Source: an uncultured Bacilli bacterium (GTDB lineage: Bacteria; Bacillota_I; Bacilli_A; RF39; UBA660). Taken from it: DNA of 37,505 bases. Shown here piece after piece: positions 1 through 37,505 of this stretch. The notes beneath the pieces are model-generated. The model did no database searches. It was not told where the DNA came from and saw only the letters and a list, made by a program, of their open reading frames with translations. Every line of letters starts with the position of its first letter. Positions within the stretch are counted from its first letter, which is position 1. Both the position numbers and the translations under genes were made by a program. The DNA lies in NCBI GenBank assembly GCA_944358235.1, contig CALVQL010000003.1:1-37505 (forward strand), in the 5' to 3' direction.

Positions 1-2106
1 GAAATAGGAGTAATTGCTAAGATAAAATCCAAAATAGAATTACCGAACGGTAATTTTAGAATCGTTTTACTCGGGTTGAACCGTGTCAAAGTCTATAACT
101 ATCAGAATTTTGAAAATAACCCAGAGATCCTCGAAAGCACCGTCAAACGCATTTATGTTGACGATGCTGATGAAGCTGCTGATACTGCCGTATTTCGTAC
201 TTTAAAGAATTTGATCGACAAATATATAAAAAAGAATCCAGCTGTTTCAAATAGTGTATCAAACGCTATAGCATCGATAACCGATTTGGACATGCTAACC
301 GATATTATTACGAATTTTCTACCTTTTGACGTCAAGAAAAAAGTTCGATATATGAACGAGTTTGACTATTTAGTTCGTGCTAATAATCTTATTAAAGAAT
401 TAAATGTCGAAATAGAAGTAATCGATCTCGAAGCAAAAATCGAAGACGAAATTCGCGATTCTTTCGAAAAGGATCAACGTGATTTTATCTTGAAACAGAA
501 GATCAGCAAGTTGAATGAGGAATTAGGAGTAAACGTCGATAAACAGACGGAAATAAATCTTTATAACGAAAAGATTGATTCTCTCGATTGTCCGGAACGT
601 ACGAAAAGACGTCTTTTGGATGAGGTTAGAAAATATTCGTATACATCCGATACTAATCCGGATTTATCGGTCATTAGAAACTATTTAGACACCGTTTTAA
701 ATTTGCCATGGAATACTTATTCTAAAGATGAAACCGATCTAAAAAAGATAAAACGTGCTCTCGATAAAAGTCATTTTGGCTTAGATGAAGTGAAAACTCG
801 TATTCTCGAATTCATGGCCATAAAGAAGAGTAATCCTGAAATAAATGCTCCGATAATTTGCTTGGTCGGACCACCGGGAACTGGTAAAACGACATTGGGT
901 TATTCTATCAGTAAAGCTTTGAATCGTGAATTTGAAAAAATAAGTGTCGGCGGACTTAACGATGCGACAGAATTGACTGGACATAAGAGGACGTACCTCG
1001 GAAGTTCTCCGGGAAAAATTATCCAAGCGATAAAAAAGTGTGGAACAGCTAATCCATTGATCTTAATCGACGAAGTGGATAAGATGGTTCGTGATTTTAA
1101 AGGCGATCCGTCAGCTGTTTTATTAGATATCCTCGATCCAAGTCAGAATAATCGTTTTGTCGATAATTACGTCGAGGAGCCTTTCGATCTTTCCAAAGTT
1201 TTATTTGTTCTTACGGCCAATGATTTAAAAAATATTCCAACACCATTGCGCGATCGTTTGGAAATTATCGAAATAAGTTCTTATACAGAATATGAAAAAC
1301 TCGATATTGCTAAAAAATATCTAATTCCCAATATAATTCGTGAATATAATTGTAAGAAGATTAAAATAACCGACGAAGCACTGATGAAGATAATTAACGA
1401 TTACACGAAGGAATCCGGAGTAAGAGGGTTAGATCGTGCATTAAAAAAGATTTTCCGCAACTTGATAATCAACGACTTTAAAGCGAAGAGTTTAAGTGTA
1501 GGACATATCACCGATATTTTAGGATTAGAAAAATATAACCTGCGCCATGATCATACCACTCATATCGGGACAGTTAATACTCTTGGTGTTACACCTTATG
1601 GCGGTATTATCATCAATATTGAATCTCTTTTAATACCTGGTTCGGGGAAACTAATTTTAACAGGGAATATTGAACGCACTATCGAGGAAAGTATCCAAGT
1701 CGCTATAAGTTATGTCAAATCTAATGCTAAGACATTTGGTATTGACCTAAAAAAAATGGAAAAAAGTGATATTCACTTTAATGCTTTGAATTACAGTGTA
1801 AAAAAAGATGGAACATCTGGGGGAATTGCTTTTGTAACCGCCTTGATATCACTTCTTTCTTCTCAAGAGGTAAGTTATGATGTCGGATTTACTGGCGAAA
1901 TTACTTTACACGGAGATATCGTTAAAGTCGGCGGAATAAAGGAAAAAATTATCGGGGCTTATAATAATGGATTTACTAAAATTTATATTCCGCTAGAAAA
2001 TAAGAACGATTTAGCAAACATTCCCGATGATATAAAGAATAATATGATTATTCGTTGTGTTTCTCATTATCTTGAAATATATGAAGATTTGTTTGAAAAA
2101 GCATAA
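1..2106 (+). CDS. lon: ATP-dependent Lon protease, 5'-truncated by the window edge
   Basis: Cytoplasmic AAA+ serine protease that unfolds and degrades damaged and regulatory proteins. The frame is open from base 1, and its first codons (GVIAKI...LPNG...GLNRVKV) match the Lon N-terminal substrate domain, so the gene begins upstream and the TTG at 76 is an internal codon. About 701 residues are visible of a usual ~770. Walker A GPPGTGKT starts at base 868 and is followed by Walker B LILIDEVDK. The proteolytic Ser is at 1816-1818 and the dyad Lys is the second Lys of GGIKEK at 1945-1947, 43 residues apart as in E. coli LonA. Oddities: the active-site context is DGTSGG, not the near-invariant DGPSAG, and the protease domain opens PYGG rather than VGG. 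In B. subtilis lonA and spoVID lie in the same region, separated by hem genes that are absent here. Family is certain; the LonA/LonB subtype is not assigned. Confidence 0.96.
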   Translation, partial: EIGVIAKIKSKIELPNGNFRIVLLGLNRVKVYNYQNFENNPEILESTVKRIYVDDADEAADTAVFRTLKNLIDKYIKKNPAVSNSVSNAIASITDLDMLTDIITNFLPFDVKKKVRYMNEFDYLVRANNLIKELNVEIEVIDLEAKIEDEIRDSFEKDQRDFILKQKISKLNEELGVNVDKQTEINLYNEKIDSLDCPERTKRRLLDEVRKYSYTSDTNPDLSVIRNYLDTVLNLPWNTYSKDETDLKKIKRALDKSHFGLDEVKTRILEFMAIKKSNPEINAPIICLVGPPGTGKTTLGYSISKALNREFEKISVGGLNDATELTGHKRTYLGSSPGKIIQAIKKCGTANPLILIDEVDKMVRDFKGDPSAVLLDILDPSQNNRFVDNYVEEPFDLSKVLFVLTANDLKNIPTPLRDRLEIIEISSYTEYEKLDIAKKYLIPNIIREYNCKKIKITDEALMKIINDYTKESGVRGLDRALKKIFRNLIINDFKAKSLSVGHITDILGLEKYNLRHDHTTHIGTVNTLGVTPYGGIIINIESLLIPGSGKLILTGNIERTIEESIQVAISYVKSNAKTFGIDLKKMEKSDIHFNALNYSVKKDGTSGGIAFVTALISLLSSQEVSYDVGFTGEITLHGDIVKVGGIKEKIIGAYNNGFTKIYIPLENKNDLANIPDDIKNNMIIRCVSHYLEIYEDLFEKA

Positions 2107-2129
2107 ATGGTTAGCATTTGTGCTTTTTT
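2098..2129 (+). terminator. Intrinsic terminator after lon
   Basis: A 12-bp stem (2098-2109 with 2115-2126, one G-U pair) closes a 5-nt loop and runs into a T tract. The stem overlaps the lon stop codon. It separates lon transcription from the spoVID operon. Confidence 0.85.
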
Positions 2130-2141
2130 AATGCATATTAT
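2114..2141 (+). promoter_or_regulatory. Possible sigma-E-like promoter for spoVID
   Basis: CATATTAT at 2134-2141 resembles the sigma-E/sigma-K -10 (CATA plus final T), with GCATTTG at 2114-2120 as a weak -35 after a 13-nt spacer. B. subtilis spoVID is sigma-E dependent. The -35 lies inside the preceding terminator stem and the match is partial, so this is only a candidate. AAAGGAA upstream of the ATG at 2162 is the ribosome binding site. Confidence 0.25.
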
Positions 2142-2161
2142 TTGTTAGAAAGGAAATTATT

Positions 2162-2869
2162 ATGAAAGAAAAAATAATATTTAATCACGACTTACTTTTT
2201 AAAAATAACATTGCCGAAATATCGAGTATCAGTCTTGAGTGTTTTTATGATGTCAAGGGAAACGATATCAATGGTCATTTTATGATAACTGGATCATACC
2301 GTAGTCATGAAATATCGTTAAATAAAGAAGGCTTCGAATTTAAAGTGCCATTTACTTACACATTTAAAGAAGATATCGAATCCGATACCGCTTCCGTAAA
2401 CGTTAAGGACTTTACTTACACAATCGACGGTGATGTCTTATCTATAAACGTCGAATATGAAGCCGCGGCCGAAAAGAAAGATATCCAAGTATTTGAAGAA
2501 AAAGAGGAATTTGATCGCTTCTTGCGTGAACATGAAGTAGATCTTGATTATCTAACTCAAGCGGAAAGTAAGGTAGAAGAAGATGCTGTAGTTATAGAAC
2601 CATCTACTGTGGCAGATATCCCATGTGAAGTAGAAGATAATGTTAAGGAAGAATCCGAAAATCGTTCTGCAACTGAATCGATCATAAATGATATCGATGC
2701 TCGTGAGGACACTTATATAACGTACCATATTCACATTTGCGATGAATCGGATTCGGTCGATAGTATTGCTACTAAATACAATATTACAAAGGATATTATA
2801 AAAAGTTATAATTCTATCGATCAAGTCGAGGCCGGGATGAAAGTAATTATTCCGTGCCCAGATGAATAG
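2162..2869 (+). CDS. spoVID: SpoVID-like spore coat morphogenetic protein with C-terminal LysM
   Basis: In B. subtilis SpoVID drives encasement of the forespore by the coat and binds peptidoglycan or lipid II through LysM. The N-terminal ~110 residues form a beta-rich domain with alternating acidic and hydrophobic strands typical of the SpoVID N-terminus. A low-complexity acidic linker (about 115-180) follows, then one LysM at about 187-233 (SVDSIATKYNI...IKSYN...AGMKVIIP). At 235 residues it is less than half the B. subtilis length (~575), with most of the linker missing. The next gene overlaps by 8 nt and is a YsxE-like coat protein, the same pair as in B. subtilis, which supports the call more than the divergent N-domain alone. 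An alternative is a generic LysM protein. Confidence 0.8.
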   Translation: MKEKIIFNHDLLFKNNIAEISSISLECFYDVKGNDINGHFMITGSYRSHEISLNKEGFEFKVPFTYTFKEDIESDTASVNVKDFTYTIDGDVLSINVEYEAAAEKKDIQVFEEKEEFDRFLREHEVDLDYLTQAESKVEEDAVVIEPSTVADIPCEVEDNVKEESENRSATESIINDIDAREDTYITYHIHICDESDSVDSIATKYNITKDIIKSYNSIDQVEAGMKVIIPCPDE

Positions 2870-3701
2870 AATTGAAAAACGTGGAAAAGTAACGATAATC
2901 GATTCGCGTGTCGTTTTGAAAGATGAGCCAGCTTTAAACGATCTCGAGAATTATTTGCTGTCTCGTGATTTTTCTTATTTTATCCCCGTAAGTGAGCGCG
3001 AAGACGGCAAGAACAAATATGAATATGTCGCCGATTTTAGTTTAAGTGATGATCAAAAAGCTGAAGACATGATTAAAACTCTGGCTTTATTGCATAATAA
3101 AACTTCTTATATAAAAGAAGTTAGTGAAGATAAATTTAAGGAAATATACGATAACATCAGTGGATATATAAATTATGTCGATGATTATTATCATGAAAAA
3201 TTACGAACTATCGAATATGTTGCTTTTCCATCGCCGAGTGAGATGCTTTTTATGAGCAATTACACAAAAATAAGTGACGCCCTCAATTTTGATCGTGCAG
3301 AGTTAGAGAATTGGTATAAGCTCGTCAAAAACAAGCATAAAGAACGCGTTTGTTTGAATCATGGCGATATGCGCTTATCTCATGTTATCGTCAATGATAA
3401 GCCGTATTTTATAAATTGGAAAAACAAATCCTTTGATAGTCCGGTTATCGATCTCGTTAAATTATATGAAAATGAATGGGAACACCTGGAATTTGAAACG
3501 CTATTTGAAGACTATTTTTCACGATGTGAACTGACTGATGAAGAAAAAAAACTTCTCTTCATAACAATTTCGATTCCGAAGATAATAAATTCATCACCTG
3601 ATGAGTTAACAGCGACAGTTCTTATGCGTAAGACGATCGACTATCTATATAAGACAGAACGTTTAATAGGGCCATATTATACGAAAAAACAAGAAGAATA
3701 A
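2862..3701 (+). CDS. ysxE: YsxE/CotS-family spore coat protein, degenerate kinase fold
   Basis: Member of the CotS/YsxE group of spore coat proteins, which have an aminoglycoside-phosphotransferase-like fold. The C-lobe signature is visible: HGDMRLSH at residues 167-174 replaces the HGDxxxxN catalytic loop, and the metal-binding DFG-type Asp is Asn185 in INWKN, followed by the usual ..IDLVKLY helix. Loss of both the catalytic-loop Asn and the metal Asp suggests a pseudokinase with a structural role. Its ATG lies within the last codons of spoVID (8-nt overlap), implying translational coupling. The length of 279 is short for the family (~330). The 3' end overlaps a small gene on the opposite strand by 39 nt. 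Confidence 0.78.
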   Translation: MNRIEKRGKVTIIDSRVVLKDEPALNDLENYLLSRDFSYFIPVSEREDGKNKYEYVADFSLSDDQKAEDMIKTLALLHNKTSYIKEVSEDKFKEIYDNISGYINYVDDYYHEKLRTIEYVAFPSPSEMLFMSNYTKISDALNFDRAELENWYKLVKNKHKERVCLNHGDMRLSHVIVNDKPYFINWKNKSFDSPVIDLVKLYENEWEHLEFETLFEDYFSRCELTDEEKKLLFITISIPKIINSSPDELTATVLMRKTIDYLYKTERLIGPYYTKKQEE

Positions 3702-3848
3702 GACAGATATTTCGACTAATAATATGAAAAGGTTTATTCTAAGTGGCAAAAATAGAGTTATGATAATTTGATAGAAGATCAAACAAGATAAAATTAGTAT
3801 TCCTATAATTGCTATAATACCGCCACCAGGTCTTTTATTTGGACACAT
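3663..3848 (-). CDS. Small two-helix membrane protein, function unknown
   Basis: 61 residues: a short hydrophilic N-terminus with CPNKRPGGG, then two hydrophobic segments (about 10-31 and 34-58) separated by a single Arg. A good ribosome binding site (AGGTGA, 6 nt before the ATG on the minus strand) supports it as a real gene. Its 3' end overlaps the 3' end of ysxE by 39 nt, tail to tail. I do not recognise a family. The position beside two coat genes makes a sporulation role possible, but nothing in the sequence shows it. Confidence 0.55.
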   Translation of the reverse strand: MCPNKRPGGGIIAIIGILILSCLIFYQIIITLFLPLRINLFILLVEISVLFFLFFRIIWPY

Positions 3849-3894
3849 AACATCACCTATTATAGTTTATGTTTGAGTAAAATATTTGTTATTT

Positions 3895-3918
3895 AAAGAC
3901 AGAAATGTCTTTTTTTGT
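3895..3918 (+). terminator. Intrinsic terminator downstream of ysxE
   Basis: AAAGACA-GAAA-TGTCTTT hairpin (7-bp stem, tetraloop) followed by five more T. It is the first + strand terminator after ysxE, so the spoVID-ysxE transcript probably runs antisense through the whole small minus-strand gene before stopping. Confidence 0.75.
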
Positions 3919-3946
3919 TGTAATAAAAGTAGAATTATTCTATAAT
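3918..3946 (+). promoter_or_regulatory. Sigma-A-type promoter of the minor pilin operon
   Basis: TTGTAA (3918-3923), 17-nt spacer, TATAAT (3941-3946). A strong AGGAGAGG ribosome binding site follows, with the ATG at 3971. Confidence 0.75.
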
Positions 3947-3970
3947 TATATTTAGAATAGGAGAGGTTAT

Positions 3971-4954
3971 ATGAAGAGGGATGGGTTTATAGCATCAAGC
4001 ATTCTATATTCGTTTTTTTTGGTGTTTATTACTCTCTTTATAGCATTAATCATAAATTATATTCACAATCAGGTTTTAATCAACACTTTAGATGAAGCTT
4101 CTTGGGAAATGCTTTTGGGGATTAACAATACAAAGATTTCCGATCTTGAAGTAGGGGAGCATATTAAATTTGCTATGCAACCAGGACAACAAATTATGAA
4201 TGAAAATGCGACATGGACAGTAGCTTATATCGAAGAAAACGGGGATGACTTGACATATTATTTTTTAAGTGATCTTACAGCTCAGAATCTTGATGTATAT
4301 TATAAGTTGACGACGGATCGTATTATAAAATGGCACCCGATAACGATTGACGTTTACAACGATCTTCAAAGTCAAAATGCATATAATGCAGCGGTGTTAT
4401 ATCCTGGGGTAACGGTTACGGTGCCGACAACTAGCATTATGGAAAAAGTTCGTGCTCAAGATTTGAGCGGTAACGTATTTGATGCAATTTATGGTGTCGA
4501 CGGCGATTATATCGTCTATGTCGACAATGATACAGCAGCATATACAAAAGATCGTTATTATGAAGTTCGCACATATCGATTTGACCAGACAAATCAATCT
4601 ATATTAAATAGCTATTGTAATGGTACTTTCAACGGAGATATCGCTAGCTATAACGCTAATAATACTTTTGGGTATATGAATGTCGTAAGAGAGTCGGTAA
4701 AAAACGAAAAATATGTCGATTACTGCTCATATGCAAGCCCTGTTGCTTATACGCATTCAGCGAGCGATAATGTCGTTGACTATGACGAAAATGCAACAGA
4801 AGGTGACTTAGTAGTAACTACATATACATCACTTTACACGTTACGATTAATGGCTAGTGTAACAGTAAACAGAAACGATACTGATACATATCTTGCCGGT
4901 GGTAAGGGAACATCTTTGGATCCATATCTATTGACGAATGGAGTGAAGCAATAA
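3971..4954 (+). CDS. Pilin-like membrane-anchored protein lacking Glu5 (minor pseudopilin type)
   Basis: 327 residues. The N-terminus is a short basic leader (MKRDG) followed by FIASS and a ~25-residue hydrophobic helix: a prepilin layout, but Ser stands where Glu5 of the mature pilin is expected. Among type II secretion and type IV pilus systems, the tip pseudopilin GspK/PilX class is the one that typically lacks Glu5. The ectodomain is Tyr/Asp/Asn-rich with two Cys (in SYCNG and DYCSY) and ends in GGKGTSLDPYLL. It is the first gene of a three-gene operon, joined to the next gene through a TAATG overlap. No ATPase, platform or prepilin peptidase gene is in the window. The family call rests on N-terminal layout and neighbours. 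Confidence 0.65.
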   Translation: MKRDGFIASSILYSFFLVFITLFIALIINYIHNQVLINTLDEASWEMLLGINNTKISDLEVGEHIKFAMQPGQQIMNENATWTVAYIEENGDDLTYYFLSDLTAQNLDVYYKLTTDRIIKWHPITIDVYNDLQSQNAYNAAVLYPGVTVTVPTTSIMEKVRAQDLSGNVFDAIYGVDGDYIVYVDNDTAAYTKDRYYEVRTYRFDQTNQSILNSYCNGTFNGDIASYNANNTFGYMNVVRESVKNEKYVDYCSYASPVAYTHSASDNVVDYDENATEGDLVVTTYTSLYTLRLMASVTVNRNDTDTYLAGGKGTSLDPYLLTNGVKQ

Positions 4955-5502
4955 TGAGAAAGAAAAATGGTTTTGTTTTTATGGAAACAGTGGTCGTTGT
5001 TGGAGTTCTATCGATAACTCTATTGATGCTATTTGGTTCGTATTCATTCTTGCTTCGCAAATCGCGTGAACGAAATACTTATGATACAACGGAGATGATT
5101 TATAAGACTTATTACGTTAAAGAAATAATCGACAGTTATAAACCAACCGGAAATAACTCGATAGGTATTGAATATTTCATCGATTCCCACCCGAGTTTCT
5201 GCTCACAAATGGGAAGCTTTAATAGCTATGTTTGTGATCTTAGTAGCAATCCTGCTGATTTACTACAGGTTAAAATGGCTTTTGAAGTCGAGAAAATCTA
5301 TTATTTAAATCCACGTGAAATTTTGACTTCGTCTCAAAGTGATGCTTGGTTAAGCATGTTCGATGCAACGACTATTGATTATATTCATAATCTTGGCGAA
5401 AGTATTGACTATAATGTAATGGTCGTAAAATACAAGAAGACGTATAATAAGACGGATGGATCTTATGAAGTCATTCACTCTTCGATGGAGGTGACATCAT
5501 AA
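4954..5502 (+). CDS. Minor prepilin-like protein
   Basis: 182 residues. A short basic leader (MRKKNG) is followed by FVFMETVVVVGVLS, giving Gly(-1), Phe(+1) and Glu(+5), then a hydrophobic helix: a class III prepilin signal for cleavage and methylation by a PilD/ComC-type peptidase. The C-terminal part is a small ectodomain with one Cys pair (residues about 79 and 88). Overlaps by one base with the genes on both sides (TAATG), so the three proteins are probably made in fixed proportion as a minor pilin complex. The individual GspH/I/J role cannot be assigned from sequence alone. Confidence 0.75.
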   Translation: MRKKNGFVFMETVVVVGVLSITLLMLFGSYSFLLRKSRERNTYDTTEMIYKTYYVKEIIDSYKPTGNNSIGIEYFIDSHPSFCSQMGSFNSYVCDLSSNPADLLQVKMAFEVEKIYYLNPREILTSSQSDAWLSMFDATTIDYIHNLGESIDYNVMVVKYKKTYNKTDGSYEVIHSSMEVTS

Positions 5503-6254
5503 TGAAGAAAAATAGTGGTATGACGATTATCGAGATTATTTTGAGTATTTGTATAATCGCAATCGTCTTAGTACTCTTATTTACAATGCTCATCCAAGTT
5601 CGTCATCAAGATGATAACAATAATATTCAATCTAATTTTATAATTAATCAATCTACTTTTATTAAAGCCGTTGAAGAGGATATTGTCAATTATGGTGTCA
5701 AATCGATCGGTTCTTGTACTTTAGCAGACGCTAATATCTCGACATCGGTTGTAACTGGATATGAAGATGACTATAAATGTGTTCGTATTGAATATGCTGC
5801 AGATTATATACAAGATAAAGTCGGTTATTTGATTATCTATAATTACTATACCAAATACGATGTTATTGATGGGGAGTATCAGGGATATGAACCGTCTTGG
5901 ATGGTTCAATATGTTCGTGGATCTTACGGTGTATGTAACAATGGCCGTCCACAGAGAACTTCTTGGGTTAACGCAACTTCTTTGATGCGTGAGTTACCTA
6001 GTGAAGTCGATTTGAGTGAAACGCCTTATGTATTATATACTGCTATGGATTCAAATCGTTATAATGCCGCATCAGTAGTTATCCCAATTGTCAATCTTGA
6101 AGGGGAACACTATGATATAAATCTTTCCTTCACTTTCCAAGGTAATAGTAATTTTACTTGCGGTGAAAAAGAGGGAAGTCTTGAATGTATTTGTACTAGT
6201 TCTGATGCCCTATGTGCACCAACAAAGAATAATTATTCCGATGCCTGCACATAA
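5502..6254 (+). CDS. Minor prepilin-like protein, third gene of the pilin operon
   Basis: 250 residues. Leader MKKNSG, then MTIIEIILSICIIAIV: Gly(-1), Met(+1) and Glu(+5) with a hydrophobic helix, as in GspJ/PilW-like pseudopilins. The ectodomain carries several Cys; the last ~30 residues are Cys-rich (CGEK, CICT, LCAP, then a final CT), suggesting disulphides on the outer surface. The gene converges on ylbJ and overlaps its 3' end by 45 nt. Confidence 0.72.
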   Translation: MKKNSGMTIIEIILSICIIAIVLVLLFTMLIQVRHQDDNNNIQSNFIINQSTFIKAVEEDIVNYGVKSIGSCTLADANISTSVVTGYEDDYKCVRIEYAADYIQDKVGYLIIYNYYTKYDVIDGEYQGYEPSWMVQYVRGSYGVCNNGRPQRTSWVNATSLMRELPSEVDLSETPYVLYTAMDSNRYNAASVVIPIVNLEGEHYDINLSFTFQGNSNFTCGEKEGSLECICTSSDALCAPTKNNYSDACT

Positions 6255-7061
6255 AAGACGACTTAGATAAAAATATCTATAATTAATTTTAGTATCCTTA
6301 AGGATACTTTTTATTTGGCTATGAATACTGATTCCACCAAAAGATATAAAAATGATAGCGAGCATGTCATGAATAAATGTCGAACTAATCGTTTTTATAA
6401 CAGTCAAACCATTTGTAACTTCCAAAATACCGGTTATTATTATTCGTAAAAAATGGTTATGAACGGGAATTAGATTTGCAAGAATTGTAAATATAGTAAT
6501 CGTTCCAAGAATCATCAATAAAAGATCTATATTCTTATCGATTGACTTACTGAGTCTGAAATCGATATCGATTTCTTTAAACGGTATATTGCTTGGACAT
6601 AGACTTTTTCTCATGATCAATCCGACTAGTAAATTACTTATCCAAATAATGAATAGTACTCTTTTGCCCGCTAAAGTGATAATCAGGAGGGGATTGAAGA
6701 AGACTGTCATTGAAAGTGTTTTGACGATATCGTCCTCGTTTACAAGCCCCTTCTTATAAAGTGTATACAAATTTATTGCATTAGTCGGCGTTCCAGAAAG
6801 AAAACTGAGCAATAATACATAGGCAGAATACTCGCTTACTCGAAATAGCCGTTTTATTATTTTGCCTAAATGACGAGATATATCGTTGATTATTCCAGAA
6901 GACAGCACAAGATCATTGATGATGAATGTTGGAAATAAAACAGGAAACAAATTTTGACACCAAATATTAAGAGCGGTGATACCACTAGTAACAACAATGT
7001 CTTTTTTTATAAAAAAAAGGACAAAAAAGCCAATAATTATCAATTTTCTCATATTTTTCAT
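6210..7061 (-). CDS. ylbJ: YlbJ-like sporulation integral membrane protein
   Basis: Multi-pass membrane protein of 283 residues from the YlbJ/nucleoside-recognition-type family, needed in B. subtilis for resistant spores (sigma-E regulon). Conserved family points are seen: LFPVLFPTFIIND, SGTPTNA (SGYPxGA in relatives), a central FFNPLLI segment, and FGGISIHSQIKSIL near the C-terminus, followed by YRYFYLSRLL. It is shorter than B. subtilis YlbJ (~400). The start at 7061 has only a weak ribosome binding site; an ATG three codons further in is possible. It is divergent from ylbL, its usual chromosomal neighbour. The last ~100 nt double as the terminator region of the opposing pilin operon. Confidence 0.87.
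   Translation of the reverse strand: MKNMRKLIIIGFFVLFFIKKDIVVTSGITALNIWCQNLFPVLFPTFIINDLVLSSGIINDISRHLGKIIKRLFRVSEYSAYVLLLSFLSGTPTNAINLYTLYKKGLVNEDDIVKTLSMTVFFNPLLIITLAGKRVLFIIWISNLLVGLIMRKSLCPSNIPFKEIDIDFRLSKSIDKNIDLLLMILGTITIFTILANLIPVHNHFLRIIITGILEVTNGLTVIKTISSTFIHDMLAIIFISFGGISIHSQIKSILKDTKINYRYFYLSRLLCAGIGIIILCWCT
6291..6313 (+). terminator. Terminator of the pilin operon, inside the ylbJ coding frame
   Basis: AGTATCC-TTAA-GGATACT followed by TTTTATTT on the + strand. On the minus strand the same bases encode SILKDT within the conserved C-terminal part of YlbJ, so the hairpin is embedded in an opposing protein-coding sequence. Confidence 0.75.
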
Positions 7062-7071
7062 TCTCTAATGA

Positions 7072-7077
7072 TATAAT
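7072..7077 (+). promoter_or_regulatory. -10 box for ylbL
   Basis: TATAAT in the 34-bp gap between the divergent ylbJ and ylbL. No convincing -35 lies 16-18 nt upstream. GGTGAT ribosome binding site follows before the ATG at 7096. Confidence 0.4.
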
Positions 7078-7095
7078 TTTCATAGTGGTGATACT

Positions 7096-8100
7096 ATGTT
7101 TAATAAACTATATACACGATTCAAGAATTTTATTAAAGGGAATTATAAATTTCTTATCTTTTTAGTCGTCTTTACCGTAGCTATGACAGTCCGTCTTCCT
7201 TGGAGTATATATGCTCCTGGAGGAACAATTGATGTTAGAGAAAGAATGACAGGAGACATAAAAGATAAGGAAGGGTCCTTATATTTAACCTATGTATCAT
7301 TTATAGAAGGAACTATTCCAACTTTGCTACTAGCTAATATCCTTCCGGAATGGGATATAATCAGCAATGCCGATTTAACTCTTGAAGGTGAAGAATTCAA
7401 CGATTCGCTTGTTCGAGATCGCATCTATCTTTATGAATCGGTAAGTAACGCGACGTATGTTGCTTATACTGCTGCTGAACAGAGCATCGATATTGAGAAT
7501 ACAAAAAATTACGTGACATATATTCTTGACGATGCCATAACTGATTTGCAAGTTGGCGATATTATTTTATCATATAACGAGATTCCGTTTAGCGAATTTG
7601 AGCAATTTCAAGAGTATATAGGTAATCAAGAAATTGGAGATAGGATCGATCTTCTCGTCGAACGTAATGGAAAAGAGATTAATTGTTATGCCGAGATTAT
7701 TGAAATAACGGATCTTAAAAAGATCGGTCTTACAATCTCCACCGTCTATGACTTTTCGAAGAATCCTGATATAACGTATTCTTATGATACTTCGGAATCC
7801 GGTTCATCTGGCGGACTTATGCTGACCCTATCATTTTACAATTCATTAATCGATGAAGATATAACTGGTGGAAAAAAGATTAGTGGAACGGGCACGATCG
7901 ATCTCGATGGCAATGTCGGTGAAATAGGGGGAGTAAAGTACAAACTTGCTGGTGCAGTTCGCGAGGGAAGTGATGTTTTTATCGTTCCAAGTGATAACTA
8001 TAAAGAGGCAAAAAAAGTCAAGGAAGAGCATGATTATGATATCGAACTAATCGAAGCTATTACGTTCGATCAAGTCTTAGAAGAATTAAAAAAATTATAA
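7096..8100 (+). CDS. ylbL: YlbL/SepM-type PDZ-Lon membrane protease
   Basis: Membrane-anchored serine protease acting outside the cell membrane; relatives process signal peptides (SepM) or monitor DNA damage cell-division inhibitors (YlbL). Layout: cytoplasmic N-terminus, one transmembrane helix (about 18-36), a PDZ domain (about 148-200, LQVGDIILSYNE...IGDRIDLLV) and a C-terminal Lon-type protease domain. The catalytic Ser is probably Ser238 in GSSGGLM. The Lys is probably the second Lys of GGVKYK, residue 283, which gives the 45-residue spacing of SepM. Full length for the family (~340). It is adjacent and divergent to ylbJ, as expected from the ylb cluster of Bacilli. Confidence 0.92.
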   Translation: MFNKLYTRFKNFIKGNYKFLIFLVVFTVAMTVRLPWSIYAPGGTIDVRERMTGDIKDKEGSLYLTYVSFIEGTIPTLLLANILPEWDIISNADLTLEGEEFNDSLVRDRIYLYESVSNATYVAYTAAEQSIDIENTKNYVTYILDDAITDLQVGDIILSYNEIPFSEFEQFQEYIGNQEIGDRIDLLVERNGKEINCYAEIIEITDLKKIGLTISTVYDFSKNPDITYSYDTSESGSSGGLMLTLSFYNSLIDEDITGGKKISGTGTIDLDGNVGEIGGVKYKLAGAVREGSDVFIVPSDNYKEAKKVKEEHDYDIELIEAITFDQVLEELKKL

Positions 8101-8127
8101 AAAAGGGATGAATTTCTCTTTTTTAAT
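8099..8127 (+). terminator. Terminator after ylbL
   Basis: 10-bp stem (8099-8108 with 8115-8124, one G-U pair), 6-nt loop, A-rich 5' arm and T-rich 3' arm. It overlaps the last base pairs of the ylbL stop codon. Confidence 0.7.
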
Positions 8128-8141
8128 TTTAATAAATTTTA

Positions 8142-8147
8142 TATAAT
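8142..8147 (+). promoter_or_regulatory. -10 box for mutS
   Basis: TATAAT 19 nt before the mutS ATG, with AAGGTGG as ribosome binding site between them. No clear -35; the position 17 nt upstream falls in the preceding terminator T tract. Confidence 0.45.
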
Positions 8148-8166
8148 ATTTAAGCAAGGTGGTATT

Positions 8167-10701
8167 ATGAAGCGTAGTGAAGTCGATAGAAAAGAACTAT
8201 CCCCAATGATGTTACAATATATGGAAATTAAAGATCGATATGAAGAAGAGCTATTATTTTTCCGGCTTGGGGATTTTTATGAACTGTTCTTCGAAGATGG
8301 TGAGACTGCTGCTCGCGAACTTGAGTTGACATTAACTGGCAAAAATGCTGGGCTTAAAACGCGTGTTCCGATGTGCGGTGTGCCACATCATTCCGCTAAG
8401 TCCTACATCGAAAGATTAGTTAACAAGGGATATAAGGTAGCAATTTGTGAGCAGTTAGAAGATCCGCGTTTTACGAAAGGCATGGTCAAACGTGACGTAG
8501 TTGAAGTAGTTACTCGTGGTACAATCGTCGATTTGGAATTCTTAAATGAACATGATTTCAATTATATGGGAGGAGTAATGGATTTTGGGTATATATATAC
8601 TCTCATATACATTGATATATCGACTGGTGAAGTAAACGCTACCCTAATCGAACATAACAAGGACACTTTATTAAATGAAGTTTTAAATTTAAATTTAAAA
8701 GAGGTTATTGTAAAAAGCGATTTTTCTGTTGAAATCATCAATATCTTGAAGAACAATTATGGTATAAATATCTCCATTAATGATGAAATTTTAGATGGTG
8801 AGTACAGCAGTATTTATGAAAATGTCGATGATGAGAGAATTATTCTTGGAATAAAAAATCTGCTTTACTATCTTCGTGTCAAAGAATTAAAGGAATTGGC
8901 ACATTTATCTCATGTAAACATTATTAAAAAAGACAATTATTTGCATATGGATGTCCATACGATTCGCAATTTAGAACTTGTAGAAACTTTACGCCTTAAA
9001 GAAAGAAGGTTTTCACTGTTATGGTTGATCGATAAAGCTAAAACAGCTATGGGCTCACGTCTTTTAAAGAATTGGCTAATGAATCCCCTTAAAGATCAAG
9101 ACACGATAAATACGCGTTATGATTGTATTACAACTTTAAACAATGAATTTTTATTACGTGAAGAACTACGTAACGATCTTTATGAGGTTTACGATTTGGA
9201 ACGTCTCTGTGGTAAAGTTATATGTGGTTCACTAAATGCTCGTGATGTCTTGCAGATAAAGAATTCTTTAAAAGTACTTCCAGATATTTCGCGAATATTA
9301 AAAGAACTTAAATTCGATTATATATTAGATGAACATCATGATTTATATGATCTTTTAGAAAGAGCTATTTATGAGGATCCTCCGGTAACAGTTAAAGAAG
9401 GTTTCTTGATAAAAGAAGGATATAATGCTGAATTAGATGAACTAAAATCGATTCGTAGTGGTGGAAAAGAATTCATTTCCAATATTGAAGCTCAAGAAAG
9501 AGAGCGAACAGGAATTCAAAATCTTAAAGTAGGTTTCAATAAAGTCTTCGGTTATTATATTGAGGTTACAAAAGGGCAGATAGATAAAATTGATCCTTCT
9601 CTAGGATGGGAGCGCCGCCAGACACTTACTGGAGCAGAACGTTTCATCACTCCGGAACTAAAAGAAAAAGAAGCGCTTGTCTTAAATGCTGAAGAGAAAA
9701 TAATCGATTTAGAATATGAACTATTCGCAGAAATTCGTAAGATTCTCAAAGAAAATGTCTTTGCGTTAAAAAATACTGCTCATATCTTGAGCGAAATCGA
9801 TGCTTTAGCTAGTTTATCGATTGTATCCGAAGAGTATCATCTCGTTCGCCCTGGTTTTTCCAGTGATAAGAGTGTTCGAATCGTTAATGGGCGTCATCCT
9901 GTCGTCGAAGCTGTAAGTGGAAAAGAATATGTTGCTAATGATATCATCATGGATAACGATACATCAACTCTTTTGATTACTGGTCCGAATATGAGTGGAA
10001 AATCTACTTATATGCGTCAGTTTGCGATAATAATAATAATGGCTCAAATGGGTTCATTTGTGCCTGCAGAAGAATGTCAAATTCCGATATTTGATAATAT
10101 CTTTACTAGAATAGGAGCTAGTGACGATTTGGTCAGTGGAGAGTCGACATTTATGGTCGAAATGCTTGAAGCATGCAATGCTATTACTAATGCTACTCCT
10201 AATTCTTTAATTCTCTTTGATGAACTTGGAAGAGGAACTGCAACATATGACGGTATGAGCCTTGCTCAAGCAATTCTCGAATATATTAATACGTCTATTG
10301 GATGTAAGACGTTATTCTCAACACATTATCACGAGCTTACTGATCTTGCTAGTCGCTTTAAAGGTATTAAAAACGTCCATGTTGAAGCAATTGAAGATAA
10401 TGGAAACATTACGTTTTTACACAAAGTGTCAGATGGAGCAATTGATAAATCTTACGGTATTCATGTCGCTAGATTAGCTGGAATGCCGGAAAAACTCCTA
10501 AAAAGAGCTGAAGAAATTTTACGACATTATGAATCCAATTCTAATGAAATTGTAACTGTAGAACAAATGGCGATGGATTTTAGCGAGCCAGTCAAAGATC
10601 CTGTTCGCGATTACCTTGAGAAAATAGATCCTCTAAATATGACACCAATAGAAGCATTAAATAAACTATACGAGCTAAAAGAAATGGAGAGAAAGCGTTA
10701 A
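8167..10701 (+). CDS. mutS: DNA mismatch repair protein MutS
   Basis: Recognises base mismatches and small loops in new DNA and starts repair with MutL. 844 residues, a normal MutS1 length. The mismatch-reading FYE motif (GDFYELF) is near residue 38. The core and clamp domains follow. The ATPase domain has Walker A GPNMSGKST at 606-614, Walker B LILFDELGRG with Asp685, and the STHYHEL signature at ~718-724. In most Bacilli mutL follows; here the next gene (TAATG overlap) encodes a NUDIX hydrolase, and mutL is not in the window. Confidence 0.98.
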   Translation: MKRSEVDRKELSPMMLQYMEIKDRYEEELLFFRLGDFYELFFEDGETAARELELTLTGKNAGLKTRVPMCGVPHHSAKSYIERLVNKGYKVAICEQLEDPRFTKGMVKRDVVEVVTRGTIVDLEFLNEHDFNYMGGVMDFGYIYTLIYIDISTGEVNATLIEHNKDTLLNEVLNLNLKEVIVKSDFSVEIINILKNNYGINISINDEILDGEYSSIYENVDDERIILGIKNLLYYLRVKELKELAHLSHVNIIKKDNYLHMDVHTIRNLELVETLRLKERRFSLLWLIDKAKTAMGSRLLKNWLMNPLKDQDTINTRYDCITTLNNEFLLREELRNDLYEVYDLERLCGKVICGSLNARDVLQIKNSLKVLPDISRILKELKFDYILDEHHDLYDLLERAIYEDPPVTVKEGFLIKEGYNAELDELKSIRSGGKEFISNIEAQERERTGIQNLKVGFNKVFGYYIEVTKGQIDKIDPSLGWERRQTLTGAERFITPELKEKEALVLNAEEKIIDLEYELFAEIRKILKENVFALKNTAHILSEIDALASLSIVSEEYHLVRPGFSSDKSVRIVNGRHPVVEAVSGKEYVANDIIMDNDTSTLLITGPNMSGKSTYMRQFAIIIIMAQMGSFVPAEECQIPIFDNIFTRIGASDDLVSGESTFMVEMLEACNAITNATPNSLILFDELGRGTATYDGMSLAQAILEYINTSIGCKTLFSTHYHELTDLASRFKGIKNVHVEAIEDNGNITFLHKVSDGAIDKSYGIHVARLAGMPEKLLKRAEEILRHYESNSNEIVTVEQMAMDFSEPVKDPVRDYLEKIDPLNMTPIEALNKLYELKEMERKR

Positions 10702-11324
10702 TGGAATATTTGGATTATTATGATTATGAAGGAAATTTGTTAGGAAGTGCTCCACGCGATGAAGTTCATCGTGATGGACTGTGGCATAATACCGTTCATT
10801 GCTGGCTATACGATAAATCGGGAAATGTGTTTTTTCAAATTCGTGCGGACTCTAAAAAACTTTATACGACTGCATCAGGACACGTCTTAAAAGGAGAAAG
10901 CGTCAAAACAGCTTTTAAACGCGAAATAAAAGAAGAAATCGGGGCCAATATAGATGTGCGTTTTGCTCGTCTAATTAATATTTCTGTTTGGCAGATGGAT
11001 AAAGAGCGTGATGGGGTTGTATATTATAAAGACCGCGCTAAAGCTCATGTCTATGCATCTTTATATCGGGGAAAATACGACGACTTTAGCTTTGATAATA
11101 GCGAGGTTTTAGGACTCGTATTAGTTAAGGCGACAGATGCGTTAGCACTATTTAATGGCAAGAAAAAAAGTATTCCTGCACAATTTCTAAATGGTAAAGA
11201 TGAAAAAATTATTACATCTTCAGGCGAGGTAACTACTGATGACTTTCTCGTATTAAAGGACGAAACTGCGCTATCCAAATATGGTAACATCTTGGAGAAG
11301 ATAATTTCATTTGTAAAAGAGTAA
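10701..11324 (+). CDS. NUDIX hydrolase, IDI/YfcD-like
   Basis: Hydrolyses a nucleoside-diphosphate-X type substrate. The Nudix box is complete at residues 60-82 (GHVLKGE...REIKEEIG). The N-terminal layout (YYDYEGNLLGSAPRDEVHRDG, then LWHNTVHCWLYD) is that of the isopentenyl-diphosphate-isomerase-like NUDIX branch, which includes many hydrolases of unknown substrate. 207 residues. Translationally coupled to mutS, so a role in cleaning damaged nucleotides is attractive, but the context does not fix the substrate. Confidence 0.88.
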   Translation: MEYLDYYDYEGNLLGSAPRDEVHRDGLWHNTVHCWLYDKSGNVFFQIRADSKKLYTTASGHVLKGESVKTAFKREIKEEIGANIDVRFARLINISVWQMDKERDGVVYYKDRAKAHVYASLYRGKYDDFSFDNSEVLGLVLVKATDALALFNGKKKSIPAQFLNGKDEKIITSSGEVTTDDFLVLKDETALSKYGNILEKIISFVKE

Positions 11325-11327
11325 GAG

Positions 11328-11354
11328 GACAATTGATTATCAATTGTCTTTTTT
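11328..11354 (+). terminator. Terminator of the mutS-NUDIX operon
   Basis: Perfect 9-bp stem GACAATTGA/TCAATTGTC with a TTA loop and six T. Confidence 0.9.
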
Positions 11355-11413
11355 ATGGTCAAAATTCGACAAGTTTTGTCAGTCGTTTAAGGTATATTGA
11401 TAATGGTGATAGT

Positions 11414-11851
11414 ATGAAGAATTTGATAGCAGCAGTATTTGCAGTAATTTTGGCCATTGGAATCGGTTGTCTATTTATGAAGACAAGCGCCACCGACGAG
11501 GAAATCAAGACAGTTATGAATACTTCGGGTCAACTAAAAGCCTTTCAAATAGGTGCCTACTCAAGTGTTGATGCCGCAAACGAAAGTGCCCTAGCCGTAA
11601 ACGGAACTGTCGAATATGACGGAACATATTATTATGTCTATGCCTCGATTTTGTCGGATTCCCAGAATATCGAGCATATGATTAATTATCTAAACGAGAA
11701 CAACATTTACTATTATGTAAAAAATATAACGGCATCTGAAGCGTTCAAGAACGAATTATATAAGTACGAAGAATTGATGAAGTCGACGGCATCTGATGTG
11801 GCGTTTTTAGAGCTCAACGAGAAGATACTAGATCTATACGAGGAGGCATAA
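11414..11851 (+). CDS. SpoIIB-like protein: one transmembrane helix plus SPOR-like domain
   Basis: Start chosen at 11414 because GGTGAT lies 4-9 nt upstream; an in-frame ATG at 11333 falls within the preceding terminator. 145 residues: short basic N-terminus, transmembrane helix (about 4-20), then an extracytoplasmic domain with SPOR-type layout (AFQIGAYSSVDAANESA...YYYVYASIL...YLNENNIYYYVKNI). SPOR domains bind septal peptidoglycan. In B. subtilis spoIIB, a SPOR protein helping engulfment, lies just upstream of maf-radC-mreB. Here this gene sits directly upstream of radC, so the positional argument for a SpoIIB counterpart is good. It is much shorter than B. subtilis SpoIIB (~330). maf and mreB are missing from the interval. 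Confidence 0.68.
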   Translation: MKNLIAAVFAVILAIGIGCLFMKTSATDEEIKTVMNTSGQLKAFQIGAYSSVDAANESALAVNGTVEYDGTYYYVYASILSDSQNIEHMINYLNENNIYYYVKNITASEAFKNELYKYEELMKSTASDVAFLELNEKILDLYEEA

Positions 11852-11852
11852 C

Positions 11853-12539
11853 ATGCGAATTAAGGATTTACCAACAACTGAAATGCCACGCGAAAGAATG
11901 CTTCAATATGGTGTCGAAAATTTGAGTAATAGCGACTTAATTAGTATTGTATTACGGAGTGGAATTAAGGATACTTCTGTCAAGGATATCGCGAATAATA
12001 TTTTAAATCAAGTAGGAAATATCAATAATTTAAGCAACATTGGAATTCGAGAATTGTCGAATATTCATGGTGTTGGAAGTGTAAAAGCCCAGACGCTGAT
12101 GGCTGCTATCGAACTTGGCAAACGTGTTTACAATCAGGAAATAACACTCAAAATGAAATTAAACACTGTCGGAAAAGTACACGAAATGTTTAAAAGTTAT
12201 TTCTTGAATTTAAAACAAGAAAAGTTCATGGCAATATACTTGGATACTAAAAAGTGTCTCATTTCATATAAAATCCTATTTGTGGGGACCATCGATAGTA
12301 CGACTATTCATCCACGAGAAGTATTCAACGAAGCACTGAAAGTTCATGCATCATCGATTATTGTCATGCATAATCATCCATCAGGAGATCTAAGTCCAAG
12401 TAAAAACGATAAAATCGTAACTAATCATTTAATCGAAAGTGGAAAAATTATCGGAATTCCCTTAATCGATCATATTATTACAAATGGAGAAAGGTATTTT
12501 AGTTTTTATGATGAATATACGGAAAATTCTAAAAAGTAG
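11853..12539 (+). CDS. radC: RadC/YsxA family JAB-domain protein
   Basis: Family of uncertain function, historically linked to DNA repair and natural transformation; the fold is a JAMM/MPN metal-dependent hydrolase. 228 residues (usual ~225). An N-terminal helix-hairpin-helix region (NIGIRELSNIHGVGSVKAQTL) precedes the JAMM motif: His173 and His175 in HNHPSGD and Asp186 in SPSKND. GAGGAGG ribosome binding site one base after the spoIIB-like stop codon region. It precedes mreC as in B. subtilis, where mreB intervenes. Confidence 0.95.
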   Translation: MRIKDLPTTEMPRERMLQYGVENLSNSDLISIVLRSGIKDTSVKDIANNILNQVGNINNLSNIGIRELSNIHGVGSVKAQTLMAAIELGKRVYNQEITLKMKLNTVGKVHEMFKSYFLNLKQEKFMAIYLDTKKCLISYKILFVGTIDSTTIHPREVFNEALKVHASSIIVMHNHPSGDLSPSKNDKIVTNHLIESGKIIGIPLIDHIITNGERYFSFYDEYTENSKK

Positions 12540-13179
12540 TGTATTTTATCTAATAATATTTAGTTTGTTATTATTTAAAGGAAATATAATTGCTTTAATC
12601 GGCAACATCAATACTTTGATCAATAAACCAGAAAATCCGACTTCTGCCGAACTAGACATACTAAAAAATCAGATAATGACTCTTAAAGAAGAACAGGAAA
12701 AGTTGACTCATCTGCAAGAATACGCTTCATATGAATATGATTTAACTCGTCTGAGTTATCGCGAAAGTTATAAATCCGGAGACTTTTTCATTTATGGAGG
12801 ATCCGACAAGAATTACCGTAAGAATTTTGCGGTAATGAACGAGTGGGGACTTGTTGGTATCATAAATAATGTCAAGGAAGACTATTCCGAAGTTACGATA
12901 TTACCTAATGTCAAAAATTTAAGTGTCCGTATAAACGAGGCTTATGGGACATTGTGTGGATACGAAGATGGTTTATTTATTATCGAAGATATCTCTAATT
13001 ATGATAAGATCAATCTCAACGACCTCGTCTATACTTCAACATTGGGAACGATTAAAGAAAAGATATTGATTGGTAGTGTCTATAAAATCGAAGATGATAC
13101 CATTGAAAGTACTCTGTATGTAAAATCCAACGTCGACTTCTTCGATATAACATACCTATATGTCGTAGGTGATTTATGA
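12508..13179 (+). CDS. mreC: Cell-shape protein MreC, short form
   Basis: Organises the elongation peptidoglycan machinery at the membrane. Start taken at 12508 (or 12511): the in-frame ATG at 12484 has no ribosome binding site and would put charged residues before the helix, whereas GGAGAAAGG lies 13 nt before 12508. It thus overlaps radC by about 30 nt. 223 residues: transmembrane helix at ~8-25, a short coiled coil (about 42-70), then the MreC beta domain (WGLVGIINNVKEDYSEVTIL, ...LVYTSTLGTIKEKILIGSV). Clearly shorter than typical MreC (~290). mreB is not adjacent. Confidence 0.87.
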   Translation: MMNIRKILKSSVFYLIIFSLLLFKGNIIALIGNINTLINKPENPTSAELDILKNQIMTLKEEQEKLTHLQEYASYEYDLTRLSYRESYKSGDFFIYGGSDKNYRKNFAVMNEWGLVGIINNVKEDYSEVTILPNVKNLSVRINEAYGTLCGYEDGLFIIEDISNYDKINLNDLVYTSTLGTIKEKILIGSVYKIEDDTIESTLYVKSNVDFFDITYLYVVGDL

Positions 13180-13541
13180 TATATGTAATAATCGATACGT
13201 TAACATATACCTTCACAGGTATATATCTTTGTACTTTTCTTTTTTTCTTCCATTTCATGAATATAAAAGAGATGACGCTAGCGTTAGTAGTTTTATATCT
13301 TTTAAACGAAGACGTCTTCCTCTGTTTTTTATTTCTAGTGATGTATTTGATCGATAAAATAATATTCAAGTATATCAACTATAATCTGCTAACTGCTTTA
13401 TCGATGTTTACTTTTTATTATTTAATCATCAATACTATTGATATTTCGTATTTTGTAAACCTAATTTTAGTTATTATTCTATACTGTCAAAAATATAATG
13501 TTTTAGGTGATCATCATGCGATTAAAAGAATCTCTTTTTAG
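13176..13541 (+). CDS. mreD: MreD-like membrane protein, short
   Basis: 121 residues, almost entirely hydrophobic with about four membrane segments. Recognised mainly by position: it starts in an ATGA overlap with mreC and lies before spoIVFA, as mreD does in B. subtilis apart from minCD. MreD is usually ~165 residues, so this is a reduced version. Sequence identity alone would not carry the call. Confidence 0.65.
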   Translation: MIYVIIDTLTYTFTGIYLCTFLFFFHFMNIKEMTLALVVLYLLNEDVFLCFLFLVMYLIDKIIFKYINYNLLTALSMFTFYYLIINTIDISYFVNLILVIILYCQKYNVLGDHHAIKRISF

Positions 13542-14046
13542 TTTCTTTATAAGAACATTATTAGCTTTAATAATGTTCTTTTCTATATCAATTTATCTAA
13601 GTGACGATGAGAATTATTTTGCATCTAAGGATTTTTTCTTTTCATCAAACATCGATTTTTCATATATAAAAAGTAAACTGAACGTTTTGATGGGAGAGTA
13701 TTTAGGTATTGGTGGTGAGCAGTTTGTTACTAGTGAGAAATTAAACTATAAAGATGTCATCAAAGTTGATGATAGCTATTATTTTACAACGGATTATAAT
13801 TATGTATTAAATAATCTTGCTAGTGGAGTAGTTATATTTATTGGTGAGCAAAATAAGCTTGGAAGTACTATTATTATCAGCAGTGATGACGGGACGAATT
13901 ATTGGTATTCTAACATTGAAAACATCAATGTAAATCTTTATGATTACATTGAAAAGGGAGTTATTATTGGAAGTACAATCGGTAATAGTTTTTATTTAAC
14001 TCTCGAAAAAAATGGAGAGTACTTAAATTATGAAGATTATATTTAA
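13516..14046 (+). CDS. spoIVFA: SpoIVFA-like regulator of the SpoIVFB protease, degenerate LytM domain
   Basis: In B. subtilis SpoIVFA holds SpoIVFB and BofA together in the outer forespore membrane until signalled. The ATG at 13516 is chosen because TTAGGTGAT precedes it at ideal distance; a GTG nine nt upstream lies inside that binding site. 176 residues (B. subtilis 264): one transmembrane helix (about 10-27), then an M23/LytM-like fold (SGVVIFIGEQNKLGSTIIIS...YWYSN...YIEKGVIIG...FYLTLEKNGEYLNY). The zinc-binding His residues of active M23 peptidases are absent, as in known SpoIVFA. Overlaps mreD by 26 nt and spoIVFB by 17 nt. Confidence 0.82.
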   Translation: MRLKESLFSFFIRTLLALIMFFSISIYLSDDENYFASKDFFFSSNIDFSYIKSKLNVLMGEYLGIGGEQFVTSEKLNYKDVIKVDDSYYFTTDYNYVLNNLASGVVIFIGEQNKLGSTIIISSDDGTNYWYSNIENINVNLYDYIEKGVIIGSTIGNSFYLTLEKNGEYLNYEDYI

Positions 14047-14755
14047 AGTTAGTATATTCACGTATATCTATGCTGTATTGATGATCTTTATGGGATACAT
14101 TAACGTTCTAATATTGACTGCAGTCGTTTTGTTAATTCATGAACTAGGACATATCCTATTTATCAAATTCTTTGGTTATAAAATTAAAAGTATCTCTCTT
14201 TACCCATGTGGTGCTATTATTGATACTGATATAACTATTAATGTTCCTTCATCAAAGCTTTTCTTTATCAGCATCGCAGGAGTTATGATGCAAATATTGT
14301 TAGAAATCGTCACCTTCAACTGGAACGGTTATAATACTGAATTATTACATCGAATTAACCATTTCGTCATATTATTTAATTTGTTTCCTATTTATCCTTT
14401 GGACGGGTATAAAATTATTCTTTCGATATTAGAAAACCTCGGCAAGTACAAATTGGTGGTTAAAATAACTTATGGGATTAGCTTTACCGCTCTTTTAATT
14501 CTATTTTTCTTGAGTAAAAATATCTTGATGTTTGTTCTTCTGTACGTTTTTAATATAAATTATATCTTAATACATCCATACTATTATCATAAATTCTTAT
14601 TAGAACGTTTTCTTTATCCTTACCGGTGGAAACATTCTAAAAAGACAAAATGCTTAAAAGATATGTATAAAACTAGAAATAATTATATAAGATGTGGTAA
14701 TATATATATCGAAGAGGAAGAGATGCTAAAGCGAGTTTTTGGTAATGTTTATTGA
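14030..14755 (+). CDS. spoIVFB: SpoIVFB site-2-type metalloprotease
   Basis: Intramembrane zinc protease (M50) that cleaves pro-sigma-K in the mother cell. 241 residues, close to the family length (~290), with about six hydrophobic segments. HELGH at residues 37-41 gives two zinc His and the catalytic Glu; the third ligand is Asp125 in FPIYPLDGYKI, the SpoIVFB form of NPxDG. A basic soluble C-terminal tail (RWKHSKKTKCLKD...) takes the place of the CBS domain. It overlaps spoIVFA, forming the conserved regulator-protease pair. The stop codon lies inside the -35 region of the rplU promoter. Confidence 0.92.
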   Translation: MKIIFKVSIFTYIYAVLMIFMGYINVLILTAVVLLIHELGHILFIKFFGYKIKSISLYPCGAIIDTDITINVPSSKLFFISIAGVMMQILLEIVTFNWNGYNTELLHRINHFVILFNLFPIYPLDGYKIILSILENLGKYKLVVKITYGISFTALLILFFLSKNILMFVLLYVFNINYILIHPYYYHKFLLERFLYPYRWKHSKKTKCLKDMYKTRNNYIRCGNIYIEEEEMLKRVFGNVY

Positions 14756-14780
14756 CATTATCGGCTTTTTTTGGTATCAT
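14752..14780 (+). promoter_or_regulatory. Strong sigma-A promoter of the rplU-prp-rpmA operon
   Basis: Consensus TTGACA (14752-14757), 17-nt spacer, TATCAT (14775-14780). The expected start is near 14787, leaving a ~98-nt leader. Confidence 0.85.
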
Positions 14781-14786
14781 CTAACA

Positions 14787-14884
14787 TGTTTGTAAGTCTT
14801 TCTTACGAACCGCACTGAAAAGGTTATAAGTTGTTTACAACACCTCAAGGGCGAGTCTTCAAATTTATTAAAGGAGGTTAAGTA
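14787..14884 (+). promoter_or_regulatory. Structured 5' leader of rplU (L21-leader type)
   Basis: The only long 5' leader in the window. It holds two hairpins: GTAAG-TCTTT-CTTAC and AGGT...GTTG-TTTA-CAAC..ACCT, followed by a conserved-looking single-stranded stretch (CTCAAGGGCGAGTC) and the AAAGGAGG ribosome binding site. Bacilli commonly carry an L21 leader RNA here, thought to give ribosomal-protein feedback. Assignment rests on position and structure; a covariance-model search was not possible. Confidence 0.65.
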
Positions 14885-15184
14885 ATGAAAGCAATATTCG
14901 AAACTGGTGGAAAACAATACTATGTTCAAGAAGGCGACGTTATCTACGTTGAAAAACTAAATGCTGAAGTTGGAAGTACTATCGACTTTACAGAAGTTTT
15001 ATGCGTCGGAGATAAAACTGGAACACCTTATGTTTCTGGTGCAAAGGTAACATGTGAAGTTGAAAAGCACGGCAAGAACAAAAAAATCGTCGTTTTCAAG
15101 TATAAACCAAAGAAGAAATATCGTAATACCAGAGGACATAGACAGCCATATACTAAGCTTGTTGTTAAAAAGATTGTTGGTTAA
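14885..15184 (+). CDS. rplU: 50S ribosomal protein L21
   Basis: 99 residues, normal length. The [18 protein letters not shown] start and the [20 protein letters not shown]-terminal rRNA-binding region are those of L21. First gene of the L21-Prp-L27 operon with a leader that may be autoregulatory. Confidence 0.99.
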
Positions 15185-15186
15185 TT

Positions 15187-15483
15187 ATGATTACAGTAAA
15201 GAAAAAAGATAATGTCATAACGATTAGTGGACATGCCGGGTATGAAAAAACAGGTGAAGATATCGTATGTGCTAGTGTTAGTTCAATCATGTACACGACA
15301 CTTAATGCGATTTTACGCTTTTCCAATGACGCTATTTCCTATGAGGATGATAAGAAGAAAGTTACGATAGTTAACAAGAAAGGCGATAATATCACAAATA
15401 CATTGCTTTCCAATATGATGTCGTTATTTTTGGAATTGGCGATGCAATACCCAAAAAATATTAAAATTGAAAGTGAGGAATAG
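15187..15483 (+). CDS. prp: Ribosomal-processing cysteine protease Prp
   Basis: Removes the N-terminal extension of L27 in Bacillota. 98 residues; His16 in ISGHAGYEKTGEDIVCAS and Cys28 form the catalytic dyad with the 12-residue spacing of S. aureus Prp. Sits between rplU and rpmA as in all carriers (ysxB in B. subtilis); its substrate is the next gene. Confidence 0.96.
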   Translation: MITVKKKDNVITISGHAGYEKTGEDIVCASVSSIMYTTLNAILRFSNDAISYEDDKKKVTIVNKKGDNITNTLLSNMMSLFLELAMQYPKNIKIESEE

Positions 15484-15486
15484 AGA

Positions 15487-15792
15487 ATGATTAATCCATA
15501 TGATTTCATCAATATGATTTCTTTAGATATTCAACGTTTCGCACATAAAAAAGGACAGTCAAGTACTCAAAATGGTCGTGATAGTGAAGGTCGTAGACTT
15601 GGAGCAAAAGCTGCTGATGGTCAGGTAATAAATGCTGGAACGATTATTTATCGTCAGAGAGGAACGAAGATTTACCCAGGAAAGAATGTCGGAATGGGAA
15701 AAGATCATACGTTATATGCTTTGATTAGAGGAACTGTAAAATATGAGCGTTGTGGTCGAAACAAGAAAAAAGTAAGTGTTTACGAAGTGTAA
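15487..15792 (+). CDS. rpmA: 50S ribosomal protein L27 with Prp-cleavable extension
   Basis: 101 residues. The mature protein should begin at [20 protein letters not shown], which reaches the peptidyl transferase centre. It is preceded by a 19-residue extension ending ISLDIQRFA, a form of the Prp site LxLQxFA. The extension is about ten residues longer than in B. subtilis (9). An internal ATG nine codons in would give a usual-length extension but has no ribosome binding site, whereas GAGGAA precedes 15487. Confidence 0.98.
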
Positions 15793-15805
15793 ACACTCTT
15801 TTTTT
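15775..15805 (+). terminator. Terminator of the rplU operon
   Basis: Perfect 9-bp stem AGTGTTTAC/GTAAACACT with GAAGT loop, then C and seven T. The stem includes the last codons of rpmA. Confidence 0.92.
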
Positions 15806-15848
15806 GCATAAAAAAGCCCGATTTTTATAAAATATATTAGGTGATAAG

Positions 15849-16205
15849 ATGGAGGAAAAGAAAGAAAAATTTAAAACTTTTGTCAGTCATCATCCGGAAT
15901 TAGTGTCATTTATCAGAAGTAAAGAGATGACGTGGCAGGATTTTTATGAGATATATGATATATACGGAGAAGATGATTCGGCATGGAATCAGTATTTCTC
16001 CGCTGGCGAGTTAGAAAGCGATACAAATACTAAAGATAAAGTTTCTGAGCTTACGAGTATATTCAAAAATGTAAACATGGATAGCATTCAAAGACATGTG
16101 AATAATGCTCAAAAGGCGATTAATATTATTCAAGAACTTACCAAAAAAAGTCCCGAAGTGGTGAGTAAAACTTCCAGACCGATTACTAAGTTTTACGGAG
16201 ATTAA
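15849..16205 (+). CDS. ylbD: YlbD-family putative spore coat protein
   Basis: 118 residues. The N-terminal half matches the YlbD coat family: KFKTFVSHHPELVSFIRSKE, then MTWQDFYEIYDIYGEDDSAW. The C-terminal half is a predicted helical segment. The role in the coat is inferred from B. subtilis, where ylbD and ylbE are adjacent; here the two overlap by one base (TAATG). AGGTGAT precedes the ATG. No clear sigma-A promoter is seen in the 43 nt after the rpmA terminator. Confidence 0.82.
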   Translation: MEEKKEKFKTFVSHHPELVSFIRSKEMTWQDFYEIYDIYGEDDSAWNQYFSAGELESDTNTKDKVSELTSIFKNVNMDSIQRHVNNAQKAINIIQELTKKSPEVVSKTSRPITKFYGD

Positions 16206-16426
16206 TGGAACTATCTATTGTATTAGAAATCGAAAAAGATGCTAAATTACACGAATATCTTATGCATCATTCCTACTGGTATCGCCTTTTAAATCGTGAT
16301 CAAAAGAACTTTGAAGCATTAAAAAAAGAATACAAGACCTTTAAAAGAAATGCCAACTTTGACAAAGTAAACAACGTAGTTGAGAACTTGGAACTCGTAA
16401 GTAATATTATGAAAATTGTAGAATAG
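16205..16426 (+). CDS. ylbE: YlbE-like protein
   Basis: 73 residues with the YlbE core: LHEYLMHHSYWYRLLNRDQ followed by FEALKKEYKTFKR. Function is unknown in all species. The tight pairing with ylbD supports both calls and a shared role, probably in sporulation. Confidence 0.8.
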   Translation: MELSIVLEIEKDAKLHEYLMHHSYWYRLLNRDQKNFEALKKEYKTFKRNANFDKVNNVVENLELVSNIMKIVE

Positions 16427-16447
16427 GAGAAAAACTTCTCTTTTTTT
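16425..16447 (+). terminator. Terminator after ylbE
   Basis: Short stem GAGAA/TTCTC with AAAC loop (extendable by a weak pair), then seven T. The stop codon abuts the stem. Confidence 0.65.
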
Positions 16448-16448
16448 A

Positions 16449-16477
16449 TTGAAAAAATGAGAATCTTAACTTATAAT
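16449..16477 (+). promoter_or_regulatory. Sigma-A promoter of the stalked prepilin gene
   Basis: TTGAAA (16449-16454), 17-nt spacer, TATAAT (16472-16477). One mismatch in total to consensus. Confidence 0.8.
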
Positions 16478-16507
16478 ATTTATAGAATAGAAAGATAGGT
16501 TTGAATT

Positions 16508-18292
16508 ATGAGAAAGAAAGATAAAGGTTTTACTTTAGTTGAGTTGCTGGCGGTTATTGTTATTCTGGCACTAATCCTCATTATAGCAATACCATCAGTT
16601 CTGTCAGCTATGCGATCTGCCCAAAAGGAATCATTTTATCTTTATGCTCAAAGTCTGCAGTCAAAGGCTCTGGCTCAGTACACGCAGGATCTGGAGCACA
16701 ACAAAGATAATACCGATTGTGTCGTATACGATATTGGTGAAGATTTGGGTATATCGAACACAGGGGATTATGAAGGTTGGGTAAAGGTAAATCGGACACC
16801 TGTTGAATCCGGAAACAAAAATGTAACTGTTTCGCTTAGCAACAGTAGTGGACTACAGTATGTAAAATACTGTGTTGCCGATGGCTCTTCTTGTACACCA
16901 GACACTTCGTTCTATGTCACTGAAGGCGCAACTTCAACAGAGATAACGAAGTCATTACAAGAAGGAGAAGTTCTATGTGCCAACTATCAATATCTCGATG
17001 GTGACTCATTGAAGACGGCGAGCAATACTTGCAAGACTTATGCTTCTGGAGATGCTGTTGTTGATACATATGAATATAATGTAGAAATCACGCTAAAGGA
17101 CGATGCCTACGCAGTTGAAAATGTCGCATTTAACGACGATATGTCGATGGATGAGTTCTATGCAGCGATTTCTGAATTCAACGAGAATCACAAAAATGAC
17201 GCTAATAAATTAGCAATATCAGCTCCGTCATGTAGTGCTACTGGTGATGATGTCAAAGGAACGACGACGACTAGAACCACACAAGTAACGACTACTACTA
17301 CAGCTGATCGTGATACTACACGTGTAACAACGACGACGACGACTCGTAATCAAACAGGCGTTACAACGACGACCACTACAACAAGACGTACTGAACAAGT
17401 AACGACGACGACGACAAGTGATAGACCGACTGAAAACGTCTCGACGACGACGACAACAGAACGTCCTACGACATCAGATACGACGACTACGATAAATATT
17501 GAAGATCGCTCTTTACTACTTGCAAGCTTAAGTGTTAGTGGTTATGATGATGTTTTGGCATTTAGTCCATATAAATTCTATTACGATCTCAGAGTACCTA
17601 ATTCGGTAACGAGCTTAAATGTGACGGCAGTTGTCGAAGAGCCTGAAACTAGTGAGGTATATATTACTGGGGCCGAAGCGTTAAATGTTGGAACCAACCC
17701 AGTGGTAGCAACAGTATTTAATACGATAACTGGCGAAAGATCGTACTACCGTATAATGGTAACGCGTCTTGATGAATCAGGAAATGTTCCGAATAATTCA
17801 GGGGGAAATGGCAACGGAGGAAATGGTAATAGCGAATCTGGTAAACCAGATCCGACGTTAGCAGAATCAAACGCATCATTGAGTTATTTAGGGGTTTCTG
17901 GATACTCAATTGACTTCGATCCAGAAGTTTATGAATATACATTGACGACGAGAGGCGAGGATCATTTATTCATCAATTATGAGACTGCATCAGAGACAGC
18001 TCATGTTGCATTAACTGGAAACGAAGAACTTCAAAATGATGATCAAATAGTGTTATTCGTTCAAAGTGAAAACGGCTTCTATAACAAGACGTATACAATC
18101 ACTGTAAAATTCGCCGAAGAAGAATCAGCGACGACGAAAGTGCTTCGTGGATTCGCGGTAGGATTAGGAGTATTACTATTAATCATTTTGACGATTGTCG
18201 CAATCAACAAGCGTAAAAAGGTCGTTTTAGATGATGATGACAAAAAAGATGAAAAAGAACAACAGAACAATCATCCGGAAGATATCGTTTAG
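16508..18292 (+). CDS. Stalked prepilin: pilin head, Thr-rich repeats, two cadherin-like domains, C-terminal membrane anchor
   Basis: 594 residues with an unusual order. A canonical prepilin signal (MRKKDKG, then FTLVELLAVIVILALILIIA with Glu5) and a pilin-like head (to ~250) share VYDI..DL...GDY.G.V.VN with the pilin at 18383. A Thr-rich stalk follows (252-328), with five 12-14-residue repeats at 260-324. Then come a cadherin-like beta-sandwich domain (~335-421, LLLASLSVSGYDD...FYYDLRVP), a Gly/Asn linker, and a second such domain (~453-537, LSYLGVSGYS...YEYTL). Last are a transmembrane helix (~544-567) and a charged tail KRKKVVLDDDDKKDEKE. A pilin with a second membrane anchor should not be free to enter a normal filament. 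Possible roles are an anchored adhesin or a pilus base protein. Domain calls are by pattern. Confidence 0.85.
   Translation: MRKKDKGFTLVELLAVIVILALILIIAIPSVLSAMRSAQKESFYLYAQSLQSKALAQYTQDLEHNKDNTDCVVYDIGEDLGISNTGDYEGWVKVNRTPVESGNKNVTVSLSNSSGLQYVKYCVADGSSCTPDTSFYVTEGATSTEITKSLQEGEVLCANYQYLDGDSLKTASNTCKTYASGDAVVDTYEYNVEITLKDDAYAVENVAFNDDMSMDEFYAAISEFNENHKNDANKLAISAPSCSATGDDVKGTTTTRTTQVTTTTTADRDTTRVTTTTTTRNQTGVTTTTTTTRRTEQVTTTTTSDRPTENVSTTTTTERPTTSDTTTTINIEDRSLLLASLSVSGYDDVLAFSPYKFYYDLRVPNSVTSLNVTAVVEEPETSEVYITGAEALNVGTNPVVATVFNTITGERSYYRIMVTRLDESGNVPNNSGGNGNGGNGNSESGKPDPTLAESNASLSYLGVSGYSIDFDPEVYEYTLTTRGEDHLFINYETASETAHVALTGNEELQNDDQIVLFVQSENGFYNKTYTITVKFAEEESATTKVLRGFAVGLGVLLLIILTIVAINKRKKVVLDDDDKKDEKEQQNNHPEDIV
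17285..17479 (+). repeat. ACG-rich tandem repeat coding the Thr stalk
   Basis: Five imperfect units of 13, 12, 13, 13 and 14 codons, each beginning Val-(Thr/Ser)-Thr4+ and ending in a charged or polar segment (ADRDTTR, RNQTG, RRTEQ, SDRPTEN, ERPTTSD). The Thr runs are largely ACG triplets, forming short microsatellites. Changes in copy number would stay in frame and alter stalk length. Confidence 0.85.
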
Positions 18293-18300
18293 ATATCTTC
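18278..18300 (+). terminator. Hairpin at the end of the stalked prepilin gene, weak terminator
   Basis: Perfect 9-bp inverted repeat GAAGATATC/GATATCTTC around the stop codon, loop GTTTA. Only TTGG follows, so there is no proper T tract. It may stabilise the mRNA end or terminate poorly. Confidence 0.4.
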
Positions 18301-18326
18301 TTGGATGTAAAATACTCTAAAAGGTA

Positions 18327-18355
18327 TTGACTAAATAATAAGAAAAATATATAAT
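18327..18355 (+). promoter_or_regulatory. Strong sigma-A promoter of the candidate major pilin
   Basis: TTGACT (18327-18332), 17-nt spacer, TATAAT (18350-18355): one mismatch to consensus. AGAGGAA ribosome binding site follows. The strength fits an abundant structural protein. Confidence 0.85.
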
Positions 18356-18382
18356 TTAAGTATAATAGAAAGAGGAATTTGT

Positions 18383-18907
18383 ATGAAGAAGAAAAATGGT
18401 TTTACATTAGTGGAGTTACTAGCTGTTATCGTTGTATTAGCTATAATAATGATTATAGCAATACCGACTGTATTGGATGTTATGAATAATGCAAGAAAGA
18501 GTTCGTTTGTGTTATATGCTGAAAAGGTTATTAACGCAGTACAGACTCAATACTTATATGATGCTGGTTTAGGTTCAATTGCTGGAGCTGGCTACTATGT
18601 ATATGATATTACATCTGATTTGGAGCTAACATCAACTGGAGATTATAGGGGTTATGTGGTAGTAAATGCCATTGACGTTGATAATGTTGAATACATCTTA
18701 TTCCTATACGATAACAACTACATGATTACGAATTACAATGTAACTCAAAATGGTATGCCAACAACTGACAATGGTTCAATTGCTGCATACGATGCATCAT
18801 TCATTAGTAGTCAAGCAGCTTCTTCTGCTGTAGCTTGCCAAGCAGCAGCTGGTAGCCAAGCAACTTGCTACAATAGAAACGGTTATATAATCGTAAGTGC
18901 TAATTAG
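18383..18907 (+). CDS. Type IV prepilin-like protein, candidate major pilin
   Basis: 174 residues, the size of a major pilin. Leader MKKKNG is followed by FTLVELLAVIVVLAIIMIIA with Phe(+1) and Glu(+5), so it should be cleaved and N-methylated by a prepilin peptidase (not in the window). The ectodomain carries YDITSDLELTSTGDYRGYVVVN, shared with the head of the stalked prepilin upstream. Two Cys near the C-terminus (ACQAAAGSQATCYNRNG) could form a short disulphide loop. Own near-consensus promoter and strong terminator: a monocistronic, probably highly expressed gene. Confidence 0.88.
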   Translation: MKKKNGFTLVELLAVIVVLAIIMIIAIPTVLDVMNNARKSSFVLYAEKVINAVQTQYLYDAGLGSIAGAGYYVYDITSDLELTSTGDYRGYVVVNAIDVDNVEYILFLYDNNYMITNYNVTQNGMPTTDNGSIAAYDASFISSQAASSAVACQAAAGSQATCYNRNGYIIVSAN

Positions 18908-18936
18908 AAAAAACAACTATTATAGTTGTTTTTTTT
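18908..18936 (+). terminator. Terminator after the candidate major pilin
   Basis: 12-bp stem (18908-18919 with 18923-18934), loop TTA, with CAACTA/TAGTTG at the top and A/T arms. Ends in T tract. Confidence 0.9.
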
Positions 18937-18937
18937 A

Positions 18938-18946
18938 TGCTATAAT
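18938..18946 (+). promoter_or_regulatory. Extended -10 promoter for nfo
   Basis: TGC-TATAAT immediately after the terminator T tract. No -35 match, as expected of an extended -10 element. Only 18 nt separate it from the start codon. Confidence 0.6.
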
Positions 18947-18964
18947 CTTTAATAGGTGGTTAAT

Positions 18965-19861
18965 GTGTTAATACTAGGATCTCATGTCAGCTATAATAAT
19001 CAAAATCAATTAGTAGGATGTTTGAAAGAGGCTTTAAATTACGGCGCTAATGCTTTTATGTTTTATACTGGAGCTCCTCAAAATACAATTCGTGGGGAAA
19101 TATCCGATACTTTAAGAGATGAAGCCTTAAAACAAATGCAATTAGCTGATATAGATGTTATTAATGTTATATGTCATGCACCATATATTATTAATCTTGC
19201 GAATAATATCGATCCTGATAAATATGCTTTTGCCATCAGTTTTTTACGCAGTGAGATAGAACGTTGTTTGCGTCTTAAGATTAAACGCATCGTTCTTCAT
19301 CCTGGAAGTGCTACTAAATTGGATCGCAAGATAGCAATAGATAATATTGTATATGCTTTAAATGCCGTTTTAAAGCCTGATGACGACATTGTTATACTTT
19401 TAGAGACGATGGCAGGAAAAGGAACAGAAATCGGCTCTAGCATGGCTGAAATAGCTTATATAATTGAAAATATAAACTTAAAGGACAAAGTAGGAGTATG
19501 CCTTGACACTTGTCATTTAAACGATTCCGGAGTCGATATTTCTTGTTTTGACGAATATCTCGATCAATTCGATATGACTATTGGAATTCAAAAAATAGGT
19601 TGCGTTCACGTCAATGATTCTAAAAACATTCTGGCATCACATAAAGATCGCCACGAAAATATTGGATATGGGACGATTGGTTTTGATAATCTTTTAAGAG
19701 TTATCTATAACCCACGTCTTGCTGATGTTCCTAAAATATTAGAAACACCATATATAGATCGTGAATACCCACCTTACAGGCAAGAAATTGAAATGATTAG
19801 AAAAAAGTCTTTCAATTCTAATTTATATGATGATATCATCTCTTATTATAGAGATAAATAA
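18965..19861 (+). CDS. nfo: Endonuclease IV (AP endonuclease)
   Basis: Zinc-dependent enzyme that cuts DNA 5' of abasic sites in base excision repair. A GTG start at 18965 is chosen: it yields MLILGSHVSYNN, matching the family start, and follows AGGTGG by 5 nt. 298 residues, normal length. All zinc-ligand blocks are present: GSHVS, CHAPY, VLHPGS, LLETMAGKG, CLDTCHLNDSG, HVNDSKN, DRHENIGYG and LETP. The 3' end is followed by the rnfC-like gene 13 nt later. Confidence 0.97.
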   Translation: MLILGSHVSYNNQNQLVGCLKEALNYGANAFMFYTGAPQNTIRGEISDTLRDEALKQMQLADIDVINVICHAPYIINLANNIDPDKYAFAISFLRSEIERCLRLKIKRIVLHPGSATKLDRKIAIDNIVYALNAVLKPDDDIVILLETMAGKGTEIGSSMAEIAYIIENINLKDKVGVCLDTCHLNDSGVDISCFDEYLDQFDMTIGIQKIGCVHVNDSKNILASHKDRHENIGYGTIGFDNLLRVIYNPRLADVPKILETPYIDREYPPYRQEIEMIRKKSFNSNLYDDIISYYRDK

Positions 19862-19874
19862 AGTTGGTGAATCT

Positions 19875-21041
19875 ATGAACGGAATGGTCTCAGTAAAAGA
19901 AGGAAAACGCAATTTAATTTCGCATAATGTCGTGGATTTTTTAAACCCAGATTATGTCTATATTCCGATATTAGAAGATTTTTCTATCGAAATTGAAACC
20001 AATAGTCAAGTCTTCAAAGAGGAAGTTATGTTGCGTAAGGGAAGCAAATTAGTTTATGCGCCAATATCGGGAACTGTTATCGGTGCAACCGAATCGATGC
20101 GTGTAAATGATCGTGAAGTTCGATGTGTTGTAATCGCTAATGATTTTCGGGAGAAAGTAAATCACAAGAAAAGCGCTATGAAGTATATAAACGAATACGT
20201 CAAAGAAGACTTTATTGAATTGATAAAAAAATATAATGCTTATGAAGGGGATATTCCTGAAGATATTAAAGTACTTGTCGTCAACGGTATTGATCCGGAT
20301 CCCTTTGAGAAGACTGCCTCATTCATTATCGATAACCACAGTTCACAAATTCTCGAAACGATCGATGCCATATCATCTATTTTAAAACTCGATACGACAA
20401 TTCTCGCTATTAATAATAACGATTCCGAAAACGTTATTAATCTGACTAACAATATCGGTACATATCCCAATATAACACTTCGACTTGTCCCCGATATTTA
20501 TCCTATCGGCTTTAAAGAAGTGTTGGTTAAATCAATCCTGACCAAAAAACAAGAGAAGGGCGGATATTTATATTTATCAGCACAAGATATATATACTATT
20601 TATAATGTCTTGAAGCGCAATAAACCGATGACAGAACGACTAGTTACTGTTGGAGGAAATGCCATCGATAAAAGCTTTGTCGTCAACGTAAAAATAGGGA
20701 CATCACTTAGTGATATTATCAAGAATTGTTGTAATATCGTCAATGACGATTATTATGTTATCGTCAACGGCTTGATAGCAGGGAAGACTTTATCTACATT
20801 AAACAATGTCATAACGACAGAGACTAGAAGTATATTTTTGAACACCAAGGACACTCAAAAAGAAAAAAAATGCATCAATTGTGGCTTATGTAATAGCAAA
20901 TGTCCTGTCGGGTTAAATCCTAAATATCTAAAAGATCATAAACGTGCTGACCGTAGCAAATGTATTCACTGTGGGTTGTGTACTTATATTTGTCCTTCGA
21001 AGATTAATTTTAAACCATATCTAGGAGGTAACGATGAATAA
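19875..21041 (+). CDS. RnfC-like protein with two [4Fe-4S] motifs but no recognisable flavin/NADH loop
   Basis: Resembles RnfC, the soluble membrane-bound subunit that carries electrons between NADH and ferredoxin-linked complexes. Start at 19875 follows GGTGA; upstream in-frame ATGs lie within nfo. 388 residues: N-terminal barrel-sandwich region (VYIPI...KGSKLVYAPISGTVIG), Rossmann-like middle, an SLBB-like segment (VTVGGNAIDKSFVVNVKIGT), then two CxxCxxCxxxCP motifs starting at Cys333 and Cys363. Oddity: where RnfC has the glycine-rich GxGGxGFPT loop and the NGAECEPY block, this protein has YNAYEGDIPED and NGIDPDPF, so the NADH/FMN site looks lost. It pairs with an rnfD-like gene (8-nt overlap) and no other rnf genes. 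Confidence 0.85.
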   Translation: MNGMVSVKEGKRNLISHNVVDFLNPDYVYIPILEDFSIEIETNSQVFKEEVMLRKGSKLVYAPISGTVIGATESMRVNDREVRCVVIANDFREKVNHKKSAMKYINEYVKEDFIELIKKYNAYEGDIPEDIKVLVVNGIDPDPFEKTASFIIDNHSSQILETIDAISSILKLDTTILAINNNDSENVINLTNNIGTYPNITLRLVPDIYPIGFKEVLVKSILTKKQEKGGYLYLSAQDIYTIYNVLKRNKPMTERLVTVGGNAIDKSFVVNVKIGTSLSDIIKNCCNIVNDDYYVIVNGLIAGKTLSTLNNVITTETRSIFLNTKDTQKEKKCINCGLCNSKCPVGLNPKYLKDHKRADRSKCIHCGLCTYICPSKINFKPYLGGNDE

Positions 21042-21939
21042 CAATGTATATATACGAAGCGAACGTTCGATTATGACGATTTCGCTTGCTCGTATTTTAT
21101 TTATTATGCCACTTGTCATATATGGCTTTTATAAGAACGGAATATATCTATATCAAAATGATTATGTAAGCTTAATAAATATGTTCCGCCCTTTGTATTT
21201 TATCTTTGGTGGAGCAATAATTGGGGCTTTAGTTAATATAATATATGAGCGACTAATTAAGAAAAATGACGATTCATTGCTAACCATAATATTCTCTTCA
21301 TTTCATGTTGAATATGGTATAATTCTTGGAGCGGTCATGAGTATTAATGCTAATATAGCCATTTTTTTAGGGGTTTTGTTCGTTGTTCTGTTTGCATCGA
21401 AATTTACTAATAATCGTATAAATACCATGGCGTTCTGTTTCATTTTGATATATATTATCGAATCAACAATTTCGTCTTTTGTTTATGCTAATCCCTATGA
21501 AAGCGCCAACTCTTTTTCGCTTTCATTCATGGATTATATGATTGGACGCGGTCCTGGCGGAATAGCAAGCACACATGTAATATTATTGTTTGTCGCTATC
21601 ATCGGATTGGAGCTTACAAACAGCAATAAGACGAGTATAGCAATAAGCGCAATAGCTATATTTACTTTAGCAGTTGGAATCGAATCCATTATTACTAATA
21701 GTAACTTTTTAGATAACTATTTTATTAATAATTATCCATTCATATTTACATTTATTGCAACCGATAGTGTAACTAGTTGTTATACAATAAGGGGTAAAGT
21801 TGTGTTTGGACTTGCAATCGGGCTTTTAAGCTTTGGCTTAAGCTTATGGAATGCAATATTAGCTCCATATATCGCTATCCTCGTTGTAAGCTTATTCAAT
21901 AATCTTATCGATAGAAAAGCAAATATATTGAACAAATAA
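21034..21939 (+). CDS. RnfD/NqrB-like membrane protein without the covalent-FMN motif
   Basis: 301 residues with about ten hydrophobic segments in RnfD order. The loop GRGPGGIASTHVILLFVAIIG matches the GxxGSIGETSxLAxLxG block of RnfD. The S/TGAT flavinylation motif expected shortly before it is absent (NPYESANSFSLSFMDYM). The C-terminal half keeps a TDSVTSCYTIRGKVVFGLAIGLL block, the counterpart of the D.xTSP.T..G....G...G region. Strong AGGAGG inside the end of the upstream gene and an 8-nt overlap indicate a coupled two-protein module. Likely a membrane partner of the upstream iron-sulphur protein; substrate and coupling ion are unknown. Confidence 0.8.
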   Translation: MNNNVYIRSERSIMTISLARILFIMPLVIYGFYKNGIYLYQNDYVSLINMFRPLYFIFGGAIIGALVNIIYERLIKKNDDSLLTIIFSSFHVEYGIILGAVMSINANIAIFLGVLFVVLFASKFTNNRINTMAFCFILIYIIESTISSFVYANPYESANSFSLSFMDYMIGRGPGGIASTHVILLFVAIIGLELTNSNKTSIAISAIAIFTLAVGIESIITNSNFLDNYFINNYPFIFTFIATDSVTSCYTIRGKVVFGLAIGLLSFGLSLWNAILAPYIAILVVSLFNNLIDRKANILNK

Positions 21940-21957
21940 GTAAAAATGCGTTATAAT
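21928..21957 (+). promoter_or_regulatory. Promoter for the TM2-domain gene
   Basis: TTGAAC (21928-21933), 18-nt spacer, TATAAT (21952-21957), overlapping the end of the rnfD-like gene. AAAGAGGTGA follows directly. Confidence 0.6.
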
Positions 21958-21974
21958 TAAAAAGAGGTGAACTA

Positions 21975-22328
21975 ATGGCAAAGTTTTGTACTAATTGTGG
22001 ACATAAATTGGAGGAGAATCAATCGTTTTGTGTAAGTTGTGGGAAAAAAGTCGATAACACATCGGAAAATAATTCCCAAAAGCAATATTCTAATATTCAT
22101 AGCAAGAGTAAGGTTATAGCTGGGCTTCTTGGTATCTTTTTAGGAGCTTTTGGTGTACATAATTTTTATTTAGGATACAACAATAAAGCAATTGCCCAAC
22201 TTCTTATAACAGTCTTATCATGCTGTATTTTATCGCAAATATCAGCAATATGGGGATTTATCGAAGGAATTTTAATCTTATGTGGAAATATTAAAACTGA
22301 TGCTGATGGCAACCCTCTTGTTGATTAA
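21975..22328 (+). CDS. Zinc-ribbon and TM2 domain membrane protein
   Basis: 117 residues. N-terminal zinc ribbon with Cys5, Cys8, Cys19 and Cys22 (CTNCGHKL...CVSCGKK), a polar linker, then a TM2 domain of two helices with the family's GxFGxHNFYLG turn (about residues 58-103). TM2 proteins are widespread, with no agreed function. Monocistronic between its own promoter and terminator. Confidence 0.9.
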   Translation: MAKFCTNCGHKLEENQSFCVSCGKKVDNTSENNSQKQYSNIHSKSKVIAGLLGIFLGAFGVHNFYLGYNNKAIAQLLITVLSCCILSQISAIWGFIEGILILCGNIKTDADGNPLVD

Positions 22329-22356
22329 TAGACATTAACTTAACAAAAAAATTAAG

Positions 22357-22383
22357 AACATATAACTTTATATGTTTTTTTAT
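22357..22383 (+). terminator. Terminator after the TM2 gene
   Basis: 8-bp stem AACATATA/TATATGTT, loop ACTT, followed by seven further T. An in-frame ATG of the next gene at 22372 lies in this stem and cannot be the true start. Confidence 0.8.
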
Positions 22384-22391
22384 GTTAAAAT
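22383..22391 (+). promoter_or_regulatory. Extended -10 promoter for ftsW
   Basis: TGT-TAAAAT directly after the terminator; the same TATGTTAAAAT string occurs before lepA. Only 16 nt to the start codon at 22408, with AGGTGA between. Confidence 0.45.
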
Positions 22392-22407
22392 TATGATAGG
22401 TGAGAAT

Positions 22408-23565
22408 ATGAAAGCGACACTAAAAAAGATCGATATTCCTTTATTCATAGTTTCTGTTGTCTTGACGATTGTCGGTCTTATCATGATTTTTAGTGCATCT
22501 AGTATAAGTGCTGTCCTACAATACGGACAGACGGAATACTATTTCTTTCAAAAAGAACTCATCATCGTAATTATCGGCTTAATAGCTAGTTTAATTATAA
22601 TTGGAATTCCTACGAAATATTATATCGTTTTATCAAAGATCGGAATCATCGGCATTTTGGCCGCATTACTAGCTTTGAGGACTTATGGAACCGTCACTAA
22701 CTCAGCCCAAAGTTGGTTTCGCCTTGCCGGATTTTCTATTCAACCGAGTGAATTTGCTAAGACATTTATAATTGTCTTTTTGGCATGCTGGTATGGTAGC
22801 AAAAAAAGATTGAAAAATATCTACGATTTATTTATTCCTTTGATTCCATGTGTTATAATCTTTTTCTTAGTAGCATCAGAGCCCGATTTAGGGACAGCGA
22901 TTATTATTGCAGTGATTTGTATGTTCATCTTTTTTTCGTTGCCAGTGGAAAAAAATAAAGTGATGAACATTTTGAAAGCCGTAGTAGCAATTGGGGTAAT
23001 AGCAGTTTTTGTAGCATTGCAATTTAATCAAGAATATCTCACTGATACGCAGGCTAGCCGTTTCCAATTTAAAAACCCTTGTGATCGCTATTTAGAAGAA
23101 ACGGGTTATCAAGTATGCAACGGCTACATCGCCATTAATAATGGAAGTCTATTTGGTGTTGGATTAGGTAAATCGACACAAAAATATTTATATCTACCTG
23201 AAGCACATACTGACTTTATATTTCCGATTATCGTCGAGGAATTGGGGTATGTCGGTGGCTCAGTTATATTGTTACTGTACATTTTACTACTATATAGAAT
23301 TCTTGCGATAGCACGTAATGCTAATACTTTACGTGGTTCGATAATCGCTTTCGGAACATTTGCATATATCCTTACCCATATATGTGTAAATCTTGGTGGC
23401 TTACTAGCTTTGATTCCGTTAACAGGTGTTCCACTTCCGTTTTTATCATATGGAGGAAGCTTTATGCTTAATTTAATGATATTACTTGCACTAACGCAAC
23501 GTGTCTGTATAGAGTCCAAAACAGCTCGATACAAACGTGAATTAAAAAAGATAATAGGTGGTTAA
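22408..23565 (+). CDS. ftsW: FtsW/RodA/SpoVE family peptidoglycan polymerase
   Basis: SEDS glycosyltransferase that polymerises lipid II in division, elongation or spore cortex synthesis. Start at 22408 after ATAGGTGAG; the longer reading runs into the previous terminator. 385 residues with ~10 membrane helices. Family blocks present: RLAGFSIQPSEFAKTFII, SEPDLGTAI, NNGSLFGVGLGKSTQKYLYL, PEAHTDFIFPIIVEELG, and GVPLPFLSYGGS near the end. The extracellular loop has Cys in NPCDRY and YQVCNGY, possibly a disulphide. Which of FtsW, RodA or SpoVE it is cannot be settled here; no mur, mreB or ftsZ gene is adjacent. Confidence 0.93.
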   Translation: MKATLKKIDIPLFIVSVVLTIVGLIMIFSASSISAVLQYGQTEYYFFQKELIIVIIGLIASLIIIGIPTKYYIVLSKIGIIGILAALLALRTYGTVTNSAQSWFRLAGFSIQPSEFAKTFIIVFLACWYGSKKRLKNIYDLFIPLIPCVIIFFLVASEPDLGTAIIIAVICMFIFFSLPVEKNKVMNILKAVVAIGVIAVFVALQFNQEYLTDTQASRFQFKNPCDRYLEETGYQVCNGYIAINNGSLFGVGLGKSTQKYLYLPEAHTDFIFPIIVEELGYVGGSVILLLYILLLYRILAIARNANTLRGSIIAFGTFAYILTHICVNLGGLLALIPLTGVPLPFLSYGGSFMLNLMILLALTQRVCIESKTARYKRELKKIIGG

Positions 23566-23566
23566 T

Positions 23567-24751
23567 ATGACAATAGAAAACTTGAATTTAAAAGTCGAAA
23601 ATAATCATATTTTAAATGTCGAAGAGTTAATTCTAGAAATAAAATCGTTAGAATATAATTTTAATAATTATGAATTTCTACAGATTTTATCCAATAATCT
23701 TCGTTTTAGAGCGTATGATAATAAAGATGAGTTAGAACGTATTGTAAATTCGAAAATAAGTGAATTCAAGAAAGAGAGACACTTGGACAATATCGACGTA
23801 TTAAAGCATTTGCAACAACGAAATTCGCAATTAGATGAGTTATCGATTATCGAAACAACATCTTTACAAAATGATTCCAAAAGAGCAATTGATTATCTTG
23901 CATATTCTGAAAAAGATCAGCCGATAGATATTGCTATATGTCCTCCGGATACCGGACTAGATGCTTTTTTCGATAAATATCCCGAATTAGCGGATAATGC
24001 CGATTCTAAAACTGTATTTAATCGTTTCAAAGAATATACGCATGTTGATCTTGATTTTTATCCTCTTGAAAGTTTTGAAGACGATCAGCCGAATCTTGCT
24101 GCTTATTCCGTCGTTTCAGACCCTTCTATTAAGCGACAAGAATTAGAAGAGTTAAAAGATTATGTAGTAATTAATGATCTCGAAGGAAATATTGAAGTTA
24201 CAGTCGATTCTTATGGCGAGCGTATATATAGAGTAGGAAAGACTTTGATAAAATTTACAACAGATACCAATAATAATCGCCATTTAATACCCTTAACTAC
24301 TGCACCGACTACAGAATTTACCTTTGATATAGAACATTTTAAAAATCTAGTTTCTAAGCACCAATCATCAGAGATTCCTCTGACAATCAAAGAAAGCACA
24401 TATCTCGATCATGCAATCGACTACATCTTTGATACTTTATCTAAAAATACGGTTGATAATGATATTAAAGAAGGGTTAATCGCCGCTTTAAATGAGTATA
24501 TTTTGCCATTAGTAGAAATCTACAATAAAGAACAAGAAGGACTTGAAGGAACTTTGACCAATCATGAAAGATATCATGTGGAACAGTATCTGATCTATCA
24601 AAATACCGTAAAAAACACGCAATCACTAAAACCACCAAAGAAGAAATTAAAAAAGAATAATACTTCTTCTGGAATCGCAAATGTACTGATTTTAGCTGAA
24701 CTAACAACCGTCGGAATACTGCTCACATTGCTTTTATCTATTGCTAAGTAA
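23567..24751 (+). CDS. Unrecognised acidic cytoplasmic protein with a C-terminal membrane tail
   Basis: 394 residues; ATG at 23567 follows AGGTGG and lies one base after the ftsW stop, so the two are cotranscribed. No known domain recognised. The N-terminal ~110 residues look helical and charged (LNVEELILEIKSLEYNFNNY, then DELERIVNSKISEFKK). A mixed middle includes a short beta-like block (DYVVINDLEGNIEVTVDSYG). After it come a helical part (~250-345), a Lys-rich stretch (PPKKKLKKNN) and a single C-terminal transmembrane helix (~371-392) with almost nothing after it. That layout is tail-anchored with the bulk in the cytoplasm. Context with an SEDS polymerase suggests the cell envelope, but this is inference only. 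Confidence 0.75.
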   Translation: MTIENLNLKVENNHILNVEELILEIKSLEYNFNNYEFLQILSNNLRFRAYDNKDELERIVNSKISEFKKERHLDNIDVLKHLQQRNSQLDELSIIETTSLQNDSKRAIDYLAYSEKDQPIDIAICPPDTGLDAFFDKYPELADNADSKTVFNRFKEYTHVDLDFYPLESFEDDQPNLAAYSVVSDPSIKRQELEELKDYVVINDLEGNIEVTVDSYGERIYRVGKTLIKFTTDTNNNRHLIPLTTAPTTEFTFDIEHFKNLVSKHQSSEIPLTIKESTYLDHAIDYIFDTLSKNTVDNDIKEGLIAALNEYILPLVEIYNKEQEGLEGTLTNHERYHVEQYLIYQNTVKNTQSLKPPKKKLKKNNTSSGIANVLILAELTTVGILLTLLLSIAK

Positions 24752-24769
24752 ATAACTATAAAGTATAAT
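24741..24769 (+). promoter_or_regulatory. Promoter for frr
   Basis: TTGCTA (24741-24746), 17-nt spacer, TATAAT (24764-24769), overlapping the end of the upstream gene. AAGGAGAG ribosome binding site lies immediately after. Confidence 0.5.
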
Positions 24770-24788
24770 ATTTTTAAGGAGAGATTTT

Positions 24789-25331
24789 ATGGATTATGTT
24801 GATAGTGCCGAACTGAGCATGATTAAAGCTATTGATAATTTAGAGGCGAGATTAATTACTGTTCGAGCTGGAAGAGCAAATGCGAGCATGTTAAATGGAA
24901 TTATGGTGGATTATTATGGAGCTAAAAGTCCCATAAATGCTTTGGCTAATATAACTGTACCTGAAGCTCGTGAATTGTTCATCAAACCTTTTGATCGTTC
25001 TGCTCTAAAAGATATCGAAAGAGCGATAAATGAAGCAAATATTGGAATTACTCCAACTAACAATGGGGAGACGATTATTTTAACTGTTCCTCAACTTACT
25101 GAAGAAACTCGTCGTACATATGTTAAGCAAGTGCACGAAATGGGAGAACAAGCTAAAGTTGCTTTACGTAACGCTCGTCAAGATGCTAATAATGCAATAA
25201 AAAAGGACGAGGAATTGACAGAAGACGAAGAGAAGAGCCTAATGAACGATATTCAGGAATTGATAAATAAATACAATAAAATTGTCGATGAAAAAATAAA
25301 AGAAAAAGAGCAAGAATTAATGAGTATTTAA
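24789..25331 (+). CDS. frr: Ribosome recycling factor
   Basis: Splits post-termination ribosomes with EF-G. 180 residues against a usual ~185. Diagnostic blocks: RAGRANASMLNGIMVDYYGAKSPI, the loop NANIGITPTNNGETI region (here EANIGITPTNNG), and VALRNARQDANNAIKK. Usually cotranscribed with pyrH and tsf; here it stands alone between its own promoter and terminator. Confidence 0.98.
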   Translation: MDYVDSAELSMIKAIDNLEARLITVRAGRANASMLNGIMVDYYGAKSPINALANITVPEARELFIKPFDRSALKDIERAINEANIGITPTNNGETIILTVPQLTEETRRTYVKQVHEMGEQAKVALRNARQDANNAIKKDEELTEDEEKSLMNDIQELINKYNKIVDEKIKEKEQELMSI

Positions 25332-25352
25332 GACTTCTTAAATACTTTTTTT
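25323..25352 (+). terminator. Terminator after frr
   Basis: 10-bp stem AGTATTTAAG/CTTAAATACT with ACTT loop, then six T. Overlaps the last codons of frr. Confidence 0.92.
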
Positions 25353-25380
25353 ATAAAAAAAATTGGCTTAACTGCCAATT
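25353..25380 (-). terminator. Terminator of the minus-strand small membrane gene
   Basis: Read on the minus strand: AATTGGC-AGTTAA-GCCAATT followed by eight T-rich bases. The stop codon of the small gene is in the loop. It abuts the frr terminator tail to tail. Confidence 0.8.
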
Positions 25381-25565
25381 GCATAAGATACAAAATAATA
25401 AATTAAAGGCGCTGCAAACGATGCTAGCATAGCCAAGAACATAAACCAAACGAATATTTTTACTCCTATAGGAGTCGAATCAGTTTTCTTTTTATTTTTT
25501 CTTTTCTTTGGTTTGGCTATTTTTATATCTCCAACAACCTCATATTTTTTTTCATCGATACTCAT
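25368..25565 (-). CDS. Small single-pass membrane protein with basic cytoplasmic part
   Basis: 65 residues: acidic start, then a Lys-rich stretch (KIAKPKKRKNKKK), and one hydrophobic helix (about 37-62). AGGTGAT ribosome binding site 7 nt before the ATG and a dedicated terminator make it a real gene. A TATAAT box lies further upstream on the minus strand (25585-25590). I do not recognise a family. Orientation is likely N-terminus inside, by the positive-inside rule. It is divergent from spoIIM. Confidence 0.7.
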   Translation of the reverse strand: MSIDEKKYEVVGDIKIAKPKKRKNKKKTDSTPIGVKIFVWFMFLAMLASFAAPLIYYFVSYAIGS

Positions 25566-25579
25566 AAATAAATCACCTT

Positions 25580-25608
25580 CATTAATTATAAACTATTTGT
25601 CATACAAA
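25580..25608 (+). promoter_or_regulatory. Possible sigma-E promoter for spoIIM
   Basis: CATACAAA at 25601-25608 carries the full CATACA core of the sigma-E -10; the -35 candidate CATTAAT (25580-25586) matches weakly with a 14-nt spacer. B. subtilis spoIIM is transcribed by sigma-E. No good sigma-A promoter is seen on this strand. Confidence 0.35.
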
Positions 25609-25643
25609 ATAAAGTGTTTAATATAAATTAAATGGGTGAAAAT

Positions 25644-26189
25644 ATGAGAAAAAGTAGACACGTTATAGTATTTGTTGTAGTATTATTCATCGTTTCTGTA
25701 ATAACCGGATATATCTATGGAATTAATAATTATTATGATTTGACAGATTATATCGAAGGACTTAGTGGACACAACAATTTATTTATTCCTCATTTGATTA
25801 TTTTCTTTCTATTTCTTTTTTCGACAATTTCTCTGCTTGGAATAATTGCCGAAAGTATTTATATCGGTTTTGAAGGAGTAAGTATCGGATATCTTCTCGC
25901 CATTTTCTTTAGCAATTTCAAATTAAAGGGAATTTTATATGCCTTAGTAACGATTGCTATTAATAAATTATTTTTATTACTGATACTCATATATCTTTTT
26001 ATCGTTAGTTTTAAATATATCAAGAAAAGTATCGATAATATAATTGGTATCAACAAGGATTACTTCGACGGTATGATAAAACCGTTATTACAAAAATACT
26101 TTATAATTTTGTTAATTCTTTTAGCGTACGATACTGTCATTTATTTCTTTGGCAATAAATTATTAAATTATCTTACTTTTATGCTATAA
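25644..26189 (+). CDS. spoIIM: SpoIIM-family stage II sporulation membrane protein
   Basis: Part of the SpoIID-SpoIIM-SpoIIP engulfment machine that remodels septal peptidoglycan; SpoIIM is the membrane scaffold. Start at 25644 after GGGTGA. 181 residues (B. subtilis ~215) with about five membrane helices. Family layout: MRKSRHVIVFVVVLF first helix, polar segment, then a long hydrophobic core with ISLLGII...YIGFEGVSIGYLLAIFFSNFK and a following KGILYALVTIAINKLFLL. Recognition is by topology and the GF.G..IG...... core, so a related SpoIIM-domain protein outside sporulation is the alternative. Confidence 0.72.
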   Translation: MRKSRHVIVFVVVLFIVSVITGYIYGINNYYDLTDYIEGLSGHNNLFIPHLIIFFLFLFSTISLLGIIAESIYIGFEGVSIGYLLAIFFSNFKLKGILYALVTIAINKLFLLLILIYLFIVSFKYIKKSIDNIIGINKDYFDGMIKPLLQKYFIILLILLAYDTVIYFFGNKLLNYLTFML

Positions 26190-26190
26190 T
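26182..26190 (+). promoter_or_regulatory. Extended -10 promoter for mnmA
   Basis: TGC-TATAAT overlapping the spoIIM stop codon, the same TATGCTATAAT string as before nfo. Ribosome binding site AGAAGGGA follows. Confidence 0.6.
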
Positions 26191-26211
26191 ACCCTTAAAG
26201 AAGGGATGTTT

Positions 26212-27321
26212 ATGGCTAAGAAAGTTGTTATTGGTATGTCAGGAGGTGTCGATTCATCAGTTGCTGCATATCTTTTAAAAAAACAGGGATATGAAGTAAT
26301 CGGCTTATTCATGCGTAATTGGGACAGCTTAGTAAATAACGATATATCGGGTAATCCATATATCGATGATAATATCTGCCCTCAAGAACAAGATTATAAT
26401 GATGCTCTTGCTGTTTGTAAGCATTTGAATATTCCACTTCATCGTGTCGATTTTATCAAAGAATATTGGGATAATGTTTTCAGTTATTTTCTCGAAGAGT
26501 TAGAAGCAGGACGCACTCCTAATCCTGATGTAATGTGTAATAAGTATATTAAATTTGATGCTTTCATCAAGGAGGCTCGCCGTCTAGGAGCTGATTATAT
26601 TGCGACTGGGCACTATGCCAGAGTTAAGGGATGTAAATTATATCGCGGCGTCGATTCAAATAAGGATCAATCATACTTTTTGGCACAACTTACTCCTAAT
26701 CAATTAAAAGACGTTTTATTTCCGATTGGTGACTTAGAAAAGAGTGAAGTTAGAAAGATTGCCATTGATAATGATATTCCGACTGCTAAGAAGAAGGATT
26801 CGACAGGAATATGTTTTATTGGTGAACGAAATTATCAGAAATTTATTCAAAACTATTTAAAACCGAATCCGGGATATATTATCGATGTCGATACGTTAGA
26901 AATCGTCGGTCGTCATGACGGACTTATGAATTATACGATTGGTCAGCGTCGCAATGTCGGAATAAGCGGTTTTGCCGAAAAACACTTTGTCGTCGGAAAG
27001 AATGTGGCTAAAAACGAATTATATATCGCCTTTGGAGATGATCCGGAAGCACTATATTCTGATGAATGTATTATCGATACCGTGAATTTTATTTCCCCAA
27101 ATCATCCGACTTTTTGCACCGCCAAATTCCGCTATCGTGGGCCAGATAACGAGGTAATGTTAGAGTATCGCGAGGACGGTACTATAAGTGTTCGTTATCC
27201 GCAAAAAGTAAAGGCAGTAACTCCAGGTCAAATATGTGTCTTTTATCTTGGTGAACAGTGTTTGGGAAGTGGAATTATCAAAGAAATTCGAAAAAATAGA
27301 GAAAAACTATGGTATTTATAG
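26212..27321 (+). CDS. mnmA: tRNA-specific 2-thiouridylase MnmA
   Basis: Inserts sulphur at C2 of the wobble uridine (position 34) in Lys, Glu and Gln tRNAs. Start at 26212, 4-11 nt after AGAAGGGA; an ATG two codons earlier lies too close. 369 residues. PP-loop GMSGGVDSS at 8-16; catalytic Cys109 in NPDVMCNKYIKF and Cys201 in STGICFIGER form the persulphide pair. The C-terminal beta-barrel ends SGIIKEIRKN. The sulphur donor enzyme gene (iscS/mnmC type) is not adjacent. Confidence 0.98.
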   Translation: MAKKVVIGMSGGVDSSVAAYLLKKQGYEVIGLFMRNWDSLVNNDISGNPYIDDNICPQEQDYNDALAVCKHLNIPLHRVDFIKEYWDNVFSYFLEELEAGRTPNPDVMCNKYIKFDAFIKEARRLGADYIATGHYARVKGCKLYRGVDSNKDQSYFLAQLTPNQLKDVLFPIGDLEKSEVRKIAIDNDIPTAKKKDSTGICFIGERNYQKFIQNYLKPNPGYIIDVDTLEIVGRHDGLMNYTIGQRRNVGISGFAEKHFVVGKNVAKNELYIAFGDDPEALYSDECIIDTVNFISPNHPTFCTAKFRYRGPDNEVMLEYREDGTISVRYPQKVKAVTPGQICVFYLGEQCLGSGIIKEIRKNREKLWYL

Positions 27322-27329
27322 CTTTTTTT
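27302..27329 (+). terminator. Weak terminator candidate after mnmA
   Basis: AAAAACTAT...ATAG-CTTTTTTT with a bulged C and 7-nt loop around the stop codon, followed by a T tract. The next 70 nt are A/T homopolymer-rich and may add to termination. Confidence 0.35.
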
Positions 27330-27389
27330 CCTTTTTTTTGGCATTTTTTTCAAAAAAATTAAAGGAAAATGAAAGGTTTTTGAAATAAA

Positions 27390-27395
27390 TATAAT
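27390..27395 (+). promoter_or_regulatory. -10 box for the dnaG operon
   Basis: TATAAT 14 nt before the dnaG ATG, almost touching AGAAGGTG. No good -35 is visible in the AT-rich sequence upstream. Confidence 0.4.
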
Positions 27396-27409
27396 TAGAA
27401 GGTGATTTT

Positions 27410-29137
27410 ATGGCCATGTTACCTACAGAAGAGATTAATCGCATACAGCGCACGGCCAACATCGTCGATATTATTGGTTCTTACATAAATCTCGAGAAAA
27501 AGGGAAAAAATTATTTTGGGGTATGTCCTTTTCATGATGATCATAATCCTTCGATGAGTGTCAGTGAAGAAAAGCAACTATATACGTGTTTTGTCTGTCA
27601 TGCGACTGGAACAGTTTTCACTTTTGTGCAGAATTATGAAAACGTCTCTTTTATCGAAGCTGTTAAGATCGTGGCTGACCGCGTCGGCATCGAACTCGAT
27701 TCCGGCTATAAAGTTACATCGAAATATGATAAACACTATGAATTAGTCGATTTGGCGGTAAAGTATTATCAAAATAATTTGAAAAGTAGTGATGGAAAGC
27801 AAGCTCGCGAGTATTTAAAAAATCGTGGTTTGAGTGAAGAGGTAATCAACGATTTTGCAATCGGGCTTGCCCCTAAAGCTCCAGATAATTTGACAAAACT
27901 TCTGATAAATAAAGGATACTCTGAAGAAATGCTTCTTGATACCGGAATATCTAATCGTGGTAGTACGTTATATGATCTTTTTCGTAACCGTATAACATTT
28001 CCTATACACAATGCTTCGGGAAAACCTGTTGGATTTTCGGCACGTATATTTGACGATAGTGATGAAGCCAAATACATTAACACTCGTGAGACGAAAATCT
28101 TTAAGAAGGGTGAAATACTCTTTAATTATCACCGAGCGCAAAACGAAGCACGGCGTTTAAAGTATCTTCTCGTCGTCGAAGGCCAGATGGACGCTGTTAG
28201 AATCTATTCTTGTGGATTAAAAAATGTCGTCGCCACAATGGGGACAGCCCTTACAAATGAGCACATAAAATTATTAAAAAAACTGAATACGACGATAGTA
28301 TTATGTATGGATAACGATTCAGCCGGAGAAAAAGCGACGATAACGAATGGCGAATTATTAGCTGATGCCCAAATCGATCTTAAAGTATTACGCATATCTG
28401 GAGCAAAAGATCCTGATGAATATTTATTGAAATATTCCGTTGAAGAATTTAAAGATGCTATAAATCATGCGATTAGTTTCTTCGATTTTAAGCTAAACTA
28501 TTTAAAGAAGAATAAAAACTTCTCCAAAGTCGATGATGTGTCAGAATATGTAAATTCAGTAATAGCAGAACTTAATAAAACTCATGATGACATTCTCATC
28601 GATTTGACAGTTAACCGTCTTAGTGAGGAATATCATATTGATCGCAATATCCTGTTAAATAAGATTATTAAAGTGGAAACTCCAAAAACAGAAATAATTG
28701 TCAAGCCAAAAAAAATACCCAAGGCTCGACGCGATAAATTGTTTGATATGCTGATATTCTATATGATGAATGGTGAAAAGTATATTAAACTATATGAACA
28801 AGAACTATCTTATTTGCCAGACGAAAAATATGTTGCGATAGCAGAGGATATACTTGCATTTTTTATCAAATACAATTATATTAATATGGCGGATTTTATC
28901 ACTTATGAAATAGATGGGGATAATTATGAAAAAGTTTTAGATATCGTCGATAATTATGCGTTGATAGAATTGAACGATGGAGAATACATCGGTCTTATCG
29001 AAAAGATAAAAAAGCTCATCGATGAAGAACGAATTTCTAAATTAAGAGAACAGCTAAAACGAGAAAGTGATATTAATGCTAAATTAAAAATAGCAGATGA
29101 GATAACAAGATTGAAAAAAAGGATGTGTAACTTATGA
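27410..29137 (+). CDS. dnaG: DNA primase
   Basis: Makes RNA primers for lagging-strand synthesis with the DnaB-type helicase. 575 residues. The CHC2 zinc finger has Cys39, His42, Cys60 and Cys63. The catalytic core has a TOPRIM domain with Glu257 in VVEGQMDA and Asp301/Asp303 in MDNDSAG. The last ~140 residues are a divergent helicase-binding domain. First gene of the dnaG-rpoD-trmK macromolecular-synthesis operon; ATGA overlap with rpoD. rpsU is not upstream. Confidence 0.98.
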
Positions 29138-30231
29138 AAAAAGTAAAAGAAATCAAGACGTTTGACGAACGCAAAAACGAGTTGTTAGAATTAGGGAAAA
29201 AAAGGGGATATATCACATTTGAAGAATTGGCCCAATCTCTTCAAGGATTGGAGATGGATAGCGATTCTCTTGATTCGCTATATACGACATTTGTCGAAGC
29301 TGGAATTAATGTTATAACTGAAGAAGAAGCCAATAGTGATGGTTCAGCAAAACCAGAAGCAGTTGTCGTCTTAAATGATGAGGATTTGACTAAGGACGTC
29401 AATATTAACGATCCCGTTCGTATGTACTTAAAAGAAATTGGTCGCATAAGCTTGCTCTCGCCGGAAGAAGAGATGGAGCTTTCAATTCGTGTTGCTAATG
29501 GTGACGAGGAAGCACGAAATATTCTTGCCGAATCGAATCTACGTCTTGTCGTATCCATTGCAAAGCGTTATGTTGGACGTGGATTATTATTTTTAGATCT
29601 TATTCAAGAAGGAAATATCGGACTAATGAAAGCCGTAGAAAAGTTCGATTTCGGTAAAGGATATAAATTTTCAACTTATGCTACTTGGTGGATACGTCAA
29701 GCCATAACGCGTGCTCTAGCTGACCAAGCTAGGACAATTCGTGTTCCAGTACATATGGTCGAAACTATCAACAAAATGGCCCGTATTCAACGTCAGATGA
29801 CTCTTGAATTAAATCGCGAACCGAGCGATGAAGAACTAGCTAAAAAAATGGGAATTAGTATCGAAAAAGTTCGTGAAGTCATCAAAATTAGCCAGGATCC
29901 TGTCTCTTTGGAAACTCCTATTGGAGAAGAAGATGATTCACACTTAGGTGATTTTATCAAAGATGAAAGCAGTTTATCACCAGAAGAATATGCTACAAAC
30001 GAAATACTAAAAGAAGAGATAAAATCGGTTTTAGCGACTCTTCAACCGCGTGAACAACAAGTATTAGAATTGCGCTTCGGTTTAGTCGATGGAACATCAT
30101 ATACACTAGAAGAAGTCGGAAAGAGATTTAATGTTACACGTGAACGTATTCGTCAGATTGAAGCTAAAGCTCTTCGTAAATTACGTCATCCATCTCGCGC
30201 CAAAAAACTAAAAGATTTTATGGTGGACTAA
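29134..30231 (+). CDS. rpoD: RNA polymerase primary sigma factor
   Basis: 365 residues, the SigA length of Bacilli. Short region 1.1 (to ~80), region 1.2 with [19 protein letters not shown], region 2 with [22 protein letters not shown] and the -10-binding [13 protein letters not shown]. Region 3 follows, and region 4.2 helix-turn-helix [21 protein letters not shown] reads the -35. Overlaps dnaG by 4 nt (ATGA). Consistent with the TTGACA/TATAAT promoters found in this window. Confidence 0.99.
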
Positions 30232-30232
30232 T

Positions 30233-30889
30233 ATGTTGAGTATCAGATTAGAATCATTAGCTCGTCACATTAATTTTAACGATCATATCATCGATATCGG
30301 ATGTGATCATGCGCTATTAGACGTCTATTTAGTAAAAAATAATGTCGTAAAGAAAATGATTGTTTCTGACATTCATGAGAACGCTTTAAATACTGGTAAA
30401 GATAACATTCAAAAAAATAATCTGAGCGATCGCATTGAAGCGCGTTTGGGGGATGGCTTAAGTGTTTTAACAGATGACGATAAAATAGATACAATTCTAA
30501 TATCCGGAATGGGAACATCGACAATTCTAAAAATTCTTGATAACCCATATTTAAATAAAATAGATAAATTGATAATTCAATCGAATAATGATCATTACGA
30601 ATTGCGCGAAAATATCACAAGCAGAGGCTTTTCGATAAAAGCCGAAGATTTTTTAGTAGATAATAACAAACACTATATAAATATTGTATTTGTTCGTGGT
30701 AATAAAAAGTATAGTAAAAAAGAACTTAAATATGGCCCCGTATTAATTCATAACAAAAATTATTTGAATTTTGAACTTTCAAATTGTCAAAAAATATATA
30801 ATCTAATACCTAGAATGAAATTGCGTTATCGTTTAAAATTGAAAAGAGAAATGCATCTTTTGAAAAATACTATAAAGGAAAACGACTAA
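30233..30889 (+). CDS. trmK: tRNA (adenine22-N1)-methyltransferase TrmK
   Basis: Class I SAM methyltransferase that makes m1A22 in tRNA. 218 residues. The SAM loop DIGCDHALLDVYL is at about 22-34; acidic motif VSDIHENALNTGKDNI; motif IV ISGMGTSTI. Starts one base after the rpoD stop, as in B. subtilis (yqfN after sigA). The usual Nif3 partner (yqfO) does not follow. Confidence 0.93.
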   Translation: MLSIRLESLARHINFNDHIIDIGCDHALLDVYLVKNNVVKKMIVSDIHENALNTGKDNIQKNNLSDRIEARLGDGLSVLTDDDKIDTILISGMGTSTILKILDNPYLNKIDKLIIQSNNDHYELRENITSRGFSIKAEDFLVDNNKHYINIVFVRGNKKYSKKELKYGPVLIHNKNYLNFELSNCQKIYNLIPRMKLRYRLKLKREMHLLKNTIKEND

Positions 30890-30908
30890 TAGTTTGGAGT
30901 GCCAATAT

Positions 30909-32108
30909 ATGGATAAAGTTATAGTCATAGGTGGAGGAGCTTCGGGGCTTATTGCGGCCTTAAAAGCTTCTGAATCATCCGAAGTAATTATTGTCGAAGG
31001 TAATGATAAATGCGGTAAGAAAATTCTCATAACGGGAAACGGAAAATGTAATTATTGGAACTCTGATATCACTCCAAATCATTTCAATATAACAGAATCG
31101 AGTCTTCTAAAAGATATTCTTTCGCGAAAAGAAGAAGTCCTCGATTTTTTATATTCCCTTACCATATATCCCAAAATAAAAAACGGTTATTATTATCCGA
31201 TGTCTGGGCAGGCTTTTAGCATTAGAGAAATTCTTTTTAATGAAGTTAAAAAACGCAATATTACGGTTTTATTTAATTTTAAAGTAACAGATATAACAAA
31301 GGATAAAGAAAAATTTGTAATTCATTCTGAAAATGACATGCTATTAGCCGATAAGGTTATATTGGCTTGTGGGGGGTCTTCTTATTCCAAGACTGGAAGC
31401 GATGGGACTGGGTATTTATTAGCTGCTAAATTAGGACATAAGTTAAATAAGCCATTACCAGGATTGGTGCCTCTTATCACAGATACAGCTTATAATTGGG
31501 ATGGTGTTCGTATTGATGCCGGACTGACTCTATATATTTCCGGAAAAATGAGCGGGTATGAACTTGGCGAATTACAATTGACTAAAAACGGTTTAAGCGG
31601 CATTTGCTCTTTAAATCTAAGCGGGCGTGTTTCGCGAGCTTTGGATAATGGCAAAAGAGCTCAAATTCGAATAAATTTTATGCCACCAATTGATGATAAC
31701 TTATATACTTGGTTTAATAAGCGTAATCTCGAACTTGCTGACCACACTTTACAGGAATTATTAGAAAGTATTATAAATTATAAAGTACTAGATGTCATAT
31801 TTCGAGTTTCTCAAATTAAACCTGATGAGAGATGGGAAAATCTCTCTGAAGAAAAAAGAAATATCCTAATTAGTTATATCGGTGATTTTCCTATAAATAT
31901 AATCGATACTGAATCCTTCGATCGTGCTCAAACAACGGTTGGAGGAATTCCTCTCGAGGATATAAATGTAAAAACTATGGAATCAAAAATAATAGATAAT
32001 CTTTATATAGTCGGTGAACTCTTAGATGTCGATGGCAAATGTGGAGGTTACAATCTCGCTTTTGCTTGGATAAGTGGCTATATCGCCGGATTGGGAGTGA
32101 CAAAATGA
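30909..32108 (+). CDS. HI0933/BaiN-family FAD-dependent oxidoreductase
   Basis: 399 residues; ATG at 30909 follows TTTGGAG. N-terminal dinucleotide fold VIVIGGGASGLIAALKA with Glu at the end of the second strand (IIVEGND), then KKILITGNGKCNYWN, the family block. Middle insert with GLVPLITDTAYNWDG; C-terminal VGGIPLEDINVKTMESK and GELLDVDGKCGGYNLAFAWISGY rebuild the FAD site. Relatives include flavoproteins that reduce bile-acid intermediates, but most have no known substrate. ATGA overlap with the next flavoprotein. Confidence 0.92.
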   Translation: MDKVIVIGGGASGLIAALKASESSEVIIVEGNDKCGKKILITGNGKCNYWNSDITPNHFNITESSLLKDILSRKEEVLDFLYSLTIYPKIKNGYYYPMSGQAFSIREILFNEVKKRNITVLFNFKVTDITKDKEKFVIHSENDMLLADKVILACGGSSYSKTGSDGTGYLLAAKLGHKLNKPLPGLVPLITDTAYNWDGVRIDAGLTLYISGKMSGYELGELQLTKNGLSGICSLNLSGRVSRALDNGKRAQIRINFMPPIDDNLYTWFNKRNLELADHTLQELLESIINYKVLDVIFRVSQIKPDERWENLSEEKRNILISYIGDFPINIIDTESFDRAQTTVGGIPLEDINVKTMESKIIDNLYIVGELLDVDGKCGGYNLAFAWISGYIAGLGVTK

Positions 32109-33679
32109 TAAATATCAAACAACTGAAGGTAGATGTTTTAGAAGATCAAAATACTGCTCTTCAATCAAAGATAAAGTCCAAATTAGGGATTAATTCTACA
32201 GATATAATTAGCTTTAAGATAAAAAAACAATCTCTTGATGCACGCGATAAAAATAACATTTATTATGTATATGAGGTCGACGTTGTAGCGCTGAACGAGA
32301 CTGAAATTTTAAGACGTAAACACGGCGATAAAAATATTAACGAATCCAATACTAAAACTTATACTTTTCCCAAGAAAGTTGATTGCCACATAAAACCCGT
32401 TATAGTAGGATCCGGGCCGGCCGGTTTGTTTTGTGCATTAACATTAGCAGAAAACGGGTATCAACCAATTGTTATTGAGCGTGGTGAAGACATTGAAGAG
32501 CGTGTAAAAAGTGTTGCAAAGTTTTGGAATACCGGCATATTAAATGAAGAATCGAATGTTCAATTTGGTGAAGGTGGAGCGGGAACTTTTTCCGATGGTA
32601 AACTTAATACTTTAGTCCACGATCACGATAAAAGAGATGAATATGTGTTGAACTCTTTCGTAAAGTTCGGCGCACCAGAAGATATTTTATACAGCTATAA
32701 ACCTCATATAGGTACCGATATATTGCGTGATGTAATAAAGAATATGCGTAATTATATTCAGTCTTTAGGAGGGGAATTTGTCTTTGATACTCGTCTTACC
32801 GACATAAAAGTTGTTAACAATAAGCTTAGTGCTATCGAATTAAATGGCACCAAATGGAAAGATTGTGATCTATTAATTTTAGCGATTGGTCATAGTGCTC
32901 GTGATACTTTTTCCATGTTAAAAGAGCGTGGTTTAAAAGTAATAGCGAAACCATTTGCTGTTGGATTCAGAATTGAACACTTGCAAGAGAACATTAATAA
33001 AAGTCAGTACGGTCCAAAGTATTGGGATAAATTAGGTGCCGCAAATTATAAATTGACATATCAAAGCTCTAACGGTCATGGAGTTTATTCCTTCTGTATG
33101 TGTCCAGGCGGATATGTCGTCAACGCTTCGAGCGAACAAGGATTGTTAGTCGTTAATGGAATGAGCAATCATCTTCGTGACTCCAAAAATGCCAATAGCG
33201 CCATTGTCGTTACAGTTCCACCTAAGATGTTTGACGACGATCCGATGAAAGGAATTGAATTTCAAAGAATGCTCGAAAGAAGCGCTTTTAATATCGGAAA
33301 GGGGGATATCCCCATTCAATTACTCGGCGATTTCTTAAACGGCGTTCCGTCTGAGAAGTTAGGAAGTATCATTCCTGAAACCAAAGGAAAATACATTCTC
33401 GGCGATTTAAGTAAAGTGCTTCCTGAAGAGCTTTCCATAGCGTTTAAGGAAGGAATTCAGCATTTCGATAAAAAGATTGCTGGTTTTTCTGATTATGATG
33501 CGATAATATCGGGAGTCGAAAGTCGTACATCATCACCATTACGGATATTACGTGATGAAACAATGCAATCAAATATCAAGGGAATATTTCCTTGTGGTGA
33601 AGGAGCAGGTTATTCTGGTGGAATTATGACTTCGGCAATGGACGGAATCAAGGCTGCTGAAGCTGTTGTTAATCAGTGA
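32105..33679 (+). CDS. FAD-dependent dehydrogenase, COG2509 type
   Basis: 524 residues; ATG at 32105 overlaps the preceding stop (ATGA) and follows GGGAGTG. An N-terminal ~90-residue domain (INIKQLKVDVLEDQN...DIISFKIKKQSLDARDK) is typical of this family. It is followed by the FAD fold VIVGSGPAGLFCALTLAENGY and the block NVQFGEGGAGTFSDGKLNT. C-terminal GIFPCGEGAGYSGGIMTSAMDG completes the flavin site. Substrate unknown. Two adjacent flavoproteins in the primase-sigma operon is a known arrangement in part only. Confidence 0.9.
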   Translation: MINIKQLKVDVLEDQNTALQSKIKSKLGINSTDIISFKIKKQSLDARDKNNIYYVYEVDVVALNETEILRRKHGDKNINESNTKTYTFPKKVDCHIKPVIVGSGPAGLFCALTLAENGYQPIVIERGEDIEERVKSVAKFWNTGILNEESNVQFGEGGAGTFSDGKLNTLVHDHDKRDEYVLNSFVKFGAPEDILYSYKPHIGTDILRDVIKNMRNYIQSLGGEFVFDTRLTDIKVVNNKLSAIELNGTKWKDCDLLILAIGHSARDTFSMLKERGLKVIAKPFAVGFRIEHLQENINKSQYGPKYWDKLGAANYKLTYQSSNGHGVYSFCMCPGGYVVNASSEQGLLVVNGMSNHLRDSKNANSAIVVTVPPKMFDDDPMKGIEFQRMLERSAFNIGKGDIPIQLLGDFLNGVPSEKLGSIIPETKGKYILGDLSKVLPEELSIAFKEGIQHFDKKIAGFSDYDAIISGVESRTSSPLRILRDETMQSNIKGIFPCGEGAGYSGGIMTSAMDGIKAAEAVVNQ

Positions 33680-33697
33680 AAAATTTCACTGATTTTT
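33671..33697 (+). terminator. Terminator of the dnaG operon
   Basis: 10-bp stem AATCAGTGAA/TTCACTGATT with AAAT loop, then TTT. Contains the stop codon of the last gene. Confidence 0.85.
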
Positions 33698-33725
33698 AAT
33701 GACTATTTATAAAAATCTTTAAATA

Positions 33726-33734
33726 TGTTAAAAT
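33726..33734 (+). promoter_or_regulatory. Extended -10 promoter for lepA
   Basis: TGT-TAAAAT, 17 nt before the ATG at 33752, with AGGTGA between. Same string as before ftsW. Confidence 0.45.
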
Positions 33735-33751
33735 ACCTACAGGTGAAAAAT

Positions 33752-35548
33752 ATGGATAGAGAACATATTAGGAATTTTAGTATTATTGCCCATATCGATC
33801 ATGGAAAATCGACGCTAGCTGATCGAATTCTCGAACTTACAGGAGCTGTTGATAAACACGACATGAAAGATCAGCTTTTGGATAATATGGATTTAGAAAG
33901 AGAACGTGGAATCACAATTAAACTTAATGCCGTAGAATTAAAATATCGTTATAATAACGAAGAATATATCTTGCACCTTATTGATACTCCGGGACATGTC
34001 GATTTTTCTTACGAAGTATCGCGAAGCTTGGCGGCTTGCGAGGGAGCAATTTTGATTGTCGATGCTGCTCAAGGAATCGAAGCGCAAACTTTAGCAAATT
34101 TGTATTTAGCACTAAATAACGACCTCATCATTATTCCGGTTATAAACAAAATCGACTTACCGAACGCTGATATTCCCAAAGTAAAAAATGAACTCATAAA
34201 TATTTTGGGGTTCAGGGAGGAAGATATAATTTTATGTAGTGGTAAAACTGGAGAAGGCGTCAAAGACTTGTTAGATGCAATTATCACCAGAATAACCCCG
34301 CCGAAAAAAAGTGATACTACTGAGACAAAAGCATTAATTTTTGATAGTTATTTTGATTCATATCGTGGTGTTATCGCTTCAGTTCGTATTTTTAGTGGCG
34401 AAATTAGGAAAGGCGAAAGAATAAAAATGATGGCGACTAATGCCGAATATGAAGTTGTCGAATTAGGAGTCTTAACGCCAAAAGTAAAAACGCTTGATCG
34501 TCTCGTCGAAGGACAAGTAGGGTGGATTAACGCTTCTATTAAAACAATTGATACGGTTAAAGTTGGGGATACTATCACAACTGTTAAAAACGCAGCTAAA
34601 GAGCCTCTCCCAGGATATCAACCAATGAAACCGATGGTCTACTCTGGATTATTTCCAGTAGAACCCAATAAATTCGAACCGTTAAAAGAAGCTCTCGAGA
34701 AACTTAAGTTAAATGATGCTTCATTAGTATTTGAACCCGAAACATCTGAAGCTCTTGGATTTGGATTTAGATGTGGATTCTTAGGTTTACTACACATGGA
34801 AATAATCGAAGAACGAATAACTCGCGAATTCGGCATCGATATAATCGCTACTTCTCCTTCAGTAATTTATGAAGTACTATTGACTAATGGAGACCAAATT
34901 TATGTGGATAGTCCAACAAAAATGCCAGATCGTGCTAAGATTGCAGAAATACGCGAACCATTTATTACGACTAATATCTTTGTTCCGGCAGAATATATTG
35001 GTGCCATAATGGAGTTATGTCAAGATAAACGTGGAATATATAAATCAATCGATTATATCGATGAAAATCGAGTAAATATTCATTATGATTTGCCACTTTC
35101 AGAAATCGTCTATGATTTCTTTGATCGTTTGAAATCGAGTACCAAAGGATATGCATCTTTTGATTACGAATTAATTGGTTATAAAGCCCAAGATTTAGTG
35201 AAAATGGATATTTTGATAAATGGCGAGACTGTCGATGCCTTAAGCTTAATCGTTCATCGTGATTTTGCATATCAAAGAGGAAAGAAAATTGTCTCTAATT
35301 TAAAAGATATCATTCCCAGACAGCTTTTCTTGGTTCCAATACAAGCTAGTATTGGCTCAAAAGTAATTGCCCGTGAAAGCATAAGTCCTATGCGCAAAAA
35401 TGTCTTAGCGAAGTGCTATGGTGGTGATGTTTCACGTAAGCGTAAACTTCTAGAAAAACAAAAGGAAGGCAAAAAGAGAATGAAGATGGTCGGTAGTGTT
35501 GAAGTACCTCCAGAAGCATTCCTAGCCGTTTTAAAAACGGAAAAGTAG
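33752..35548 (+). CDS. lepA: Elongation factor 4 (LepA)
   Basis: Translational GTPase that acts on stalled or initiating ribosomes. Start at 33752 ([20 protein letters not shown]) after AGGTGA; an ATG nine codons upstream lies inside the promoter -10. 598 residues, normal. GTPase motifs: G1 AHIDHGKST at 13-21, G2 RERGITIK, G3 DTPGHVDF, G4 NKID. C-terminal LepA-specific domain ends [20 protein letters not shown]. Followed by hemW as in B. subtilis. Confidence 0.99.
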
Positions 35549-35567
35549 GATAAATTCCTACTTTTTT
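35541..35567 (+). terminator. Terminator after lepA
   Basis: 10-bp stem AAAAGTAGGA/TCCTACTTTT with TAAAT loop, then TT. Overlaps the stop codon. Confidence 0.9.
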
Positions 35568-35657
35568 CATATATATTAATATGTTCGCGAATAAGATAAG
35601 ATTATGTTGTAATTTTTAAGGGTTTATTATAAAATTTTGTTGTAAGGTGGTGATGTA

Positions 35658-36740
35658 ATGGAAGCAGTATATATCCACATTCCTTTTTGCAACAAAATTT
35701 GTTCTTATTGTGATTTTCCCAAGGTCTTACACATCGATTCATTTGTCGACGAGTATTTAAGTGCTCTCCAACGCGAAATAGAATGGTGTTATGACGGAGA
35801 ACGCATCACTTCAATATATGTCGGTGGCGGGTCTCCTTCGTCTCTTACCAAAAAAGAACGTATCAAATTATTTCGTATTCTCGAGATATTCAATCGAACA
35901 CCTGACTGTGAGTATACTTTCGAAATAAATCCTCAGGATATCGACGAATCCTTATTAGATGACATCGTTGCCGGTGGAGTAAATCGTGTCAGTATTGGTA
36001 TCGAATCATTCGATCCTGATAATCTATCCATTCTCGAACGGGAAGCGGATTTTAAAGATATCGAAGCCAAGCTAAAACTCTTACGCAATCGCGGAATTAT
36101 CAATATTAATTTAGACTTAATGTATGCCATTCCTGGCGAAAAAATATCGACACTTAAGAAGGACATATCTAAGTTATTGAAGCTCGAACCAACTCATATT
36201 TCGACTTATTCTTTGATAATCGAAGACCATACAAAACTAAAGATAAACGACACACAATATATCAGTGAAGACATCGATCGCCGAATGTATGATACGATTT
36301 GTGATAAGTTAGAACGTAATGGTTTCGAACACTATGAAGTTAGTAATTTTGCCAAACCAGGATATCGCTCTCGTCATAATCTAAACTACTGGAATAATGG
36401 CGAATACTACGGTTTTGGACTTGGAGCAGCAGGATATAAGGATGCTTTTCGCTATGAAAACACTAAAAACCTCCATGAGTATATCGCTCATAATTTCCGA
36501 TTAACAGAAAATCTTTTGACATATAAAGATCAGATGGATAACGAATTGATGTTAGGACTGAGAAAACTTGAGGGAATCGACGTCAAAGAATTTCTTATTA
36601 AATATGGTCAGAAAATAGAGGATGTCTATCCAATCAAAGAACTAATAGAAAAGAAAGACTTAATATATAAAGACAATCATTTATACATAAATCCCAATAA
36701 AATTTATGTCATGAATGAAATTTTGTTAAAACTATTGTGA
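35658..36740 (+). CDS. hemW: HemW-type radical SAM heme chaperone
   Basis: 360 residues. Radical SAM cluster Cys11, Cys15, Cys18 (CNKICSYC) is followed by Asp-Phe20; true HemN has a further Cys at that site, so this is HemW, the heme chaperone, and not coproporphyrinogen dehydrogenase. Other blocks: YVGGGSPSSL, EINPQDI, VNRVSIGIESF, LDLMYAIPGE, and the C-terminal NELMLGLRKLEGID. Start follows AAGGTGGTG. HemW normally goes with heme use, although no heme synthesis gene is seen in the window. No clear terminator follows. Confidence 0.94.
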   Translation: MEAVYIHIPFCNKICSYCDFPKVLHIDSFVDEYLSALQREIEWCYDGERITSIYVGGGSPSSLTKKERIKLFRILEIFNRTPDCEYTFEINPQDIDESLLDDIVAGGVNRVSIGIESFDPDNLSILEREADFKDIEAKLKLLRNRGIININLDLMYAIPGEKISTLKKDISKLLKLEPTHISTYSLIIEDHTKLKINDTQYISEDIDRRMYDTICDKLERNGFEHYEVSNFAKPGYRSRHNLNYWNNGEYYGFGLGAAGYKDAFRYENTKNLHEYIAHNFRLTENLLTYKDQMDNELMLGLRKLEGIDVKEFLIKYGQKIEDVYPIKELIEKKDLIYKDNHLYINPNKIYVMNEILLKLL

Positions 36741-36842
36741 ACTACTTTACTTAATGTTGATGACAATTCGACATCTGATTTTCTATATCTTTACACAAAC
36801 AAATATATATAATTACGTTGGGCATTTGCTGCTAATTTAACC
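36741..36842. other. Intergenic gap after hemW
   Basis: About 100 nt of AT-rich sequence before the promoter of the next gene. No hairpin with a T tract, no reading frame with a ribosome binding site and no repeat recognised. Confidence 0.6.
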
Positions 36843-36871
36843 TTGATAAAATACACATACTTTGCTATAAT
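36843..36871 (+). promoter_or_regulatory. Strong sigma-A promoter with extended -10
   Basis: TTGATA (36843-36848), 17-nt spacer, TATAAT (36866-36871) preceded by TGC. One of the best promoters in the window. AGAAGGG ribosome binding site follows. Confidence 0.85.
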
Positions 36872-36897
36872 TTTTCTTAAGATAGAAGGGATAAAAA

Positions 36898-37505
36898 ATG
36901 AAATTAAAAATAAGGAAATCCTTATTTGTTATTCTTGGGGCTTTGGTATTTGGTACTATGCCAAGCGTTGCTAATGCTGCTGATTTTGATTTTGGATCAG
37001 CAACAAAAAGCGATAACGTCGTAAGAATTCCCGTAATAATGGAAGTTGGATCTGGGGAAAATATCAAACAAGCTAAAATCGGTTGTGAGACAAATCATAC
37101 TGATGTTAGTTGTGAAGTCGAATCGGCGAATCCGTCGGAGACAGCTGTATTAGAGGATTCAACAGGATTAACTTTTCAATTTGCCGGGACATCAAGCGAA
37201 TATTTTCCTACCGGGAATATTACTCTTGCAACCTTAGTGGTTACTAATTCTTCGACAGCACGAATTACTAGTTTAACGGTAAGTCTTCACAATTCTTCAA
37301 TCGAAGGAGTAAGTAAGAGTGCTTCGATTAATACCGATATTGGAGCAAGAGTACCAGAAAGAGAACCATCAAGTGATGCAACTTTAAGTGGAATAACCGT
37401 TTCACAAGGAACGATGAGTCCATCTTTTTCATCAAATACATTTGAATATACCGTATATAATATTGCTGATACTATCAATAGTGTACGTATAACTCCTGTC
37501 TGTAA
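36898..37505 (+). CDS. Secreted cadherin-like domain protein, 3'-truncated by the window edge
   Basis: Open from the ATG at 36898 to the last base, 202 codons visible. Signal peptide MKLKIRKSLFVILGALVFGT... with likely cleavage after VANA (residue ~27). A first domain (about 28-150) has Cys63 and Cys72 and a beta-rich pattern like cohesin-type or pilus-subunit-like folds (IPVIMEVGSGENIK, then NITLATLVVTNSS). A cadherin-like beta-sandwich domain then starts at about 160 (ATLSGITVSQGTMSPSF...FEYTVYN), the same type as in the stalked prepilin at 16508. It is probably a large surface protein; how it is anchored lies outside the window. Confidence 0.8.
   Translation, partial: MKLKIRKSLFVILGALVFGTMPSVANAADFDFGSATKSDNVVRIPVIMEVGSGENIKQAKIGCETNHTDVSCEVESANPSETAVLEDSTGLTFQFAGTSSEYFPTGNITLATLVVTNSSTARITSLTVSLHNSSIEGVSKSASINTDIGARVPEREPSSDATLSGITVSQGTMSPSFSSNTFEYTVYNIADTINSVRITPVC

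Follow-up and report, generated by a model that had tools for sequence, protein, structure and literature searches.

The stretch of DNA analysed here (hereafter the window: 37,505 nucleotides from the draft genome of an uncultured Bacilli bacterium, 1.07 Mb in 90 contigs and 85.6% complete) carries a pair of genes that is almost certainly a reduced derivative of the Rnf complex held in place by selection, and the best reading of its history is that of a vertically inherited, reduced descendant of that complex. The six-protein Rnf energy machine has apparently been cut to two parts in these small-genome, gut-type Bacilli, and more than once. The first gene, rnfC (19875-21041, forward strand), encodes an RnfC-like protein of 388 aa in which an RnfC/NuoF-like core, its NADH/FMN loop deleted, precedes a C-terminal double 4Fe-4S domain; its start is placed at the ATG at 19875 and its stop at 21041, an alternative in-frame ATG at 19827 offering a longer, less likely start. 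The second, rnfD (21034-21939, forward strand), encodes an RnfD-like integral membrane protein of 301 aa whose NqrB/RnfD fold is indicated by PF03116 and by an AF2 model. The two frames overlap by exactly 8 nt, as an earlier note made from the sequence had stated, and an AGGAGG ribosome-binding site for rnfD lies within rnfC (21023-21028, forward strand), 5 nt 5' of the rnfD ATG.

Homology of both proteins to their Rnf counterparts is evident in sequence and in fold. The RnfC-like protein matches TIGR01945 (rnfC) over most of its length with 161 bits (E 2e-47), short of the curated cut-off of 246, and scores just 61 bits against TIGR04481 (PrdC), where the cut-off is 490; its AF2 model, built from 25 relatives (pLDDT 90.9), finds RnfC chains as its best PDB matches (TMq 0.87-0.89). 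The RnfD-like protein matches PF03116 with 55 bits (E 8e-15), above the cut-off of 27.7, and its model, likewise built from 25 relatives (pLDDT 91.6), matches RnfD/NqrB chains at TMq mostly 0.74-0.80. Two perfect 4Fe-4S motifs are present in RnfC as the earlier note had described, CINCGLCNSKCP at 20871-20906 and CIHCGLCTYICP at 20961-20996 (both forward strand). All eight of their cysteines are invariant in an alignment of 25 sequences and both motifs recur in 56/56 RnfC compared; judged by these cysteine ligands, the window protein would hold the same two 4Fe-4S clusters as RnfC of the complete complex. The site for NADH and FMN, on the other hand, is gone. Alignment with C. tetanomorphum RnfC opens a gap of ~14 residues exactly on the Gly-rich loop (canonical GMGGxGFPTYxKY), so that ~11-14 residues are missing at 20211-20270 (forward strand), and the canonical NAVECEPY block is replaced by NGIDPDPF at 20283-20306 (forward strand), the alignment thus confirming that both the loop and the NGAECEP-type block are lacking. 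The loss of the loop is common to 37/37 RnfC of the window's divergent type, for which residue comparisons cover the sequences of 37 of the 38 genomes that carry it.

Within RnfD, the linker between the two bundles, from Glu156 to Asp167 (21499-21534, forward strand), has shrunk from ~34 to 11 residues, deleting the segment in which the flavinylated threonine of C. tetanomorphum RnfD, Thr153, sits; it is exactly 11 residues long in 37/37 divergent RnfD. Beyond it, in the GRGPGGIAST segment (21544-21573, forward strand), a serine replaces Glu185, which contacts FMN in C. tetanomorphum. The covalent FMN site is therefore missing, as had been claimed, and alignment of the loop regions revealed no flavin motif at an altered position. 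The wider claim that the pair lacks both flavin signatures applies to the two FMN sites only, as RnfD also has a riboflavin site, and its ligands are present in the window. In C. tetanomorphum, a non-covalent riboflavin, the third flavin, is held in the cytosolic half of RnfD by Asn124 and Asp248 (PMC9588780); in structures it lies 11.7 Å from RnfC cluster 2, with these two residues beside it (PMC9588780), and in A. woodii the N123A and D249A variants of the corresponding ligands N123 and D249 are inactive (PMC11889175). The window RnfD retains both, as Asn130 (21421-21423, forward strand; Asn124 of C. tetanomorphum) and, by alignment, Asp244 in FIATDSVTS (21763-21765, forward strand; Asp248 of C. 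tetanomorphum, Asp249 of A. woodii). To judge from these residues, the window clade has erased the outer FMN site but retained the inner one for riboflavin. Across the divergent family, Asn130 is kept in 29/37 RnfD and lost in 8/37, Asp244 is kept in 14/37 (the window clade included) and replaced by Leu, Ile, Met or others in 23/37, and the two occur together in only 12/37, such that riboflavin cannot be assumed for the family as a whole.

No other Rnf subunit was recovered. RnfA/E, RnfB, RnfG and ApbE were not found in the whole of the window's genome (85.6% complete), nor was any further gene of PF03116, PF02508, PF04060, PF04205 or PF02424; the absence of rnfG, rnfE, rnfA and rnfB, previously noted for the neighbourhood, thus extends to the entire draft genome, and the search for other rnf/nqr genes and ApbE yielded no complete rnf operon elsewhere. 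With a genome of this completeness, in 90 contigs, one must consider that the pair might belong to a complete Rnf, as duplicates or as components, with the remaining genes fallen into assembly gaps. However, RnfA/E, RnfB, RnfG and ApbE are absent as well from the other 37 genomes with a divergent pair, each at least 90% complete, and loss of the FMN sites is what one would expect without these proteins, making this explanation exceedingly improbable.

A survey of 117 genomes of the order, all draft assemblies, places the pair in context. RnfC occurs in 65/117, 62 of them with RnfD, and RnfD-type genes in 62/117. RnfA/E (PF02508) is found in 13/117, none being the window's genome or any genome with a divergent pair; RnfB (PF04060) in 12/117, which are the full-Rnf genomes only; FMN-bind in 15/117; and ApbE in 20/117, with 0/38 among the divergent-pair genomes. 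A full rnf gene set is present in 12/117 and RnfC and RnfD alone in 47/117, the window's divergent type accounting for 38/47 of the latter. Description of the pair as 'isolated' was consequently mistaken, since RnfC with RnfD is common across the order. The idea of a working two-protein module fared well: RnfC adjoins RnfD in 41/41 loci examined, with overlap in most, and this conserved order and overlap is joined, as support, by the co-occurrence of the two genes in 62 genomes, by independent reductions that repeatedly ended in these two genes, by cysteines that do not vary and by purifying selection.

The order also contains forms richer in subunits. In the full-Rnf genomes (L100, L103-L106, L167, L168), a single frame of ~470-495 aa encodes RnfD fused to RnfG, and RnfB, at ~90-110 aa, is a mini form that recalls the short one reported for T. 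maritima. Two genomes (G005 at L101, G088 at L102) hold RnfC with an RnfDG fusion that has its flavin sites, and encode ApbE at a separate place; RnfA, RnfB and RnfE were not found in either, and the arrangement is possibly a one-way, flavin-based electron exporter. A further genome (G010; L099, L047) encodes RnfC, RnfD and then one divergent RnfE-like protein (63 bits), for which an RnfA partner was not found in that genome. Among 296 genomes across the class, high-scoring divergent RnfD came from the window's family alone, and occurrence of the same pair outside the order was rejected, as the opened loci of other Bacilli hold canonical RnfD or NqrB-like gene sets. In other Bacilli families (L153-L161, L163, L164), an NqrB/RnfD-like gene of ~305 aa is followed by genes of NqrC/D/E/F size, with an NqrA-sized gene adjacent only in some.

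Placed in a tree of 52 RnfC together with canonical ones, as the earlier note had proposed, the 30 divergent sequences form one clade (100/100), near the genomes with RnfC and RnfDG and other reduced genomes. Reduced genomes are also scattered among full-Rnf genomes, and at least six changes between full and reduced status are needed on this tree. The single clade and the several changes argue for a vertical origin, and the scatter and number of changes indicate that reduction to RnfC and RnfD was probably repeated: given that assemblies are drafts and some forks of the tree are open, lineages that kept C and D probably lost A, B, E and G on more than one occasion. Conserved neighbours were considered as a functional clue and rejected, being housekeeping genes (uvrC, trxA, dnaG, rpoD and trmK, and in the window clade nfo, ftsW and frr) that speak for nothing beyond vertical inheritance. 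Immediately after the pair, on its downstream side at 21975-22328, lies a gene for a zinc-ribbon and TM2 membrane protein, found in the same place in three other loci (L080, L081, L107). Upstream of nfo and the pair, at 16508-18292 and 18383-18907, two proteins, of which the larger also has a Cadherin-like domain, bear type IV pilin-like N-methylation motifs.

Fast divergence, and the way in which subunits and then sites disappear step by step within the order, might suggest that the pair is a functionless, decaying leftover of Rnf. Against this, both frames are intact with a coordinated overlap in dozens of genomes, the cysteines are invariant, the linker is fixed at 11 residues, and dN/dS is far below 1 in unsaturated pairs, all of which renders decay very improbable. 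For the closest, unsaturated pairs of divergent genomes (G040/G056 and G015/G032), dN/dS of C and D is 0.15-0.25, and the argument from selection rests on these, since dS is high or the estimate noisy in the remaining divergent pairs. Selection on divergent RnfC and RnfD is relaxed yet purifying; such values argue against decay, and genes still under selection probably have a job in these bacteria. In the pair of genomes that retains flavin sites (G005/G088), dN/dS is 0.12, but dS is high.

What that job might be is complicated by the three genomes that have RnfC without RnfD, all from one genus (g17: G017, G033 and G071). These have lost exactly the FeS domain, so that clusters and RnfD were lost together, leaving an RnfC core of 275-281 aa (L169:5202-6047 in G033; L170:5809-6654 in G017; L171:2190-3017 in G071) that still lies downstream of uvrC. 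A degenerate RnfD beside this FeS-free RnfC was considered and rejected, the neighbour being a soluble protein unrelated to RnfD. The FeS-free core has dN/dS of 0.08-0.10, and strong selection on it without clusters or RnfD implies that RnfC has some non-redox role. It could thus be proposed that the RnfC core serves an electron-independent structural or regulatory purpose throughout, clusters and RnfD just holding it at the membrane, and it is in keeping with this that NqrA, a relative of RnfC, has no redox cofactors (PMC12174285). Nevertheless, a mere anchor would need no cysteines, and all eight are kept in all other genomes compared, over deep divergence; as an account of the pair, a purely structural role is therefore decidedly unlikely.

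On balance, and with little more than even confidence, the work of the pair would be electron transfer from the RnfC clusters into RnfD. In Rnf, electrons travel from RnfB via RnfA/E and RnfG to the FMN and riboflavin of RnfD, and thence through the clusters and FMN of RnfC to NAD+ (PMC12174285, PMC9588780). The pair would correspond to the electron-output arm of this route, in which RnfC on the cytosolic side, carrying two 4Fe-4S clusters, would dock on RnfD in the membrane, and the window pair would retain its last segment between membrane and cytosol, namely riboflavin and two clusters. Loss of the FMN/NADH site would make a one-electron carrier, for example ferredoxin, the natural partner in the cytosol: a low-potential carrier, most probably ferredoxin that PFOR has reduced, may feed the RnfC clusters directly, these would pass electrons to RnfD (in the window clade by way of its bound riboflavin), and electrons would leave RnfD for an acceptor at the membrane or outside. 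As the ion-moving RnfA/E pair is absent, such a system would act as a one-way electron outlet rather than a U-shaped, ion-pumping ferredoxin:NAD+ path. A ferredoxin-like donor, transmembrane electron transfer or transport had all been put forward by the earlier note as candidate functions, and remain inferences. More tentatively, and with less than even confidence, RnfC and RnfD may constitute a new FMN-free, two-protein transmembrane redox unit, serving quinone-less fermenters as a ferredoxin outlet to the envelope; equally tentative is its wiring, in which the 4Fe-4S clusters would feed a riboflavin-only RnfD, possibly flavin-free in much of the clade. An electron path through RnfD without any flavin is hard to draw, and the main doubt on the wiring model is that most of the wider family has lost the riboflavin Asp.

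PFOR is encoded in 112/117 genomes of the order, among them the window's (in which a contig end truncates the gene), so that reduced ferredoxin is probably available; its presence does not track the pair, being equal in genomes without it. Two sister genomes in the window's genus (G086, G101) gave no match to PF01558 (PFOR), which may reflect assembly gaps. [FeFe] hydrogenase as an alternative sink was rejected, occurring in 20/62 genomes with the pair vs 15/55 without (Fisher p = 0.69). A quinone acceptor was likewise rejected, although scavenged quinones are possible: UbiA exceeded the cut-off in 11/117 genomes, none in the window's genus, where quinone synthesis looks absent, and the window's genome itself yielded no quinone prenyltransferase of UbiA type. 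No acceptor gene was found among the neighbours of the pair (nfo, ftsW, frr, dnaG, rpoD, trmK, uvrC).

Alternatively, RnfD could have turned into a channel or transporter for solutes or ions, built on the urea/ammonium-transporter fold, with RnfC and its clusters acting as a redox sensor or gate instead of an electron wire. Urea and ammonium transporters do share the RnfD/NqrB fold (PMC9588780, PMC12174285), the RnfD model has weak secondary Foldseek matches to urea transporters and AmtB, and a YKNG segment, Glu156, Asp167 and Lys199, among others, are conserved in divergent RnfD while the flavin ligands drift. These residues are, however, mostly common to canonical RnfD within the family, so that their conservation may be merely structural; work on A. 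woodii found that RnfD conducts electrons, not Na+, and has no ion path (PMC11889175), and a transport-related neighbour gene was not found. Taken together, a channel function seems unlikely.

The pair would represent the smallest part of Rnf kept by selection once the ion pump has gone. Side by side, the order contains full Rnf, RnfC with RnfDG, and RnfC with RnfD both with and without flavin sites, a natural series through which to explore the roles of RnfC and RnfD. The studies of C. tetanomorphum (PMC9588780) and A. woodii (PMC11889175) disagree on whether ions, or electrons alone, move through RnfD, and a natural RnfCD without RnfA/E offers a direct test of this dispute. There is a practical consequence too: annotation of such genes as 'Rnf complex' would wrongly imply Rnf-based energy conservation in these bacteria.

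No description of a system of RnfC and RnfD only was found in the open-access literature searched; one study reports Rnf in Izemoplasmatales and a wastewater group, and does not mention partial Rnf in RF39 (PMC7301438). The Rnf complex itself (RnfABCDGE; C. tetanomorphum 7ZC6, A. woodii 9ERI) is a ferredoxin:NAD+ oxidoreductase that has in common with the pair RnfC/RnfD homology, fold, C-D gene order and the two predicted 4Fe-4S clusters of RnfC, and with the window clade the riboflavin ligands of RnfD. Unlike the complex, the pair has no RnfA, B, E or G and no ApbE, and has deleted the FMN/NADH loop of RnfC and the FMN-Thr linker of RnfD, leaving no ferredoxin:NAD+ or ion-pumping path of known kind. 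Searches of the window's genome found neither RnfA and RnfE with their Cys-bound iron centre (PF02508), nor the ferredoxin-binding subunit RnfB (PF04060), nor RnfG with covalent FMN and ApbE; for these reasons, and for want of the FMN sites, the pair should not be called an Rnf complex, though it is descended from one. The closest described partial systems are the NQR/RNF-like ones, for which one-way transmembrane electron flow through a partial Rnf has been proposed (Meheust 2021, PMC8238504; Huang 2024, PMC10979944), and in which RnfD is fused to a PF00175 NAD domain and paired with a flavinylated RnfG (PMC8238504, PMC10979944). These likewise have an RnfD-like subunit without the flavinylated threonine. 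The pair differs in using, on the cytosolic side, an RnfC whose only predicted cofactors are FeS clusters; the window RnfD-like protein matches PF03116 alone, with no PF00175 fusion, and no linked flavinylated RnfG/FMN-bind protein or ApbE was found for the pair. Stand-alone RnfC-type proteins also exist outside Rnf, such as PduS and PrdC, and are not known to work with RnfD. Finally, the pair resembles part of Na+-NQR, where NqrA is a relative of RnfC without FMN and NqrB a relative of RnfD with riboflavin; NqrA, however, lacks clusters too, and NqrA and NqrB work inside NqrABCDEF with quinone, whereas the pair keeps its clusters.
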